NCBI GenBank assembly: GCA_016200325.1
Contig: JACQEZ010000020.1
Location: 248,001-312,000 of the forward strand
Reading direction: 5' to 3'
From: Candidatus Manganitrophaceae bacterium
GTDB taxonomy: Bacteria > Nitrospirota > Nitrospiria > SBBL01 > Manganitrophaceae
Length of the DNA: 64,000 bases
Of this stretch, positions 1-64,000 are shown piece by piece. Made by a program: the position numbers and the translations under genes. A model generated the notes under the pieces. The model was not told the origin of the DNA, did not search any database, and saw only the letters and a list, made by a program, of their open reading frames with translations. Position 1 is the stretch's first letter; each line of letters opens with the position of its first letter.

Positions 1-302
1 GTTTGTCTCAGGCTTCTGTTTTTGGATCCGGGTCTATCTTGACTCCTTGACCGTCGATTGACGGTCAAGGCCCCTTCATGGCCGATGACGACGAAGCTGT
101 CGTTGCCGATGTATTGCACCGCCACGGCCTCGTTCTGTTCCCTGCGGATGAATCCAGCGGTTCCGATCGTGGTTGCCGTCGGTAGGAAGGGCGTGTCGAG
201 CCCGATCGATTTTTAAATCGATCCTGTCCGGGGAAAAATATTTTCTTGACACGATTCCAAAGAACAATATAGAGTTAGGTCTCCTAATAGTAAGGAGTCC
301 TA
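1..302. other. Non-coding left edge with hairpin and possible gene remnant
   Basis: No intact gene is visible. A perfect 10-bp stem with a 6-nt loop lies at 45-70 (CCTTGACCGT/ACGGTCAAGG), without a T-run. A 9-bp inverted repeat (GATCGATTT/AAATCGATC) lies at 204-223. On the minus strand, about 70-200 reads as a protein-like stretch (for example AVAVQYIGNDSFVVIGHEG) but a stop lies just upstream and there is no start codon, so it could be a decayed gene fragment. The marR promoter and operator occupy 246-303. Confidence 0.4.
246..273 (+). promoter_or_regulatory. Sigma-70-type promoter of marR-nirK
   Basis: TTGACA at 246-251, a 16-bp spacer, and TATAGA at 268-273. Transcription would begin about 20 nt before the marR start codon, so the operator at 275-303 would lie across the start site and the ribosome binding site. 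Confidence 0.7.
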
Positions 303-303
303 A
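275..303. promoter_or_regulatory. Inverted-repeat operator overlapping the marR RBS
   Basis: Two 11-base arms, TTAGGTCTCCT (275-285) and AGGAGTCCTAA (293-303), are inverted copies with one mismatch. Each arm is itself near-palindromic. The right arm contains the AAGGAG ribosome binding site (292-297) and ends at the A of the marR ATG. Size, symmetry and place just downstream of the -10 are those of a MarR-family operator, so autorepression is likely. This is inference from position. Confidence 0.6.
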
Positions 304-938
304 TGAAAAGCACCCGTCCTCCTAAAGACCCGTTCGATGATGATCTTCCCCTCGATCAAAAGATCCTCATCGGCCTGGAGCAGGTCGGTCAGGCGATTGC
401 CCTTCTCTTTGAGACCGAAAGCCGGAAGGAGAACCTCAGCGCGCTGCAAATGAGAATTGTTCTCTCGCTCCTCGAGCCGCACCATCCCGATACGGTCGGA
501 ACGCTCTCTCGCGAGATGGGGGTGACGGCGCCGACGGTGAGCGACGCCACCCGCACCCTTGAGAAAAAAGCCTATCTGAATAAAAAGCGAAGCGAAGGGG
601 ACAGCCGGGTTGTCCAGCTCTCTTTGACATCGGAGGGGAAACGGTTGGCGCGCGGCTTAAACGGGAAACGGGCGCGGCTCCTGGAGGTGATCGCCGGGCT
701 TTCGGGCGACGAGAAGTCGACCCTCCTCTCCGTGCTGATCAAGCTGACCCGGGGGCTGCAGGACCACGGCTTGATCTCCGTCTCCCGGATGTGCGTCAGC
801 TGTGAGTTCTTCAAGCCGAACGCTTATCCCGGCTCGGAAAAGCCGCATCACTGCGGTTTCGTCGACGCCCCCTTTGGGGAGCCGGAGTTGCGCCTCGACT
901 GTCCGGAGCATATTCCAGCAGAAGCATCGTCGAAATAG
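303..938 (+). CDS. MarR-family regulator with C-terminal four-Cys extension
   Basis: A 211-residue transcription factor. Residues about 20-155 form a MarR winged helix-turn-helix: the recognition segment lies near residues 62-90 (TVGTLSREMGVTAPTVSDAT) and the wing near 95-108. Residues 164-200 are extra for the family and carry C164-x2-C167, C184 and C200, a spacing suited to binding a metal or iron-sulfur cluster. AAGGAG lies 5 nt before the ATG. nirK starts 31 nt downstream, so the two are probably cotranscribed. The Cys region may sense redox state, NO or a metal; the ligand cannot be read from sequence. Confidence 0.85.
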   Translation: MKSTRPPKDPFDDDLPLDQKILIGLEQVGQAIALLFETESRKENLSALQMRIVLSLLEPHHPDTVGTLSREMGVTAPTVSDATRTLEKKAYLNKKRSEGDSRVVQLSLTSEGKRLARGLNGKRARLLEVIAGLSGDEKSTLLSVLIKLTRGLQDHGLISVSRMCVSCEFFKPNAYPGSEKPHHCGFVDAPFGEPELRLDCPEHIPAEASSK

Positions 939-969
939 TAAAGCATCCCACTTTCAACCAGGAGAACGA

Positions 970-1848
970 ATGTCAAAAAAATATTTTCAAATCGGTTTTG
1001 GTTTGATCCCGCTCTTTTTCTTTTTCCTCGTTTTATTGGCCGTTCCGCTGCCGGTCCTGGCCGAGACGGTAAAGATCCACCTGGTTGCAATTGAAAAGGA
1101 GGTGAAGGTCGCGGACGATCAGACTTACGCGGCCTGGACCTTCAACGGGACGATCCCCGGACCGGTCCTTCGGGTGAAAGAGGGAGACACGGTCGAGTTC
1201 ACGCTGGAAAACAAGGGGACGATGCCTCACTCGATGGACTTTCACGCGGCGCAGACGGCGCCCGATCGAAATTATGTCGTTGTCGCCCCCGGCAAGTCGC
1301 TGACCTATACTTGGAAGGCGCAATATCCCGGCGTCTTTTATTATCACTGCGGCGCCCCGCCGATGGTTCAGCATATCGCCAACGGCATGTATGGCGCGCT
1401 GATCGTCGAGCCGAAAAACCCCCTTCCCAAAGCCCGCGAATATGTCTTGGTTCAGGGGGAGCTTTATGCTTCTTCGACCGACGTCGCCGCGATGATGGCC
1501 AAGACGCCTAAAAATCTAATGTTCAACGGCGCCGTTAATAAACATGTCGCCGAGCCGCTTCAGGCGCGTCCCGGAGAGCTGGTCCGGATCCATGTCGTGA
1601 ATGCCGGTCCGGGTCTCTTCTCCGCCTTTCATGTCATCGGCGGCATCTTCGATAAAGTTTATGAGAGCGGGAACCCCGCCAATGTGCTCCGCGGCATCCA
1701 GACCTGGACGATCCCACCCGGCGGCGGCGCGACATTTGACATTACTTTCCCGGAAGCCGGGACCTATCCCTTCGTCACCCACTCCATTCCCGACGCGCTT
1801 CATGGCGGCCTGGGGCTGATCCGGGTGAGCGAAGAGGTCAAACCTTAA
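970..1848 (+). CDS. nirK: NirK-like copper nitrite reductase / two-domain multicopper oxidase
   Basis: A 292-residue precursor with a signal peptide ending near PVLA-E (residue 31), so it acts in the periplasm. Two cupredoxin domains follow. Type 1 copper ligands fit H87, C127, H135 and M140; type 2 ligands fit H92, H126 and H271. The catalytic Asp of NirK is present as D90 in PHSMDFH. The second catalytic His of classical NirK (in IGGHGD) is replaced by I226 in VIGGIFD, so this is a divergent clade. The start at 970 is chosen over in-frame codons inside marR because of AGGAGAACGA and the signal peptide. Expected reaction is nitrite to NO, but another copper oxidase role is possible. Confidence 0.8.
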   Translation: MSKKYFQIGFGLIPLFFFFLVLLAVPLPVLAETVKIHLVAIEKEVKVADDQTYAAWTFNGTIPGPVLRVKEGDTVEFTLENKGTMPHSMDFHAAQTAPDRNYVVVAPGKSLTYTWKAQYPGVFYYHCGAPPMVQHIANGMYGALIVEPKNPLPKAREYVLVQGELYASSTDVAAMMAKTPKNLMFNGAVNKHVAEPLQARPGELVRIHVVNAGPGLFSAFHVIGGIFDKVYESGNPANVLRGIQTWTIPPGGGATFDITFPEAGTYPFVTHSIPDALHGGLGLIRVSEEVKP

Positions 1849-2043
1849 CGGACTCCGATAGGCGCGCTCCGGCCGGAAGGGAGAAAAGCGTCGGTTGATA
1901 AAATTGATTTAGAGGGAGGAGGTCTGATGGGAGATCCGGAGAAGGTTTCTATTTTATGGATCGAAAGCCGGCCCGATTCTCTCCTTTCTCCGATTTTGTT
2001 TTCCGGGAGGAGGGAAGATCTCGCCGGCGCGTCGTGGGTCTTT

Positions 2044-2841
2044 TTAAAAGAACCCCACCAGCTTCATCCCAACCAAAATCAAAAAAATCCCGAAGGCCCG
2101 GCTGAGGAGCGCCGGTGGAAGCCGATGCGTTAGAGAAGCGCCGAGCGGCGCCGTCAGCGTGCTGGTGATCGCAATCAGGATGGCCGCCTTTGGTGAGACG
2201 AATCCCCACGCGTCGGCCGGAAGGGCCGGGTTTCCCCATCCTTGATAGATAAAGCCGAGCGTTCCGAAGAACGCGATGACGACCCCTTGGGCGCTCGCCG
2301 TCCCGATCGCCACTTTGATCGGACGGCCGAGCAGATAGACGAGCAGGGGAACGGTGAGGGTTCCGCCGCCGATACCAAAGAGGGAGGAGACGGTCCCAAT
2401 CATGAGCCCGCCAAGCGTATAAGCCGGAACGGGGGAGGTCGGCTTGCCGCCGGGTCGCGGTGTTGTGACGATCAGCATCCGTGCGGCAATCACAAATTCG
2501 AAAATTCCGAACAGCCGCCGCAGAATAATCCCCGGGAGCAGCCCCGCCAGCAGCGCTCCGATCTGCGCGCCGATCACGATAAAGAGCGACATCCCACGGA
2601 CCGCTCCCCAATCGACATTGCCATTCTTGTGATGGGTCCAGGCGCTGGCTGAGCCGGTGAAGAGGATGGCGGCGAGGCTCGTTCCGATCGCCAGTTGAGT
2701 GGAGACCTCCGGCGAGACGCCGTGGGTCTGAAAATAGAAGATCAGCGCCGGAACGAGGACCACGCCGCCGCCGATCCCGAGCAGGCCGGCCATCACCCCG
2801 CCGACGGCGCCGAATGCGGCAAGCAGCAGCGCGCCGGTCAT
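2044..2841 (-). CDS. TSUP/TauE-SafE family anion exporter
   Basis: A 265-residue, very hydrophobic inner-membrane protein with an internal repeat: GLLGIGGG appears near residue 20 and SLFGIGGG near residue 140, the duplicated motif of the sulfite exporter TauE/SafE (TSUP) family. About eight membrane segments are expected. Family members move sulfite, sulfoacetate or similar organosulfur anions; the substrate here is unknown. Its ATG overlaps the stop codon of the upstream FGE-like gene (ATGA, 2838-2841), so the two are translationally coupled. Confidence 0.85.
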   Translation of the reverse strand: MTGALLLAAFGAVGGVMAGLLGIGGGVVLVPALIFYFQTHGVSPEVSTQLAIGTSLAAILFTGSASAWTHHKNGNVDWGAVRGMSLFIVIGAQIGALLAGLLPGIILRRLFGIFEFVIAARMLIVTTPRPGGKPTSPVPAYTLGGLMIGTVSSLFGIGGGTLTVPLLVYLLGRPIKVAIGTASAQGVVIAFFGTLGFIYQGWGNPALPADAWGFVSPKAAILIAITSTLTAPLGASLTHRLPPALLSRAFGIFLILVGMKLVGFF

Positions 2842-3605
2842 TTCCCCTTCGCGTCCTTCTCGGCGGAGCGGGCGCAGCGGAAACCGTTGTCGGGGCCGGA
2901 GGCATCGGGACGGTTGTAATTTCGGAAGGTGACCTGGGCGAACATCTCGTCGGCATAGTGGCGGTTCACATTAAAAGAGCCGCCGCGGACGACTTTTTGT
3001 AAGAGGCCGTAATCGGGCGAAGGGTGTTTGTTGCCGGGGTAGGGTTGATACCAGCTGTCGGTCCACTCGGAGACGTTTCCCGACATGTCCATCACGCCAT
3101 AGGGGCTTTTGTCGGTCGGGACGGTGCCGACCGGCATCGGCGAGGCGCCGACGTTTGTCTTCTTCGGATCGAATCCGCTTCCCCAGGGATAGGCCCGGCC
3201 GTCGGGGCCGCGCGCCGCCTTCTCCCACTCCGCCTCGGTCGGCAGCCGCTTGCCGACCGCCTGGCAATAGTTGTCGGCCTGGAACCAGGTGACATCGGTG
3301 ACAGGGAACGTATCGGTCCGTCCCGGTATCTTCAATTTCGGATCAACCTTCTGATAATCGCCATAGGTGACCTCGGTTCGGTCGATGTAGAAAGCGGGGA
3401 GGGTCACCTGGTGTTTTGGTTTGGCGTCGTCTTGGCCCCAGGGGGTGTCGGGGGGGAGCTGGTCGATTCCCATCGAGAAGGGGCCGGCCGGGATGAGAAC
3501 CATCCCCAACGGCTCGTCGGACCGGGCGGAAAAGACGGGGCCGCAATCAACGATAAAGGCAATTGAAAGGAGAATCGGGAGCAGAACTTGCCAGGCGGTT
3601 TTCAT
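2838..3605 (-). CDS. Exported FGE-sulfatase-fold protein (NirV-like)
   Basis: A 255-residue protein with a Sec signal peptide, so probably periplasmic. It has the whole formylglycine-generating-enzyme fold: VLIPAGPFSMG near the start, [46 protein letters not shown] and the terminal GFRCARS. The two copper-binding Cys residues of true FGE after GGSW are missing (here GGSFNVNRHY), so oxidation of sulfatase Cys is unlikely. FGE-fold proteins named NirV are known beside nirK, and nirK lies nearby. The start at 3605 is chosen because it begins the signal peptide; an upstream in-frame start would add 18 charged residues. Confidence 0.8.
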   Translation of the reverse strand: MKTAWQVLLPILLSIAFIVDCGPVFSARSDEPLGMVLIPAGPFSMGIDQLPPDTPWGQDDAKPKHQVTLPAFYIDRTEVTYGDYQKVDPKLKIPGRTDTFPVTDVTWFQADNYCQAVGKRLPTEAEWEKAARGPDGRAYPWGSGFDPKKTNVGASPMPVGTVPTDKSPYGVMDMSGNVSEWTDSWYQPYPGNKHPSPDYGLLQKVVRGGSFNVNRHYADEMFAQVTFRNYNRPDASGPDNGFRCARSAEKDAKGK

Positions 3606-3685
3606 CCGGCGATTGTAAGGGGGACCACAGAGGGTGTCAAGTCCGGGTTTCGTCGGCAATCAAAAGGCAATGGAAGGAGACCAAC

Positions 3686-3714
3686 TTTACATCGTCGGAA
3701 GGAGGCCGTATAAT
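3686..3714 (+). promoter_or_regulatory. Promoter of the VOC gene at 3739
   Basis: TTTACA at 3686-3691, a 17-bp spacer, and a perfect TATAAT at 3709-3714. It lies in the divergent spacer between the FGE-like gene and the VOC gene and gives a leader of roughly 18 nt. Confidence 0.75.
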
Positions 3715-3738
3715 CGAAACACAACCTGGAGAATCAGG

Positions 3739-4353
3739 ATGGATCAAAAAACTCTCCCAAAGTATGAGGACCCGGTCGTCCGGGAATTGATCGAAACTTT
3801 TTTTCAAGAGAATGAAGCGGCCCGGATGTATGCCGAGGCCTGTCGGCAGGAAGGGTGGCCGCTGTTCATCGACCACATTACGATCCGCTGCGAGAACATC
3901 GATCGGCGGGCGGAGCCGTTTCTAAAAACCGGATATCGCTTTGAGGGGGAGACGGTCGAGTATCCCGATCAGGGGTGGTGGGCCAAGGTCTATCGGCGGG
4001 AAGGCTATCCGGCCCTCTTCGTCGATCAGGCCTATGACGATGCGCGGGGGAAGAAGAGCATCATCCCGCAATGGGTCGCCCGGTTCGGCGATCAGCTGCT
4101 CCACCATGTCGCCGTCCGGGTCGCCGACATTGACCAAGTGGTTGCGACGCTTCAGAAGCGGGGGGTCGAGTTCTCCGGGTCGGTCGTCGGCAACAAGGGG
4201 ACCCGTCTTCGGCAGATCTTCACCGCCTCGGAGGTCCGGAACGGCGAGGCATTCTCCGTTCTGGAGCTGACGGAGCGAAACGGCTATGAAGGGTTCTACC
4301 CCGACCAGGCCGACAGCTTGATGCAATCGTCGGTGAAAACACGATCCAAGTAG
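3739..4353 (+). CDS. VOC-superfamily protein, dioxygenase-like metal triad
   Basis: A 204-residue cytosolic protein with two glyoxalase/dioxygenase (VOC) modules. Likely metal ligands are H46 (FIDHITIRC), H122 or H123 (LLHHVAVRV) and E176 (VLELTER), the His-His-Glu set of VOC enzymes such as 4-hydroxyphenylpyruvate dioxygenase. It is much shorter than that enzyme (about 350 residues), so the substrate is open. The ATG at 3739 follows GGAGAATCAGG; an upstream in-frame start would lie before the promoter. The second VOC gene follows after 35 nt. Confidence 0.7.
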   Translation: MDQKTLPKYEDPVVRELIETFFQENEAARMYAEACRQEGWPLFIDHITIRCENIDRRAEPFLKTGYRFEGETVEYPDQGWWAKVYRREGYPALFVDQAYDDARGKKSIIPQWVARFGDQLLHHVAVRVADIDQVVATLQKRGVEFSGSVVGNKGTRLRQIFTASEVRNGEAFSVLELTERNGYEGFYPDQADSLMQSSVKTRSK

Positions 4354-4388
4354 CTGGCGCGCCCACGCGGACGGGCAGGAGGTGACTC

Positions 4389-4769
4389 ATGATTAAACGG
4401 TTGCTGCATACCCGACTGCGCGTTTCCGATTTAGATGAGACGATTCGCTTTTTTACAGAGATTCTGGGGCTCAAAATCGCCGAGCGCCATGAATCGCCGC
4501 GCGGCTCCAAGCTCGCTTTTCTCGTCATCCCGGGGGGCCTGGAGGAGATCGAGCTCTGCGAGTTCAAGCAGAGCGGACCGGTGCAGGTGCAAGAGGATCT
4601 GGTTCATCTCGCTTTCGAGGTCGACAACCTCGATATGATGCTCGTCTATCTCCAATCAAAAGGGGTTCCCGTCACGGAGGGACCGGTCGTCTCGTCGAGC
4701 GGAAGCCGGTTTGCCTTCATCGAAGCCCCCGATCGATATGAGATCGAACTGATCGAGCGGCCGCGCTGA
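4389..4769 (+). CDS. Glyoxalase I-like VOC protein
   Basis: A 126-residue single-domain VOC protein, close to the usual length of bacterial lactoylglutathione lyase. Metal-site candidates are H7 (LLHTRLRV), E55, H73 (LVHLAFEV) and E120 (RYEIELIERP), matching the H/E/H/E pattern of glyoxalase I. Family function is detoxification of methylglyoxal as its glutathione hemithioacetal. AGGAGGT stands 6 nt before the ATG. Glutathione genes are not in view, so a related lyase or isomerase such as methylmalonyl-CoA epimerase is an alternative. Confidence 0.75.
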   Translation: MIKRLLHTRLRVSDLDETIRFFTEILGLKIAERHESPRGSKLAFLVIPGGLEEIELCEFKQSGPVQVQEDLVHLAFEVDNLDMMLVYLQSKGVPVTEGPVVSSSGSRFAFIEAPDRYEIELIERPR

Positions 4770-4779
4770 TTCAATTTTG

Positions 4780-4840
4780 GAATGCGGATTTCGGAATGAA
4801 AATAGAAAGTATTTTCGGACTTCACTCCGCACTCCGAAAT
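4780..4840. terminator. Hairpin between convergent genes, with 13-mer repeat
   Basis: ATTTCGGAATG (4788-4798) pairs with CACTCCGAAAT (4830-4840) with one mismatch. Inside it GAAAATA (4798-4804) pairs with TATTTTC (4810-4816). It sits between two converging genes and may end transcription from both. The 13-mer GAATGCGGATTTC (4780-4792) recurs twice at 22883-22909. Confidence 0.4.
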
Positions 4841-4844
4841 TAAG

Positions 4845-5585
4845 TTATTCCACCTTCAAAACCAGCTCCGTCGGAAGGAGCGTCAGGAGGATCCCTGCCG
4901 CTTCATCGAGGTAGGCCTTGTCTTTGGATTCCAGCGTCAAGATGACTTTATAGTCGGGATGATGAAGGATCGGATACGATCCGAGGAGCAGTGCCGGGTA
5001 GCGGCGGAGCGTTTCGTTCAACCGGTCTGCGAAGAGCGATTCCTCTTCGATGAGAAAAATCCGGCGGAGGTAAAACGGCGTCTCGCGAAAACGCTCTTTG
5101 ATCGCCTCGAATTTTTTGACCAAAAGATCGGGAATACCGGGGAAGATATAGATGTTCTCGAAGCGAAGCACCGGGACGCGAAGCGCCTCGGCGTGGAGCA
5201 GTTCAATTCCCTCGGGGACGTCTGCGAGCTTCGATTGGGCCGGGTTGAGCGCGCCGGGGTAGAAGCTTTTGAGCAGCTGGTCGAGAATCGGGTGATGAAT
5301 CAGCGGCCGTCCAACCCCCTTTGCAATCCCTTCCATCGTGACGTCGTCATGGGTCGGGCCGACCCCGCCGCTCGTAAAAATCAGATCGTATTTTTTACGC
5401 GCGGAGGCGATCTCTTCCCCGATGAGGTCGATCTGATCGGGGATGACGGTGATCCGTTGAACGTCGACCCCCAGGAGGCGCAGCTCGCGCGTGAGGTAAG
5501 ATGAATTGATATCCTGCACTTTGCCGGAAAGGATCTCATTTCCAATGACGATAATCGCGGCGTTTTTCCCCTGCTGCTCGACCAT
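4845..5585 (-). CDS. CinA N-terminal/MoaB-like molybdopterin-binding protein
   Basis: About 246 residues. It carries the molybdopterin-binding (MoCF) fold of CinA with the signature TSGGVGPTHDDVT near residue 75 and GNEILSGKVQDINS near residue 16. The C-terminal nicotinamide-nucleotide deamidase domain of full CinA (about 410 residues) is absent, so this is the stand-alone N-domain type. Start: ATG at 5585 has GGA 4 nt upstream; an in-frame TTG at 5597 has no ribosome site. The nearby Mog, MoeA-like and sulfite-oxidase-fold genes suggest a link to molybdenum cofactor, but CinA-N proteins also act on ADP-ribose. Confidence 0.75.
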   Translation of the reverse strand: MVEQQGKNAAIIVIGNEILSGKVQDINSSYLTRELRLLGVDVQRITVIPDQIDLIGEEIASARKKYDLIFTSGGVGPTHDDVTMEGIAKGVGRPLIHHPILDQLLKSFYPGALNPAQSKLADVPEGIELLHAEALRVPVLRFENIYIFPGIPDLLVKKFEAIKERFRETPFYLRRIFLIEEESLFADRLNETLRRYPALLLGSYPILHHPDYKVILTLESKDKAYLDEAAGILLTLLPTELVLKVE

Positions 5586-5664
5586 CTTTCCTTGCAAGCG
5601 TGCGTAGCTGTTATTTAAATTAAACCGACTTAAAGTGAAATCAACCGGAAAAAGGTCCGGGCGC

Positions 5665-6321
5665 TTATTGCGCGTAGCGGTCCTCGGTCCAGGGATCGGC
5701 GGTGTTGGAATAGCCGCGGAGCTCCCAGAAACCGAGCCGGTCTTCTTTCATAAAATGGATCTCCTTGATCCACTTCGCGCTCTTCCAGGCATACCGTTTG
5801 GGGACCACCATCCGGGCCGGGCCGCCATGTTCCTTGGAAAGCGGCTGACCGTTCCACTTGAGGGCGACCAGGACATCGGCATCGTCGCAGACGGAGAGGG
5901 GGAGGTTGGTCGAGTAGCCGTCATAGGATGTGAAGTAGACGAACTTCGCATCAGGATGGGGACGGACGAGGTCGATCAGCTTTCGGAAGAAAAGCCCTTC
6001 CCAGCGGGCGTCGAAGATGCTCCAGGTGGTGACGCAATGGAAGTCGGTGACCGCCGAGTCGGTCGCCAAGGCCGCAAATTGATCAAAGGTCCAGGTGATC
6101 GGTTGTTCGATCTCCCCTTGAATCGAGAGGGTCCAGTCGTCCTCCTCGACCTCCGGGAGGATGCCGAGGTCGAGGACCGGGAATCCTTTGTTGAGTCGTT
6201 GCCCAGGCGGCAGGCGCGGTCGGTCCGATGGTTGAGGCGCCCCGGTCAGGCCGCGGCCGGTCCGGGCCCACGCTTCTTTCTTCTCAATCAGACGATCATC
6301 CGGACGATCATCCCGTTCCAA
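5665..6321 (-). CDS. Cytosolic sulfite-oxidase-fold molybdopterin oxidoreductase
   Basis: A 218-residue protein with the sulfite oxidase/YedY molybdopterin domain. The Mo-ligating Cys is C96 in DFHCVTTWS, and the conserved tail GGPARMVVPKRYAWKSAKW is present. There is no TAT or Sec signal, unlike YedY/MsrP, so it should stay in the cytosol. It begins with TTG at 6321, preceded by a strong AGGAGG 8 nt upstream; no in-frame ATG precedes the conserved core. Mog and other cofactor genes are adjacent. Substrate unknown; sulfite, S-oxides or N-oxides are possible. Confidence 0.8.
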   Translation of the reverse strand: MERDDRPDDRLIEKKEAWARTGRGLTGAPQPSDRPRLPPGQRLNKGFPVLDLGILPEVEEDDWTLSIQGEIEQPITWTFDQFAALATDSAVTDFHCVTTWSIFDARWEGLFFRKLIDLVRPHPDAKFVYFTSYDGYSTNLPLSVCDDADVLVALKWNGQPLSKEHGGPARMVVPKRYAWKSAKWIKEIHFMKEDRLGFWELRGYSNTADPWTEDRYAQ

Positions 6322-6388
6322 AGCGAACTCCTCCTAAAATAAAATCATGCGCGGCAATTCGTGGTTGTCCCGGCGCCCTCCGGACCGA

Positions 6389-6586
6389 TCAACCGAGCTT
6401 TCGCGGCTCGAGCTTGGCGCCGCACTTCTCGCATTGGGTCGCATCATATTTGCTCGTACTGTCACAAGAAGGGCAGATACGGGGCTCGAACCCCGGCGGA
6501 GGACGCCGCAGGGTCGGAATCGCGAGGAGCACCGCCCAGACGGCAACGAGTGAGAACATCGTTGCCCAAAAGAGGGGACCACCCAT
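6389..6586 (-). CDS. Small membrane-anchored zinc-ribbon protein
   Basis: A 65-residue protein. Residues about 4-25 form one membrane helix (FWATMFSLVAVWAVLLAI), followed by a cytosolic zinc ribbon with CPSC and CEKC pairs (residues 38-41 and 52-55). No enzymatic motif is seen. It lies between the molybdopterin oxidoreductase gene and mog on the same strand. Role unknown. Confidence 0.65.
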   Translation of the reverse strand: MGGPLFWATMFSLVAVWAVLLAIPTLRRPPPGFEPRICPSCDSTSKYDATQCEKCGAKLEPRKLG

Positions 6587-6613
6587 ATTCGACCTCTCAG
6601 TAAGGACGTTCGT

Positions 6614-7090
6614 TTATCTTCTCGGATGGACCATGTCGATTAGATGCTGGAGGGTTCCGAGAATGACTTCAAGATTCTCCCGCGCGGGGCCGGCGCTGCC
6701 GGGAAGGTTGATGATCAGGGTGTCCTTTCGGATGGCGGCGGTGGCCCGAGAGATAATCGCCTTCTTGGTTTTTTTCTGAAAGACCTCGGTCCGCATGATG
6801 TCGGCGATCCCCGGCACCTCCCGGTCCATCGCGGCGCGGGTCGCGTCGGGGGTTCGATCTTGTTTGCCGAGGCCGGAGCCGCCGGCGGTGAGGATCACAT
6901 CGGGCTTGATCTGGTCGCTCCACTCGATCAGCTTGTCGCGGACCTTCTCTTCCTCCGCCGTAATAACCTCTTTTACCACCACCTCGCCCCCCCCTTCGGT
7001 GATCATCCGGGCGATTTCATTGGTCACCCGGTCTTCACCGGGGAGGATCCCCCGCTCTTTGATCGACAAAATGCCTGCCGTAAACCCCAT
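6614..7090 (-). CDS. mog: Molybdopterin adenylyltransferase Mog/MoaB
   Basis: A 158-residue MoCF-domain protein of normal length for MogA/MoaB. The MPT-binding loop reads TAGGSGLGKQDRTPDAT near residues 68-84 and NLPGSAGPARENLE near 128-141. Family reaction: MPT plus ATP gives adenylylated MPT, the step before molybdate insertion by MoeA. It is the first gene of a minus-strand group with the zinc-ribbon and oxidoreductase genes; a MoeA-like gene lies divergently. Confidence 0.88.
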   Translation of the reverse strand: MGFTAGILSIKERGILPGEDRVTNEIARMITEGGGEVVVKEVITAEEEKVRDKLIEWSDQIKPDVILTAGGSGLGKQDRTPDATRAAMDREVPGIADIMRTEVFQKKTKKAIISRATAAIRKDTLIINLPGSAGPARENLEVILGTLQHLIDMVHPRR

Positions 7091-7301
7091 GATTCCTCCT
7101 TGTCAACGTTTCTAAATATAAAGGAATCGAACCAAAAAACCAACTGGTTTTTGTTCCGCTCTCCACCGGTTCACTCTGAAGGCCCGCTTTCACCGGCAGG
7201 TCGGTATTACATCGGTCAACTGCGAAAGGAACGTTGCAAAGATCTTGAATCGGCGAGGGGTTCATGTTATGTATGGAGGGCCTTAATTCAAGAGGGATGA
7301 A

Positions 7302-7520
7302 ATGTTACTGTCGGCGCTGATCATGATTGGGATCTCTTTTCTTTTTTTCCTCAGCTATCCCTTGGAGGATTACCATCCCTTTTTCAAATGGATCATTCGA
7401 TTCACCACCCAGGTTCACCTCATCCCGTCGGTCCGAGGAAAGAGATATTGGCCTTTTTTCTACGGCCTGCTGGCGCTGATCTGGGGGCTGGGGGGGCTGA
7501 TCTGGCACTTTTCGTCTTGA
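7302..7520 (+). CDS. Small two-helix membrane protein
   Basis: 72 residues: a helix at about 2-20 (LLSALIMIGISFLFFLSYP), a short basic loop with SVRGKRYW, and a second helix at about 49-70. AGAGGG lies 7 nt before the ATG, and the gene precedes the MoeA-like gene on the same strand by 39 nt. Function unknown; no cofactor motif. Confidence 0.6.
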   Translation: MLLSALIMIGISFLFFLSYPLEDYHPFFKWIIRFTTQVHLIPSVRGKRYWPFFYGLLALIWGLGGLIWHFSS

Positions 7521-7559
7521 CTAACCCATATTCGATCAGAATCGTATGAAGGAGTTGTG

Positions 7560-8588
7560 ATGAGTCCAATCGATGATCCGGTTCAATCTGCCCTCGAAAG
7601 TTTTCTGCCGCTGATCCCGCGCGGGCCGCTGGGGGGAGAAAAGGCGGCGCTCCTGGCGGCGCGGGGCCGCGTCCTGGCGGTCGATGTGGCGGCGGTGATG
7701 GACGACCCTCCCTACGCCCGGTCGATCATGGAGGGATATGTTGTTCCGGCGTCGGAAGCGGCGGCCGCCTCGAACGAGCGGCCGGTGGTTTTGCAGGTGG
7801 TCGGGGAGATCCCGGTCGGAATCGGAGAAGCGAAAGGGATCGGACCGGGCAAGGCGCTGCGGGTGACGACCGGAAGTTATATCCCCCCGGGCGATTACGC
7901 CGTGGTGAAGCAGTGGGATGTCCTCCAGGAAGAGGGGAAGATTCGGCTGACCAAACCGGTCCGGCCGAATGAAAACATCGAGACGCAAGGGGCCGATCGA
8001 AAGAAAGGGACGGCGCTCTTCAAGCAGGGACACCGGCTCACCTCGGCCGATCTCTTCGTCCTCGCCGGTCAGGGAATTCTGGAGGTCACCGTCTCCAAGC
8101 GGCCGCGGGTGGCCCTCTTCTCCTCCGGCAACGAGGTGATTCCGCCGACCGAGCCGTTTCGCGTCGGCGCCATCTGGGATTGCAACCAATACGGCCTCTC
8201 CGCCTTGGTCGAAGAGGCGGGGGGAGTGCCGATTTTCAAGGGGATCGTCAAAGACGATTTTACCCTCTTTTCGGCCCGGATGAAGGAGAGCCTTGCCGAA
8301 GTCGACCTGGTTCTGATTTCCGGCGGGACGGCAATCGGTGGGAAAGATTTCACCGTCGATCTGGTCAACGCCGCCGGCGCGCCCGGTGCGGTGGTCAAAG
8401 GGGTTCCGATGCGCTCCGGAAAGCCGATCGTCCTCGGCGTCTCCGGCGTCAAGCCGATCGTCTGCGTCGCCGGCCATCCGCCCGAAGCGGCGCGGGGCTT
8501 CACCCTCTTCGGCCGCCCGGCCTTGGGACGTCTGTTGGGGGAGACGGCGGAGATTGAGCCGAAGAAAACCGGCGCGCAGGCCGGTTGA
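7560..8588 (+). CDS. Divergent MoeA-like molybdopterin protein
   Basis: 342 residues with MoeA domain order: N-terminal domain, RSIMEGYVV near residue 55, RVTTGSYIPPGDYAVVKQ near 102-119, then the MoCF domain with ISGGTAIGGKDFT near 258. It departs from catalytic MoeA: the conserved DGYA aspartate is Glu, the GLPGNPVS motif reads VAGHPPEAA, and domain IV is missing (MoeA is usually about 400 residues). It may bind MPT without inserting Mo, or serve a special enzyme. Start ATG 7560 is 5 nt after AAGGAG; a GTG at 7557 is too close. Confidence 0.75.
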   Translation: MSPIDDPVQSALESFLPLIPRGPLGGEKAALLAARGRVLAVDVAAVMDDPPYARSIMEGYVVPASEAAAASNERPVVLQVVGEIPVGIGEAKGIGPGKALRVTTGSYIPPGDYAVVKQWDVLQEEGKIRLTKPVRPNENIETQGADRKKGTALFKQGHRLTSADLFVLAGQGILEVTVSKRPRVALFSSGNEVIPPTEPFRVGAIWDCNQYGLSALVEEAGGVPIFKGIVKDDFTLFSARMKESLAEVDLVLISGGTAIGGKDFTVDLVNAAGAPGAVVKGVPMRSGKPIVLGVSGVKPIVCVAGHPPEAARGFTLFGRPALGRLLGETAEIEPKKTGAQAG

Positions 8589-8661
8589 AACCCAGTTGAA
8601 AAAGGTCCCAAAATCGATTACGCTGAGCTGTTCGTGAATTGAAAACGGAGGAAGAGGCTTC

Positions 8662-9021
8662 ATGAAGATGTGGAGAGATCTGGTTGCCGATGCGAAGCGC
8701 GATGTGCCGCTTCTCCAAATTAAAGAGGTCCAACAAAAGCTCGACGCGGGTGAAGAATTTATCCTGGTCGATGTCCGGGAGCCCGATGAGGTCCAGGGGG
8801 GGCGGCTTCCGAAGAGCGTGCACGTTCCCCGCGGCATCTTGGAGATGACGATGGAGCGGAACGTCAAAGATCCGGCCAAGCCGATCGTCCTTTACTGTGC
8901 CGCCGGCGGGCGAAGCGCCATGGCGGCCCAGATGCTGAAGAAGATGGGATATGAAAATGTCGCTTCGATGGAGGGGGGCTTCGAGGGATGGAAACGGCTG
9001 GGCCTTCCAACCGAGAAGTAG
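8662..9021 (+). CDS. Rhodanese-domain sulfurtransferase
   Basis: 119 residues, one rhodanese domain: ILVDVREPDEVQGGRLP near 34-50 and the active-site loop LYCAAGGRSA with the catalytic Cys near 78. The short loop is typical of single-domain sulfane-sulfur transferases. No signal peptide. It may deliver sulfur for molybdopterin dithiolene or iron-sulfur assembly, given the neighbours, but generic persulfide transfer is equally possible. The next gene overlaps its 3' end by 34 nt. Confidence 0.85.
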   Translation: MKMWRDLVADAKRDVPLLQIKEVQQKLDAGEEFILVDVREPDEVQGGRLPKSVHVPRGILEMTMERNVKDPAKPIVLYCAAGGRSAMAAQMLKKMGYENVASMEGGFEGWKRLGLPTEK

Positions 9022-9458
9022 ACCAAGCGCGAACGCAGGTCGAGAAGAAGTGGCGGGCGAATGCTGAAAAGGTCGCCTTCGCGAAAGGCTTCCCCGGCCG
9101 CCTGACGGACTGGGCGGCCGCCGAAGGAAAGACGGTCGAGCGGGTCCTCTCCATCGGAGCGGCCCGGGCGCTGCTCTTCTCGGACGGGACCTTTTTGATT
9201 GTCGCCGCTTCCGAGCCGGAACCGGCGGTGTTGATCGCGGCGTTGTTGGCGGCGCGGCCGCTCTTGGAGCGGCATCATCCAAAGGGCTATGAGACGCTCG
9301 ACCGGCATATTTCCACCGATCGCGAGCTGCAGCGGAGGGCGCGGCTCGAGAACATCATGGGCGCGATTCGAAACAATCTTCCGCAGATTCCCGAACTCAA
9401 GGAAGCGCTCCGGCGATTCGTCCGAGAACTCGAAGACCGAGAAGATAAAGAGGGATAG
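8988..9458 (+). CDS. Conserved-looking protein of unknown function
   Basis: 156 residues, not recognised. The middle has a small alpha/beta core (LSIGAARALLFSDGTFLIVAA, then a hydrophobic helix AVLIAALLAARPLLE), and the C-terminus is a charged amphipathic helix ending EDREDKEG. No Cys or metal motif. The ATG at 8988 lies inside the end of the rhodanese gene and the ferredoxin gene follows after 4 nt, so it belongs to the same operon. A shorter product from a later start is possible. Confidence 0.55.
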   Translation: METAGPSNREVDQARTQVEKKWRANAEKVAFAKGFPGRLTDWAAAEGKTVERVLSIGAARALLFSDGTFLIVAASEPEPAVLIAALLAARPLLERHHPKGYETLDRHISTDRELQRRARLENIMGAIRNNLPQIPELKEALRRFVRELEDREDKEG

Positions 9459-9462
9459 TCCG

Positions 9463-9792
9463 ATGTCAAAATACAAGCACCATCTGTTTATCTGTACCAA
9501 CCGGCGGCCCGACGGCGATCCGAAGGGATGTTGTGCGACGAAAGGGGCGGAACAGCTCCGCTCCTTCTTCAAGGAAGAGGTCGCCAAGCGGGGACTCAAG
9601 AAGATGGTCCGGGCGAACCAGGCCGGCTGCCTCGACACCTGCGAGTTCGGCCCGTCGGTCGTGGTCTACCCGGAAGGGGTCTGGTACACCGTCAAGAGCC
9701 GCGAGGATGCGTTGGAGATCATTGAAAAGCACCTCGAAAAAGGGGAGATCGTCGAACGGCTCCTGATGCCCCGGTCGTGGGCGAAGGGGTAA
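9463..9792 (+). CDS. Thioredoxin-like [2Fe-2S] ferredoxin
   Basis: 109 residues. It begins with KHHLFICTNRRPDGDPKGCC and has a later pair in NQAGCLDTCEFGP, giving four Cys (C11, C23 or C24, then C56 and C60) in the pattern of the thioredoxin-fold [2Fe-2S] ferredoxin family (NuoE-like or Shethna-type). It acts as a small cytosolic electron carrier. The ATG at 9463 is chosen because upstream in-frame sequence runs through the preceding gene. It ends the operon that starts with the small membrane protein or MoeA-like gene. Confidence 0.85.
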   Translation: MSKYKHHLFICTNRRPDGDPKGCCATKGAEQLRSFFKEEVAKRGLKKMVRANQAGCLDTCEFGPSVVVYPEGVWYTVKSREDALEIIEKHLEKGEIVERLLMPRSWAKG

Positions 9793-9809
9793 CTTAAAGG
9801 AGAAAGAAG

Positions 9810-9869
9810 GAAGTCAGAATTCAGGATCCAGAAGGAATGACTTTATTCTGACGGCTGTCTCCTGACTTC
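9810..9869. repeat. Intergenic palindromic repeat-like element
   Basis: GAAGTCAG (9810-9817) pairs with CTGACTTC (9862-9869), and GTCAGAAT (9813-9820) pairs with ATTCTGAC (9845-9852). The AT-rich, low-complexity look contrasts with the GC-rich genes on both sides and suggests a dispersed intergenic repeat. No second copy lies in this window. Confidence 0.35.
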
Positions 9870-9879
9870 TGCAGTAATC

Positions 9880-11253
9880 ATGACCCACAGACTTCTTCAA
9901 ATGATTTCGTCCGAAACGAGCCAAACGCTCCAACCCCCGACCGTCTCTTTCCAAACGCTCGGATGCCGGTTAAATCAAGCTGAGAGCGCGTCGCTCGGTG
10001 CGGCCTTTTATTCGTCCGGCTATCGGGTCGTGGAAGAGCGGGCGGCCGACCTTGCCGTGATCAACACCTGTTCCGTCACGGAGCAGGCCGAGGCGAAGTG
10101 CCGCAACGTCATCCGGAAGATCTTGAAGGAGAACCCGCAGACCTTCATCGCCGTGACCGGCTGTTATGCGCAGGTCGGCGTCGACGCGCTCCGGAAGATT
10201 CCGGGGATCGATCTGATCGCCGGGACGGAGTTCAAGATGGATCTTCCGAAACTGGTGGCGCAGACGCTCGAGGGGCGGATGCCGACGAAGCGGGCGGCGC
10301 CGATGGTCTTTCATACGCCGAAGATCAGCCGGGACGATTTTACGATCGAGAGCTACGCCGCCTTCGATCAGGCGACCCGGCCGAACATCAAGATTCAGGA
10401 CGGCTGCGACTTCTTCTGCAGCTTCTGCATCATCCCAACGACGCGGGGACGGGAGCGGAGCCGGAGGTTCGACGACATTCTGTTGGAGACGTCGATCTGG
10501 GTGGCGCGGGGACACCGCGAGGTCGTCCTCACCGGGGTGAACCTCGGGGAGTACCGATCGGAGGGACACGATCTCGCCGACCTGATCGATGCTTTGGAAG
10601 GGGTAGAGGGGCTTCGTCGCATCCGGATCTCGTCGATCGAGCCGACGACCGTCTCCGACCGGATTCTCGATCAGATGGCGCGCGGCGGCAAGCTCTGTCC
10701 CTATCTCCATCTTCCCCTCCAGAGCGGGAGCGATGCGGTGCTGCAGGCGATGGGCCGGCGGTATACCCAAGCAGAGTATATCGATTTCGTCGAAACGGCG
10801 ATCCGGCGGGTCCCCGGCCTGGGATTGGGGACCGACGTGATGGTCGGCTTTCCGGGGGAAGGGGAGGGGGCGTTTGAGGAGACCGTGTCGTTGATCGAAT
10901 CGCTCCCCTTTTCATACCTCCATGTCTTTCCCTTCTCGCGCCGAAAGGGGACGCGGGTGACGAAAATGGACCTGCCGCCGGTGCCGTCGCGGCAGATCAA
11001 GGCGCGGTCGCGCCAGCTCTGCGAGCTCTCGAAACGGCTGCGGCGGCTCTTTTACGCCGACGCGGTCGGCGAGACGGTGGAGGTTCTCTTCGAAACCCGG
11101 AATGAGGCGGGACGTTTCTGCGGGCTGACGCCGAATTACATTCGGGTCGGGGTGGAGAGCGACCGCGATCTCTCGGGAAAGATCGGCCGGGTCCGGGTTG
11201 CGTCGGTCTCCGACGGCCTCGCGCACGGAGAGCTGCTCGAGGTGGCGGGGTGA
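9880..11253 (+). CDS. mtaB: tRNA t6A37 methylthiotransferase MtaB
   Basis: 457 residues, radical-SAM methylthiotransferase. Order: N-terminal UPF0004 domain with TLGCRLNQ, NTCSVTEQ and TGCYAQ carrying three Cys for one cluster, the radical SAM site GCDFFCSFCIIPTTRGRERSR split as CxxxCxxC, and a C-terminal TRAM domain. CRLNQ in the first motif separates MtaB from MiaB (CQMN) and RimO. It makes ms2t6A37 in tRNA. No ribosome site precedes 9880; the in-frame ATG at 9901 is an alternative. miaB follows with a GTGA overlap. Confidence 0.9.
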   Translation: MTHRLLQMISSETSQTLQPPTVSFQTLGCRLNQAESASLGAAFYSSGYRVVEERAADLAVINTCSVTEQAEAKCRNVIRKILKENPQTFIAVTGCYAQVGVDALRKIPGIDLIAGTEFKMDLPKLVAQTLEGRMPTKRAAPMVFHTPKISRDDFTIESYAAFDQATRPNIKIQDGCDFFCSFCIIPTTRGRERSRRFDDILLETSIWVARGHREVVLTGVNLGEYRSEGHDLADLIDALEGVEGLRRIRISSIEPTTVSDRILDQMARGGKLCPYLHLPLQSGSDAVLQAMGRRYTQAEYIDFVETAIRRVPGLGLGTDVMVGFPGEGEGAFEETVSLIESLPFSYLHVFPFSRRKGTRVTKMDLPPVPSRQIKARSRQLCELSKRLRRLFYADAVGETVEVLFETRNEAGRFCGLTPNYIRVGVESDRDLSGKIGRVRVASVSDGLAHGELLEVAG

Positions 11254-12554
11254 AGGTTTATCTCGAAACCTACGGCTGCCAGATGAACGAATACGACTCG
11301 GAGCTGATCCGGTCGATTCTCGCACCGCACGGCCATGAGATGACGGCGGCGGTCGAAGAGGCGGAGGTCGTTCTGATCAATACCTGCGCCATTCGCGAGA
11401 ACGCCCATCGGAAAATTTACGGCCGGCTCGATCTGCTCCGCCCGTTTAAGAAGGAGAAAAGGCATTTTATCGTCGGCGTCCTCGGCTGCATGGCGCAGAA
11501 TCTCAAAGACGCGCTCTTCGATCATCCGGTCGTCAATCTCGTCGTCGGGCCCGACAGCTACCGGACCCTTCCGAAGTTGATTGAAGAGGCCACAGAGACC
11601 GACAGCCCGCAGATTGAGGCGTACCTCTCCGAATACGAGACCTACAGCGACATCGCCCCGATGCGGGTCGAGGGGGTCAACGCCTGGGTGGCGATCATGC
11701 GCGGCTGCGATAACTTCTGCACGTTCTGTGTCGTTCCCTACACGCGGGGGCGGGAGCGGAGCCGATCGGTTGAAAATATTCTCGGCGAGGTCCGCGCGCT
11801 GGCGGAGAAGGGGATCCCGCAGGTGACCCTCCTCGGCCAGAACGTCAACTCATACCGGGATGGAGAGGCGCGCTTTGCCGATTTGATCCAACAGGTCGCC
11901 GACGTTCCGGGGATCGCGCGGGTCCGGTTTACCTCGCCCCATCCGAAAGATTTTCCCCGCCCGCTGCTCGAGGCGATCGCGTCGCATCCGAAGATCTGCA
12001 AGCATGTCCATCTCCCGCTGCAGGCGGGGAGCGACCGGGTGCTCGATCGGATGCGCCGGACCTATACACAGAAGGAATATCTCGATCTGGTTGGCCAGAT
12101 CCGTGAGACGATTCCGGAGATCACCCTGACGACCGATCTCATCGTCGGCTTCCCGACGGAGAGCGACGCCGACTTTCAGGAGACGCTCCGGGTGATGGAG
12201 ACGGTCCGGTTCGACAATGCCTACATCTTCAAATACTCGGAGCGGAAGGGGACGATCGCCGCGCGGGAGTACCCCGACGATGTTCCGCCCGAGGTGAAGA
12301 CCGAGCGGATCGTCCGGCTGTTCGATCTGCAGAAGGCGATCTCTCTGGAGAAGAATCGGGCCAGGATCGGCCGGAAGGTCCGTGTCTTAATCGATGGCGA
12401 GGCGGAGAAGCGGCTCAACCATCAAATGGGGAAAAGCGACGGAAACACCACCGTCGTCTTTCCGAAGACCCCCCTCGGGCAGGGGAGGTTTATTTCCGTC
12501 GAGATTGAAGAGGCTTCCACGGGTACGCTGTATGGCCGGTTCACCGGGGAATAA
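11250..12554 (+). CDS. miaB: tRNA-2-methylthio-N6-dimethylallyladenosine synthase MiaB
   Basis: 434 residues, the normal MiaB length. UPF0004 motifs YGCQMNEYDS, NTCAIRENA and LGCMAQN are followed by the radical SAM site CDNFCTFCVVPYTRGRERS and a TRAM domain near the C-terminus. It adds the methylthio group to i6A37 of tRNA. It starts with GTG overlapping the mtaB stop (GTGA, 11250-11253), so the two paralogues are translationally coupled, an uncommon pairing. The next gene begins within its last 23 nt. Confidence 0.92.
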   Translation: MKVYLETYGCQMNEYDSELIRSILAPHGHEMTAAVEEAEVVLINTCAIRENAHRKIYGRLDLLRPFKKEKRHFIVGVLGCMAQNLKDALFDHPVVNLVVGPDSYRTLPKLIEEATETDSPQIEAYLSEYETYSDIAPMRVEGVNAWVAIMRGCDNFCTFCVVPYTRGRERSRSVENILGEVRALAEKGIPQVTLLGQNVNSYRDGEARFADLIQQVADVPGIARVRFTSPHPKDFPRPLLEAIASHPKICKHVHLPLQAGSDRVLDRMRRTYTQKEYLDLVGQIRETIPEITLTTDLIVGFPTESDADFQETLRVMETVRFDNAYIFKYSERKGTIAAREYPDDVPPEVKTERIVRLFDLQKAISLEKNRARIGRKVRVLIDGEAEKRLNHQMGKSDGNTTVVFPKTPLGQGRFISVEIEEASTGTLYGRFTGE

Positions 12555-13401
12555 GACCGACTCGCTCCAGGGGGTCCTCCGCATCAGCGGGACGATTCCG
12601 AGCGCGGGCCTTGCCCTCTCCTATTCCGCCCTCCTCCCCGAGTTTTTCCAGACGGTTCTGATCATCGTCCACGGCCTCAGCGAGCATCGGGGGCGCTATC
12701 AACTTCTACAACTTGATTTGGCGCGGGCCGGCATCGCCTCTTACGCCTACGACCAGCGGGGATTTGGGGAATCGGACGGCTCGCGCACCCATGTGGAGCG
12801 ATATACCGATTTTATCGACGACCTCCATCGGGTCGTCGCCTTCGTCCGGAAAGGGCATCCGGGCCAGAAGATCGTCCTCCTCGGCCACAGCTTCGGCGGG
12901 GCGGTCGCCGCGACGTTTTGCATCGATCACCCGAACGAGGCCGAGGCGCTCGTCTTGTCGGCCCCGGCCTATGATGTCCCGCTTCTTCCCTTCCGGCTCC
13001 ACCTGCTCGGTTATCTCTTCAATCGGATTTTTCCGTCGCGTCCCCTTCGCTATCCGAGCAATCCCGGCTGGTTGAGCCGCGACCCGGCGGTCGGCTTGGC
13101 CTTTCAGAACGATCCGCTGGTGCAGCGGGCGGGGACCCCTCGGTTCTATGTCGAGTTCAGGAGGATGAATGTCTCTCTCCATCAATCGGCCGGGCGAATC
13201 GCCCTCCCGACGCTGATCTTGCAGGGGAGCGCCGATCGGATCGTTTTTCCTTCAGGGGCCCGGGCTTTGTTGGCGCGGATCGGCTCCGAAAAAAAGAGGT
13301 TGAACTGGTATGAAGGGTTTTATCATGAAGTCTTCAACGAGGTCGGCCGAGAGCGGGTCGTCGACGATCTGCTCCATTGGTTAAAGGAAATCTTTCAATG
13401 A
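12532..13401 (+). CDS. Monoacylglycerol lipase-like alpha/beta hydrolase
   Basis: About 289 residues. Serine hydrolase features: oxyanion HGLSEHRGRY near residue 45, nucleophile GHSFGG near residue 121, acid Asp in QGSADRIV and catalytic His in FYHEVFNE. This is the lysophospholipase/monoacylglycerol lipase group (Hydrolase_4). No clear signal peptide. The ATG at 12532 overlaps miaB by 23 nt. The following gene overlaps by ATGA, making one operon from mtaB to 14000. Confidence 0.8.
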   Translation: MAGSPGNKTDSLQGVLRISGTIPSAGLALSYSALLPEFFQTVLIIVHGLSEHRGRYQLLQLDLARAGIASYAYDQRGFGESDGSRTHVERYTDFIDDLHRVVAFVRKGHPGQKIVLLGHSFGGAVAATFCIDHPNEAEALVLSAPAYDVPLLPFRLHLLGYLFNRIFPSRPLRYPSNPGWLSRDPAVGLAFQNDPLVQRAGTPRFYVEFRRMNVSLHQSAGRIALPTLILQGSADRIVFPSGARALLARIGSEKKRLNWYEGFYHEVFNEVGRERVVDDLLHWLKEIFQ

Positions 13402-14000
13402 AAAAGATCGCTCTATTGGGTGGGCTCTTATTTTTATTCGTCTGGCTCGCCGGTGTGGCGACGGCGGCGCTTCCGACCGGTTTCGGCAAGGCGCGGTGGG
13501 GGATGACGGAGCAAGAGCTCTTGGCGGCGTACGACATCCAATTGAGCCCGCCGAAGCGGATGGATGACACCGGCCCGTGGGCGATTGAAGGCCCGGCGCC
13601 GGGGGAGCTGACCGTCTCCGGCACGGCGTTCGGCGAGCCGAACGTTCGATCGATCAGCTTGGGGTTTCATCCGGAGTGGGGATTGACGATCATCCACGTC
13701 CGTTTTCGAGACGCCAACAAGCCGGGCGAGATAGAGACCCTCCTGCCGAAATGGACCGGCTCTTATGGAAAGCCGAAAGAGCAGCTTCCCGGTCCGAAGG
13801 TGATCTGGGAAGACAATGTCACCCACATCGAGATGACCTATCACACCGTCTCCCCGCGGCATCCGACCCCATCGGACCATGTCGCGCTGGTTCTCTGGAA
13901 TATCCCCTTGATGGACAAGATCACCGCGTCCGAAGCGCCGCCGCGGCCGCCCGATGTCGAGACACTGGCCCCGGTGGAAGGGCATCAAAAACCGAAGTAG
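13398..14000 (+). CDS. Exported protein of unknown function
   Basis: 200 residues with a Sec signal peptide (MKKIALLGGLLFLFVWLAGV, cleavage near ATAA-LP). The mature part has GKARWGMTEQELLAAY, a motif also seen in small periplasmic proteins whose N-terminal helix follows the phrase 'W-G-M-T/S'. The C-terminus is Pro-rich. No catalytic motif was recognised. Start at 13398 overlaps the preceding stop (ATGA). Confidence 0.6.
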   Translation: MKKIALLGGLLFLFVWLAGVATAALPTGFGKARWGMTEQELLAAYDIQLSPPKRMDDTGPWAIEGPAPGELTVSGTAFGEPNVRSISLGFHPEWGLTIIHVRFRDANKPGEIETLLPKWTGSYGKPKEQLPGPKVIWEDNVTHIEMTYHTVSPRHPTPSDHVALVLWNIPLMDKITASEAPPRPPDVETLAPVEGHQKPK

Positions 14001-14112
14001 TCCGGAGTCTCCCCGGAGCAGCGATTGACCGGCGGCAAGCGGATAGGAAACACAGCGCACCGCTGAAGCGGATCTTTATCTCAGCTTATCTATTCTATTA
14101 ATGATCGGCGGC

Positions 14113-14700
14113 TTAGTGGGAGTGACCGTGGTGATCGTGGCCATGGTCGGAGTGATCATGCCCATGATCGTGATGGTCCTCTGCGTGATCGTGATGACCG
14201 TGGTCGTCCCCATGGTCGTGGTCGTGATCATGGTCATGAGAGTGGCCATGGATCTCCGGGTTGTCGTGGTCGGGATCCCAGGTGGTGTCTTTTCCCTTTC
14301 CGACGGTCAACTCGATTCGAAAGACCGATTTCACGTTGCTGCAGGCGTTGTCCCCGTGCGGAACGACGAGACGAAGGGGTCCTCCCTTCGACTCGGGAAG
14401 CGGCTTCCCTTCTTTTTTGTAGACCAGAATTCCCCTTTCCAACGCTTCGGAGAGGGAGATGCTGGCGGCAAACTTTCCATCCTGGGAATGAAAGGTCACA
14501 TGATCGGCTTTGGCGAGCGGATTTGATTCCTTGATGAGCGCTTTTACGCGAATGCCGTCCCCTTCGATACCCGAAACAAGCCGACTGACATCCTCGATCT
14601 GATGCTCTTGAGAGAGGTGGGAGAGGTCTTCATAGCTCCACTCGGTCTTTTTCTGAACAGTCCCCTCAACGGTGATAAGCGATTTGCGACTGGCTGCCAT
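14113..14700 (-). CDS. Sulfite-oxidase-fold protein lacking Mo Cys, with His-rich tail
   Basis: 195 residues without a signal peptide. Residues about 8-135 match the oxidoreductase molybdopterin-binding fold (GGPLRLVVPHGDNACSNVKSV near the end), but the usual HCV-type Mo-ligand Cys is absent, so enzyme activity is doubtful. Residues 142-195 hold 23 His in 54 positions, mostly HD, HG and HH, a likely Ni, Zn, Co or Cu buffer. AGGAGG lies before the ATG. A consensus promoter and a 14-bp palindrome lie upstream. It could be a metal-storage or metallochaperone protein. Confidence 0.7.
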   Translation of the reverse strand: MAASRKSLITVEGTVQKKTEWSYEDLSHLSQEHQIEDVSRLVSGIEGDGIRVKALIKESNPLAKADHVTFHSQDGKFAASISLSEALERGILVYKKEGKPLPESKGGPLRLVVPHGDNACSNVKSVFRIELTVGKGKDTTWDPDHDNPEIHGHSHDHDHDHDHGDDHGHHDHAEDHHDHGHDHSDHGHDHHGHSH

Positions 14701-14731
14701 TCTGACCCCTCCTTAAAAGTAACCCTAAAAG

Positions 14732-14745
14732 GTAATCTGGATTAC
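14732..14745. promoter_or_regulatory. Palindrome in leader of His-rich gene
   Basis: GTAATC-TG-GATTAC, a perfect 6-bp dyad with 2-nt centre, about 30 nt upstream of the start codon and downstream of the predicted transcription start. It is suited to a dimeric regulator; a metal sensor is a guess based on the gene product. Confidence 0.4.
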
Positions 14746-14786
14746 GGATGCTTGTTTCTAGGAATATCGCTGTAAAAACGACCCGT

Positions 14787-14815
14787 AGTTTATCAAAACG
14801 CCGCCTCTAGGTCAA
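14787..14815 (-). promoter_or_regulatory. Promoter of His-rich gene
   Basis: Reading the minus strand: TTGACC (14815-14810), 17-bp spacer, TAAACT (14792-14787). The leader would be about 80 nt and contain the palindrome at 14732-14745. Confidence 0.6.
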
Positions 14816-14829
14816 GCATTCCGTGTCTG

Positions 14830-14982
14830 ATGAGCAAGAGAGAAAAAGAAATTTTTATGTATAAAGATTGCACGATCGACTTTTCACTTTTTACCGATGC
14901 GGGCCAAAAGGAAACGGTCCGTAGGGCGATGAATTCGAACGATTACCGGAGGGCCATCAGGTTGGGAAAGGCGTTGGCATAA
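14830..14982 (+). CDS. Possible 50-residue small protein
   Basis: An ATG-to-TAA frame of 50 residues (start MSKREKEIFMYKDCTIDFS; second in-frame ATG at 14857). The C-terminal half looks like a basic helix (ETVRRAMNSNDYRRAIRLG). No convincing ribosome site. It could equally be chance; no family recognised. Confidence 0.25.
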   Translation: MSKREKEIFMYKDCTIDFSLFTDAGQKETVRRAMNSNDYRRAIRLGKALA

Positions 14983-15096
14983 AAGTTGTAACACCTAACC
15001 GAAGGGAACCAGCTTATCCCTGATTCGAAGGGACAAGTCATTTAACGGAACATGAAAGTCCGAATGATCCACAGTTGTAATTGATGGAGGAATAAG

Positions 15097-15444
15097 ATGG
15101 CTGAGAAGAGCCCACGAGGGTTTGCTGCAATGGACGCGGAAAAGCAGAGAGAAATTGCTAAAAAAGGGGGCAAGGCGGCCCATCAAAAGGGGACGGCCCA
15201 TGAATTTACCCCGGACGAGGCCCGAGAAGCAGGCCGAAAGGGGGGACAGGCGGCCCATCAGAAAGGGACCGCGCATGAATTCACCCCCGAAGAGGCGCGG
15301 GAGGCCGGCCGAAAGGGAGGACAAGCGGCCCGACGCCGTGCGGCGGAAGCGGCGTCCGAACCGGCTGTTCAGGAAGCGCAATCGCAACAGACCGCCCCTT
15401 CCGAGCCGGAGCGCAAGGAGGAAGAAGAGAAGAGAGCCGCCTAA
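15097..15444 (+). CDS. KGG-repeat stress-induced protein
   Basis: 115 residues with KGG (con-10/GsiB/YciG-like) repeats: RGFAAMD, then KKGGKAAHQKGTAHEF, RKGGQAAHQKGTAHEF and RKGGQAARR, a 22-residue period. The C-terminal 35 residues are an acidic/basic, Ala-Glu-rich tail. Proteins of this type are hydrophilic, disordered and induced by desiccation or starvation. GGAGGAATAAG precedes the ATG. It stands alone between two long intergenic stretches. Confidence 0.8.
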   Translation: MAEKSPRGFAAMDAEKQREIAKKGGKAAHQKGTAHEFTPDEAREAGRKGGQAAHQKGTAHEFTPEEAREAGRKGGQAARRRAAEAASEPAVQEAQSQQTAPSEPERKEEEEKRAA

Positions 15445-15482
15445 ACGGTTCAAAAATCATTCACTGCGATCCTTAAACCAAA

Positions 15483-15520
15483 GTGAACAGGTTCACGAAA
15501 CCAAGATGAACCGATTCATC
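15483..15520. promoter_or_regulatory. Two tandem palindromic sites
   Basis: GTGAAC-AG-GTTCAC (15483-15496) and GATGAA-CCGA-TTCATC (15505-15520). Both share TGAAC-N2-(G/A)TTCA, with centres 23 bp apart, about two helix turns. This looks like a paired operator for a dimeric regulator. It lies just after the KGG gene and 270 bp upstream of the acl promoter, so the target is unclear. Confidence 0.35.
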
Positions 15521-15769
15521 CACGATCTAATCTGAGGGGAGCCGACCAACGACCAGGGACTCCTGTTGCGTTGGTTGGCCTCCGTTATATCTACGTAATT
15601 ATTTTTAGGTTAATCCATTCATATCGGTTGGGCCTGAGCAAGGATGCCTTCTTTCACGCGCGACAGGCGTTTTAGAACCGGAAAACCGGTTCAAAGGGTT
15701 CCTTCCACCAACGAACGATCTTGCTTCGAACCTCCTCCCGCAATTTCCTGAAAACAAGTGAAAAAATTC

Positions 15770-15799
15770 TTGACAAAGCGAAGGGCGGCCCCCTATATT
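15770..15799 (+). promoter_or_regulatory. Promoter of aclBA
   Basis: TTGACA (15770-15775), 18-bp spacer, TATATT (15794-15799). The only consensus promoter seen upstream of aclB; transcription would start near 15806. Confidence 0.7.
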
Positions 15800-15914
15800 C
15801 TCTTATTGCGGTTCGGTCTTCTATTTTGTCGTTATTCTTTCCGGGTCGCGTTGCGTCCCGCGTTTTGAACGCTAACTGACTCAATCATAAAGAGAAACTC
15901 ACGGAGGATTCTGC

Positions 15915-17141
15915 ATGGCAAAGGTGTTGGAAGGCCCCGGGATGGGGCTCCTCTCGAAGTGGGGGATGACCGTTCCCCATTTTGTCGTTATTACAGCGGC
16001 CGATCAATTGGACCGTCTTGCGCAAGCCAACCCTTGGCTTCGTGAATCGAAGTTGGTCGTCAAAGCGCATGAGGCGATCGGCTCCCGGATGAAGCTCGGT
16101 CTGGTGAAGGTCGGCCTCGATCTCGACGCGGCGAGAAAATCGGCCGCAGAGATGTTGGGGAGAGATCTCAATGGGATGACGATCTCTCAGGTCATCATCT
16201 CTGAGATGATCCAGCACAAAGAAGAGTTCTACCTTGCCGTGAAGTCGGTCCGCGAAGGGGCCGAGCTGCTGCTGGCGAGCGTCGGCGGCATCGAGGTCGA
16301 GTCGAACTGGGACAAGGTCAAGCGGATCGCGATCCCCCTCGGGACCGATCCGAGCCGGGACCAGCTGATCAAGCTCGCCAAGGAGGCCGGTTTTAAAGGA
16401 GACCTCACCGGAAAGGTTGCCGATTTCGCCCTCAAGCTCTATCAATGCTACGATCAGGAAGACGGCACCTACATTGAGATCAACCCGTTGGTGACGCGTG
16501 AGTCGGACGGCGAGCTGGTCGCGCTCGACGCGGTGACGATGGTCGACGCCGATGCCCGATTCCGCCATCCCGATTGGAACTTCACCTTCGCCTCCGAGTT
16601 CGGCCGTCCGTATACCAACGACGAGCGGGCGATCATGGAGATCGACTCCCGGATCAAAGGCTCGGTCAAATTCATCGAGATCCCGGGGGGCGACACCGCC
16701 CTTCTGCCGGCGGGGGGCGGGGCCTCCGTCTATTATTCCGATGCCGTTTTGGCGCTCGGCGGAAAGATCGCGAACTATGCCGAATATTCGGGCGATCCCC
16801 CCGATTGGGCGGTGGAAGCGCTCACGGAGAAGGTCTGCTCGTTGAAAGGGATCAAGCGAATTATCGTCGGCGGGGCGATCGCCAACTTCACCAACGTGAA
16901 GAAGACCTTCGCCGGGATCATCAACGGCTTCCGGAAGGCGAAGGCCGAAGGGAAGCTCGAAGGGGTCGAGATCTGGGTTCGGCGCGGCGGTCCGTTCGAG
17001 AAGGAAGGACTGGCGGCGATGAAGGCGCTCGAGGCGGAAGGATTCAACATTCACGTCTACGACCGCTACACCCCCCTGACCGATATCATCGATTACGCGA
17101 TTACAGGAAGGAACACTGCGTCCGAAGGAGTTGGAAAATGA
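15915..17141 (+). CDS. aclB: ATP-citrate lyase subunit AclB
   Basis: 408 residues, matching the small subunit (about 400) of the split ATP-citrate lyase of Chlorobi, Aquificales and Nitrospirota. It is homologous to succinyl-CoA synthetase beta: an ATP-grasp-type N-terminus (LSKWGMTVPHFVV), YIEINPLVTRESDGELVALDAV near 195 and a ligase domain with IPGGDTALLPAGGGASVY. With AclA it cleaves citrate with ATP and CoA to acetyl-CoA and oxaloacetate, the hallmark step of the reductive TCA cycle. GGAGG precedes the ATG. Its stop overlaps the aclA start (ATGA). Confidence 0.93.
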   Translation: MAKVLEGPGMGLLSKWGMTVPHFVVITAADQLDRLAQANPWLRESKLVVKAHEAIGSRMKLGLVKVGLDLDAARKSAAEMLGRDLNGMTISQVIISEMIQHKEEFYLAVKSVREGAELLLASVGGIEVESNWDKVKRIAIPLGTDPSRDQLIKLAKEAGFKGDLTGKVADFALKLYQCYDQEDGTYIEINPLVTRESDGELVALDAVTMVDADARFRHPDWNFTFASEFGRPYTNDERAIMEIDSRIKGSVKFIEIPGGDTALLPAGGGASVYYSDAVLALGGKIANYAEYSGDPPDWAVEALTEKVCSLKGIKRIIVGGAIANFTNVKKTFAGIINGFRKAKAEGKLEGVEIWVRRGGPFEKEGLAAMKALEAEGFNIHVYDRYTPLTDIIDYAITGRNTASEGVGK

Positions 17142-19009
17142 GCATCGTCGCCAATAAAGAGACCCGCGTTGTGATTCAAGGCGGACCGGCCGGGGTCAAC
17201 GCCGCCCGCCGGATGGCCGAGTTCTGCCACCTGACCCGTCAGCCGCTCCATGTCCTTGCGTTCGTTTTTCCGCCCGATGCCGGCAAGACCGCCGAGGTTC
17301 CCTTCGGAAGCGAGCTCGTTTCGATTCCGATCTTCAAAACCATGGCGGAGGCGACGGCTGCTTTTCCCGCCTTAAACACGACGTTGATTTTCGTCGGACC
17401 TGATCGCGCGTTTAAGGCGGCGATGGAAGCGTTGGCCGATCCGAAAATCAAACTCGTCTCGATGATCACCGAAGGGGTTCCTGAAAAAGATTCCAAGCGT
17501 CTGAGCCTCGAAGCGAAAAAGCTCGGCAAGGTCTTCAACGGACCGTCGGCGATCGGAATTATCTCGGCCGGCGAATGCCGTCTCGGGGTGATCGGCGGGG
17601 CGTTCGACAATCTGATTCTGTCGAAGCTCCATCGGCCCGGCTCGTTCGGCGTCATCACCAAGTCGGGCGGGCTTTCGAACGAGATCATCTGGATCTGCAG
17701 TCAATTCGCCGATGGGATTACGACGGCGATCGGGATCGGCGGCGACGCCTATCCCGGCTCCGACTATGTCACCTACCTCGAGATGTTCGAGAAAGATCCG
17801 CAGACGAAAGCGGTGATCATCGTCGGAGAGATGGGGGGAGATCTCGAAGAGCGGGCCGCGGAGTGGTTCGGCGCACAGAAACGGCGGATCAAGCTGATTG
17901 CCGTCGTTTCCGGGTATTGCCAAGAGCAGCTCCCGAAGGGGATGAAATTCGGCCATGCCGGCGCGAAAGAAGGACAACACGGCGAAGGCTCGGCGCGCAG
18001 CAAAGCCGATGCATTGAAAAAATCGGGCGCCATCGTTCCCGCCACCTTCGGCGGGCTCGGCCCGACGATCAAGCAGGTTTACGAAGAGATCGTTGCGAAA
18101 GGTCTGGTCAAGCCGGCGGTGGATGGCGATGCCGCGGCCCTTCCGAAGCTGCCGAAGCCGGTCGAAGAGGCGGTGAAATCGGGCGATGTCTTCGTCGAGC
18201 CGCTGATCAAGTCGACCATCAGCGACGATCGGGGAGACGAGCCGCTCTACTACGGCTACCCCGCCTCCGACCTGATCAACAAGGGATACCAGATTCCTCA
18301 CGTCATGGGGCTTCTCTGGGACAAGCGGCTGATCACGCCGGTTGAAGCGGAGATCGTCAAGCGGATCATCATGCTCTCCGCCGACCACGGTCCTTGCGTC
18401 TCGGGAGCGCTCGCCACCATCATCGCCGCCTGCGCCGGGATTCAGATGGCGCAATCGGTTGCAGCCGGTCTGATCATGATCGGGCCCCGCTTCGGCGGCG
18501 CCGTGACCGATGCCGGAAAATGGTTCAAGTATGCGATCGAAAAGAAGCTCTCGCCGGAAGATTTCCTCGAGCATATGAAGAAAAACGTCGGGCCGGTGCC
18601 GGGGATCGGGCATCGGGTCAAGAGTGTGAAGAACCCGGACAAGCGGGTCAAGGAGCTGGTCTCCTTCGTGAAGTCGACCGGCATTCCGACGCCTCATCTC
18701 GATTTTGCCCTGTCGGTCGAAAAGATCACCACGGCGAAGAAAGACACCTTGATCTTGAATGTCGATGGAACGATTGCCGCGGTGCTCGTCGATCTCGGCT
18801 GGCCGGTGGAGTCGCTCAACGGCTTCTTCATCCTGGCGCGGACGATCGGTCTGATCGGACACTGGGTCGACCAGACCCGCAACGGAAGCCGGTTGATTCG
18901 GATGTTCAATTACGTGGTCAATTACGCCTCCCCCAAGCGAAGGGAAGCCCCGCCGCTCGAAGCCCCTGCCAAAAAGGTCGAGGTCCGGGGAGAGGTGTTG
19001 AAGTCTTAG
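17138..19009 (+). CDS. aclA: ATP-citrate lyase subunit AclA
   Basis: 623 residues, the usual length of the large subunit. The N-terminal half is succinyl-CoA synthetase alpha-like with a CoA-binding Rossmann fold (VIQGGPAGVNAARR) and the phospho-His region FGHAGAKEGQHGE (H273). The C-terminal third is citrate-synthase-like, with ADHGPCVSGALATI and VPGIGHRVKS. The start at 17138 overlaps the aclB stop; the frame stays open further upstream but only through aclB. It completes the citrate-cleaving enzyme. Confidence 0.93.
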   Translation: MSIVANKETRVVIQGGPAGVNAARRMAEFCHLTRQPLHVLAFVFPPDAGKTAEVPFGSELVSIPIFKTMAEATAAFPALNTTLIFVGPDRAFKAAMEALADPKIKLVSMITEGVPEKDSKRLSLEAKKLGKVFNGPSAIGIISAGECRLGVIGGAFDNLILSKLHRPGSFGVITKSGGLSNEIIWICSQFADGITTAIGIGGDAYPGSDYVTYLEMFEKDPQTKAVIIVGEMGGDLEERAAEWFGAQKRRIKLIAVVSGYCQEQLPKGMKFGHAGAKEGQHGEGSARSKADALKKSGAIVPATFGGLGPTIKQVYEEIVAKGLVKPAVDGDAAALPKLPKPVEEAVKSGDVFVEPLIKSTISDDRGDEPLYYGYPASDLINKGYQIPHVMGLLWDKRLITPVEAEIVKRIIMLSADHGPCVSGALATIIAACAGIQMAQSVAAGLIMIGPRFGGAVTDAGKWFKYAIEKKLSPEDFLEHMKKNVGPVPGIGHRVKSVKNPDKRVKELVSFVKSTGIPTPHLDFALSVEKITTAKKDTLILNVDGTIAAVLVDLGWPVESLNGFFILARTIGLIGHWVDQTRNGSRLIRMFNYVVNYASPKRREAPPLEAPAKKVEVRGEVLKS

Positions 19010-19059
19010 TTTAAAATCGCTCTGCGCTCTGATAGAATAGAAGGTCTCTTAATTTAACA

Positions 19060-19091
19060 CGGCAGGCTCGGGCGTCATCCCGGACCTGCCG
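19060..19091 (+). other. Strong hairpin in the aclA-acn spacer
   Basis: CGGCAGG-CT-CGGG (19060-19072), loop CGTCAT, CCCG-GA-CCTGCCG (19079-19091), followed by GCAGGCG and no T-run. It may protect the mRNA end or mark a repeat; it lacks the tail of an intrinsic terminator. Confidence 0.4.
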
Positions 19092-19137
19092 GCAGGCGCG
19101 ACAAAGCGGTCGGGCCTAACGTTGATGGAGGACGATG

Positions 19138-21387
19138 ATGTCTACCGAAATGATTAAAACGCTATACCAATCGATGCCGGACCGTCTGGCGGCGGCGCGC
19201 AAGAAGTTCGGCCGCCCACTGACCCTCACCGAAAAAATCCTGGTCGCCCACGTCGATGATTTCGAGACCCAGACATGGGATCGGGGAAAGGCGCAGTTGG
19301 CGCTCCGGCCCGACCGGGTCGCGATGCAAGATGCGACCGCCCAGATGGCGATGCTGCAGTTCATGCAGGCGGGGAAGAAGACGGCGGCCGTTCCGAGCAC
19401 GATTCACTGCGATCATCTGATCCGGGCACAGAGCGGGGCGAAAGAAGACATCGATCGCGCCATCAACGAGAATAAAGAGGTTTATAACTTCCTGGCATCG
19501 GCGGCGAAGAAGTACGGGATCGGGTTCTGGAAGCCGGGGGCCGGGATCATCCACCAGGTCGTCCTTGAGAATTACGCGTTTCCCGGCGCCTTGATCATCG
19601 GGACCGATTCCCACACCCCGAACGGCGGCGGACTCGGCGCCATGGCGATCGGTGTCGGCGGGGCCGATGCCGGCGAGGTGATGGCCGGTCTTCCGTGGGA
19701 AGTGCTCCATCCGAAGCTGATCGGCGTCCGTCTGACCGGGAGCCTCACCGGGTGGACCTCGGCCAAAGATGTGATCCTCTACCTCTGCGGTCTGTTGACG
19801 ACCAAGGGTGGAACCAACAAAATCGTCGAATACTTCGGGCCGGGCGTCGAAACGATCAGCGCCACCGGGAAGGGGACGATCGCCAACATGGGGGCCGAGC
19901 TTGGGGCGACCACCTCGATCTTCCCGTATGACCAGAAGATGGCGGCCTATCTGAAGATCACCGAGCGGGAGGAGTGGGCGAAGCTGGCCGACGCGAATAA
20001 AGCGCTGTTGACCGCCGATCCGGAAGTCCTCCAATCGCCGGAGAAATATTATGACCAGGTGATCGAGATCAACCTCTCGGAGCTCGAGCCGCATGTCGTC
20101 GGCCCGCACACCCCCGACCTCGCCCGTCCGATTTCGAAGTTGGCGGCCGAAGCGAAGGAGAAGGGCTATCCGATCCAGCTCAAAGCGGCTCTCATCGGCA
20201 GCTGCACCAACTCTTCGTATGAAGACATCAGCCGGTCGGCCCACATCGCCAAGCAGGGATTGAAAGCGGGTCTCAAGGCCAAAGCGCAGTTTCTCGTCAC
20301 CCCCGGCTCCGAGCGGATCTATCACACGATGAAGCGGGACGGCTTCATGCAGACCTTCGAAGAGATGGGGGCGACCGTTCTGGCGAATGCCTGCGGACCA
20401 TGCATCGGCCAGTGGAAGCGGGAAGATGTGAAGAAAGGGGAGTCGAATTCGATCATCTCTTCCTTCAACCGGAACTTTCACGGCCGAAACGACGGAATCG
20501 CCGAGACCCTCTCCTTCCTCAGCAGCCCGGAGATCGTGACGGCGATGGCCTTTGCCGGCGACCTCACCTTCGACCCGGTGAAGGGGACATTGACCGCCGC
20601 CGACGGCACCCGGATCCAGTTCGAGCCGCCCCGGGGTGAAGAGCTTCCTGCCAAGGGGTTTGCGAAAGGGGAAGAAGGATTTATCGCTCCCGCGGAAAAC
20701 GGCGACAAGCTCACCGTCGATCTTCCGCCGACCAGCGAGCGGCTCCAGATTCTGCAGCCGTTCCCCAAATGGGACGGGAAAGATTTCTCCAAGCTCCCGC
20801 TCCTGCTTAAGGCGAAGGGAAAGTGTACGACCGACCATATCTCACCGGCCGGTCCCTGGCTGAAGTTCCGCGGGCACCTCGATAAGATCAGCGACAATAT
20901 GTTCCTCGGCGCCAACAACGCCTTTACCACGGAGGCGGGGAAGGCAAACAATGTTCTGACCGGCGAATCGAACCTCACCCCGGCGCAGGTGGCGCGTCAG
21001 TATCTGGCCAAAGGGGTTGGATCGGTCGTGATCGGCGATGAAAATTACGGCGAAGGAAGCTCCCGCGAGCATGCGGCGATGTCGCCCCGATTCCTCGGGG
21101 TGAAGGTCGTCATCACCAAGAGCTTTGCCCGGATCCATGAGACAAACCTCAAGAAGCAAGGGATCTTGCCGCTCACCTTTGCGAACCCGAAAGATTGGGA
21201 GAGCTTCGAGCAGAACGACCGGGTGAGCATTACCGGTCTCTCGCAACTGGCCCCCGGCAAAGCGGTCGATGTGGTGATTCACAAAGCCGACGGCAAGGAG
21301 ATCAAGGTCCAGGCGAATCACAGCATGACGGCGCAGCAGATCGAGTGGTTCAAAGCGGGATCGGCGCTCAACGCGCTGAACGCCTAA
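19138..21387 (+). CDS. acn: Aconitate hydratase
   Basis: 749 residues, the mitochondrial/AcnA-like length. [4Fe-4S] ligands fit C356 (GSCTNSSYED), C419 and C422 (NACGPCIGQW). Catalytic and substrate motifs include IIGTDSHTPNGGGLG and GDENYGEGSSREH in the C-terminal swivelling domain. It interconverts citrate and isocitrate and here serves the reductive TCA cycle. Of two adjacent ATGs, 19138 has better spacing (6 nt) from GGAGG. It follows aclA by 128 nt with a strong hairpin between. Confidence 0.93.
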   Translation: MSTEMIKTLYQSMPDRLAAARKKFGRPLTLTEKILVAHVDDFETQTWDRGKAQLALRPDRVAMQDATAQMAMLQFMQAGKKTAAVPSTIHCDHLIRAQSGAKEDIDRAINENKEVYNFLASAAKKYGIGFWKPGAGIIHQVVLENYAFPGALIIGTDSHTPNGGGLGAMAIGVGGADAGEVMAGLPWEVLHPKLIGVRLTGSLTGWTSAKDVILYLCGLLTTKGGTNKIVEYFGPGVETISATGKGTIANMGAELGATTSIFPYDQKMAAYLKITEREEWAKLADANKALLTADPEVLQSPEKYYDQVIEINLSELEPHVVGPHTPDLARPISKLAAEAKEKGYPIQLKAALIGSCTNSSYEDISRSAHIAKQGLKAGLKAKAQFLVTPGSERIYHTMKRDGFMQTFEEMGATVLANACGPCIGQWKREDVKKGESNSIISSFNRNFHGRNDGIAETLSFLSSPEIVTAMAFAGDLTFDPVKGTLTAADGTRIQFEPPRGEELPAKGFAKGEEGFIAPAENGDKLTVDLPPTSERLQILQPFPKWDGKDFSKLPLLLKAKGKCTTDHISPAGPWLKFRGHLDKISDNMFLGANNAFTTEAGKANNVLTGESNLTPAQVARQYLAKGVGSVVIGDENYGEGSSREHAAMSPRFLGVKVVITKSFARIHETNLKKQGILPLTFANPKDWESFEQNDRVSITGLSQLAPGKAVDVVIHKADGKEIKVQANHSMTAQQIEWFKAGSALNALNA

Positions 21388-21397
21388 CGATGTCATC

Positions 21398-21439
21398 GCA
21401 GGGGCACAGCTTGCTGTGCCCCTGCTCGTTCGCTTTTTT
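21398..21439 (+). terminator. Intrinsic terminator after acn
   Basis: A perfect 12-bp stem GCAGGGGCACAG/CTGTGCCCCTGC (21398-21409, 21414-21425) with loop CTTG, then TCGTTCGC and six T (21434-21439). The T-run is 8 nt away, so termination may be partial, allowing read-through to the next operon. Confidence 0.55.
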
Positions 21440-21444
21440 GGAAT

Positions 21445-22131
21445 ATGATGCCGACGACGGAATCGACAGAGAAGACGAACTGGGTCACCGTAGAGATCAT
21501 GGGGAAGAAGTATCAGGTTCCCCAGGGGATCACGCTGATTCAGGCGATGTGGCATACCGGCCACAAGATCACCCGCGGGATCGGCTGTCTCGGCGGCGTC
21601 TGCGGCGCCTGCTCGACCCTCTATCGGACCAAAGGGAGCTTTGAACTGAAGCAGGGGCTCGGCTGCCAGCTGATCGTCGAAGAGGGGATGTCGTTCTCCC
21701 TCTCCGCGCCGTTTCCGGTTCAGAAGCCGATTTACAAAATGGAAGAGATCACCGATCCGAAACAGGACCTCTTCAAATATTTTCCGGAAGCGGCCCTCTG
21801 TCGAAATTGCAACGCCTGCACCGAGGCCTGTCCGCAAGGGATCGACGTCCGAACCGGCATCTGGAAGGCGGTCTTCGGCGATTTTCAAGAGGCATCGAAT
21901 TTATTTCTCTCCTGCGTGATGTGCAGCCTCTGTGTTCCGGTCTGTATCGCGGAGATCTCTTCCAACCAGGTCGGCCTTTATGTGCGGCGCGCTCAGGGCG
22001 CTTTCTTCACCCCCAAGCCGCCTCAGCTCTCCAGCCGGATCGAAGAGATTCAAGGGGGCAAGTACGAGGCCGATTGGGAGAAGCTGATGAAGATGTCCGA
22101 AGAGGAGCTCAAGACCTGCCCGATCACCTGA
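21445..22131 (+). CDS. Iron-sulfur subunit of soluble fumarate reductase-like enzyme (copy 1)
   Basis: 228 residues. It has a plant-type [2Fe-2S] domain with C48, C53, C56 and C74, then two [4Fe-4S] sites: C119, C122, C125, C129 and C157, C160, C163, C167. This resembles SdhB/FrdB but with two 4Fe centres. Cytosolic, no membrane anchor nearby. A paralogue and a FrdA-type flavoprotein follow, so it probably passes electrons to fumarate reduction in the reductive TCA cycle. The ribosome site before 21445/21448 is weak. Confidence 0.8.
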   Translation: MMPTTESTEKTNWVTVEIMGKKYQVPQGITLIQAMWHTGHKITRGIGCLGGVCGACSTLYRTKGSFELKQGLGCQLIVEEGMSFSLSAPFPVQKPIYKMEEITDPKQDLFKYFPEAALCRNCNACTEACPQGIDVRTGIWKAVFGDFQEASNLFLSCVMCSLCVPVCIAEISSNQVGLYVRRAQGAFFTPKPPQLSSRIEEIQGGKYEADWEKLMKMSEEELKTCPIT

Positions 22132-22166
22132 TCACCCGACACCCCACATATTAGGAAAACGGCTTG

Positions 22167-22871
22167 ATGTCCTATTCTGATCCCCAATCTCCCCTGGTCC
22201 GCATCGAGGTCGATGGCGCCGCGCACCCCGTTCCGGAAGGGATCACCGTTATTCAAGCGATGTGGAAGATCGGGCGGCCGATGATTCACGGCGTCGGCTG
22301 TCTCGGCGGCGTCTGCGGCGCTTGTCCAATCACCTATCGCCTTCCCGATCAGCTTACTTCAAAAACGGCGCTCGCCTGCCAAACGGCGGTTCGCGACGGG
22401 ATGGCGATCACCTTTATCCCCTCCGACAGTTCAAAAAAAGCCATTGCGCTGATTCCAGCAGCGCCGCCGAATCAGAAGACCCTCTTTCAGTATTACCCGG
22501 AGACCCGCCGCTGCACCGCCTGCCGCGCCTGCAGCTCGGTCTGCCCGCAGGAGATCGACGTGATGGGGGGGGTGCGGGCGGCGATTAACGGCGATCTCTC
22601 CAACGTCGCGGAGAAGTTCACCAGCTGCGTGATGTGCGGGCTTTGCGCCGCGGTCTGTGAAGTCCAGATCCGGCCACACCGGGTCGGGATGTATGCCCGC
22701 CGGCTGACCGGCGCCTTTTATCCAAAGGAGGCGACCCGCCTGCTCCAACGGATTGAGGAAGTCCGGTCGGGAAAATATGAATCGGCCTGGAATCAACTCC
22801 TTTCGGCCGACGATGCGGCGCTGTCGAAGTATTGCAGCTCTGAGGAAGCCGCTCAGAAGCTGGCAAGCTGA
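22167..22871 (+). CDS. Iron-sulfur subunit of soluble fumarate reductase-like enzyme (copy 2)
   Basis: 234 residues, a clear paralogue of the preceding gene: the same [2Fe-2S] pattern (GCLGGVCGAC, later LACQ) and two 4Fe sites (RCTACRACSSVCP and CVMCGLCAAVC). Its C-terminus is longer and ends in a Ser/Ala-rich helix. Start ATG 22167 follows AGGAAAACGGCTTG; a TTG lies one codon earlier. The pair lies 35 nt apart and may form a heterodimeric electron-transfer module. Confidence 0.8.
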   Translation: MSYSDPQSPLVRIEVDGAAHPVPEGITVIQAMWKIGRPMIHGVGCLGGVCGACPITYRLPDQLTSKTALACQTAVRDGMAITFIPSDSSKKAIALIPAAPPNQKTLFQYYPETRRCTACRACSSVCPQEIDVMGGVRAAINGDLSNVAEKFTSCVMCGLCAAVCEVQIRPHRVGMYARRLTGAFYPKEATRLLQRIEEVRSGKYESAWNQLLSADDAALSKYCSSEEAAQKLAS

Positions 22872-22882
22872 AGACGATTGCG

Positions 22883-22909
22883 GAATGCGGATTTCAGAAT
22901 GCGGATTTC
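22883..22909. repeat. Tandem 13-mer intergenic repeat
   Basis: GAATGCGGATTTC occurs at 22883-22895 and 22897-22909, and once more at 4780-4792. It looks like a dispersed intergenic repeat unit. Confidence 0.5.
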
Positions 22910-22940
22910 GAATGATAAGAAAAATGATAAGGACAACTGA

Positions 22941-24530
22941 ATGAGCCGTTTGGACGAATCGAAATCGCTTGTGATCGAGGCCCGCGCGGCACGGATGAAA
23001 GAGACCCAGGCGCTCCTTTCAGCCGAGGAGAAAGATGCGCTGATCCGTCGGTATCATCCCGATTTCAGAAAAGAGGCCTACCGGCCGATTCGTCTCGGTC
23101 CGAATCAGGGGGAGCAGACCGTTCATGAGCTCGCCAATCTGCTGGAGGGGGAAAGCCCGGTCGCCGCTGAAGCGATTTCCCTCTCGCCGCAGCATCAGGT
23201 CGATCTGCTGATCATCGGCGGCGGCGGGGCGGGCGCCACGGCGGCATTAACCGCAAAGGCGGCGGGGGCGAAGGTGCTTTTGGCGACCAAGCTCCGCTTG
23301 GGTGATTCCAATACCGTCATGGCCGAAGGGGGAATGCAGGTGGCGGTCTCCGCCGAAGACTCTCCGGTGCGCCACTTTCTCGATTCGCTCCGCGGCGGCT
23401 ATATGAAAAATGATCCGGCGCTCCTGAAGACCCTCGTCGAAGAAGGACCGGAGGTGGCGAAATGGCTGATGGACCTCGGCGTTCTCTTCGACCGTGAGGA
23501 AGACGGCAACCTCAGCATCCGGGGGGGCGGCGGGAGCAGCAAGCCGCGCCTGCTCCGGTGTAAAGACTATACCGGGCTGGAATTGATGCGGGTTTTGAAA
23601 GATTGCGTCCTCAACGAACAGATTGAGCTGCTGGAGTTTTCTCCGATTGTTGAATTGTTGACCGACGGCGCCGGTAGCTGCACCGGCGCCATCTTAAAGA
23701 ACCTCGACAACAACCAATATATTGTCGTTCAGGCCAAGTCGGTCCTCCTGGCGACCGGCGGCATCGGTCGGCTTCACATCCAAGGATTCCCGACGAGCAA
23801 CCATTACGGCGCCACCGCCGACGGCCTTCCGATCGCTTATCGGGCCGGGGCGAAGCTGACCTTGCAGGACACCTTTCAATATCATCCGACCGGGGCGGTC
23901 TATCCGGAGCCGATGGCGGGGATCTTGGTGACCGAGGCGATCCGGTCGGTCGGGGCCCAACTGGTGAATGTGAAGGGGGAGCGGTTCATCAATGAAATGG
24001 AGACGCGCGATGCGGTCGCCTCGGCGGTGATCCGGGAGTGCGCGGAGGGACGGGGGGTCGAAACACCGGCCGGCCGCCGCGGGGTCTGGCTCGACATGCC
24101 GATGGTCGACCTCGTCAACGGCGAGGGGACGTTGGCCCACCGTTTTCCGAACATGCTCCGGCAGTTCTCCCGGTATCAGATCGACATCCAAAAAGAGCCG
24201 GTGCTGGTTTATCCGACCCTCCACTACCAAAACGGCGGGATTCAGATCAATGTCGACGGAGAATCAACGGTTCCAAATCTCTTTGTGGCGGGGGAGGCCT
24301 CCGGCGGGATTCACGGTCGGAATCGATTGATGGGGAACTCGCTCCTCGATATTATCGTCTACGGTCGGCGGGCGGGGCGGGCGGCCTCAAAACGGGCGAC
24401 GGAGATCTCTTTCGGGTCGACGACGCTGCGCCACCTCGATCTTTTTCACGACGCGCAAAAGAAAGCGGGGGTTGTTCCGCAGACCGTTTCGCCGATGCTC
24501 TTTCCGGACTATGCCAAAAAAAATGAATAG
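22941..24530 (+). CDS. FrdA/SdhA-family flavoprotein, non-covalent FAD type
   Basis: 529 residues. An N-terminal extension of about 85 residues precedes the FAD-binding fold (LLIIGGGGAGATAAL). Active-site motifs are QYHPTG, HYQNGG and GRNRLMGNSL with the catalytic Arg. The covalent FAD-linking His of membrane SDH/FRD (SHT) is N124 (SNTVMAEGG), so FAD is probably bound non-covalently, as in soluble fumarate reductases and L-aspartate oxidase. The two ferredoxin-like genes upstream and sucCD downstream argue for fumarate reduction; L-aspartate oxidase is the main alternative. Confidence 0.82.
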   Translation: MSRLDESKSLVIEARAARMKETQALLSAEEKDALIRRYHPDFRKEAYRPIRLGPNQGEQTVHELANLLEGESPVAAEAISLSPQHQVDLLIIGGGGAGATAALTAKAAGAKVLLATKLRLGDSNTVMAEGGMQVAVSAEDSPVRHFLDSLRGGYMKNDPALLKTLVEEGPEVAKWLMDLGVLFDREEDGNLSIRGGGGSSKPRLLRCKDYTGLELMRVLKDCVLNEQIELLEFSPIVELLTDGAGSCTGAILKNLDNNQYIVVQAKSVLLATGGIGRLHIQGFPTSNHYGATADGLPIAYRAGAKLTLQDTFQYHPTGAVYPEPMAGILVTEAIRSVGAQLVNVKGERFINEMETRDAVASAVIRECAEGRGVETPAGRRGVWLDMPMVDLVNGEGTLAHRFPNMLRQFSRYQIDIQKEPVLVYPTLHYQNGGIQINVDGESTVPNLFVAGEASGGIHGRNRLMGNSLLDIIVYGRRAGRAASKRATEISFGSTTLRHLDLFHDAQKKAGVVPQTVSPMLFPDYAKKNE

Positions 24531-24570
24531 TGAGTCTTTATTTTAACGACAATGGACAAAGGACGAATCG

Positions 24571-25731
24571 ATGAACATTCATGAATATCAGGCCAAGGCC
24601 CTTTTCTCGAAATACCAGATTCCGGTCCCGAACGGCAGAGTCGCCTTTACCCCCGAAGAGGCACAGGCGGCGGCGAACGAGCTGAGCGGCTCCCTCGCGG
24701 TGGTCAAAGCGCAGATCCACGCCGGCGGCCGCGGGAAGGCGGGGGGGGTGAAGCTCGCAAAAAATAAGGCGGAGGTTGCGAGCTTTGCAAGAGCGCTTCT
24801 CGGAAAGGTCCTCGTCACCCACCAGACCGGTCCGCAGGGAAAAGAGGTGAAGAAGCTCCTGGTCGAAGAGGGGGTCGAGATCGCGAAGGAGCTCTACCTC
24901 GGCTTGGTTGCCGACCGGGGAACTGCGTCGATCATCCTGATTGCAAGCACCGAGGGGGGGATGGAGATCGAAGAGGTCGCGGAGCACTCTCCCGAGAAGA
25001 TCGTGAAGCTGCCGATCGATCCGCTCCTCGGCTACCAGGCGTATCAGGGCCGGTCGATCGCATTTAAGCTCGGCCTCCCGAAAGAGGTCGTCAACCAGTG
25101 GGTCGGGATGATCGGGAATCTCTACCGCCTCTTTGTCGACAAGAACGCCTCGCAGATCGAGATCAACCCGCTGATCATCACCAAACAGCACAAGCTGATG
25201 GCGCTCGATGCGAAGGTGAACTTCGATGACAATGCCTTGATCAAAAGTGAGGACATCCGCGCGCTGCGCGATCTCGATGAAGAAGATCCGCTCGAGACCC
25301 GCGCAACACAACACGGCCTCAACTATGTCAAGCTCGATGGGACGATCGGTTGCATGGTCAACGGCGCCGGCTTGGCGATGGCGACGATGGATGTGATTAA
25401 GCTGGCCGGCGGAGAGCCGGCGAACTTTCTCGACGTCGGCGGCGGTGCCTCGAAGGAGACGGTGAAGCAAGCCTTCCAAATTTTGCTCTCCGATCCGAAT
25501 GTGAAGGGGGTCTTCGTCAACATCTTCGGCGGGATCGTCCGCTGCGAGCGGATCGCCGGCGGGATCATCGATGCGGCGAAAGAGGTTTCGATCAACGTCC
25601 CGCTTGTCGTTCGTCTCGAAGGGACCAACGCAAAAGAGGCAAAGCAGATGCTCGCCGAATCGGGATTGAACCTGACCGTCGCCGATACGCTCTGGGACGG
25701 CGCGCAAAAGATCGTCGCGCAAGTGAGATAA
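24571..25731 (+). CDS. sucC: Succinyl-CoA synthetase beta subunit
   Basis: 386 residues, normal SucC length. It starts [15 protein letters not shown], the family signature, with the ATP-grasp domain ([19 protein letters not shown]) and the ligase domain ending in [18 protein letters not shown]. It forms succinyl-CoA from succinate, CoA and ATP, in the reductive direction here. sucD lies 122 nt downstream past an imperfect inverted repeat. Confidence 0.95.
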
Positions 25732-25769
25732 TTGATGTATCTGAAAATAAGCGAGCTGCCGGCACTGCC

Positions 25770-25840
25770 GGTGCAAGCGTGGGGTGTAGGGGCATCGGAG
25801 GACCTTTCTCCTTCCGTTGCCGCACAGGCCCCCACCTACA
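25770..25840. repeat. Imperfect inverted repeat between sucC and sucD
   Basis: A G-rich arm (TGGGGTGTAGGGGCATCGGAGGA) faces a C-rich arm (TCCTTCCGTTGCCGCACAGG and CCCCCACC) over a TTTC-type loop. It resembles dispersed palindromic units built on GTAGGGGC; it may form a strong RNA hairpin tuning sucD. Confidence 0.35.
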
Positions 25841-25853
25841 AATAGGAGCTTAA

Positions 25854-26843
25854 ATGAGTATTTTGGTGAATAAGAACTCGCGCATCTTGGTGCAGGGGAT
25901 TACTGGGAAGGAAGGGTCTTTCCACGCCGCCGCCTGTAAGGCGTATGGGACGAAGGTCGTTGCCGGAGTCACCCCTGGAAAAGGGGGAACCGAGTTCGAA
26001 GGGATCCCGGTCTTCGATACGGTTGAAGAGGCCGTTGAGAGAACCGGCGCCGATGTTTCGTTGATTTTTGTCCCCCCTCCCTTTGCCGCCGATGCGATCA
26101 TGGAGTCGGCGCAGGCCGGCGTTCCGCTGATCATCTGCATCACGGAAGGAATCCCGGTGTTGGATATGATGCGGGTGAAGCGCTTTCTGGCCGACAAGCC
26201 GGTCCGGTTGATCGGCCCGAACTGTCCGGGGGTGATCACGCCGGAAGAGGCGAAGATCGGGATCATGCCGGGCTTCATCCACAAAAAGGGAAATGTCGGT
26301 GTCGTCTCCCGAAGCGGGACCCTGACCTATGAGGCGGTCTGGCAGCTGACGCAGCGCGGACTGGGACAGTCGACCTGTGTCGGCATCGGCGGCGATCCGA
26401 TCAATGGAACGCACTTCGTCGACGTTCTTGGAATGTTCGAGAAAGACAAGCAGACCGAAGCGATCGTCATGATCGGCGAGATCGGCGGAGACGCCGAAGA
26501 ACGGGCGGCCGAATACATCAAACTGCATGTAAGCAAGCCGGTCGTCGCCTTCATCGCCGGGATCACGGCCCCTCCGGGCCGCCGGATGGGCCATGCCGGC
26601 GCAATCATCTCGGGCGGCAAGGGGACGGCGAACGATAAAATGGCGGCGCTGGAAGCGGCGGGGGTGACGGTTGTCCAAAATCCGGCCCTGATCGGCGAGG
26701 CGATCGAGAAGCGATTGAAAAAGAAAGCGGCCGGTGCAGGGAGCCGGGTGAAAGCGAAGGCGGCTCCCAAGGCCAAAGCAAAGCCGAAGACAAAACCGAA
26801 AGCCAAGGCGAAATCGACTTCCAAGGCGAAGGCGAAGAGATGA
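25854..26843 (+). CDS. sucD: Succinyl-CoA synthetase alpha subunit with Lys/Ala-rich tail
   Basis: 329 residues, against about 290 for the family. The core is standard: [13 protein letters not shown] for Co[21 protein letters not shown], and the phospho-His H247 in [11 protein letters not shown]. The last 41 residues (289-329) are a histone H1-like tail of Lys, Ala and Pro with 16 Lys. The tail is in frame with no disruption and ends at the endonuclease V start, so it is probably real. It may bind nucleic acid or polyphosphate; no function is proved. Confidence 0.93.
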
Positions 26844-27529
26844 ATCCTCTGAATCTCCATCGCTGGGACGTTTCACCCCAAGAGGCGATCGAGATTCAGA
26901 ACCGGCTCCGCACCGCGCTGATCCTCGATCGCGCTCCGGACGAAGTTCGGACGATCGCCGGCGTCGACGTCTCCAACGCGATCGGATCGAACCTCCTCTT
27001 CGCCGCAATCGTCGTCCTCGATCTGGAACATCTTCAGCCGAAGGGATTTTCAATTTTGGAGGTGGCAACCGCCTCCTTGGAAATCGACTTCCCTTATGTC
27101 CCCGGCCTCCTCTCCTTCCGAGAAATTCCGGTCGTTTTAAAAGCATGGGAAAAACTGCAGATCTTGCCCGATTGCCTGATGGTCGACGGACAGGGGATCG
27201 CCCACCCGCGGCGGATTGGAATCGCCTCCCATCTCGGTCTTCTCGTCGATCTTCCCGCGATCGGTTGCGGAAAGTCGCGGCTGATCGGATTCCATCGCGA
27301 ACCGGGGCAGGCCCGCGGCGATTGGTCCCCTCTCATCGATCGGGGGGAGACGATCGGCGCCGTGCTCCGGACCCGCACCGGGATCGCGCCGGTCTATATT
27401 TCCCCAGGTCATCGGATGACGCTCGACCGCGCTTTAGAACTCGTCCTCTCCTGCCAAATCCGGTATCGCCTGCCGGAGCCGACCCGGTTGGCCCACCAAT
27501 TCGTCAACGAAGCGCGCCGCGCGGCATAG
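26840..27529 (+). CDS. nfi: Endonuclease V (deoxyinosine 3'-endonuclease)
   Basis: 229 residues, normal length. Motifs of the family: IAGVDVS with the first catalytic Asp, [13 protein letters not shown] with the wedge region, [19 protein letters not shown] and AIGCGKSRL, and PGHRM near the end. It nicks DNA near deaminated adenine (hypoxanthine). It overlaps the sucD stop by ATGA, so it rides on the TCA operon. Confidence 0.93.
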
Positions 27530-27981
27530 CGATTCAGTCGGATCGAACAAAGCATTCTTCTCATTCAGCGACGGAAAACTTGACGCCTGTTCCGTGTTTA
27601 TTTCGTCCGAATCATCTTAATAAGGTGAGTATACTTATTGTATTCAAACGATTATCAATATTTGCCATCTAGGATGAGCGACGGAAAAGTTTACACGTGG
27701 GCGGAGGCCGATCAAGGCGCCGATTTTATTTTTGAACTAAATCGGGTGTTTGTCAGGATTTCCTCCGTTGGCATATCCTTTGCTTTTATACTCGGATATA
27801 CACATCCTGCGGTGTCCTCCTCCTTCTCCTCCTGGTTATTTATAAACGTTCGTATCGTTTATCACTCGTAAACAGCATTGTCTTTTTAATATGCGATCTA
27901 GCCTGTCGCTAGAGCGGAAAGCGGTCTATAAGGGTGCCGCTGTTATCCAGGAATGGAATGTCTTTTACTCAAGGAGGAGAA
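27530..27981. other. Intergenic region upstream of PEP-CTERM gene
   Basis: 452 nt. It contains the sigma-54 site at 27769-27784, a 7-bp dyad ATAAACG/CGTTTAT at 27842-27862, a small CTAGC/GCTAG hairpin near 27899-27914 and the ribosome site AAGGAGGAG just before the gene. The AT-rich part around 27615-27665 could hold activator sites. No gene is supported. Confidence 0.5.
27769..27784 (+). promoter_or_regulatory. Sigma-54 (RpoN) promoter
   Basis: TGGCATATCCTTTGCT fits the consensus TGGCACG-N4-TTGCW with GG and GC 12 nt apart. It lies about 200 nt upstream of the PEP-CTERM gene. PEP-CTERM genes are known to be driven by RpoN together with the PrsK/PrsR pair, which supports the call. Confidence 0.65.
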
Positions 27982-28194
27982 ATGAAAGCGACAAGAATGG
28001 GTTTGTTTTTAATCGCGGTGTTTATCTCGTCATGGACGGGGATGGCTTCTGCTGCGCCACCCCAGCCTGTTCAAAATCTGATCAATAACGTAACTTCGAG
28101 GGTCAGGCAGGTTCCGGAGCCGACCACCCTCTTATTGGTCGGGGGGGGATTGGTCGGGTTCGCTGCCTGGAGAAAGTGGCAGGGACCGAAATAG
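27982..28194 (+). CDS. Tiny PEP-CTERM protein
   Basis: 70 residues: signal peptide (MKATRMGLFLIAVFISSWTG, cleavage near ASA-AP), a short spacer of about 18 residues, then a full PEP-CTERM sorting signal VPEPTTLLLVGGGLVGFAAW ending RKW. With so little between the signals, it is almost only a sorting tag. Exosortase should process it; none lies in this window. AAGGAGGAGAA precedes the ATG. Family proteins serve biofilm or exopolysaccharide layers. Confidence 0.8.
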   Translation: MKATRMGLFLIAVFISSWTGMASAAPPQPVQNLINNVTSRVRQVPEPTTLLLVGGGLVGFAAWRKWQGPK

Positions 28195-28266
28195 GCAGAT
28201 AAGGTTGTTACGCTATTTCTGTCTGTAACGACAGGAAGATGTCATTGGGTTGTTTAGGTTATTTTG

Positions 28267-28299
28267 AAGGGGTGCAGCTTTCGTCTGCACCCCTTTTTT
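28267..28299 (+). terminator. Intrinsic terminator after PEP-CTERM gene
   Basis: AAGGGGTGCAG/CTGCACCCCTT, an 11-bp perfect stem with loop CTTTCGT, running into six T. It ends the PEP-CTERM transcript. Confidence 0.9.
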
Positions 28300-28368
28300 A
28301 TTTGCTGGATGCAGCGTCTTCTTTTTAGAAACCCGGAATTCGATGAAGCCATGTTTGCTTGATGCAGG

Positions 28369-29397
28369 TTATTTCGAGGAGAGGTTTTTAATCTCTTCCG
28401 GTTTGAACGCCCCCTTTTCGGTGATGATCCGGCTGATGTAGCGGGCAGGGGTGACGTCAAAGGCGGGGTTGGCGACGGAGATGCCGGAGGCGGCGATCTG
28501 CTTTCCCCCCATGTGGGTGACTTCGTTGTGGTTGCGCTCTTCAATCGGGATCTGATCGCCCGACGCAATGCTAAAATCGATCGTGGAGGTCGGCGCGGCG
28601 ACATAGAAAGGGATCCCATGCTCCTTCGCCAGGATGGCAACGGAGTAGGTGCCGATCTTGTTGGCGGTGTCGCCGTTGGAGGCGATCCGGTCGGCGCCGA
28701 CGATGCAGCATTGGATCTTTCCTTGCTTCATGAAGAAGCCGGCCATGTTGTCGGTAATGAGGGTCACTGGAATTTGATCTTGCGCCAGCTCCCAAGCGGT
28801 GAGCCGCGCCCCCTGCAGAACCGGCCGGGTCTCGTCGGCAAAAACCGAGATCTTCTTATCCCTGTCCCAGGCGCTTCGAATGACCCCCAGCGCGGTCCCA
28901 TAGCCGCCGGTGGCGAGCGCCCCCGCGTTGCAGTGGGTCAGCACCCCGGCGCTGGCGGGGACCAACGTCGCGCCGAATTTCCCGATGTTCCGATTCATCT
29001 CAATGTCTTCGCGCAAGATGGTATCCGCTTCGGCCAGCAAGATCTTCTTCAATGCCTCAGACGATTCATTCCGGCGGGAGCGTGCCGTCTGCTTCATCCG
29101 CTCGATCGCCCAAAAGAGGTTCACCGCGGTCGGACGGGTGGCGGCGAGCAGATCACAGCTCGGAAGAAGCTGCTGGTAGAAGTCGTCAAATGATTTTGCA
29201 GAGATCTTCTGCGCCGCCAGCGCAATCCCATAGGCGGCGGTGATTCCGATCGCCGGCGCCCCGCGGACCCAGAGCTCCTTGATCCCGCGCGCGACCGTCT
29301 CGACCTCTTTGCAATCGATGTAGACGACTTCGGTCGGCAGCTTCGTCTGATCGAGCAGCCGGACCGCCCCTTCTTTCCATTCAACAGCGTTCACCAT
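28369..29397 (-). CDS. mtnA: Methylthioribose-1-phosphate isomerase
   Basis: 342 residues, normal MtnA length. Motifs: [31 protein letters not shown] with the catalytic Cys in LTHCNAG, and [19 protein letters not shown] with the catalytic Asp. It isomerises 5-methylthioribose-1-phosphate in methionine salvage. The start at 29397 is chosen by homology; the frame stays open upstream. It is the last gene of the long minus-strand operon. Confidence 0.93.
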
Positions 29398-29470
29398 GGG
29401 GCGATTGTAGGGGAAGAGAGAAGGGATTGTCAATTGATTTGGATGATTGAAGAAGAGACTTGCGGATCTC

Positions 29471-30256
29471 TTACTCGGCTGACTTTGCACAACGGAAGCC
29501 GATGATCGGATCTCCCTTGTCGGGATCAGCGTAGAAACGGGTGGTGGTCCGGGTGAGGAGGCGAAGCGCCCCCGGTTGGTCGCCGGCGGCGCCGCCGCGA
29601 ATGACGCGGAAATTCTTCCAGAAGGCCTCGGCGCGATAGGGGTTATTGGGGTAGGGGCGGTAGCGGTCGGCGGTCCATTCCCACCCATGGCCGACCATCG
29701 CTTCCGTCCCATAGGGGGAGAGGATCGGTTTGGGAGGTAAAGCCGCCTGAACGGCTTTTTCAAGCTCGGGATCGAATTGATTTCCCCAGGGATAGATCCG
29801 GCCGTCGGTGCCGCGCGCCGCTTTCTCCCACTCTTCTTCCGTTGGAAGGCGCTTGCCGAGGGAGCGGCAGTAGTCGGACGCCTCCTGCCAGGTGAGATGG
29901 GTGACCGGCCGATCGGCGGTGGTCTTGTCCACCTTGAGGGGGAGGGGACGTCCGGTCGCTTTTGCATATTTTTGATACGCTCGGTTGCGGACCTTGTCCC
30001 GATCGATATAGAACGAATCGAGATAAATCGTGTGCGCCGGGCGCTCGTCGGTTAAGAGCGGTTTGTTCGGAAAGATCGAAGCGAGATTGATTTCATGGCT
30101 CGTCTCGTTGGTTCCCATAACGAATTCGCCGGCAGGAACCTGCACCATGTCATACGGCGTGGGATCTTCTTTTTTGAGACGGCGGGTGATCAAGGAAGCC
30201 AGGAGGATAATAAAGAAGAGGGCCGGTGTCCATTTCGACTTCGAGAACGGTCTCAT
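29471..30256 (-). CDS. Membrane-anchored FGE-fold protein
   Basis: 261 residues. One N-terminal membrane helix ([15 protein letters not shown]) ends in RRLKK, so it may be an anchor with the domain outside or inside. The FGE-fold signatures are [39 protein letters not shown] and IGFRCAKS. The segment after RGG reads [13 protein letters not shown] with no Cys pair, so classical FGE activity is unlikely. It follows the diheme FGE gene by 34 nt. Confidence 0.78.
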
Positions 30257-30290
30257 TGGCGCTTAAACCTCTAGAATTTTATTATCCGAT

Positions 30291-31355
30291 TCATTTCACG
30301 TTTTTTCCGCTTGCATCTTTCCCGCAGCGGAAGCCGAAGCCTTTGTTCCTGATTTCTGGGGTGAAGCGGCTTCGATTGTAAGAGGGAGCCGAGAGGCCGC
30401 AGCCGTATGAGAGACAATCATACCACGATCCTCCCCTTAAGACTTTGTTTTTGTTTCCGTAGTGGATATTGGGAATTTGATTACCGGGATAGGGAAGGTA
30501 CCAATTGCTGACCCACTCATAGACATTCCCCGCCATGTCGTAGAGACCATAGGGGCTCTTTCCCTCCTCAAAGCTGCCGACCGGCATCGTGTCCCCCTTG
30601 GAGACATCAATTCCCTTGGAGAGCCAGTACTGCGGGGTGTTTGCCTTTTTGAAGTCGAACGGGTTTCCCCAGGGAAAGTGGCGGCCGTCGGTGCCGCGGG
30701 CCGCCTTCTCCCACTCCTCTTCTGTGAGGAGGCGTTTCCCGGCCCATTGGCAATAGGCGTCGGCATCGTACCAGCTGACATAAACCACCGGATGGTTTGC
30801 TTTGTTGGGAGGATAGCTGCCGTTGCGCCAATGGACCGGCGGCTCCGCGCCGGTGGCGTCGACGAAGCGTTTATACTGTGCATTCGTTGTTTCATAGGCA
30901 TCAATGTAGAAAGCTTTTACGAAGACCTTGTGCTCCGGCTGCTCGTCCTCATCTCCTGCTCCTTCCCCGGTCGGGCGGCCGTTATTCCCCATGATGAACG
31001 ATCCCGCCGGGATCAGCACCATCCGCTGCTCGGTGATTTTTTCTTCTTGCATCTGAACCTGTACCGGCGCCGGTTTAAAATCATAAGGGGGCGAGTTGGG
31101 GTGGCTGCCGTGGCACTCTTGGCACTCCGGCTTCGAGGTGTCGGTCTGGAGGGCGGCGCGATTGGCGTGGCAGTGAAGGCAGCGAGGGTCGGTCACCGCG
31201 CGATGACCCGGGAGGGGAGTCGCACGGGGGGTGGGGCTCTCGGAGAAAGAGGATGGCCCTGAGAAAAGATTTTGAGCGGGGGCCGTCCGGGCACCGAAAA
31301 AGAGAAGAGATAAGAGGGCCGAGAGGATTGCAAGCAAAGAAAAAAACGGCTTCAT
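30291..31355 (-). CDS. Diheme c-type cytochrome/FGE-fold fusion
   Basis: 354 residues. Signal peptide (residues 1-28), then a short cytochrome segment with two CXXCH haem-c sites, CLHCH (59-63) and CQECH (78-82), then a complete FGE fold from about residue 110 ([50 protein letters not shown]). After VLRGGSW it has C314 and C319 (CLSYGC, CX4C), close to the copper-binding Cys pair of true FGE but shifted by one residue. A periplasmic redox role is likely. Its start overlaps the ubiD stop (ATGA). Confidence 0.82.
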   Translation of the reverse strand: MKPFFSLLAILSALLSLLFFGARTAPAQNLFSGPSSFSESPTPRATPLPGHRAVTDPRCLHCHANRAALQTDTSKPECQECHGSHPNSPPYDFKPAPVQVQMQEEKITEQRMVLIPAGSFIMGNNGRPTGEGAGDEDEQPEHKVFVKAFYIDAYETTNAQYKRFVDATGAEPPVHWRNGSYPPNKANHPVVYVSWYDADAYCQWAGKRLLTEEEWEKAARGTDGRHFPWGNPFDFKKANTPQYWLSKGIDVSKGDTMPVGSFEEGKSPYGLYDMAGNVYEWVSNWYLPYPGNQIPNIHYGNKNKVLRGGSWYDCLSYGCGLSAPSYNRSRFTPEIRNKGFGFRCGKDASGKNVK

Positions 31356-32818
31356 CGGTCAATTCCTAAATCGTTCCAGATTCGGTCGATCCGCTCGACC
31401 ACCTTTGAATCCATGACAATCCGCTTTCCCCATTCTCGATGCGTCTCGGGGGGAATCTTCGTGGTGGCGTCGATCCCCATTTTGGAGCCGAGTCCCGATT
31501 CGGGTGAGGCGAAATCGAGGTAATCGATCGGCGTATTTTCAATCGTGAAGGTATCGCGCGCCGGATCGACCTGCGTTGAGATCGCCCAGATGACATCCTC
31601 CCACTTTCGGACGTTAATATCAGAGTCAACCACAATAATGTATTTAACATAAAGAAATTGTTTTAGGAAGCCCCAGATACCCATCATCACCCGCTTGGCA
31701 TGCCCTGGGTACTCTTTCTTCATCGATATGACCGCGATCCGGTAGGAGCAGGCCTCCATCGGCAGGTGAAAATCGACGATTTCGGAGAAATTTTGCCGCA
31801 ACAAGGGGAGGAAGACCCGGTTGAGCGCCAGGCCGACGACGGCGTCTTCCCGGGGCGGCCGGCCGGTCGTCGTGGTGAGATAGATCGGGTCGCGCCGATG
31901 GGTGATGCATTTGATGCGAAAGATCGGAAACGGCTCGACCGAATTGTAAAAGCCGGTATGGTCGCCGTGCGGGCCTTCGTCTGTCATTTCGCCGGGGTGG
32001 ATCTCTCCTTCAATGACGATCTCGCTGGTCGCCGGCACCTCGAGGTCGACCGTCCGACAGCGGACGAGCTCGACTGGCTTTTTGCGGAGAAGCCCCGCGA
32101 AGTGGAATTCGCCGATCTGATCGGGGACGGGGGTGACGGCGGCGATCGTCATCGCCGGATCGCAGCCGAGCGCAACCGCGACCGGCATCGTCTTCCCCAG
32201 CGCCATCCATTGCCGCCAGTGCTTGGCGCCGCCCCGGTGGGCGAGCCAGCGCATGATCGTCGTCCGCTTATCGATCTTCTGCATCCGATAAATTCCGATA
32301 TTGTATTTTCCCTCATCGCCGGACGGCGGCTTGGTGATCACCAAAGGCCAGGTGACCTGCGGTCCGGCGTCGTCGGGCCAGCAGTGAAGGATCGGAATGC
32401 GGTCGAGATCGACCTGGTCTCCTTCCCAGACAACCTCCTGACAAGGGGCCCGTCCGACCCGCTTGGGAGAGAGATGCAGAATCCGTCCATAGAAGGGGAG
32501 ATGTTTGACGGCGTCGATGAATCCTTTCGGCGGTTCCGGGTGTTGTAAGAAGGCGAGGAACTCGCCGATTTCCAACAACCCGGCTTCATCGGTATCGAGC
32601 CCCAAGGCGACCCGCTCGATCGTTCCATAGAGGTTGATCAAGACCGGCATGGAATATCCTTTGACCCGTTCGAAGAGGACGGCGGGACCCTGCTTCGCCA
32701 GGAGGCGATTGTAGATCTCGGTGATTTCGAGCTTGGCATCGACCTCTGCCTTCACCCGAACGAGCAGCCCCCTTTTCTCGAGCATCTCCATGAACTCGCG
32801 CAAATCGTAATATGGCAT
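31352..32818 (-). CDS. ubiD: UbiD-family prenylated-FMN decarboxylase
   Basis: 488 residues, normal UbiD length. It starts MPYYDLREFMEMLEKRGLL; conserved regions include NIGIYRMQ, HRGGAKHW, EGDIHPGEM-like EGEIHPGEMTDEGPHGDHTG with the catalytic Glu environment, and KYIIVVDSDINVRKWEDVIWA. It uses prFMN to remove the carboxyl of a polyprenyl-4-hydroxybenzoate type substrate. ubiA lies immediately upstream and a chorismate lyase-like gene further up, supporting quinone biosynthesis; a futalosine-route homologue is the alternative. Confidence 0.88.
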   Translation of the reverse strand: MPYYDLREFMEMLEKRGLLVRVKAEVDAKLEITEIYNRLLAKQGPAVLFERVKGYSMPVLINLYGTIERVALGLDTDEAGLLEIGEFLAFLQHPEPPKGFIDAVKHLPFYGRILHLSPKRVGRAPCQEVVWEGDQVDLDRIPILHCWPDDAGPQVTWPLVITKPPSGDEGKYNIGIYRMQKIDKRTTIMRWLAHRGGAKHWRQWMALGKTMPVAVALGCDPAMTIAAVTPVPDQIGEFHFAGLLRKKPVELVRCRTVDLEVPATSEIVIEGEIHPGEMTDEGPHGDHTGFYNSVEPFPIFRIKCITHRRDPIYLTTTTGRPPREDAVVGLALNRVFLPLLRQNFSEIVDFHLPMEACSYRIAVISMKKEYPGHAKRVMMGIWGFLKQFLYVKYIIVVDSDINVRKWEDVIWAISTQVDPARDTFTIENTPIDYLDFASPESGLGSKMGIDATTKIPPETHREWGKRIVMDSKVVERIDRIWNDLGIDR

Positions 32819-32890
32819 CTCTCCTCCACTCTTTTTTACGGAACCGGTTTAGTATCACTCTTAATCACGCGTATCACGCCTGTAACTCGG

Positions 32891-33781
32891 CTAACCTCCC
32901 TTATTGAGCGAACTTCTAAAATGATAATTTAATACAATTCCCGCCAGAATAATCAATCCAATCCAGACGTGCGATCGGAAAATCGTAAAGAGGGCGGCTC
33001 GCGACGGCGCTCCGCGAAGGAGGACCGCCTGCGTTGAAAACAAGAGGGCCGCCCCGGTCAGGGCGATGTAATAGACCGGCTCCATCCGGAGCGTTCTTCC
33101 GGCGAGGCTCAGAAAGAGAATGACCAAGGCATAGAAAATTCCGATCGCGATCCAGCTTCGCGCGCCGAAGAGGACGGCGGTGGACTTCACGCCGATCCGG
33201 AGGTCGTCGTCCCGATCCATCAAGGCGTAGACCGTATCGTAACCGGTCGCCCAGAAAAGGTTGGCGAGCAGTATCAAAAAGGGGGTGGCCGCCAGCTCGT
33301 TTCGGACCGCCGTCCAGGCCAGGATCACCCCCCAGCTGAATGCGACCCCCAAGACAATTTGCGGCAGATAGGTATATCGCTTTGCGAAGGGATAGAGGGC
33401 CGCCGTCAGCAGCGCGGCGAAGCTCAGGAGGATCGTCAGCGGGTTGAGCAAGAGAACCAAAAAGAAAGAGAGGGCCAATAGAACAAAAAGGACGGTCATC
33501 GCTTCTACCAGTGTCAGGCCGTTTCGGGCCAGCGGCCGATCCTTCGTCCGCTCGACCTGCGCGTCGAATTTTCGGTCGGCCATGTCGTTCATTACACAGC
33601 CGGCGCTCCGCATCATAAAAGAGCCGAAGACGAAAATGACGAGATGAAGGGGGGTCGGCTTTCCCTCGGAGGCGACAAAGAGCGACCAGAGGGTCGGAAA
33701 GAGGAGGAGCAGGGTGCCGTACTGCTTGTCGAGCCGGATGAGGTTCGAAATCTCTTTTCGCTTTTGCCAGAGATTTTTCAT
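32891..33781 (-). CDS. ubiA: UbiA-family 4-hydroxybenzoate polyprenyltransferase
   Basis: 296 residues and about nine membrane helices. The two Asp-rich prenyl diphosphate motifs are NDMADRKFD and DRDDD, both diagnostic. RLDKQYGTLLLLFPTLWSL at the N-terminus is typical of the UbiA type. The start at 33781 begins the conserved part; upstream in-frame codons run into the FGE-like gene. It joins a polyprenyl chain to 4-hydroxybenzoate in the membrane. Confidence 0.9.
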   Translation of the reverse strand: MKNLWQKRKEISNLIRLDKQYGTLLLLFPTLWSLFVASEGKPTPLHLVIFVFGSFMMRSAGCVMNDMADRKFDAQVERTKDRPLARNGLTLVEAMTVLFVLLALSFFLVLLLNPLTILLSFAALLTAALYPFAKRYTYLPQIVLGVAFSWGVILAWTAVRNELAATPFLILLANLFWATGYDTVYALMDRDDDLRIGVKSTAVLFGARSWIAIGIFYALVILFLSLAGRTLRMEPVYYIALTGAALLFSTQAVLLRGAPSRAALFTIFRSHVWIGLIILAGIVLNYHFRSSLNKGG

Positions 33782-33824
33782 GAGATGGATCTGGCTCCGT
33801 TGGGTTGGGTCTGCTTGGGCCGGT

Positions 33825-34772
33825 TTACTTCGCACATCGAAAACCGAGGTCGTCCAATTTTTCTCCCGGGGGGTCATAGGCCCGGGCCGACGCACGGGCG
33901 TACACTTCCAAGACCCGCTGATAGGCCCCCTTCGGGTAGTGCCCCAACCCGAGAAAAGAGAGCCCGCGAACAACACGGGATTTCATTCCGAAGTCTTTTC
34001 CCTTCAGGGTGCTTCCCGGATAGGGAAGGTACCAGCTGTCGGTCCACTCCCAAACGTTGCCGATCAGGTCATCGATGCCGTAGGGGCTCTTCCCGGAAGG
34101 AAAGCTTCCGACCGGCCGGGCGGTCTGGTTGGCGTCGGGACCTGCGGAGAGATTGGCGCGGCTGGGATCGAATGATTCCCCCCAGGGATAGCGGCGGCCG
34201 TCGGTGCCGCGCGCCGCTTTCTCCCACTCCGCTTCGGTCGGCAGCCGCTTCCCGGCCCAGCGGCAGTAGTCGTTTGCGTCGTACCAGTCGACATGGGTGA
34301 CGGGATGCCGCTCTTTTTCCCTTTCAAAGCGTCCTCCAGGCCAGTCGTCGGGAGGGGGGTGGTCGGCCGCCTGGACGAACCGCGCGTATTCCCCCTGTGT
34401 GACCTCCTGCCGGTCGATGTGGAAACCGGGAAGGGATAGCTTCTGCCGGGGATGTTCGTCTTCAAACCAGGGCCGGGGAAATCCCAACTGCATCGCTTCA
34501 CCGCTTTCGTCCTCTTCATCCGAGCCGAAAATGAATTCGCCCGGCGGAATCCATGCCATTTCGGGAGGGTCGGTTTCCTGATCCAGTTGAACCGGCTTTC
34601 TCGCCGTGACCGGCTCGTCCGTCTTTCGAGGTTCCGATTCGAAAGGCCTTCCGGCTTGGGTCGTGCAAGAAAGGAGAGCGATCGCTAAAAAGAAGAGAGC
34701 GAGGGTGAGAAGACCTCGGAGAGGACCCCCAGGACCTGGTCGGAAATATTTAGTCGGTAACGTCTTGCCCAC
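33825..34772 (-). CDS. FGE-fold lipoprotein
   Basis: 315 residues. A hydrophobic segment ends in a lipobox (ALLSC, Cys near residue 36), so it is probably a lipoprotein. The FGE fold follows: [61 protein letters not shown] and LGFRCAK at the end. The Cys pair of FGE is missing (RGLSFLGLGHYPKG). It starts with GTG inside the last 88 nt of the chorismate lyase-like gene, in another frame. Confidence 0.75.
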   Translation of the reverse strand: MGKTLPTKYFRPGPGGPLRGLLTLALFFLAIALLSCTTQAGRPFESEPRKTDEPVTARKPVQLDQETDPPEMAWIPPGEFIFGSDEEDESGEAMQLGFPRPWFEDEHPRQKLSLPGFHIDRQEVTQGEYARFVQAADHPPPDDWPGGRFEREKERHPVTHVDWYDANDYCRWAGKRLPTEAEWEKAARGTDGRRYPWGESFDPSRANLSAGPDANQTARPVGSFPSGKSPYGIDDLIGNVWEWTDSWYLPYPGSTLKGKDFGMKSRVVRGLSFLGLGHYPKGAYQRVLEVYARASARAYDPPGEKLDDLGFRCAK

Positions 34773-35290
34773 AATAACTCATTTCGCGGCAGCCCGAATC
34801 CTTCGGCGACTTCGGGAAGGGCAAGCTGCGAGATTTCCAATTGATCCCGGCGTGTCGGAAGGCGCTGCATCTCGAGGATTCGACCGATCGGTTTTAGGCC
34901 GAGCAAGATTTCCTGAGACAGGTCGGGCTTCAATTTAGAGAGGGGGAACAGGGAGACCGCGAATATTTTCCGCTCACCCTTTCCAGGGGAGACCGATTCG
35001 CCGATCTCAGCGCCGGAGGCCGACGCTTTTGACGGCGCCCGCGATGTTAACCAAACCGTCCGCTCGATCCCTTTTTCACCGGCCGGAACCCCCATCGATG
35101 CGGCCGGCTCGGTGTCGATCGATACTTCTCGCTGCGCTTCGACCGTGATTCCGATCGGTCCGAGCAAAAGCGACTCGAGATGCTGAATCAGCGTTCCATC
35201 CGACGTGAGGAGAAGACGAAGGAGCGGATCGACGGAGTGCGATCGACAATGCGTTCGAAATTCCTCCCGATTCATCCATTTATTTTTCAT
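34685..35290 (-). CDS. ubiC: Chorismate pyruvate-lyase-like protein
   Basis: 201 residues. It matches the UbiC/DUF98 chorismate lyase fold: LLLTSDGTLIQHLESLLLG near residue 26, WLTS, ILEMQRLP near the conserved substrate loop, and LWARRYRL near the end. UbiC turns chorismate into 4-hydroxybenzoate and pyruvate. As first gene of an operon with ubiA and ubiD, it would supply the ring precursor. Similarity is modest, so catalytic identity is not certain. Confidence 0.65.
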   Translation of the reverse strand: MKNKWMNREEFRTHCRSHSVDPLLRLLLTSDGTLIQHLESLLLGPIGITVEAQREVSIDTEPAASMGVPAGEKGIERTVWLTSRAPSKASASGAEIGESVSPGKGERKIFAVSLFPLSKLKPDLSQEILLGLKPIGRILEMQRLPTRRDQLEISQLALPEVAEGFGLPRNELLWARRYRLNISDQVLGVLSEVFSPSLSSF

Positions 35291-35299
35291 GAAATCTTA

Positions 35300-35328
35300 A
35301 TCTTACTCAAATCGAAATTTCATGTCAA
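35300..35328 (-). promoter_or_regulatory. Promoter of the ubiC-mtnA operon
   Basis: Reading the minus strand: TTGACA (35328-35323), 17-bp spacer, TAAGAT (35305-35300). Its -35 box is only 4 bp from that of the divergent HEAT gene promoter, inside the dyad GTCAA-GTTT-TTGAC. Confidence 0.75.
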
Positions 35329-35332
35329 GTTT

Positions 35333-35361
35333 TTGACTTTATCACCATCGTCGGATATACT
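35333..35361 (+). promoter_or_regulatory. Promoter of HEAT-repeat/HD-GYP operon
   Basis: TTGACT (35333-35338), 17-bp spacer, TATACT (35356-35361). Back-to-back with the ubiC operon promoter, so a single regulator could control both. Confidence 0.75.
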
Positions 35362-35388
35362 TTCAATGCCTTTTTCAGGGTGGGCAAC

Positions 35389-37125
35389 ATGGATAATCCA
35401 GTTGATACGCGCATGGCCGATGAGGAAATCGATGACGAGGGAGCGCTCGACAAAGAGGAGCTCAAATCGGTCAAAGAAATTATTCAATCTCTGACCAAGA
35501 CGTCTAAGACCGTTCAAATATACCTTCCGAATAATCAAATCCATCAAAAATTCATCAGTGAATTGTTCGACCGGCTCAGCCAGCATCTCTCCACCTTCGG
35601 GATGCTCCGATTGCGCATCAAGCAGTTTGAGCTGCTCTGGGCGGGGCAGCCGGTCTACGAAAACGCAAACCGCTTGGAGAGCCTTGCCTTTAAACTCTTT
35701 ATCGACGGGTTGAGAGAGCTGTCATTCCACCCCGGGATTGAGAAAGAGGAGGTGATCCTCTTCCTGGAGGTGATCGGAAACCGGGGAGGAGAGGAGACCA
35801 AAGACGATGATGTGGTGACCCTCCTTTGGGAAAGACATCTTGTCCATATAAAGTATTTGGTCGTCGACGACCTTCAGGGGGATTTTCAGGCGGAGGAGTG
35901 CAAGGAAATGCAAACGGTCGCTCCGAGCCCGGATCGGCTAAAGGAGGTCTTTATCCAGGAGGCCGCCCCCGTTTCTCCACGGATGGTTTTAAGTGCTCCG
36001 AAGGGGGTTGAGATCCCCTCGCTCCACATCTTCCGACTGACGGAGGAAGAGATCCGGAAGATCAAAGGAGAAGTGCAGGAGGAAGAAGATCTCGATGTGG
36101 TGGCGGAACTGGAAGGAATCCTCTTCGACATTTTGCGGATTGAGCGGGATCCGGTTCTTTTCGCCGAGATCCTTGGGATCATCGACCAGATCTTCGAGGG
36201 ACTTCTGATAAAGGGGGACTTTCGCCATGCCCAGACGATCCTGGAGTTCTTTGAGGAGATGAGGGATCCGTCGAAGGGTCTTTCCCCGGTGTTGATCGAG
36301 CAGATTGAGAAAGCAAAAATCGAGGCGGTGAGCTCGAAAAAAGTAATGACGCTTGAGGGGATGCTCGATGAATGTGAGCCGGAGCGTCTGGAGGCGTTTT
36401 ATTCCTTTCTCCTCCTTTTCGATCCGCAGGCGGTCCCTCCTCTGGTGGAGCTCTTGGGAACGCTCAATAAAATGAAGCCGCGGCGGGTCCTTTGTGAAGC
36501 GCTCATTAAGATCGGTGCAGGACAAGTCGATTTCCTCATCTCAAAATTGGAGGATGATCGCTGGTACCTGGTGCGCAACCTGATCTATATTTTGGGAAAA
36601 ATCGGCGACCGGCGGGTGCTCAAAAGCTTTCCACGGCTGATCCATCACAAAGATGCAAAAATCAGGAAGGAGCTGCTCCACGTTCTCGAGACAATTGAAG
36701 ATCCGAAGACCACCGACCTCTTGCTGAAGATGGTGGCCGACCCCGAGCTCTCAAACCGGCTCTTTGCCGTTCGCGCGCTGGCGAAGCGAAAAGCCCGACC
36801 GGCGCTGGAGCCCCTGATCGGCATGCTCTCCTCCAAAGAATTCGAAGTCAAAGAGCTTCAGGAAAAAAAAGAGATCTTTGACGCCGTTGCCCGTATCGGC
36901 GGCGATGAAGTGGTTCCACGCGTGCAGCGGTTTTTGAAAACAGGATGGAGCTTATTTAAAAATGCGCATGTCGAAGAGATGGGGCTTTGCGCGGCCTCTG
37001 CGTTACAACGAATCGGAACCCCGCCGGCGGTGGAAGCGCTTCGAGAGGGGAGTGTCTCAAAAAGCAAGGTGATCCGGGATGCTTGCATCAAATCCCTCGG
37101 TCTGTTGGGGGACGGAAAGAGATGA
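35389..37125 (+). CDS. HEAT-repeat scaffold protein
   Basis: 578 residues, soluble. The N-terminal 190 residues are helical with no known family. From about residue 340 come HEAT-type repeats (VPPLVELLGTLNK, YLVRNLIYILGKIGDRRVL, KIRKELLHVLETIEDPKTTDLL, LFAVRALAKRKARPALEPL). Likely a protein-binding scaffold. ATG at 35389 is preferred to GTG at 35380. The HD-GYP gene overlaps its stop (ATGA), so the two products probably act together in signalling. Confidence 0.75.
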   Translation: MDNPVDTRMADEEIDDEGALDKEELKSVKEIIQSLTKTSKTVQIYLPNNQIHQKFISELFDRLSQHLSTFGMLRLRIKQFELLWAGQPVYENANRLESLAFKLFIDGLRELSFHPGIEKEEVILFLEVIGNRGGEETKDDDVVTLLWERHLVHIKYLVVDDLQGDFQAEECKEMQTVAPSPDRLKEVFIQEAAPVSPRMVLSAPKGVEIPSLHIFRLTEEEIRKIKGEVQEEEDLDVVAELEGILFDILRIERDPVLFAEILGIIDQIFEGLLIKGDFRHAQTILEFFEEMRDPSKGLSPVLIEQIEKAKIEAVSSKKVMTLEGMLDECEPERLEAFYSFLLLFDPQAVPPLVELLGTLNKMKPRRVLCEALIKIGAGQVDFLISKLEDDRWYLVRNLIYILGKIGDRRVLKSFPRLIHHKDAKIRKELLHVLETIEDPKTTDLLLKMVADPELSNRLFAVRALAKRKARPALEPLIGMLSSKEFEVKELQEKKEIFDAVARIGGDEVVPRVQRFLKTGWSLFKNAHVEEMGLCAASALQRIGTPPAVEALREGSVSKSKVIRDACIKSLGLLGDGKR

Positions 37126-38582
37126 GCGCAAACAGGGCAGTGCGGACATATGACGAAGAGCGCGCCCAGCTGGGGAAGCATTTGATCAATCAGCTGGCCA
37201 TTTTAATTAAAACTTCTCAGATCCATGATGCCGGGAACATTGCTCTGAAACAGCCGGCCGAAAATTTTTGTAAAACATTAGACGATCTTTTTGTCGACGA
37301 CCCGGAGGTCTCTCTCAACCTTGAAGGGGATACCCTCTACCTGGGCGACATGAAGCTGAAGCTCGATATTGACGTTTTCACCAATTTCATGTTGATCAGT
37401 GAAGAGATGAAGAAACGGGAAGTAGGGGGAATGGTTTTCTCACGGGGAATCGGCGAGGGGGAGATTCGAAAGTTTTCCTCGCTCTTTTCCTGCCTCGACC
37501 CACGGCTTCCCGACCCGTTTGAGCGCTTGCAGAAGGAGATGGAGCGTGCCTCGCTTCAGAATCCTCAAATCCTCCTCTGGGAGGAGAAAGAGGAGAACGA
37601 AGAACTTAAAGAACAAAGTGAGGATCTCTTCAAGGACAATAAAGAGCTGGCGAAAAAGACCTATTTTAATACGGTGACGGCGGTCGGCGAGGTGATGGAC
37701 AGTGTCAAGCTCCGCCAAGCGGTCAGCCTCAAGCGGGCCAAGCGGGTGGTTCAATCGATGGTTGATCTGCTTTTGCAGGAAGATTCGACCTTGTTGGGAT
37801 TGACGACATTAAGAAGCCACGATGAATATACGTATAACCACTCGGTAAACGTTTGCATCCTGGCGCTGGCGATTGGGCAGCGGCTTGGATACAGCAAAAA
37901 ACGGCTCTGTGAACTGGGAATGGCGGGCCTTTTTCATGACCTCGGAAAATTCGGCATCCCCCTCGATGTCTTAAACAAGCCGAGCGACTTCACCGAAGAA
38001 GAGTGGAAAATCATGCGACGTCATCCGATCTTTTCCGTCAAAGAGTTGGTCCGGCTAAAAGGGGTGAATGATATGGCGATCCGCGTGATGATCGGCGCCT
38101 TCGAACATCACCTCAATTACGACCTCTCCGGCTACCCGAAGCTGGCGACCAAGCGAAACTTAAGCCTCATCGGCCGGATCATCTGTATCGTCGATTGTTA
38201 CGATGCGCTCACCTCCTCACGGGTCTATAATCGGGTGCCGTTCGCTCCCGATAAAGCACTCCGGTTTATGCTGAGCAAGAGCGGAAAGGCGTTCGATCCG
38301 ATTTTGATGAAGCTTTTCGTGAATGCCATCGGGGTTTATCCAATCGGAACGCTGGTTCTCCTGAATACCCGCGAGGTGGGGGTGGTCTATTCCTCCAATC
38401 CCAATCCGGAGCGGGGCGATCGCCCCAAGATCAAGCGGGTGATTGACGCCTCCGGGAACGAGACGGAGGGTGAAATAATTGATCTCTGTGAACAAGATGA
38501 GAACGGCCATTTTAAGTATGAGATTGTAAAGATGATCGATGCGACCCAGTATAAAATCGACGTTGCAAGATACTTCGTCTAA
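37122..38582 (+). CDS. HD-GYP domain protein (c-di-GMP phosphodiesterase family)
   Basis: 486 residues. The N-terminal 200 residues resemble the N-terminal part of the HEAT protein in feel (HLINQLAILIKTSQIHD). HD-GYP from about residue 225: SHDEYTYNHSVNVCILALA, GLFHDLGKFGIP with the HD pair, HPIFSVKELV, and HHLNYDLSGYPK. The last differs from the consensus HHExxDGxGYP at two positions (E to L, G to L), which may alter activity. Family role is hydrolysis of cyclic di-GMP. Confidence 0.82.
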   Translation: MSANRAVRTYDEERAQLGKHLINQLAILIKTSQIHDAGNIALKQPAENFCKTLDDLFVDDPEVSLNLEGDTLYLGDMKLKLDIDVFTNFMLISEEMKKREVGGMVFSRGIGEGEIRKFSSLFSCLDPRLPDPFERLQKEMERASLQNPQILLWEEKEENEELKEQSEDLFKDNKELAKKTYFNTVTAVGEVMDSVKLRQAVSLKRAKRVVQSMVDLLLQEDSTLLGLTTLRSHDEYTYNHSVNVCILALAIGQRLGYSKKRLCELGMAGLFHDLGKFGIPLDVLNKPSDFTEEEWKIMRRHPIFSVKELVRLKGVNDMAIRVMIGAFEHHLNYDLSGYPKLATKRNLSLIGRIICIVDCYDALTSSRVYNRVPFAPDKALRFMLSKSGKAFDPILMKLFVNAIGVYPIGTLVLLNTREVGVVYSSNPNPERGDRPKIKRVIDASGNETEGEIIDLCEQDENGHFKYEIVKMIDATQYKIDVARYFV

Positions 38583-38618
38583 CCCCTTTATTTACCGCCG
38601 TTTGCCCCTTTTCATTGC

Positions 38619-38647
38619 TTGACAATCCCCTTTGATGCCTCTACGAT
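38619..38647 (+). promoter_or_regulatory. Promoter of recJ-rel
   Basis: TTGACA (38619-38624), 17-bp spacer, TACGAT (38642-38647), about 40 nt before the recJ start. Confidence 0.7.
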
Positions 38648-38688
38648 AAAGAACAGAGACAAAATGAGGTCGTCCCAGGAATGATCTA

Positions 38689-40455
38689 ATGATTGAATTA
38701 ATTAGGGAAAATACACCAATTTGGAGAGAGCGGGCGGCTGATTCGGCTGATTCGAAAGAAGTCATGCGTCTTTCCGAGGAGCTTTTGATCTCTCCCCTGG
38801 CTGCCCGGCTGTTGGTGGGGCGGGGGCTCCGCTCTTTGTTCGATGCAAAGCGATTTCTGTCGCCTTCCACAGATCTGCTTTACGATCCCTTTCTCTTCGA
38901 TGGGATGGAGCCGGCCGTTTCCCGGATCTTGTCGGCCATCGAGCGGGGCGAAAAAGTTCTGATCTATGGTGACTATGATGTAGACGGCATCACCGGCACC
39001 GCCCTTTTGGTTGAACTCTTTCGACTGCTCGGTTATCCGGCGGCCTACTATATCCCGGACCGGTTCAGCGAAGGATATGGTCTGCATGTCGCCGCATTGC
39101 AGCAGGCCGCTTCCGACGGAATGTCGCTTGTGATTACCTCGGACTGTGGAAGCACGGCGCATGCCGAAATTGCCGAGGCTTCCCGTCTTGGGATCGACGT
39201 CATCGTCACCGATCACCATCGAATCGAGGGGGTGCCCCCGCCGGCGGCCGCTATTTTGAATCCTTACGCCCCGCAGGAGCGGCCTTATCCGTTCGATGGG
39301 CTCTCCTCGGTCGGTGTCGGCTTTAAATTGGCGGAGGCGGTGTTTAAACGCTGCGGCCTCTCGGCATTGGCACTCCGTCCGCTCCTCGATCTGGTGGCAC
39401 TGGGAACGGTGGCCGATGTCGCCCCCCTCGTCGGCGAAAATCGCTATTTTGTCAAAGAAGGGTTGGAGGTGATCCGGGAGGGAAGACGGCCTGGCATTGC
39501 TGCGCTCTTTGAAAAAGGAGGCGATGCGCCCGGTTCCGCAACGGAGCGGACCTTGGCCTATGCCTTGGTCCCGCGGCTCAATGCGGCCGGCCGGCTCTAC
39601 CATGCCAAGGAAGCGGTGGCGTTGCTGACCGCGGCGTCGCCCGAGACCGCGCTCGTTCAGGCGGAGCGCCTTGATCATTACAATCAAGAGCGGCAGGAGA
39701 TCGAAGCGAAGATCTGGAAAGAAGCCGATCGGCAGGTCAGGGAGCGCCAGGATCTCGACCGGGAACCGGTCCTGGTCCTCTCCTCAGAGGAATGGCATCC
39801 GGGTGTGGTGGGAATCATCGCGTCTCGTCTGGTCGAGCGGTATCAAAGACCGGCCATCGTCATTGCATTGTCGCCGGAGGGGATCGGCCGCGGTTCAGGA
39901 CGCTCCATCGGAGGGATCGATCTATTTCAAGCCGTTTCCTCTTGTCGCCGCTGGCTGAATAAGTTCGGTGGGCATGCCGGAGCGGTCGGTTTGACGATTC
40001 AAAAAGAGCAGATTGATCCGTTCCGGGAAGCGCTTTCCGATCTGCTCCCGCAATGCGCCGTTGTCGAAACCGCCAAAAGGCCTTTGATCGACGCCGAGAT
40101 CGATTTGGAGAGGCTCACCTTCCGGTTGATGCAGGAAATAGCGCCGCTGGCGCCGTTCGGACCGGGTCATCCCGCGCCGGTTTTTTTGGTCAGAGGTGTC
40201 TTGCTTATTTCATTGCGCCGGGAGCCGGACCGTTCCGTCTATTTTAAAGTCCGCAATCAGAAGGGCTGGACGCTCGACGTTGTGGCGCCTCGTCATCTGA
40301 CCTTTGATTGGGACGCCTGCAACGAAGGGGCGAAGGTCGATCTGGTCTTCACGCCGGAGCAAAGCCGGTGGCAGGGTGAAGCACGCATTTTTCTAAGATT
40401 GAAAGAAATTTACCGGCAGACGGAGGGGGATGATCCCCGTAAGGAAGGATGTTGA
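38689..40455 (+). CDS. recJ: Single-stranded-DNA-specific exonuclease RecJ
   Basis: 588 residues, normal RecJ length. DHH-family motifs in order: YGDYDVDGITGTALL, TSDCGS, VIVTDHHR, PRLNAAGRLYHAKEA and SGRSIGGIDLF with the DHHA1 domain at the C-terminus. It degrades single-stranded DNA 5' to 3' in mismatch and recombinational repair. rel begins within its last codons (40449), so both are coupled. Confidence 0.93.
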   Translation: MIELIRENTPIWRERAADSADSKEVMRLSEELLISPLAARLLVGRGLRSLFDAKRFLSPSTDLLYDPFLFDGMEPAVSRILSAIERGEKVLIYGDYDVDGITGTALLVELFRLLGYPAAYYIPDRFSEGYGLHVAALQQAASDGMSLVITSDCGSTAHAEIAEASRLGIDVIVTDHHRIEGVPPPAAAILNPYAPQERPYPFDGLSSVGVGFKLAEAVFKRCGLSALALRPLLDLVALGTVADVAPLVGENRYFVKEGLEVIREGRRPGIAALFEKGGDAPGSATERTLAYALVPRLNAAGRLYHAKEAVALLTAASPETALVQAERLDHYNQERQEIEAKIWKEADRQVRERQDLDREPVLVLSSEEWHPGVVGIIASRLVERYQRPAIVIALSPEGIGRGSGRSIGGIDLFQAVSSCRRWLNKFGGHAGAVGLTIQKEQIDPFREALSDLLPQCAVVETAKRPLIDAEIDLERLTFRLMQEIAPLAPFGPGHPAPVFLVRGVLLISLRREPDRSVYFKVRNQKGWTLDVVAPRHLTFDWDACNEGAKVDLVFTPEQSRWQGEARIFLRLKEIYRQTEGDDPRKEGC

Positions 40456-42626
40456 GTCGATTGATTTTTAAAGAACCTCCCGCACAAAAGCTGACGTTGG
40501 ATGACATCGTCATGCGGATCAAGGCCTATGCGCCGCAGACCGACGTTTCTCCGCTGAAGAAGGCGTATGGCTTTTCATCGAGAGCGCACGAAGGACAGCG
40601 CCGGCAGTCGGGGGAGCCGTTTCTTCAGCATCCCTTGGAAGTCGCCGGAATTCTGACCGAGCTGAAGCTCGATCTTCCTTCGGTCGTCGCCGGCCTGCTG
40701 CACGACGTCGTCGAGGATACGTTTCATACCAAAGAGGAGTTAAGACGCGAGTTCGGAGACGACATCGCCAACATCGTCGACGGGGTCACTAAGATCGGTA
40801 AAATTGAATTCAGAAATTATCAAGAAAAGCAGGCCGAGAATTTCCGAAAAATGATCGTCTCGATGGCGGAAGATATTCGGGTGATCTTGATTAAGCTGGC
40901 CGATCGGCTCCATAACATGCGGACCCTCGATGCGCTGGTGGAAGAAAAGCGGGAGCGCATCTCACAGGAAACGCTCGAAATTTATGCCCCGTTGGCCAAC
41001 CGCCTTGGGATCGGTTGGATCAAATCGGAGCTGGAAGATCTCTGTCTGCGCTATCTCAAGCCCGACATCTATAGCTCGGTGGTCCAGAAAGTGGCGACCG
41101 GCCGGGAGGAGCGCGAGCGGTACATGCAATCGGTCACAGACGCCGTTTTGAAGACGTTATCGGAAAATCGTTTTATGGGAAAGGTGACCGGGCGCTACAA
41201 ACATATCTTCGGGATCTATCAGAAGATGGAGAAGCGCGGCATCCCATTCGATGAAGTCTATGACATCATGGGGATTCGGATCATCACCGATACTAAAATG
41301 AGCTGTTATGCGATTTTGGGATTGATCCACTCGCTTTGGCGGCCGGTTCCGGGGCGATTTAAAGACTACATTGCCATTCCCAAATCGAACCTCTATCAGT
41401 CGCTCCATACCACCGTGGTCGGACCTGAAGGAAGGCATGTCGAATTTCAAATTCGGACGGATGAGATGCATCGAACCGCGGAGGAAGGGATCGCCTCCCA
41501 CTGGACCTATAAAGAAGGGGGCCAGCTCAATCCGAAAGATGAGCGGACCTTCGCATGGCTGAGACAGCTGGTGGAGTGGCAGCAGGAGCTTTCCGATACG
41601 CGGCAGTTTATGGATTCGGTCAAGACCGATCTCTTTACCGACGTTGTTTACATTTTTAGCCCGAAGGGGGATGTGAAGGAGCTGGTGAAGGGGGCGACCC
41701 CGATCGATTTTGCCTATGCCATCCACACGGAGATCGGAAATCACTGTGTGGGGGCCAAGGTCAACGGGAAAATCGTCCCGCTTCGGTATCAGCTGAAAAG
41801 CGGCGACGCGGTCGAGATCCTCACCTCGCCGACCCATGCGCCGAGCAAAGATTGGCTGAAGATCGTCAAGACCTCCAAGGCCAAGGCGAAAATCAAGCAC
41901 ATCATCAAGGAAGAGGAGCGGGCCCGCAGCCTCGATATCGGAAAAAAGATCTTGGAGCGGGAGCTGAGGAAAGAAAACCTCAGCCCGTCGGAAGTCTTCA
42001 AATCGGACCAGATCCTGACCGGCCTGAAAGAGCAGGGGATTCGATCGATCGAGGAGCTCTTCGTGGCCATCGGATATGGCAAGGTCTCCGCGCAGCATGT
42101 GATCCGGCCGCTGCTGCCCGAGCCGAAGATGAAGGAAGGGTTCAAGGACAAGCTGATCAAAAAAGTCGGGCTGGCCAAGAGTGAGGTGAAGGTCAGCGGG
42201 CTCGATGACATTTTGATCCACCTCTCCAAATGCTGCAACCCTGTTCCGGGTGACCAGATCATCGGCTTCATCACGCGAGGACGGGGTCTCTCGATCCATA
42301 CCGTCGACTGTCCGAACATCGATGAGCTCGATTACGACCAAGACCGTTTGGTCGAGGTCGATTGGGACAAACGGGCCGACGCCACCCACCCGGTCGATAT
42401 TTCGGTGTTGACCCAAGACCGCCCCGGCCTGCTTGCCTCGGTCTCTTCCTCCATTTCGGAAGCGGGGGCGAACATCAGTCAGGCGGAGATCATCACCACG
42501 GAAGACAAAAAAGCGACCCTCCACTTTGTCATCGATATCATCGATACGAGACATCTGGAGAAGGTTCTAAAAAACGTCGAGAAGGTGGAAGGGGTGCTGC
42601 AGGCGCGCAGGGTGAGAAAAGGCTGA
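40449..42626 (+). CDS. rel: Bifunctional (p)ppGpp synthetase/hydrolase
   Basis: 725 residues. HD hydrolase domain with FLQHPLEVA and LLHDVVEDT intact, synthetase domain with YDIMGIRII and YQSLHTTVVGP, TGS domain (VYIFSPKGDVKELVKGATPIDFAY), conserved-Cys region (SKCCNPVPGD) and a C-terminal ACT domain. Both active sites look complete, so this is a Rel/SpoT-type enzyme that makes and breaks the stringent-response alarmone. Start overlaps recJ by 7 nt. Confidence 0.93.
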   Translation: MLSRLIFKEPPAQKLTLDDIVMRIKAYAPQTDVSPLKKAYGFSSRAHEGQRRQSGEPFLQHPLEVAGILTELKLDLPSVVAGLLHDVVEDTFHTKEELRREFGDDIANIVDGVTKIGKIEFRNYQEKQAENFRKMIVSMAEDIRVILIKLADRLHNMRTLDALVEEKRERISQETLEIYAPLANRLGIGWIKSELEDLCLRYLKPDIYSSVVQKVATGREERERYMQSVTDAVLKTLSENRFMGKVTGRYKHIFGIYQKMEKRGIPFDEVYDIMGIRIITDTKMSCYAILGLIHSLWRPVPGRFKDYIAIPKSNLYQSLHTTVVGPEGRHVEFQIRTDEMHRTAEEGIASHWTYKEGGQLNPKDERTFAWLRQLVEWQQELSDTRQFMDSVKTDLFTDVVYIFSPKGDVKELVKGATPIDFAYAIHTEIGNHCVGAKVNGKIVPLRYQLKSGDAVEILTSPTHAPSKDWLKIVKTSKAKAKIKHIIKEEERARSLDIGKKILERELRKENLSPSEVFKSDQILTGLKEQGIRSIEELFVAIGYGKVSAQHVIRPLLPEPKMKEGFKDKLIKKVGLAKSEVKVSGLDDILIHLSKCCNPVPGDQIIGFITRGRGLSIHTVDCPNIDELDYDQDRLVEVDWDKRADATHPVDISVLTQDRPGLLASVSSSISEAGANISQAEIITTEDKKATLHFVIDIIDTRHLEKVLKNVEKVEGVLQARRVRKG

Positions 42627-42709
42627 CACGCCTCAACGGGGCGTTCGGAACAGCGAGCTTGAGGGGGATGCTAGAAGACCCTGTGCGGTATCCGGCATTT
42701 TAATTTCCG

Positions 42710-44884
42710 CTACCGCCTCGTAATAATTTCCACGTTCGGCGTCTTGCCGGTGACCTCGACCAGGGCGCCGGTCCTCCCATCCCGAACAATGAAATCGACC
42801 CGCTCCTCTCCCACTTGAAGCTGTGTGATTTCAATCCACTTCAGCCAGTCCGGCAGAATCGGATCGGTGAAATAGAGCCGCCGGTTGACGGCATCTGCGG
42901 TTAATCCGAGGAAAGAACTTAGGATCGAGAAAATCGAGGCTGCCGACCATGCTTGCGGGCTGCAGGCGATCGGATAAGGGGTCGGCCCATGTCCCGACGT
43001 CCGGGCGAATCCGCAGAAGAGCTCCGGAAAGCGACCGTTCTCCATAAATTGTGTCGCTTCGAATAGACCGGTGGCGACGCGGCGAAGATGATCATTGAAT
43101 CCGTAGCGTTTCAGGCCGGCGAGAATCAACGCGTTGTCGTGCGGCCAGACGCCGCCGTTGTGGTAGCTCATCGGATTGTAACGGGTCTCATTTTCCGCGA
43201 CGGTTCGAATCCCCCATCCGCAAAACATCTCCGGGCTCACCAAGCGGTCGGCGACGATGCGAGCCCGCTTTTCATCGATCAGTCCGGTCCAGAGGCAATG
43301 GCCCGGATTGGAGGTGATTACCTCGCAGCGCCGCTTTTGCTTATCAAGGGCGATGGCGTAGAACTGTCGCTCCTCGCTCCAGAAATCCCGTTCAAAGCGT
43401 TCTCGCAGCCGCTCTGCATCACTGATCAATTCCATCTGTAGATCGCTCTTTCCGAGCAGCGCGGCGACCGAACCGAGCCCGATGAGGGCGGCGTACGCAT
43501 ATCCCTGAACCTCCGACAGTGCGATCGGCGTTTCCGCGAATTGTCCATTTTCATGGAAGACAGAGTCGTGCGAGTCTTTCCATCCCTGCTGTTGAAGGCC
43601 GATCGGAGACTCGCGATGATATTCCAAATAGCCATCCTGATCGAGGTCGCCATACTTCCGAATCCACTCCAGCGCCGCCATCGCATTCGGCCAGAGCGAT
43701 TCGGCGAAGGCGAGATCGCCGGTCCAGGAGACATATTGGGAGAGAAGGATGAGGAAGAGGGGGGTCGAGTCGACGCTGCCGTAGTAGGGGATGAAGGGAA
43801 TTTCGCGCAGGTTCGCCATTTCTCCTTTGCGATATTCATGGAAGATCTTCCCCGGCGTCTCATCCAAGAAAGGGTTTCGTTCTTTTCCCTGAAGCTGCGC
43901 GCAAAAACGAAGGGTGCCCCGCGCGATCTGCGGCTGGTAGGGAAGGATCTCCAGCGAGGTAATGATGCCGTCTCGTCCGAATGGGGCGACGAACCAAGGG
44001 ATACCGGCATAGGGATAAGGTCCGTAGGGGGTTTCGGTCTCCAGAACGCGGATGTCTGAGAGCGATCGATTGAGGAGCTGATTGAAGGAGTCGTTGTTTG
44101 TAACGATTCGGGTTCGCTCCCTCTCCCGCTTGGTAATCCCTTTTCGAACTTTGTTGATGATTTCCGGAAGCTGCAAACGCTTGATCCATTTTCCGCCCCC
44201 TTGGTGGGCGGTGGCCCAGAGGTGTAGAACCCACTCCCGTTGTGGCGCGAGCTGTATAAAGAAGGTCGCCTCTTCGCCGTCTGCATGCTCCGGGGGGGGA
44301 TCGAACTTCAGCTGCGTGGTCCGGACGATATCATCCAATCCCCGATATTTGAAAAGCGCCATTTCCCTTTCTTTTCGGTATTCGGGCGGGAAGGTCTCCC
44401 CCCGTTTCGGCCGCTCCGTCCCCCGCACTTCGAAGACGTCTAAAAAATCGGCGCCGTAGGAAAGGGTGATTTTCAGCTCGATCTGCTGGAGATGAAAATT
44501 TTTAAACGACAGCGTTTGGTAAAGGGTGTTTCCATAAAGGAGGAGACGTTTTCGGAGAAAGACGGTGTTGCGCGGAATCACCAGGTGGTGATTGATCGTA
44601 TAGTCGGGATTGGTCAAATCGACGATAATTTCGCTGTCGTCCGAGGAGAGGGTTGAATAGAGAAAGAGGGGATACTCCTCATTGATCCGAAGCCCCAGCA
44701 GATTGAGAAAGCGTGTCCCCTCGTAATAAAAGCCGAGCTCTCCCTGGAGGCGGCTTCGAAAGTTTCCAAACTTGTCACATACAATGAAGGCCTCGCTCTG
44801 CTTTAAGCTTAGCTTCCGGATGCCGGCCGCGATCGGCGAGGTCAGGATGTAATAGTCGTCTCGAAGGGCGGTTTCATCACTCAT
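42710..44884 (-). CDS. Glycogen debranching-type amylo-alpha-1,6-glucosidase
   Basis: 724 residues. The N-terminal bis-type domain (GELGFYYEGTRFLNLLGLRI near residue 50) is followed by an (alpha/alpha)6 glucosidase domain with YAGIPWFVAPFGRDGI, DQDGYLEYHRESPIGLQQQGWKDS and SYHNGGVWPHDNALI, the acid-rich loops of the GDE_C family. The enzyme trims branched alpha-glucans or sucrose-like substrates in the cytosol. It lies 38 nt after a glycosyltransferase gene, suggesting a storage or compatible-solute role. Confidence 0.82.
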   Translation of the reverse strand: MSDETALRDDYYILTSPIAAGIRKLSLKQSEAFIVCDKFGNFRSRLQGELGFYYEGTRFLNLLGLRINEEYPLFLYSTLSSDDSEIIVDLTNPDYTINHHLVIPRNTVFLRKRLLLYGNTLYQTLSFKNFHLQQIELKITLSYGADFLDVFEVRGTERPKRGETFPPEYRKEREMALFKYRGLDDIVRTTQLKFDPPPEHADGEEATFFIQLAPQREWVLHLWATAHQGGGKWIKRLQLPEIINKVRKGITKRERERTRIVTNNDSFNQLLNRSLSDIRVLETETPYGPYPYAGIPWFVAPFGRDGIITSLEILPYQPQIARGTLRFCAQLQGKERNPFLDETPGKIFHEYRKGEMANLREIPFIPYYGSVDSTPLFLILLSQYVSWTGDLAFAESLWPNAMAALEWIRKYGDLDQDGYLEYHRESPIGLQQQGWKDSHDSVFHENGQFAETPIALSEVQGYAYAALIGLGSVAALLGKSDLQMELISDAERLRERFERDFWSEERQFYAIALDKQKRRCEVITSNPGHCLWTGLIDEKRARIVADRLVSPEMFCGWGIRTVAENETRYNPMSYHNGGVWPHDNALILAGLKRYGFNDHLRRVATGLFEATQFMENGRFPELFCGFARTSGHGPTPYPIACSPQAWSAASIFSILSSFLGLTADAVNRRLYFTDPILPDWLKWIEITQLQVGEERVDFIVRDGRTGALVEVTGKTPNVEIITRR

Positions 44885-44922
44885 TCCTTCTCCTCAGTCG
44901 TGGTCAACCGACCTTTACAGGG

Positions 44923-45987
44923 TTAGACCGCCTCTGCAAGTTTACCCGCTGAGAGAGGCCGCTCCCGCGTTGCCGAAAGTTTCTCATAGATCCGTTCATA
45001 CTGTTCAACCATTCGCTCGGCCGAAAAGAAGGTCTCCGCATGTTTTCTGCACTCCCGCCGAGAAAGGGTGTCGATTCGCTCTACCGCACCGACCAGGTCG
45101 TCGAGCTCCGAGTGAATAAAACCGGTGGTCCCGTCGATCAATATCTCCGGTACGGAGCCGCAGGGGCGGGCGATCACCGGGGTTCCGCAGGCGAGCGACT
45201 CGATCATCACCAGACCGAACGGCTCCGGCCAATCGATCGGGAAGAGAAGGGCGAGCGCTTCACCGAGGAAGATATCTTTTTCTTCTTCATCGACCTCGCC
45301 AATATATTCAATGAGGGGAGGGGTGATCAAAGGACGGATGACCTGCTCGAAATATTTGCGATCTTGATCGCTGACCTTTGCGGCGATCTTCAGCGGGACG
45401 CCGGTTCGCTTTGCAATCTCAATCGCCAGATCGGGACGCTTTTCCGGGGAGATCCTGCCGAGGAAGGCGAGATACTTTCCCGGATTAGGATAAAAACGAT
45501 GCCGATCCATCTGCAAACCGTGATAAACCGTTCCGGCCCAGTTCGCGAAGGGGAAAGGCTCTCTCTGGCTGTTGCTGATGGAGATGAGCGGATGGGATTT
45601 ATAATACCGATGAATTGCCTGAAGCTCAGGGGGATCTAACCGCCCGTGTAAGGTCGTAATGGTCGGTGTCGCGGCTTGAGCCGCGAAGGGAAAGGTAAAA
45701 TAGTCGACATGGGAGTGGATCAGATCAAACTGATCGGCCTGCTCATAAACGAGGGCAAGTTCGAGCATATGGTCTGCGCAGGGGTCTTTGACCCCACTGA
45801 GGCGGAGGGCTTCCGGGCAGACCGGGATGAGTCGGGCCTCCGTCGTCGAATCGCCGCTGGCAAAGAGGGTGACGTCATGTCCTCTCTGAATTAATCCTTC
45901 GGTCAGGACAGAGACGACCCGCTCGGTTCCTCCGTAGAGTCTCGGCGGAACACTCTCATAAAGGGGAGCAATTTGTGCAATTTTCAT
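44923..45987 (-). CDS. GT4-family glycosyltransferase
   Basis: 354 residues with GT-B fold. N-terminal glycine-rich loop PPRLYGGTERVVSVL, linker HSHVDYF, and the C-terminal nucleotide-sugar domain FLGRISPEKRPDLAIEIA with the E-x7-E motif in PEPFGLVMIESLACGTPVIA. Retaining transferase; sugar unknown. The debranching enzyme follows, so glycogen or trehalose-type metabolism is possible. Confidence 0.85.
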   Translation of the reverse strand: MKIAQIAPLYESVPPRLYGGTERVVSVLTEGLIQRGHDVTLFASGDSTTEARLIPVCPEALRLSGVKDPCADHMLELALVYEQADQFDLIHSHVDYFTFPFAAQAATPTITTLHGRLDPPELQAIHRYYKSHPLISISNSQREPFPFANWAGTVYHGLQMDRHRFYPNPGKYLAFLGRISPEKRPDLAIEIAKRTGVPLKIAAKVSDQDRKYFEQVIRPLITPPLIEYIGEVDEEEKDIFLGEALALLFPIDWPEPFGLVMIESLACGTPVIARPCGSVPEILIDGTTGFIHSELDDLVGAVERIDTLSRRECRKHAETFFSAERMVEQYERIYEKLSATRERPLSAGKLAEAV

Positions 45988-46088
45988 TTGGAACTCCGAC
46001 TTAATCGCTTGCTGTTTTCGTCGAGAAAGGGGAGGCAGGTCTTTGGCTCGATCAGATGAGCATTATAGGGATATTTTAGATCTCATAT

Positions 46089-46113
46089 AAAAACGATAGC
46101 ATATCGTTTTTTT
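46089..46113. terminator. Hairpin/dyad upstream of GT4 gene
   Basis: AAAAACGATA-GCA-TATCGTTTTT, a perfect 10-bp dyad followed by more T. It could act as an operator for the GT4 promoter or as a weak bidirectional terminator. Confidence 0.4.
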
Positions 46114-46187
46114 ACGAGTCAATACAGTGGGCGGAGGTCCTCATTGCACGCGACCTCTCGCCTCCTTTAGGCGGTTTCTAAATTTTC

Positions 46188-46216
46188 TTGACAATCATTT
46201 TTCGATGTGGTAAAAA
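46188..46216 (+). promoter_or_regulatory. Promoter of the nadE leader
   Basis: TTGACA (46188-46193), 17-bp spacer, TAAAAA (46211-46216). The predicted leader is about 125 nt and carries two hairpins. Confidence 0.65.
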
Positions 46217-46251
46217 TCTACACAATCGTTTCCAAGTCAAACCTTGAAGAC

Positions 46252-46291
46252 AATGGCGTCTTCTCCACCAGGAGAAGACGCCATTTTTTTT
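46252..46291 (+). terminator. Intrinsic terminator in the nadE leader (attenuator or sRNA end)
   Basis: AATGGCGTCTTCTCC/GGAGAAGACGCCATT, a perfect 15-bp stem with loop ACCA and eight T (46284-46291). It stands between the promoter and nadE, so it either attenuates nadE-glnA or ends a separate RNA of about 70 nt. Confidence 0.8.
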
Positions 46292-46304
46292 GGGACAATG
46301 CTGT

Positions 46305-46340
46305 CCTTGCAACCCTCCTGTTGCAAGGCATTTTATTTTT
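46305..46340 (+). promoter_or_regulatory. Second leader hairpin with CCTCCT loop
   Basis: CCTTGCAAC-CCTCCT-GTTGCAAGG (46305-46328), a perfect 9-bp stem, then CATTTTATTTTT. The loop CCUCCU is the exact anti-Shine-Dalgarno sequence and lies just before the GGGGGTGA ribosome site of nadE, so it might pair with it or with ribosome-related RNA. Confidence 0.5.
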
Positions 46341-46348
46341 GGGGGTGA

Positions 46349-48157
46349 ATGCGGAACCTTCGGATCGCTCTGGCACAGATGAATAGCACCGTCGGTGATC
46401 TCACAGGGAATATACGGAAGATCACGGACGCCGTTGAGAAGGCGCGAGAGAACAAGGTCGATCTGATTGCCTTTCCGGAGCTGGCCATTACAGGGTACCC
46501 CCCTGAAGACCTGCTCCTAAAACCGCAGTTCATCGAGGCAAATCTCAAGGCGCTGCATGAGGTCGCAAAGAAATGCAAGGGATTGACCGCGATTGTCGGT
46601 TTTGTCGATCGGGAGGAAGATATTTACAACGCGGCCGCCGTCATTCATGATGGCGTGATCCGTTTTACGTATCACAAGTGCTATCTCCCGAACTATGGGG
46701 TCTTTGATGAAAACCGCTACTTTCAGGCAGGCACCACCGCCCCGGTCTTTCTGCTGAACGATATTACGATCGGCGTCAACATCTGCGAAGATATGTGGTA
46801 TCCGGAAGGCCCGACGTATGCCCAAGCGCTGGGGGGCGGCGCCGAGGTGATTGTGAATATCAACGCCTCCCCTTATCATGCCGGGAAAGGGGTTCTCCGG
46901 GAGGAGATGCTGGCGACCCGTGCGAGGGACAATGCGGTTATTGTCGCCCACGTCAACCTAATCGGGGGACAAGACGAACTGATCTTCGATGGGGGGAGCT
47001 TCGTCTTCAATGAGCGTGGCGAACTGCTGGCGAGGGCGAAGCAGTTTCGGGAATCATTCATCACTCTAGACCTCTCGGTCGATTCCGTTTTTAGAGCGCG
47101 GCTCCATGATCCACGGCGACGTAAAGAAAAGTTAGAGCAGGCCTTTCCGCAGGTTGAACGGTACCACTTTGGGAATCTGAAGCACGAGGGGAAGCGGAGA
47201 GCGATTACGCCGACATTGGAAGATCACCTTCCTCGGCTGGATGAGATGTATCAGGCGCTCGTTCTCGGTTTGTCCGATTATGTCGACAAAAACGGCTTTA
47301 AAAAAGGGGTGATCGGCCTTTCAGGGGGCATCGACTCCGCATTGACTGCGGCGATTGCCGTCGATGCCCTGGGGAAGGAAAATGTCATCGGTGTTTTTAT
47401 GCCTTCCCGTTATACGTCGCAGGAGAGCAGGGAGGATACGGAAAACCTCGCCCATCATTTGGGAGTCCGGCTCATTACCCTCTCGATCGAGCCCCCCTTT
47501 CAGTCCTATCTCAATTTACTCGCTCCGGAATTTCAAGATAATCCGGCCGATATTACCGAGGAGAACCTTCAATCGCGGATCCGGGGGAACTTGCTGATGG
47601 CTCTCTCAAACAAGTTCGGGTGGCTGGTTCTCACGACGGGAAATAAGAGCGAAATGAGCGTCGGCTACGCCACCTTGTATGGAGATATGGCCGGCGGGTT
47701 CGCGGTCATCAAAGATGTTTGGAAGACCTTGGTCTATGAACTGGCGCTTGAACGGAACAAAAAGGGAAAGCCGGTTATTCCGGAACGGATCCTGACCCGT
47801 CCGCCGACCGCCGAACTTCGCCCGAACCAGACCGATCAGGATTCTCTTCCTCCCTACGAAGTGCTCGATCCGATCTTAAAAGCATATGTCGAAGAAGACA
47901 AGTCGTTTGATGAAATTGTTTCGATGGGTTTCGACCCGGCGGTTATTGCCAAAGTGATTGGCTTGGTCGATTTGTCGGAGTTTAAAAGAAGGCAGGCCCC
48001 CCTTGGGATCAAATTGACCCCACGCGCACTGGGAAAGGATCGGAGAATACCGATCACCAACAAATATCGTAGTTTTTATCAGGCAAGCAAGACAAGCGGT
48101 TCGGACGGAAAGCCGGACGGAAAAAACAGAGGAAAAAGGGGAAAGGAGAAGCTATGA
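46349..48157 (+). CDS. nadE: Glutamine-dependent NAD+ synthetase
   Basis: 602 residues, the two-domain type. N-terminal nitrilase/glutaminase domain with Glu in [15 protein letters not shown], Lys in [10 protein letters not shown] and the Cys in [12 protein letters not shown]-terminal synthetase with the P-loop [10 protein letters not shown] and [21 protein letters not shown]. It amidates nicotinic acid adenine dinucleotide using ammonia from glutamine. The C-terminus ends in a Lys-rich tail. glnA overlaps its stop (ATGA), pairing an ammonia user with the glutamine maker. Confidence 0.94.
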
Positions 48158-49563
48158 CACCGAAAGAGGTATTAGAGTTCGCAAAGAAAAACAAGGTCGA
48201 GATGGTCGATTTTAAGTTCGTCGACTTTCTCGGTTCCTGGCAGCATTTCGGGACGCCGATCGGCGAGTTTACAGAGAAGATCTTTGAAGAGGGATCGGGC
48301 TTCGACGGGTCGAGCATCCGGGGATGGCAGGCAATCAACGAGAGCGACATGCTGGCCGTGCCTGATCCGAACTCGGCTATCATGGATCCGTTCACGAAGA
48401 TCCCGACCCTATCGGTCGTCTGTAATATCAAGGACCCGATCCGGAATGAGCCTTACCCGAGAGACCCCCGCTATATCGCGCAGAAAGCGGAGGCCTACCT
48501 GAAGGCATCTGGAATCGGCGACACCGCCTACTTCGGACCCGAGGCTGAATTTTTTATCTTCGACAACATCCGGTTCGATCAGAACAGCTACAGCAGCTAC
48601 TTCTTCATCGACTCGGAGGAGGGGATCTGGAACTCCGGTAAGGCGGAAGGCAATCTCGGCTATAAACCGCGCCACAAAGAAGGGTACTTCCCCGTCCCTC
48701 CCATCGATAGCCAAGAAGATATCCGTGCGGAAATGTGCCGCGAGATGGAAAAGGCCGGGATCATCGTCGAAAAACAGCACCACGAGGTTGCGACGGCGGG
48801 ACAGGCCGAGATCGACATGCGGTTCGATTCTCTCGTCGTCATGGCCGATAAACTGATGCTCTACAAGTATATCGTTAAGAACGTCGCGAAGCGGTATGGG
48901 AAAACGGTCACCTTCATGCCGAAGCCGCTCTTCGGCGACAACGGCTCGGGAATGCATACGCATCAGAGCATCTGGAAGAAGGGGAAGCCGCTTTTTGCCG
49001 GGGATGAATATGCCGGCGTCAGCAAGATGTGTCTCTATTACATCGGCGGGATTTTAAAGCATGCCCATGCTTTGGCGGCATTGACCAATCCGACGACCAA
49101 CTCTTACAAGCGGCTGACCCCCGGTTTTGAAGCGCCGGTCAACCTCGCCTATTCCAGCCGCAACCGGAGTGCATCGATCCGAATTCCGATGTACTCGAAC
49201 AACCCGAAGGCAAAGCGGATCGAGGTCCGGTTTCCCGATCCCGGCTGCAATCCATATTTTGCTTTCTCCGCGATGCTGCTGGCCGGTCTTGACGGAATTG
49301 AGAATAAGATCGATCCGGGAGATGCTATGGATAAGGATCTCTATGAGTTGAAGGGGAAGGAAGCGGCCGCCATCCGGAAGATGCCGGGAAGCCTCGACGA
49401 GGCGCTGGCGGCATTGGAGGCAGACCATGCCTTCTTGCTGAAGGGAAATGTCTTCAGTGAAGATATCCTCCAGACCTGGATGGAATATAAAAAGAACAAA
49501 GAGGTCGATACGATGCGGCTGCGGCCCCATCCTTATGAGTTCTTCCTCTACTACGACATCTAA
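48154..49563 (+). CDS. glnA: Glutamine synthetase type I
   Basis: 469 residues, normal GSI length. Motifs: [48 protein letters not shown] and the adenylylation-site Tyr397 in DKDLYELKG, so activity is probably controlled by GlnE-type adenylylation. It makes glutamine from glutamate and ammonia. Translationally coupled to nadE; a strong terminator follows. Confidence 0.96.
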
Positions 49564-49583
49564 AAACAAGACGCAACGACCGA

Positions 49584-49615
49584 AGGGCCTGCCTCGATAG
49601 GGGCAGGCCCTTTTT
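49584..49615 (+). terminator. Intrinsic terminator after glnA
   Basis: AGGGCCTGCC/GGCAGGCCCT stem (49584-49593, 49602-49611), 8-nt loop, then five T. Confidence 0.9.
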
Positions 49616-49662
49616 GTTGTCTTTCGTAGGCCGTATCTACGCGAGAATAAAGGGCGCGTTGT

Positions 49663-49691
49663 TTGACAAGAGAGGGCCTTTCCTATATATT
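49663..49691 (+). promoter_or_regulatory. Promoter of ribBA operon
   Basis: TTGACA (49663-49668), 17-bp spacer, TATATT (49686-49691). The leader is only about 45 nt, too short for an FMN riboswitch; none was seen. Confidence 0.75.
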
Positions 49692-49741
49692 TACATCAAT
49701 CTCCGGCATTGTCATTTCTTGATGAAAGGTCACGAAAAATA

Positions 49742-50944
49742 ATGAAATTTAGCACCATTGAAGAGGCCATCGCCGACATCAAAAAAGGGAAGATGATTAT
49801 CCTCAGCGATGATGAAGATCGCGAGAACGAAGGGGACCTTGTCATCGCGGCGGAAAAGGTGACTCCCGAGGTGATCAATTTTATGGCGAAGCATGGACGC
49901 GGCCTCATCTGCCTCACCTTGACCGAGGAGCGGACGGAACAGCTTCAATTGGCGCCGATGGTTCAAGAGAATACCTCTTCGTTCGGGACTGCGTTCACCA
50001 TCTCCATCGATGCGCGAAAAGAGGTCAGCACCGGAATCTCGGCAAAGGACCGCGCCGTCACCATTTTAGCCGCGATTCATCCCGAGACGAAGCCGGCCGA
50101 TCTGGTTCGGCCGGGGCATGTTTTCCCAATCCGGGCGCAGAAGGGGGGCGTTTTAAAGCGCGCGGGACAGACGGAAGGGTCGGTCGACCTCTCTCGTCTG
50201 GCCGGCCTTTATCCGGCGGGGGTTATTTGCGAAATTATGAACGAAGATGGAACGATGGCCCGCCTTCCCGACCTCATCGAATTCGGAAAGCAGCACGATC
50301 TGAAGCTGGTGACGATCAAGGATTTAATCGAATATCGGATGAAGCGGGAATCGCTGGTTCATCGGGCGGCTGAGGCGCATCTGCCGACCGAATATGGCGA
50401 TTTCAATGCCGTCGCCTATCAAAATGAAATTGATCATGAGGTTCACATCGCCCTGGTGAAGGGGGAGATCAAAGGGAGCAAGCCGGTGTTTGTCCGGGTT
50501 CATTCCGGCTGTGTGACGGGCGACATCTTTGCCTCAAATCGTTGCGATTGCGGAGAGCAGCTTCATGCCGCCATGAGCCGGGTGGAGAAGGAGGGGGTCG
50601 GTGTCATCCTTTATCTCAACCAAGAAGGGCGCGGCATCGGTCTGGTGAATAAATTAAAGGCATACCAACTTCAAGACGGTGGGCGAGACACCGTCCAAGC
50701 CAATTTAGAGCTCGGTTTTAAAGCGGATCTCCGGGATTATGGCATCGGCGCTCAGATCTTGGTCGATCTGGGGCTTCGGAAAATACGGTTGATGACGAAC
50801 AATCCACGGAAGATTGTGGGAATCGAAGGGTACGGTCTGGAGGTCGTCGAGCGAATTCCGATTGAAATTGAACCGCACGAAAAGAATGTCCATTACCTTC
50901 GTACGAAAAAGATGAAGCTCGGACATATACTGGACAATGTTTGA
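49742..50944 (+). CDS. ribBA: RibBA: DHBP synthase/GTP cyclohydrolase II
   Basis: 400 residues. The N-terminal RibB half has [16 protein letters not shown] and forms 3,4-dihydroxy-2-butanone 4-phosphate from ribulose 5-phosphate. The C-terminal RibA half binds zinc through [17 protein letters not shown] and has [13 protein letters not shown]; it opens GTP. Both active sites look intact. The ATG at 49742 starts the conserved part; a TTG 33 nt upstream is unlikely. It heads the ribBA-ribH-nusB group. Confidence 0.94.
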
Positions 50945-50969
50945 TCCCCATCGGAAGAGATGACACAAG

Positions 50970-51434
50970 ATGGTGCAAGAGTGGCAAGGGGGGACCAGCG
51001 GCGCCGGATTCCGATTTGGAATTATTGTCAGTCGGTTCAATCAATCCATTACCGATCCCCTTCTCAAGGGGGCGCTTCAATTGCTTGAGGCGCGGGGGAC
51101 CGGGGTAGAAGACATTGAGATCGTCAGGGTGCCCGGCGCCTTCGAGCTTCCCGGCGCGGCAAAAAAGCTGGGGCGCCTCGGACGTTTTGATGCCTTGATC
51201 TGTTTGGGTGCCGTAATCAAAGGGGAGACCCCCCATTTCCATTACATCAGTGCGGAAGTCAGTCGCGGCCTCGGTCAGCTCTCGCTTGATCTCGAATTGC
51301 CGGTGATTTTCGGTGTGCTGACGACCGACTCCATGAGCCAGGCATTGGCCCGATCAGGGGATGAAATCAACAAGGGGACGGAAGCGGCGATGGCGGCCAT
51401 TGAGATGGCGCACTTATATCGAAAACTGAAGTGA
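50970..51434 (+). CDS. ribH: 6,7-dimethyl-8-ribityllumazine synthase
   Basis: 154 residues, normal length. Signature motifs FGIIVSRFNQSIT, VRVPGAFELPGAAK, CLGAVIKGETPHFHYI with the catalytic His, and VIFGVLTTDSMSQALARSG. It condenses the RibA and RibB pathway products to the lumazine, forming a 60-mer capsid. nusB follows, an order common across bacteria. Confidence 0.94.
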   Translation: MVQEWQGGTSGAGFRFGIIVSRFNQSITDPLLKGALQLLEARGTGVEDIEIVRVPGAFELPGAAKKLGRLGRFDALICLGAVIKGETPHFHYISAEVSRGLGQLSLDLELPVIFGVLTTDSMSQALARSGDEINKGTEAAMAAIEMAHLYRKLK

Positions 51435-51451
51435 CTCGGTAAAAACGGCGG

Positions 51452-51518
51452 CACGAAAGGTGTTTATACCACGAAAGGTGTTTATACAATGATGACATTG
51501 TTTTTATCCGGTTTATAC
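51452..51518. repeat. Tandem 18-bp repeat between ribH and nusB
   Basis: CACGAAAGGTGTTTATAC at 51452-51469 and 51470-51487, identical and adjacent, and a third GTTTATAC at 51511-51518. No coding role; it could be a binding site or a recent duplication. Confidence 0.7.
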
Positions 51519-51534
51519 CCAGTGAGCCAAGCCG

Positions 51535-51972
51535 ATGGGCTTTAGGAGAAAAGCCAGGGAACTGGCCCTGCAGCTGCTCTTCCAAATTGATTTTACGGGG
51601 AATCATATTGAGATTCCTCCTGCCTTTTGGACTGAGAATGAGGCTGCTCCTCAGGTGAAAGCATTCACCGAGCTCTTGGTGTTAGGGGTGTTGAAACATT
51701 TTTCCGAGATCGATCAGCTCATTGAAAAATACGCACAGCATTGGTCGCGTGAACGGATGGCGGCCATTGATCGAAACATCCTCCGGTTCGCCATCTTTGA
51801 GCTTCTCTTCTTAAAAGAAATTCCGCCGAAAGTCACGATCAATGAAGCGATCGAGATTGCAAAAAAGTACGGGAGCGGAGATTCAGGGGCGTTCGTCAAC
51901 GGAATTCTGGACCGTATTCACCATGATGAGGTCACGAACAATCCGACCGACCTGAAGCAGGGGGCGATGTAA
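51535..51972 (+). CDS. nusB: Transcription antitermination factor NusB
   Basis: 145 residues, all helical, typical NusB: RRKARELALQLLFQIDF at the start, IDRNILRFAIFELLFLKEIPPKVTINEAIEIAKKYG and a C-terminal GDSGAFVNGILD. It binds boxA RNA with NusE in rRNA antitermination. Position after ribH is conserved in many bacteria. Confidence 0.93.
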   Translation: MGFRRKARELALQLLFQIDFTGNHIEIPPAFWTENEAAPQVKAFTELLVLGVLKHFSEIDQLIEKYAQHWSRERMAAIDRNILRFAIFELLFLKEIPPKVTINEAIEIAKKYGSGDSGAFVNGILDRIHHDEVTNNPTDLKQGAM

Positions 51973-52028
51973 CAGGAAACGATGGACCTCGGACCTGGAG
52001 GCCCTTAGAAGAGCGGGTCTGTCGGTCT

Positions 52029-52595
52029 GTGTTTGACCGGGAGTGCGTGGTGCGGGTAAATATCTTTTCCGGGAAGCTGACGACACTTCATTCCGAGGTG
52101 CTCGTGGTTTCTTGTTTTGAGGACATTCGACCGCTGCGGGGCCTGGCTGGAGAGGTCGATTGGCTCTACGGCGGTATCCTCTCGACCCTCTTAATGCGGG
52201 GGAAGGTCACCGGAAAGTTAGGTGAGATCCTCCTCCTTGCCACACAGCAGAAGATGCAAGTTCCCAAGGTGGTCTTGGCAGGTCTGGGCCCCAGCGCTGC
52301 ATACGATTACTCCTATTTTAGTTCCGTTGCCAAAAAAGTTTTTCAGACGATTGTCGGTTTTCAAGCGCGAGAATGTGCCGTTGAGCTGCCGATGTCACCC
52401 GTCCGCCCTCTCGATTGCTCTCTTTTGGTCGAAGCTTTTTTGAGAGGAATGGAGGAGATCCGACGGATCGAGCCGTTTGATTTGACCTTTGTCGTTAAAG
52501 ATGGGGAGAAGGCGAGGGCCCTTCAACAGATGATTAAGAATGGAACTTATGTCCGGAGCGGTGCGCTTTCGGCGGTGAGAGTAGAACATGATTGA
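52029..52595 (+). CDS. Stand-alone M17 leucyl-aminopeptidase N-domain protein
   Basis: 188 residues. It resembles only the N-terminal macro-like domain of M17 aminopeptidases: SEVLVVSCFEDI, LAGEVDWLYGGILSTLLMRGKVTGKLGE, and LVVAGLG-type KVVLAGLGPSAAYDY. The metal-binding catalytic half is absent. A regulatory or nucleotide/ADP-ribose-binding role is possible. Starts GTG at 52029; GTGs a few codons on are alternatives. purB overlaps its end by 8 nt. Confidence 0.65.
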   Translation: MFDRECVVRVNIFSGKLTTLHSEVLVVSCFEDIRPLRGLAGEVDWLYGGILSTLLMRGKVTGKLGEILLLATQQKMQVPKVVLAGLGPSAAYDYSYFSSVAKKVFQTIVGFQARECAVELPMSPVRPLDCSLLVEAFLRGMEEIRRIEPFDLTFVVKDGEKARALQQMIKNGTYVRSGALSAVRVEHD

Positions 52596-53886
52596 TCGGT
52601 ATAGCCGGCCTGAAATGACGGCGATTTGGGAGTCAAAAAACAAGTACGAAACATGGCTTCAGGTGGAACTCCTTGCCTGCGAGGCGATGGTGCAACAAGG
52701 AGAGGTGCCGAAATCGGTGCCGGAGGTCATCCGCTCAAAGGCGAAGATCGATCCTGTTCGAATCGACGAACTGGAAAAGCAAGTCAAACATGATGTCATT
52801 GCGTTTTTGACGTCGATCACCGAAAAAGTCGGAGAGGACGGACGTTATCTTCATTTGGGAATGACCTCTTCCGACGTGCTCGATACGGCACTGGCGGTGA
52901 TGATGCGCCAGGCCTCGGACATTCTCCTCGGCGATCTTCGCGCGCTCATGATCGTGCTGAAACAAAAGGCGGAGCAGTATAAGGAGACAGTCATGATCGG
53001 CCGCTCGCATGGGGTTCATGGAGAGCCGATTACGTTTGGTCTGAAAATAGCCCTTTGGTATGACGAGATCAAGCGGAATCTGCATCGTATGGAAGAAGCG
53101 AAGGAGGTGATCTCCTACGGGAAGATCTCCGGTGCCATGGGAACATTCGCCCACCTCCACCCTTCCGTCGAGGCTTATGTCTGCGAAAAGCTGGGGCTTA
53201 AGCCGGAACCGGTCTCAAATCAAATCGTTCAGCGGGATCGACACGCCCAATTTATTCAGACGCTTGCCCTGATTGCGGCCAGTCTTGAAAAATTCGCCAC
53301 CGAGATTCGCCACCTGCAACGGACGGAGGTGCTCGAGGCGGAAGAGCCGTTTGAAAAAGGGCAAAAGGGCTCCTCTGCAATGCCTCACAAACGGAATCCG
53401 ATCGGTTGCGAAAATATTTGCGGCTTGGCGCGCATTATCCGATCGAACGCCAACGCTGCGCTTGAAAACGTTCCCCTCTGGCATGAGCGGGATATCAGCC
53501 ACTCCTCCGTCGAGCGGATCATTATTCCAGACAGCACCATTCTTCTCGATTTCATGCTGGCGCGTTTCACCAAAATCATGAAAGGCCTTTTCGTCTATCC
53601 GGAACGGATGGCCGAGAATTTGGAACGGACGGGGGGAACGATCTATTCCCAAAAGGTACTGCTCCTCTTGATTCGGAAGGGGATGGAGCGTGAACAGGCG
53701 TATGAGATCGTGCAGTCTACCGCGATGGAGGTCTTTAATAAAGGGGGATCTTTTAAAGAAGCGATCCTCTCTCGACCGGAGGTCTTGAAAAAGTTGAGCG
53801 CTCAGGAAGTCGAGGGCTGTTTCGATCCGCATCAATTTGTCGCTCATATCGAAGCGATTTACAAGCGGGTTTTCAGTGGCGCTTAA
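52588..53886 (+). CDS. purB: Adenylosuccinate lyase
   Basis: 432 residues, the Bacillus-type length. Motifs: MIDRYSRPEMTAIWESKNKY at the start, MTSSDVLDTA, IGRSHGVHGEPITFG with the catalytic His, and the signature loop GQKGSSAMPHKRNPIGCEN. It removes fumarate from SAICAR and adenylosuccinate. purS follows after 58 nt; other purine genes are not in view. Confidence 0.95.
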   Translation: MIDRYSRPEMTAIWESKNKYETWLQVELLACEAMVQQGEVPKSVPEVIRSKAKIDPVRIDELEKQVKHDVIAFLTSITEKVGEDGRYLHLGMTSSDVLDTALAVMMRQASDILLGDLRALMIVLKQKAEQYKETVMIGRSHGVHGEPITFGLKIALWYDEIKRNLHRMEEAKEVISYGKISGAMGTFAHLHPSVEAYVCEKLGLKPEPVSNQIVQRDRHAQFIQTLALIAASLEKFATEIRHLQRTEVLEAEEPFEKGQKGSSAMPHKRNPIGCENICGLARIIRSNANAALENVPLWHERDISHSSVERIIIPDSTILLDFMLARFTKIMKGLFVYPERMAENLERTGGTIYSQKVLLLLIRKGMEREQAYEIVQSTAMEVFNKGGSFKEAILSRPEVLKKLSAQEVEGCFDPHQFVAHIEAIYKRVFSGA

Positions 53887-53944
53887 CGGGTCTTGCGGTC
53901 ATAAAAAACCATTTTAGGGTATCATTACAGAGTAGGATAAAGAG

Positions 53945-54193
53945 ATGAGAGCAAAAATTTATATCACGCTGAAGAGCGGCATTTTGGACCCGCAAGGAAA
54001 GGCGATAGAGCATGCGCTCTCGGTTCTCGGTTTTAAGGGAGTCAAGGAGGCCCGCGTCGGGAAGTATATGGAACTGGTTCTCGCCCCCGGACCGGCCGAT
54101 CAGATCGAGAAGAGTGTCAAGGAAATGTGCGAAAAGCTGCTCGCCAATACTGTTATTGAAACATACCGTTATGAAATCGACCCCGAAGGATAA
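53945..54193 (+). CDS. purS: PurS, FGAM synthase subunit
   Basis: 82 residues, normal PurS length. Start MRAKIYITLKSGILDPQGKA and LGFKGVKEARVGKYMEL are diagnostic. PurS joins PurQ and PurL in FGAM synthase, but neither follows: the next gene, 2 nt away, is a signalling protein. purQ and purL must lie elsewhere. Confidence 0.92.
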   Translation: MRAKIYITLKSGILDPQGKAIEHALSVLGFKGVKEARVGKYMELVLAPGPADQIEKSVKEMCEKLLANTVIETYRYEIDPEG

Positions 54194-54195
54194 TT

Positions 54196-55371
54196 ATGAG
54201 TCTTGAAGGACGACTTGAAGATCTCGGCCTGGCCGATATTTTTCAAATCATCAGCCTCAGCAAGCGTTCGGGTGTCTTGACCGTCATCCGGAAAGAGGGA
54301 ACCGGGCGTCTGGTCTTCAATAAAGGGATGCTGATTTATGGGAGTTCCGACAGCGTCAACCGTCTTGGTTATACGTTAATCAAAAAAGGATTGATCACGA
54401 CGGAAGAGCTGGAAAAAGCGTTGAAGCTCCAGAAAACAGGGCCGGCGAAGCTTCCGATTGGAGCCGTTTTAGAAAAAATCGGAGCGGTCTCTAAAGGAGT
54501 GCTGGAGCAGGAGCTCAGGAATCATTTGGCCGAGGTCGTTCGGGATTTCCTCAATTGGAAAAGCGGCTCGTTTCATTTCGAACTTGGAAATCCGGTGGCC
54601 AATGACTTGACCCTGGAGTCGGGACTCAACCTTGATTTTTTGATGATGGAAGCGAGCCGGCTTCAGGATGAGTATGAACGCGATCAGCGCGATCAGCTGG
54701 AGCAGAAAACGCTTCCTCCCGTCTCGAACGGGTCTCCTCCCTCCGCTGAGCCGGATTCCCCAGAGGGGCAAAGTTCTTTCGAAAAAGATGCTTCTTCAAC
54801 CGGAGGCGGATCGGTGGATGCCTCGACAAAAACATCTTATCGGAAAGATCTTGCCCTGCTGACATCGATGATTGAGGAACTCTCCGGACCGGCGAGCGGC
54901 AGCGAAATCACCCTTCTTGTTCTACGCTTTGCGAGCGAGGTGATGAACCGCGCCATTATTTTTTTGGTTCGGCGTCAGGATATTCTGGGACTCGGTCAAT
55001 TCGGCCTTCAATTTGAAGACCAGGTTGCGGATGAAAAAATTCGCGAGGTTCAAATCCCATTGACGGAACCGTCCCTTTTTAGGGAGGTCATCGAAAACAA
55101 AGGGCGCTACAAAGGAACGTTCCCACAGGAAAAATGGCACCGGTATTTCATCGATCAAATTGGAGGAGGGTGGCCGGAGGAAATTTTTCTCGCACCGTTA
55201 CTCAATGGTCCAGAGGTCATTGCCCTGTTGTATGGAGATAACCTGCCAGAGCGGAATACAATCTCGGAAACGGAAGGGCTGGAGGCTTTTGTCAGAGTTG
55301 CCGGTTTCGCTTTCGGAAAGGCCAAGCTCGAGAGGAAATTACAAGAGGTGAGGCAACGGGGGCCTGCATAG
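54196..55371 (+). CDS. PATAN (DUF4388)-domain signalling protein
   Basis: 391 residues. N-terminal DUF4388/PATAN: MSLEGRLEDLGLADIFQIISLSKRSGVL, LVFNKGMLIYGSS, with the LGYTLIKKGLITTEELEKAL helix pair. A disordered Pro/Ser-rich linker (about 175-215) leads to a C-terminal GAF-like domain of about 170 residues. Such proteins are receivers or adaptors in chemosensory and gliding systems. It starts 2 nt after purS and precedes a response regulator and CheA. Confidence 0.75.
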   Translation: MSLEGRLEDLGLADIFQIISLSKRSGVLTVIRKEGTGRLVFNKGMLIYGSSDSVNRLGYTLIKKGLITTEELEKALKLQKTGPAKLPIGAVLEKIGAVSKGVLEQELRNHLAEVVRDFLNWKSGSFHFELGNPVANDLTLESGLNLDFLMMEASRLQDEYERDQRDQLEQKTLPPVSNGSPPSAEPDSPEGQSSFEKDASSTGGGSVDASTKTSYRKDLALLTSMIEELSGPASGSEITLLVLRFASEVMNRAIIFLVRRQDILGLGQFGLQFEDQVADEKIREVQIPLTEPSLFREVIENKGRYKGTFPQEKWHRYFIDQIGGGWPEEIFLAPLLNGPEVIALLYGDNLPERNTISETEGLEAFVRVAGFAFGKAKLERKLQEVRQRGPA

Positions 55372-55466
55372 AGACTCAGATGGAGAGGCGCTTTAATCTA
55401 GAACGCCTCGACTCGATCTCCACAGTAAGGGATTAATCATCGATTGGAGGAGAAGGAATCAAAAAG

Positions 55467-55829
55467 GTGCTTGTGGTAGATGATTCTGCGCCGATGCGAT
55501 CACTTTTGGTCTCGGCGATTGAGGAGATTGATGGGGTCGACGCCGTGGAAGCGACCAATGGTTTTGAGGCCCTCAAGGCCCTCCCAATGCAGCCATTTGA
55601 TCTGATTATGACCGATATCAACATGCCCCAAATCAACGGTCTTGAAATCGTTCACTTCATCATGAGCCATGAGATATACCGAAATATTCCTCTGGTCATT
55701 ATCTCGACGGAAACCGGTCAGGCCGATATCAAAAAAGGGCTTTCCCTCGGTGCGAAGAGATACATCACTAAGCCGTTCGATCCCGAGCAAGTTAAAAAGG
55801 TCGTAAAAGAGCTTTTAAAGCTGAATTAG
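55467..55829 (+). CDS. CheY-like response regulator
   Basis: 120 residues as a GTG start. Single receiver domain: acidic D5 and D6, phospho-acceptor D50 (LIMTDINMP), the S/T switch in IISTETG and the Lys in ITKPF. No output domain, so it acts by protein contact. The best Shine-Dalgarno (GGAGGAG, 55446-55452) lies 5 nt before an ATC at 55458, which would give the usual KKVLVVDD start; GTG at 55467 has AAGGA 9 nt upstream. The start is therefore uncertain. Confidence 0.88.
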   Translation: MLVVDDSAPMRSLLVSAIEEIDGVDAVEATNGFEALKALPMQPFDLIMTDINMPQINGLEIVHFIMSHEIYRNIPLVIISTETGQADIKKGLSLGAKRYITKPFDPEQVKKVVKELLKLN

Positions 55830-55836
55830 GAGACGC

Positions 55837-57912
55837 ATGGTCAAGAAGAGAAATGATCCGGCATTGACCGATTTCGTTCCTGAGGCGGAAGAGCTGATAG
55901 ACCTCCTCCATCAAAATATTCAAATCATTGAAAACCTTCCCGACCGAGCCCAGGTTAAACCGGATATCATTAATGCGATCTTTCGGGCTGCGCATACCCT
56001 CAAGGGAATGTCGGGAATGATCGGGCTGACCGATGTTTCTCAGTTAAGCCATCACCTTGAAGACATGCTCGACCGGCTTCGCATGGGAAAGCTCAGCTTC
56101 TCCGCTGAAGTATTTTCCGTCCTGGTTGATGGAGTCGATCTGCTGCAGCGGATGATCGAGTCCGCCACACAGGGAAAGGAAGGGCCGGAAGGCTCTTCTC
56201 TGGACGAGCGGATACAGGCGGTCCTGAACGGAAAACCTCAAGAGAGCGGAGCCAAACCGCTGGAAGGGGTCGACCTCGATCCCGCCGTATTGAACGTCCT
56301 CACGGAATATGAAAGCCATCGCCTTTTAGAGAATATCAAAGGGGATACCGTCCTGTATGAAGTGCAGGCAAAATTTAAGCTCGAGACATTTGATACCGAC
56401 CTCTCGGCCCTGAGCGCAAAGATTCAAAGCCTCGGGGAGATTATCACCACGCTCCCTAATATTAGTTCCTCCAACGAAGGGGGAATGGAGTTTAACCTGA
56501 TTGTCGGTGTTCCGACAGGAAGTCCTCCCTTGGCTCCCGATATCGTCTCGGAGCGGGTATCTGTTCGTGAGATCCGAAAAAAAAATGCTACAGAGATTGC
56601 TCCGATACAGCGCACAGAGAACGCTTCTGCCGCTCCATCCTCGGCGGAAAACCCGACCGCTTTGAGCGCGCCGCAAGAATCGGCATCGCTCCGAAGCCTC
56701 ACGCAAACGGTCAGGGTCGATATTCAAAAGCTCGATGTGCTTTTGAATATGGTTGGAGAGCTCATCCTTAGTAAAGCGGTGGTGAGCCAAATCAGCAAAG
56801 ATCTCATTGAGCAGACCGGTTTTTCAGGACCGTCTCTAGAGTTGTTAAAAGCCTCGAAAATGCTGGATAAGCGGATCGGCGAATTTCAGGAGCGACTGGT
56901 GGAAATTCGGATGATCCCGATCGGACAGATTTTTGATCGTCTGATCCGGACGGTGCGTCGGCTGTCGCGAGATTTGAACAAAGAGGTGAACCTGCTGATT
57001 TCGGGTGAAGAAACCAAAATGGATAAGTCGATGGTCGAAGAATTGGCAGATCCCCTTCTTCACCTTATTCGAAACGCCCTGGATCATGGTATCGAAAACC
57101 GGGAAGAAAGAGCAAAAGCCAACAAGCCGGACGTCGGGACGATGCATCTCCGTGCAATACAAAAGGGGAATCACATCGTGATCGAAATTGAGGATGACGG
57201 CCGGGGCATCGATACCAACCGGATATATCATAAGGCACTGGAGAGAGGGCTCATCGATCCGGCGAAGGAATATAGCGAACGGGATTTGATTAATCTGCTT
57301 TTTCTCCCCGGGTTTTCGACCCGTGAGACGGTCACCGAAGTTTCAGGAAGAGGGGTCGGTCTCGACGTGGTTGCAAAGAACATCTCTAAGCTTTCAGGCT
57401 TGGTCGATGTCGAGACCGTCCTGGGAAGGGGGTCTCGCTTCATTATCACATTGCCGATTACGCTGGTAATTATTAAAGCGCTGATTGTTCGAGTCGGCAT
57501 GGAGACGTTTGCCATTCCTCTGAACGCCGTATCGGAAAGTCTCTTAATATTACAAAAAGAAATAAAGACGATAGAGCGAAAAGAGGTCATCCGCCTGAGG
57601 GACCATACCCTTTCTCTGATTCGTTTAAAAGATCTCTTTAATTTGAGGGGAGGAGGGTCTTCCAACGAGCGCCTTTATGTGATTGTGGTTGGGTTGGCTG
57701 AGAAGCGAATTGGATTGGTGGTCGATGCAATCGAAGGCCAACAGGAAATTGTAATTAAGGCATTGGGTGATCTTTTGAAAGATGTTCCTGGGATCTCCGG
57801 GGCAACTGAATTGGGAAGTCGTAAAACGATCTTGGTGCTCGATGTGGCCTCTTTAATCGAAGAGGCGCTTCAACGAAAAGACAAACGGAAAACCGAACTT
57901 ACGGCGGGATAG
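55837..57912 (+). CDS. cheA: Chemotaxis histidine kinase CheA
   Basis: 691 residues. P1/Hpt domain with phospho-His H53 (RAAHTLKGMSGM), a variable P2 region, P3 dimerisation, HATPase with LIRNALDHGIENREER, EDDGRGID and GRGVGLDVV, and a C-terminal CheW-like domain (FAIPLNAVSE). It phosphorylates the CheY-like protein encoded 7 nt upstream. RBS TTAGGAG precedes the ATG. Confidence 0.93.
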   Translation: MVKKRNDPALTDFVPEAEELIDLLHQNIQIIENLPDRAQVKPDIINAIFRAAHTLKGMSGMIGLTDVSQLSHHLEDMLDRLRMGKLSFSAEVFSVLVDGVDLLQRMIESATQGKEGPEGSSLDERIQAVLNGKPQESGAKPLEGVDLDPAVLNVLTEYESHRLLENIKGDTVLYEVQAKFKLETFDTDLSALSAKIQSLGEIITTLPNISSSNEGGMEFNLIVGVPTGSPPLAPDIVSERVSVREIRKKNATEIAPIQRTENASAAPSSAENPTALSAPQESASLRSLTQTVRVDIQKLDVLLNMVGELILSKAVVSQISKDLIEQTGFSGPSLELLKASKMLDKRIGEFQERLVEIRMIPIGQIFDRLIRTVRRLSRDLNKEVNLLISGEETKMDKSMVEELADPLLHLIRNALDHGIENREERAKANKPDVGTMHLRAIQKGNHIVIEIEDDGRGIDTNRIYHKALERGLIDPAKEYSERDLINLLFLPGFSTRETVTEVSGRGVGLDVVAKNISKLSGLVDVETVLGRGSRFIITLPITLVIIKALIVRVGMETFAIPLNAVSESLLILQKEIKTIERKEVIRLRDHTLSLIRLKDLFNLRGGGSSNERLYVIVVGLAEKRIGLVVDAIEGQQEIVIKALGDLLKDVPGISGATELGSRKTILVLDVASLIEEALQRKDKRKTELTAG

Positions 57913-58105
57913 AATCCTTTCCGCCCTCCAGCCATCAGTCACATCCATCCTAAATGAATAAACGACCGGACGCTCTTCCGAAGTGACTGGCGAATTTGCA
58001 TTTAGATTGATTGAAAGGCAAATGCGGGGTTCTCTATCGGACGGGTTTGAAGCGAATTGTAATGGAAAGAAGGCTTGAAAGCGCGGTGGGTGAGGGGCGG
58101 GCCGA

Positions 58106-58552
58106 TTATTTCTTTGCCGTTGTATGGAGGGTTGAAACGACTTTGACCCCTTTCGCATGGACTGCCTCGGAACTCCAGACATAACCGATGGCCCCTTCTG
58201 ATTCTCGGACCGACTCGATTACCGCGGTGCTGTCGTCCCGCAATACCGGGGCGTTGGTCCCCTCCAGGAAAACCAAATGCATCCAATGCTTGGTATATTC
58301 TGATTTCGACATTCGAAGAATCTCTCCCAAGAAAACCTTCCGGATCTCCTGGTTTTCCGCCTGATCGATCGGTTTGAGTCTTTTCCCCGCGAGGAATTGA
58401 ATTTTCCCGCGGTAGATTTCCCGCACGTCGTCGAGGGATATGGATGTAATATCAACCTGCCCGTTCACAATAATTGCGATGTCCTCCGCCCGGACCGGGG
58501 CTGCCCAGAAGATGGCGATGGAAGCCATCAGAAGCAGCGCTGACTTTAACAT
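58106..58552 (-). CDS. PstS-like periplasmic substrate-binding protein (short)
   Basis: 148 residues with a signal peptide (LLLMASIAIFWAAPVRA-ED). The rest is a single lobe like the N-terminal part of phosphate-binding proteins: ISLDDVREIYRGKIQFLAGKRL and LRDDSTAVIESVRESEGAIGYVWSSEAV. At half the size of PstS it may bind its ligand with a partner. It lies 13 nt downstream of the porin gene. Confidence 0.75.
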   Translation of the reverse strand: MLKSALLLMASIAIFWAAPVRAEDIAIIVNGQVDITSISLDDVREIYRGKIQFLAGKRLKPIDQAENQEIRKVFLGEILRMSKSEYTKHWMHLVFLEGTNAPVLRDDSTAVIESVRESEGAIGYVWSSEAVHAKGVKVVSTLHTTAKK

Positions 58553-58565
58553 TCTCTCCCTCCTC

Positions 58566-59678
58566 TCAGAATGCGAATGACCACTGTACGGCGTATTCGG
58601 AGTGATTTTCTATTCCTCTTTCGTGAACTCTCCGCACCTCCGCTTTTAATGCTGTTTCAGCGGAAATATCATACCGCACTCCCACGAGGGCAATCCATCT
58701 ATCGACGGCGGAAAGCGCCGCCATATACGGATCCCCGGCGCGTGTTGGGGTTGCTTCCTGAATGAGGCTCTGTTCAAAGCGAGTATAGGGAGTCAGAAAA
58801 TCTATTAGAGTATATCCGAGCTGCACATAGTAAAATGTGTTTCTGCTGGTTCCCAGACCGGCCAGCTCATCTTTGTTATTTACCCAAAAGACTTCGGAGA
58901 GCAGTTCAAAAGGCTGCCCCTCTTGATCATAGATGAGAGCGGCATTCAATATTTGCTGTCTGACCTGGAGGACCCGGAGGCCGGTCGAGTCATACCCATC
59001 CACTTTACTAAAGCTCCCCGAGCCGATTATCTTGAGTGCGGTCATAAACCGCGGGCTGACCTGAAGGCGAAATGAGACCGCCTTATTCTTATTGTCATCC
59101 GTGGCATTGTTCGGGTCAAGTTCTACCCCCTCGGTCGCCCCGACATTCATAATTCTAGAGCCATTCCCGACCATCAGATCATATCCGAAAATGAGCGGTC
59201 CGAGCGAGTAGCGGCCTGCCGTCCAGACGCCGACCAGATGAACCGGAAAAAGACCCCCTTCATCTTCAAACTTAATGAAAAATGGGCGATCGATGGTGGT
59301 CTGCATCTGCTTTCCATGGTGGAAGGTAATATTCCAATAGCCCAGAGCATTGTGGACACGACCTGCCCGGATTTTGAGGGCATCGTTAAAAATATATCCG
59401 ATCTGAAGCCGCTCGACGTCAACGCCTCCATCTTCCAGGGCCATCTCGGTCAGAATTTCAATATGGTCTGTCACGAGTTCCGAAACATAAAGATCGATCG
59501 CTCCCAATGAAAATGATCCGTTTTCATTCGGATCCCCCTTCAGCGTGCTCTTTAAAAAATCAACATCGGAGAAACCTTTGATTTCAAATCCATGTGCTAC
59601 GGAAAGAGATAAGAATAGGAAGAACAGAATTCCCCATAGAGAAATAAATGGTCGGTACCGTCCGTGTGTTTGACTCAT
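58566..59678 (-). CDS. Outer-membrane beta-barrel porin-like protein
   Basis: 370 residues, signal peptide ending near VAHG-F, alternating beta pattern and terminal Phe (WSFAF), the mark of outer-membrane barrels. It contains FSDVDFL near the start, IGYIFNDALKIRAGRVHNALGYWN and repeated strands of 10-12 residues. GAGGAGAAGG precedes the ATG. With the PstS-like gene it may form an uptake or anion-sensing pair. Confidence 0.8.
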   Translation of the reverse strand: MSQTHGRYRPFISLWGILFFLFLSLSVAHGFEIKGFSDVDFLKSTLKGDPNENGSFSLGAIDLYVSELVTDHIEILTEMALEDGGVDVERLQIGYIFNDALKIRAGRVHNALGYWNITFHHGKQMQTTIDRPFFIKFEDEGGLFPVHLVGVWTAGRYSLGPLIFGYDLMVGNGSRIMNVGATEGVELDPNNATDDNKNKAVSFRLQVSPRFMTALKIIGSGSFSKVDGYDSTGLRVLQVRQQILNAALIYDQEGQPFELLSEVFWVNNKDELAGLGTSRNTFYYVQLGYTLIDFLTPYTRFEQSLIQEATPTRAGDPYMAALSAVDRWIALVGVRYDISAETALKAEVRRVHERGIENHSEYAVQWSFAF

Positions 59679-59796
59679 CTACCTTCTCCTCGCAGGATGG
59701 ACTACACAAATGCGCGTCGTACTGCTCTTAATCCGCAAACTGTTATTATTTCAGGGCTTATCTTAGGACACTGATGAGATGAAAAGTCCGCTACAA

Positions 59797-59824
59797 GATA
59801 CCACAAGGCCGTAATATGTCAATG
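59797..59824 (-). promoter_or_regulatory. Promoter of the porin operon
   Basis: Minus strand: TTGACA (59824-59819), 16-bp spacer, TATCTT (59802-59797). The -35 overlaps TGTCA-A-TGACA, a possible operator. Leader about 110 nt. Confidence 0.5.
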
Positions 59825-59951
59825 ACATTTTTTGGTCGTTCTCCGGAATGTAATTACACATCAGAATGAAATCTTTTCATCCGGATTGCGTTTCCGGATT
59901 GGAAGCACACGTTATGATTGGAAAAATTTATAAGCCCTATTTATACCGAAG

Positions 59952-59967
59952 AGGCATGACGCTTGCA
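59952..59967 (+). promoter_or_regulatory. Sigma-54 promoter upstream of merR-cheW-mcp
   Basis: AGGCATG-ACGC-TTGCA matches TGGCACG-N4-TTGCW at all but two positions; GG and GC are 12 nt apart. It stands 77 nt before the MerR-like start. Confidence 0.6.
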
Positions 59968-60043
59968 GTTCTCCAGATCAAAATTCCCACAACCCTGTGG
60001 GATGTGATTGTAACCTTCTTCATGTAAAAAGAAAGACATCGTC

Positions 60044-60331
60044 ATGGAACTACCGATACCGCACCGGTTTGGGCCCAAGGAAATATGCAGACGACTGAAC
60101 CTCTCACATCGACAGTTGGATTACTGGGTTTTGATTGGGGTGGTCAGGCCCATTTTGGAGCCGCACGGGAAAAAAGTTTTTAAGAAATTTACCGATCAGG
60201 ATTTTTATTTTCTGAGAGAGGTGAAAGCATTAACGGATGAAGGCTTTATCGTGAGCAAGGCCGCCGAAAAGGTTCGAGAGAATTGGTCTAGACGAATGGA
60301 GTCTCATGGCAAAGAAGGGACGGCCGAGTAA
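60044..60331 (+). CDS. MerR-family DNA-binding protein (short)
   Basis: 95 residues. Helix-turn-helix of MerR type: FGPKEICRRLNLSHRQLDYWVLIGVV with the wing VRPILEPHGKKVFKKFTDQDF. No effector domain, so it is probably a constitutive or protein-controlled regulator. cheW overlaps its end by 26 nt, so the two are coupled. Confidence 0.8.
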   Translation: MELPIPHRFGPKEICRRLNLSHRQLDYWVLIGVVRPILEPHGKKVFKKFTDQDFYFLREVKALTDEGFIVSKAAEKVRENWSRRMESHGKEGTAE

Positions 60332-60977
60332 AAAAGGTGGCGCGAGTGTGTCGACGCCGGAATTGACTCAAGAAGACATTGAATTGCCTCCTCAGGAAAC
60401 CTGCGCGGTGTCAGACGCCCCTCCGGCTTCCGACGCTTCGGAAGGGGCGTTGTCACCGACGGAAGACGGGAACCTTCCATCGTCTTCCATTAAAGATCAA
60501 TCGGACGATACCCCCGAGGAGCCCTTTTTGGAAGATCCGGAAGAGGTTGAACTCCTCACCTTCAATCTTGCAGAAGAAGAATATGCAGTCGACATCAAGC
60601 TGGTTCAGGAAATTTCAAAAATGGCCGAAATGACCATGCTCCCACGGACCCCTGCTTATATTAAAGGCATTATTACCCTGAGAGGAAATGTGATTCCCGT
60701 TTTTGACATCCGTTCTAAGCTGGGTCTGCCTGCCTTTGTGAAAGGACCGAAGAGCCGGTTCATCATCTGCACAACGGAAAAGGGAAGGGCGGCCATGCTG
60801 GTCGACCAGGTAAATGATGTGGCTCGGCTGTTGAGGTATCGTCTGGAGCCGCCTCCCGCCGGCGTCGCCGCCAGTAGCAGCGGGTTCATCCGAAATATTG
60901 CCAGACATGGGGATCGCCTCCTCATTCTTCTAGAGACTGAAAAAGTATTGGAACTCGATCGTGTCGATGAGGAGTGA
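60306..60977 (+). CDS. cheW: CheW adaptor with N-terminal extension
   Basis: 223 residues, about 75 longer than CheW. The extension (1-85) is Ser/Pro/Glu-rich and disordered, then a CheW SH3-like domain: [45 protein letters not shown], and [14 protein letters not shown]. It links the MCP downstream to CheA. It overlaps the MerR-like gene. Confidence 0.88.
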
Positions 60978-60978
60978 T

Positions 60979-63081
60979 ATGCAAGAGGCAGAAAAAATAA
61001 GTGTAAAACTGGGATTAAAGTTTAAGTTCATGCTCGTCATCAGTTTATTGCTCATGATGATCGGCTGCATCATCGGATTAACCCTGTTCGTCGGATTACA
61101 AAGATCTTTTGAGAGTCAACTGCAGAAGCGCGGTTTGGCATTGGCGAGCAGCGTAGCAAGCAATGGAAGTGCAGCGATTTCGACAGAAGACAAAGCCCTC
61201 CTAAAGCAGATGACCCTCGGCATCGTCGACGGATCGGAAACGGTCTATCTTGTTCTCATTAACAATGACGGTAAAGTCATTTTTAGTTCAGAGGAAAGTG
61301 AATCCGACCCAATTCACACCGACCCGCTCACGACTCAAGCCGTTAAGACGGCCGAGCCCACGGTCTATCGGTATCGGAATCATTCCGGAAACTATCTCGA
61401 TGTCGTCGCACCGGTCATCTTAAATCCGATGAGATCGGAGGGGGGGAAACGGGTGGGATCGGTCCGACTCGGGCTTTCCTTGAAGAATATCGAAGCCGAA
61501 TCGGGGCGTCTTCTGACGATTATCCTCCCGGTGATCGCATTGCTCGTCGGCATCGGCATCGTCATTTCTCTGTTTTTTGCCCAGATTATTATCGGTCCGC
61601 TAGAGCAGATGAGTGCGATTGCTGTTCAAATTGCAGAAGGGAACTTTCAGCAATCGATCGAGATCAAAACGAACGATGAAGTCGGTATTCTGGCAGCGGC
61701 CTTGTCCAAAATGTCGGTCGGTCTGAAAGGAATGATCAAGAAAATTCAGGATGCCTCTCAACAGGTGGCGACCGTCTCCGACAAAATCATGCTGAATGCA
61801 AAAAGGATCAATGAAGGAGCCAACCACCAGGCCAAGGCGGCGGAGAAGACCTCCTCATCTATTGAAGAGATGAACGCCTCCGTCAAAAGCATCTCTGAGA
61901 ATATCGACGGACTGTCCGCCTCTGCGGAGGCGACCTCTTCGTCATTAATCCAGATGAGTACCGCGATCAGTCAGGTTGCCACCAGCACGGTGACCCTATC
62001 GGGCTCCGTAGAGGACACCGCTTCGTCTCTTCTTCAAATGTCGGGATCGATCAAGCAGGTCGTCGAACACGTTGATGCGTTGTCGATGAATGCCGAGGCC
62101 ACGACCGCTTCCATTAATGAGGTCAACGCCTCGATTCGCGAGGTGGAGAAGAATGCAAAAGAGTCTGCCCTGATGACAGAGAAGGTGAGCCAAGATGCCG
62201 CCGAACTTGGGATGGGCGCGATTGAGAAGACCATCGAGGGGATGGAGAAGATTAAAAGAACGGTGGAAAAATCTGAGAACGTCATCAAAAAACTGGATGA
62301 AAGAACAGAGCACATCGGGAAAATCCTGACCGTTATTGATGAGGTGACGCGACAGACGAACCTTCTTGCATTAAATGCGGCTATTTTAGCCGCTCAGGCC
62401 GGTGAGCAAGGGAAAGGATTTGCAGTCGTTGCAGATGAAATCAAAAATTTGGCCGACCGGACCGCCTCGTCGACAAAAGAGATTGCGCAACTGATCGTCG
62501 ATGTACAGACGGAGGCGAAAGATGCGGTTGTTTCAATCAACGAAGGGGCCCTGAGTGTAGAGGAGGGGGTCCGCCTTTCGGTCAATGCGCGCGAATCGCT
62601 GAACAAAATTCTCGAGACGTCGAAACAGTCGTCATCGATGTCCCGACAGATTGAAAAAGCCACGTATGAGCAGGTTCAAGCAATTAATCAGGTCAGCCAA
62701 GCGATGGAAAAGATGAATGTCATGGTTCAACAAATTAACCGGGCCATGCAGGAACAGATGGAGGGGATCGAACATATTACCGAGGCATCCGAGAAGATGC
62801 GGGTCATCACCCGACAGGTAAAAAGCTCGACGGAAGAGCAAGCCAATGGAAGCAAGCAGATCAGTGATGCGGTTGAGGATGTCACCCTCCGAATCCAGCA
62901 GATCGGCCGTGGCATGAGCGAGCACAAAAAAGGGAGCGAAGTCATTGTCAAATCGATCCTGGAGATTCACCAGATCACGCAGGTCAGCATGCAGATGGCG
63001 CTCCAAATGAGAGATGCCGTCGAGGGCCTGATTACTCAGGCCAACGGGCTCAAAGATGAGATTGATCGGTTTAAGGTGTAA
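60979..63081 (+). CDS. Methyl-accepting chemotaxis protein
   Basis: 700 residues. TM1 at about 17-40, a periplasmic sensing domain (about 41-180, dCache/PAS-like with [15 protein letters not shown]), TM2 near 185-208, HAMP, then a long coiled coil with the signalling tip [20 protein letters not shown]. No C-terminal CheR pentapeptide. The ATG at 60979 has GAGGAG just upstream and follows cheW by 1 nt. Ligand unknown. Confidence 0.92.
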
Positions 63082-63090
63082 CGGAATCCG

Positions 63091-63585
63091 ATGAGTTCCT
63101 TTAAAGGGATCGAAAATAAAAATGAGCCGTCCGCCACCCAGAGAAGAATCGTCCATTTTTTTGTCGCCGGAGAGGAATATGGGGTGCCGATCGAATCGGT
63201 TAAAGAGATCATTTATGCAAAATCGATTCGGCCTTTGCCGGGCGCCGCAAATGGGATAGAAGGAATCATCGATTTGAGAGGTCGGGTCGTTCCTGTAATC
63301 GATTTGCGAAAAAAACTGAAGGCTTCTTCCGCCGCCGAATCGGCGCAACATATCTTAATCCTGGATGTGCGTCGGCAAAAGATCGGGTTGCTTGTCGACC
63401 GGGTGGTCCAGGTGATGGTGATCGGCGAAGAGATCCAAAGCGTTGAAGCCATTTTGGATAAAAATGCTCCCTACATCAAGGGGGTTTATCGGATGAATAC
63501 CCAGCTGATTGTATTGCTCGGTCTCGAACAGCTCTGGACGGAAATGGAACTATCTCAGATCGAATCGGCCCTCAGCCGGGGCTGA
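63091..63585 (+). CDS. cheW: CheW adaptor
   Basis: 164 residues, plain CheW: VHFFVAGEEYGVPIESVKEIIY, LPGAANGIEGIIDLRGRVVPVIDL, and IGLLVDRVVQVM. It lies 9 nt after the MCP gene. Two CheW proteins beside one MCP suggest that they bind different partners. Confidence 0.92.
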   Translation: MSSFKGIENKNEPSATQRRIVHFFVAGEEYGVPIESVKEIIYAKSIRPLPGAANGIEGIIDLRGRVVPVIDLRKKLKASSAAESAQHILILDVRRQKIGLLVDRVVQVMVIGEEIQSVEAILDKNAPYIKGVYRMNTQLIVLLGLEQLWTEMELSQIESALSRG

Positions 63586-63625
63586 ATCGAACTGAGAATT
63601 ATTCTTCCCAAAACACGAGAGAAAA

Positions 63626-64000
63626 ATGAAACAGTTGAGAGTCTATTTCGCGAATCACCTGCAGGCAAAGATCCTGGCGATCATCTTGACCTTTTTGCTG
63701 TGTGGATTTGGATTTCTCTATTATCTTCTCTCGGAGCGAATCGAGAAATATGCGATCTCACAATCGCACGATAAATCCGAAATGCTCGCATCGTCGATTC
63801 ATCGAACGCTGGACCGAAGCATGGTCAACTTCAGAGCCGATATCGCAAGACACATCATCCAAGACTTAAAAGATATTCCAGGCATGGTCCGAATTCAAAT
63901 CATACGGGGAAAAACCGGAAATGGCACCCAGGAAGCCTTTCAAGATTTCACGACATTGGAGGATGTGAAGACAAGGGTTCCGGGAGGTCTTCGTCCGGAA
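63626..64000 (+). CDS. Membrane sensor protein, truncated by the window edge
   Basis: 125 codons are visible. Residues 14-34 form a membrane helix (AKILAIILTFLLCGFGFLYYLL) followed by a basic and helical periplasmic-looking region (SHDKSEMLASSIHRTLDRSMV). The N-terminus is typical of MCPs or sensor histidine kinases, but the output domain lies outside. A weak GAGAGAAAA precedes the ATG. Confidence 0.6.
   Translation, partial: MKQLRVYFANHLQAKILAIILTFLLCGFGFLYYLLSERIEKYAISQSHDKSEMLASSIHRTLDRSMVNFRADIARHIIQDLKDIPGMVRIQIIRGKTGNGTQEAFQDFTTLEDVKTRVPGGLRPE

Follow-up and report, generated by a model that had tools for sequence, protein, structure and literature searches.

The leader of nadE in the window, by which we mean the whole analysed stretch of 64,000 nucleotides from a Candidatus Manganitrophaceae bacterium, is, with a probability of about 0.87 as judged from sequence, an ANTAR-controlled transcription attenuator of a nadE-glnA operon. 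The cell's sole ANTAR-type RNA-binding protein, presumably by binding the leader RNA, very probably overrides a stop signal that stands 5' of both genes. The switch type is known, but its occurrence in this bacterial group, its NAD-synthetase/glutamine-synthetase target and the position of the terminator between two loops are new. The first gene, nadE (46349-48157, plus strand), encodes a glutamine-dependent NAD synthetase with nitrilase and NAD synthase domains, and glnA (48154-49563, plus strand), which overlaps it by ATGA, encodes a glutamine synthetase. The two genes probably share one operon, and their adjacency is also found in the genus and in relatives of the order.

All elements of this leader lie on the plus strand. 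Inspection of the sequence shows a sigma-70-type promoter (46188-46216), in which the -35 box TTGACA (46188-46193) is separated by 17 nt from a TAAAAA -10 box preceded by TGG, so that the transcript is expected to start near 46223. Four congeners possess identical boxes with identical 17-nt spacing, and the promoter is thus kept within the genus. The intrinsic terminator T1 (46252-46291) consists of a perfect 15-bp stem, AATGGCGTCTTCTCC-ACCA-GGAGAAGACGCCATT (46252-46285), and eight T (46284-46291). It is followed by H2 (46305-46339), a perfect 9-bp stem, CCTTGCAAC-CCTCCT-GTTGCAAGG (46305-46328), with the T-rich tail ATTTTATTTTT, and by the ribosome-binding site GGGGGTG (46340-46346), the GGGGG of which stands 5' of the nadE ATG at 46349. 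A terminator scan flags both T1 and H2. The fold of the 138-nt leader is 5 SD better than expected from dinucleotide shuffling, a value reached by none of 200 shuffles. An earlier note on this DNA had described the promoter, both stems and the GGGGG site, all of which are present as claimed, and its proposal of a transcription attenuator between promoter and nadE is borne out. In the part of the leader 5' of P1 (46223-46245), a CAAG-UCAAAC-CUUG hairpin is possible; the sister family f5 carries at the matching place a hairpin that varies in stem sequence and loops.

The element is explained by two hexaloop hairpins, P1 and P2, which had gone unnoticed in that first reading. P1 (46246-46263), GAAGAC-AAUGGC-GUCUUC, is formed by pairing of the six bases directly 5' of the terminator (GAAGAC, 46246-46251) with the GUCUUC of the T1 5' arm. 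It shares 12 bases with this arm, and hence the antiterminator hairpin and the intrinsic terminator exclude each other, as is required of an ANTAR target. P2 (46293-46306), GGAC-AAUGCU-GUCC, begins right after the T-tract and overlaps H2 by two bases. Both loops comprise six bases, the first being A and the fourth G (A1 and G4), which is the ANTAR-target signature, and both are closed by AC/GU, that is, by C-G and A-U pairs. A1 and G4 are preserved among the congeners aligned, and in work on EutV, mutation of A1, of G4 or of the closing pairs reduced induction or eliminated it (PMC3369931).

Conservation reaches beyond the genus for the first of the two stems only. A set of 12 leaders, drawn from two families of the order, retains T1 together with its 5' GAAGAC at a mean column identity of 85%, although the NadE proteins of these relatives are only 59-82% identical to the one described here. 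All P1 pairs are preserved in the same leaders, two varying from A-U to G-U, and the near-invariant P1/T1 stems yield no covariation themselves. The H2 stem is preserved within the genus only, where its T-rich tail reads TTTTATTTT in all five congeners aligned. Covariation is found in family f6, which we take from our data to be Nitrospira-like and in which both hexaloops stand 5' of one terminator, with the terminator 5' arm shared by P2 (the classical order). In the P1 and P2 stems of f6, 11 cells show double changes, compared with 1.8 in shuffled data, and every slid register falls short of the true one. Sister family f5 has mostly a GAUGGC loop, in which A1 is lost, lacks P2 and carries the other hairpin with varied loops upstream. 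In f5, a single-hexaloop terminator also stands 5' of a gene that by eye resembles a sigma-54 activator (L180, L182, L183, L184, L186), and a porin-like gene follows in several of these loci. At another locus (L095, G046:C8), two tandem hexaloop-terminator modules stand 5' of a lipoprotein-like gene.

Within the 4.2 Mb genome, the dual-hexaloop pattern has a single match, which is this leader, and the reversed control of the pattern has none. As the covariance model R1 includes the window's own sequence, its score at this site is partly circular; model R2, which was built from f6 sequences only, also ranks the site first genome-wide (E 1.9e-4), followed by a runner-up inside a gene (E 0.055). 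This runner-up was rejected as another ANTAR site, the coding region resembling ispG by eye, and two other matches to the single-hexaloop pattern were discarded because no terminator stem was visible by eye. Among 80 nadE loci of other phyla, no leader gave a credible model match.

Exactly one ANTAR protein is encoded in the genome, on a separate contig. A genome search identified this protein of 419 residues with GAF-GAF-ANTAR architecture by PF03861 (E 4.6e-23). Among solved structures, the best E-value is that of 6wsh, an entry of 192 aa recorded as a response regulator, which we take to be EutV; the solved NasR and AmiR also match. The hexaloop-contact residues R142, K143, K149, E160, M172, N173 and R175 of EutV are retained, while K147 is changed to R, Y164 to F, R168 to Q and R177 to T. 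Across 296 genomes of the phylum, in which the motif was defined as an R1 match at E <= 1e-3, the ANTAR gene occurs in 58 of the 61 motif genomes versus 118 of 296 overall (Fisher 1.6e-24, a value that ignores relatedness). Family f6 shows the motif in 46 of 48 ANTAR-positive versus 1 of 17 listed ANTAR-negative genomes, and nine ANTAR-negative f6 nadE leaders that were read directly contain no hexaloop hairpins. Gene linkage adds to this co-occurrence, as the ANTAR gene lies immediately upstream of nadE in families f10 and f13 and in some f6 genomes. In one f6 genome (L150, G056:C4), the ANTAR gene, a porin-like gene (called by eye), an ABC transporter of the branched-chain/urea type, urease genes and nadE are clustered, and dual elements precede both the porin-like gene and nadE. 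A clear dual-hexaloop with terminator was also seen beside urease genes in genome G194 (L151, G194:C17, about 6900-7260, minus strand), where an ANTAR gene was not detected in the genome and no nadE lies within the 15 kb read; this element is possibly a relic, or the missing gene reflects an assembly gap. Chance seems to account for the two model matches in the ANTAR-negative genomes G008 and G191, which fall within long reading frames or run across them.

Folded alone, T1 has -27.0 and P1 -7.3 kcal/mol, and folding of successive transcript lengths indicates that P1 is stable until about 46270 and that T1 prevails by 46281. As T1 is far more stable and displaces P1, P1 needs help to persist. 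Without active ANTAR protein, P1 would form first and then be displaced by T1, and transcription would end at about 46291. An active GAF-GAF-ANTAR protein would bind the P1 hexaloop while T1 is still incomplete, a short time window for stabilization, and the protein-held P1 would occupy the T1 5' arm, so that the polymerase could continue into nadE-glnA. Being made after T1, P2 comes too late to influence T1 in the same round of transcription; the ANTAR protein may then bind P2 and thereby weaken H2, which is probably a weak second, back-up terminator. The regulated genes suggest nitrogen status as the signal, and a nitrogen-related cue sensed by the GAF domains would induce the operon. The earlier note had suggested that the leader may sense the NAD or glutamine state; the nitrogen and glutamine theme is sensible, given that glnA overlaps the end of nadE, but sensing directly by the RNA is not upheld, as the evidence points to the ANTAR protein.

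Several observations speak against the ANTAR reading. The linker between P1 and P2 amounts to 29 nt (46264-46292) and includes the 3' half of T1, so that the short linker of classical tandem hexaloops is not found here. In eut leaders the hexaloop linkers measure 5-12 nt (PMC3369931), those of curated ANTAR RNAs 2-25 nt (PMC8164766), and 20 nt added to the linker abolished EutV antitermination in vitro (PMC8934654). A canonical recruitment hexaloop 5' of P1 is also missing, no conserved A1/G4 hexaloop being present there in the genus or in f5; the hairpin that f5 has at this place was rejected as a candidate, as its loops are not of the A1/G4 type. Further points are the f5 loop without A1, the absence of P2 from f5 and the element kept in ANTAR-negative G194. 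However, the 2022 structure paper redefined the minimal binding motif as a single hexaloop, which makes the nested layout plausible. Given the long linker, we regard the leader as a variant that acts like an ANTAR antiterminator and not as a standard member of the class. Tentatively, at somewhat less than even odds, it may be a two-step leader, in which the hexaloop of P1 guards T1 and that of P2 guards H2, in each case the hairpin next downstream, without a separate recruitment hairpin; one terminator-embedded hexaloop would then suffice, and f5 would have kept the first step only.

As alternative to protein-mediated antitermination, T1 could be a constitutive attenuator, or the end of a short sRNA that starts at the nadE promoter, and regulated antitermination would then play no part. 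T1 alone is indeed a strong terminator from which a short RNA is expected, but the GAAGAC arm is unneeded for termination and is nevertheless preserved in the 12 leaders, and the element has disappeared entirely from ANTAR-less f6 genomes; we think that this explanation is improbable. As for the sRNA of about 70 nt that had been proposed, T1 should release an RNA of roughly 69 nt whenever it works, while nothing supports a function of this RNA as an sRNA.

Even less probable, in our view, is a ligand-binding riboswitch for NAD, NAD precursors or glutamine. The site 5' of nadE-glnA and the attenuator layout would suit it, but the element tracks the presence of the ANTAR gene, and its conserved part consists of two small hairpins and a terminator and includes nothing that resembles an aptamer core. 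Rfam covariance models gave no riboswitch match up to E 10, neither the NAD+ riboswitch nor other riboswitches nor a T-box, in agreement with the earlier statement that no known riboswitch class is recognizable. We consider it similarly far-fetched that H2 serves as a translational switch, its CCUCCU loop pairing with the GGGGG ribosome site and blocking initiation, as the earlier note had suggested. A CCUCC-GGGGG duplex would contribute about -7.9 kcal/mol and the spacing permits a pseudoknot; however, the CCTCCT loop is found in this species only, and the four congeners aligned have different H2 loops and yet retain a GGAG ribosome site.

The proposed ANTAR-controlled attenuator resembles the eut leaders of Enterococcus faecalis, which are controlled by EutV/EutW, in its A1/G4 hexaloops with AC/GU closing pairs (PMC3369931, PMC8934654) and in the hexaloop arm that doubles as an arm of the terminator stem. 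Its protein likewise resembles EutV in mostly identical RNA-contact residues, but it is a GAF-GAF-ANTAR protein and not a REC-ANTAR response regulator. In eut leaders both hexaloops precede the terminator, whereas here the terminator lies between them. ANTAR-type antitermination of nitrogen genes would be shared with NasR at the Klebsiella nasF leader and AmiR at the Pseudomonas amiE leader, which differ in sensor domains and target genes and from which the present leader is set apart by its nested layout. The system is also in line with predicted ANTAR regulons of nitrogen metabolism, including glutamine synthase enzymes and urea/ammonium transporters (PMC3369931). In the literature searched, neither an NAD synthetase as ANTAR target nor ANTAR RNAs in Nitrospira were found, and as of 2012, GAF-ANTAR proteins were described as uncharacterised.

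The layout bears on a question of the ANTAR field, namely whether antitermination really requires two hexaloops, and at which spacing. It also exposes an ANTAR regulon, in which, in one relative, a porin gene and nadE stand beside urea-uptake and urease genes. In a branch of the class Nitrospiria that is mostly uncultured, the synthesis of NAD and glutamine gains a testable regulator.
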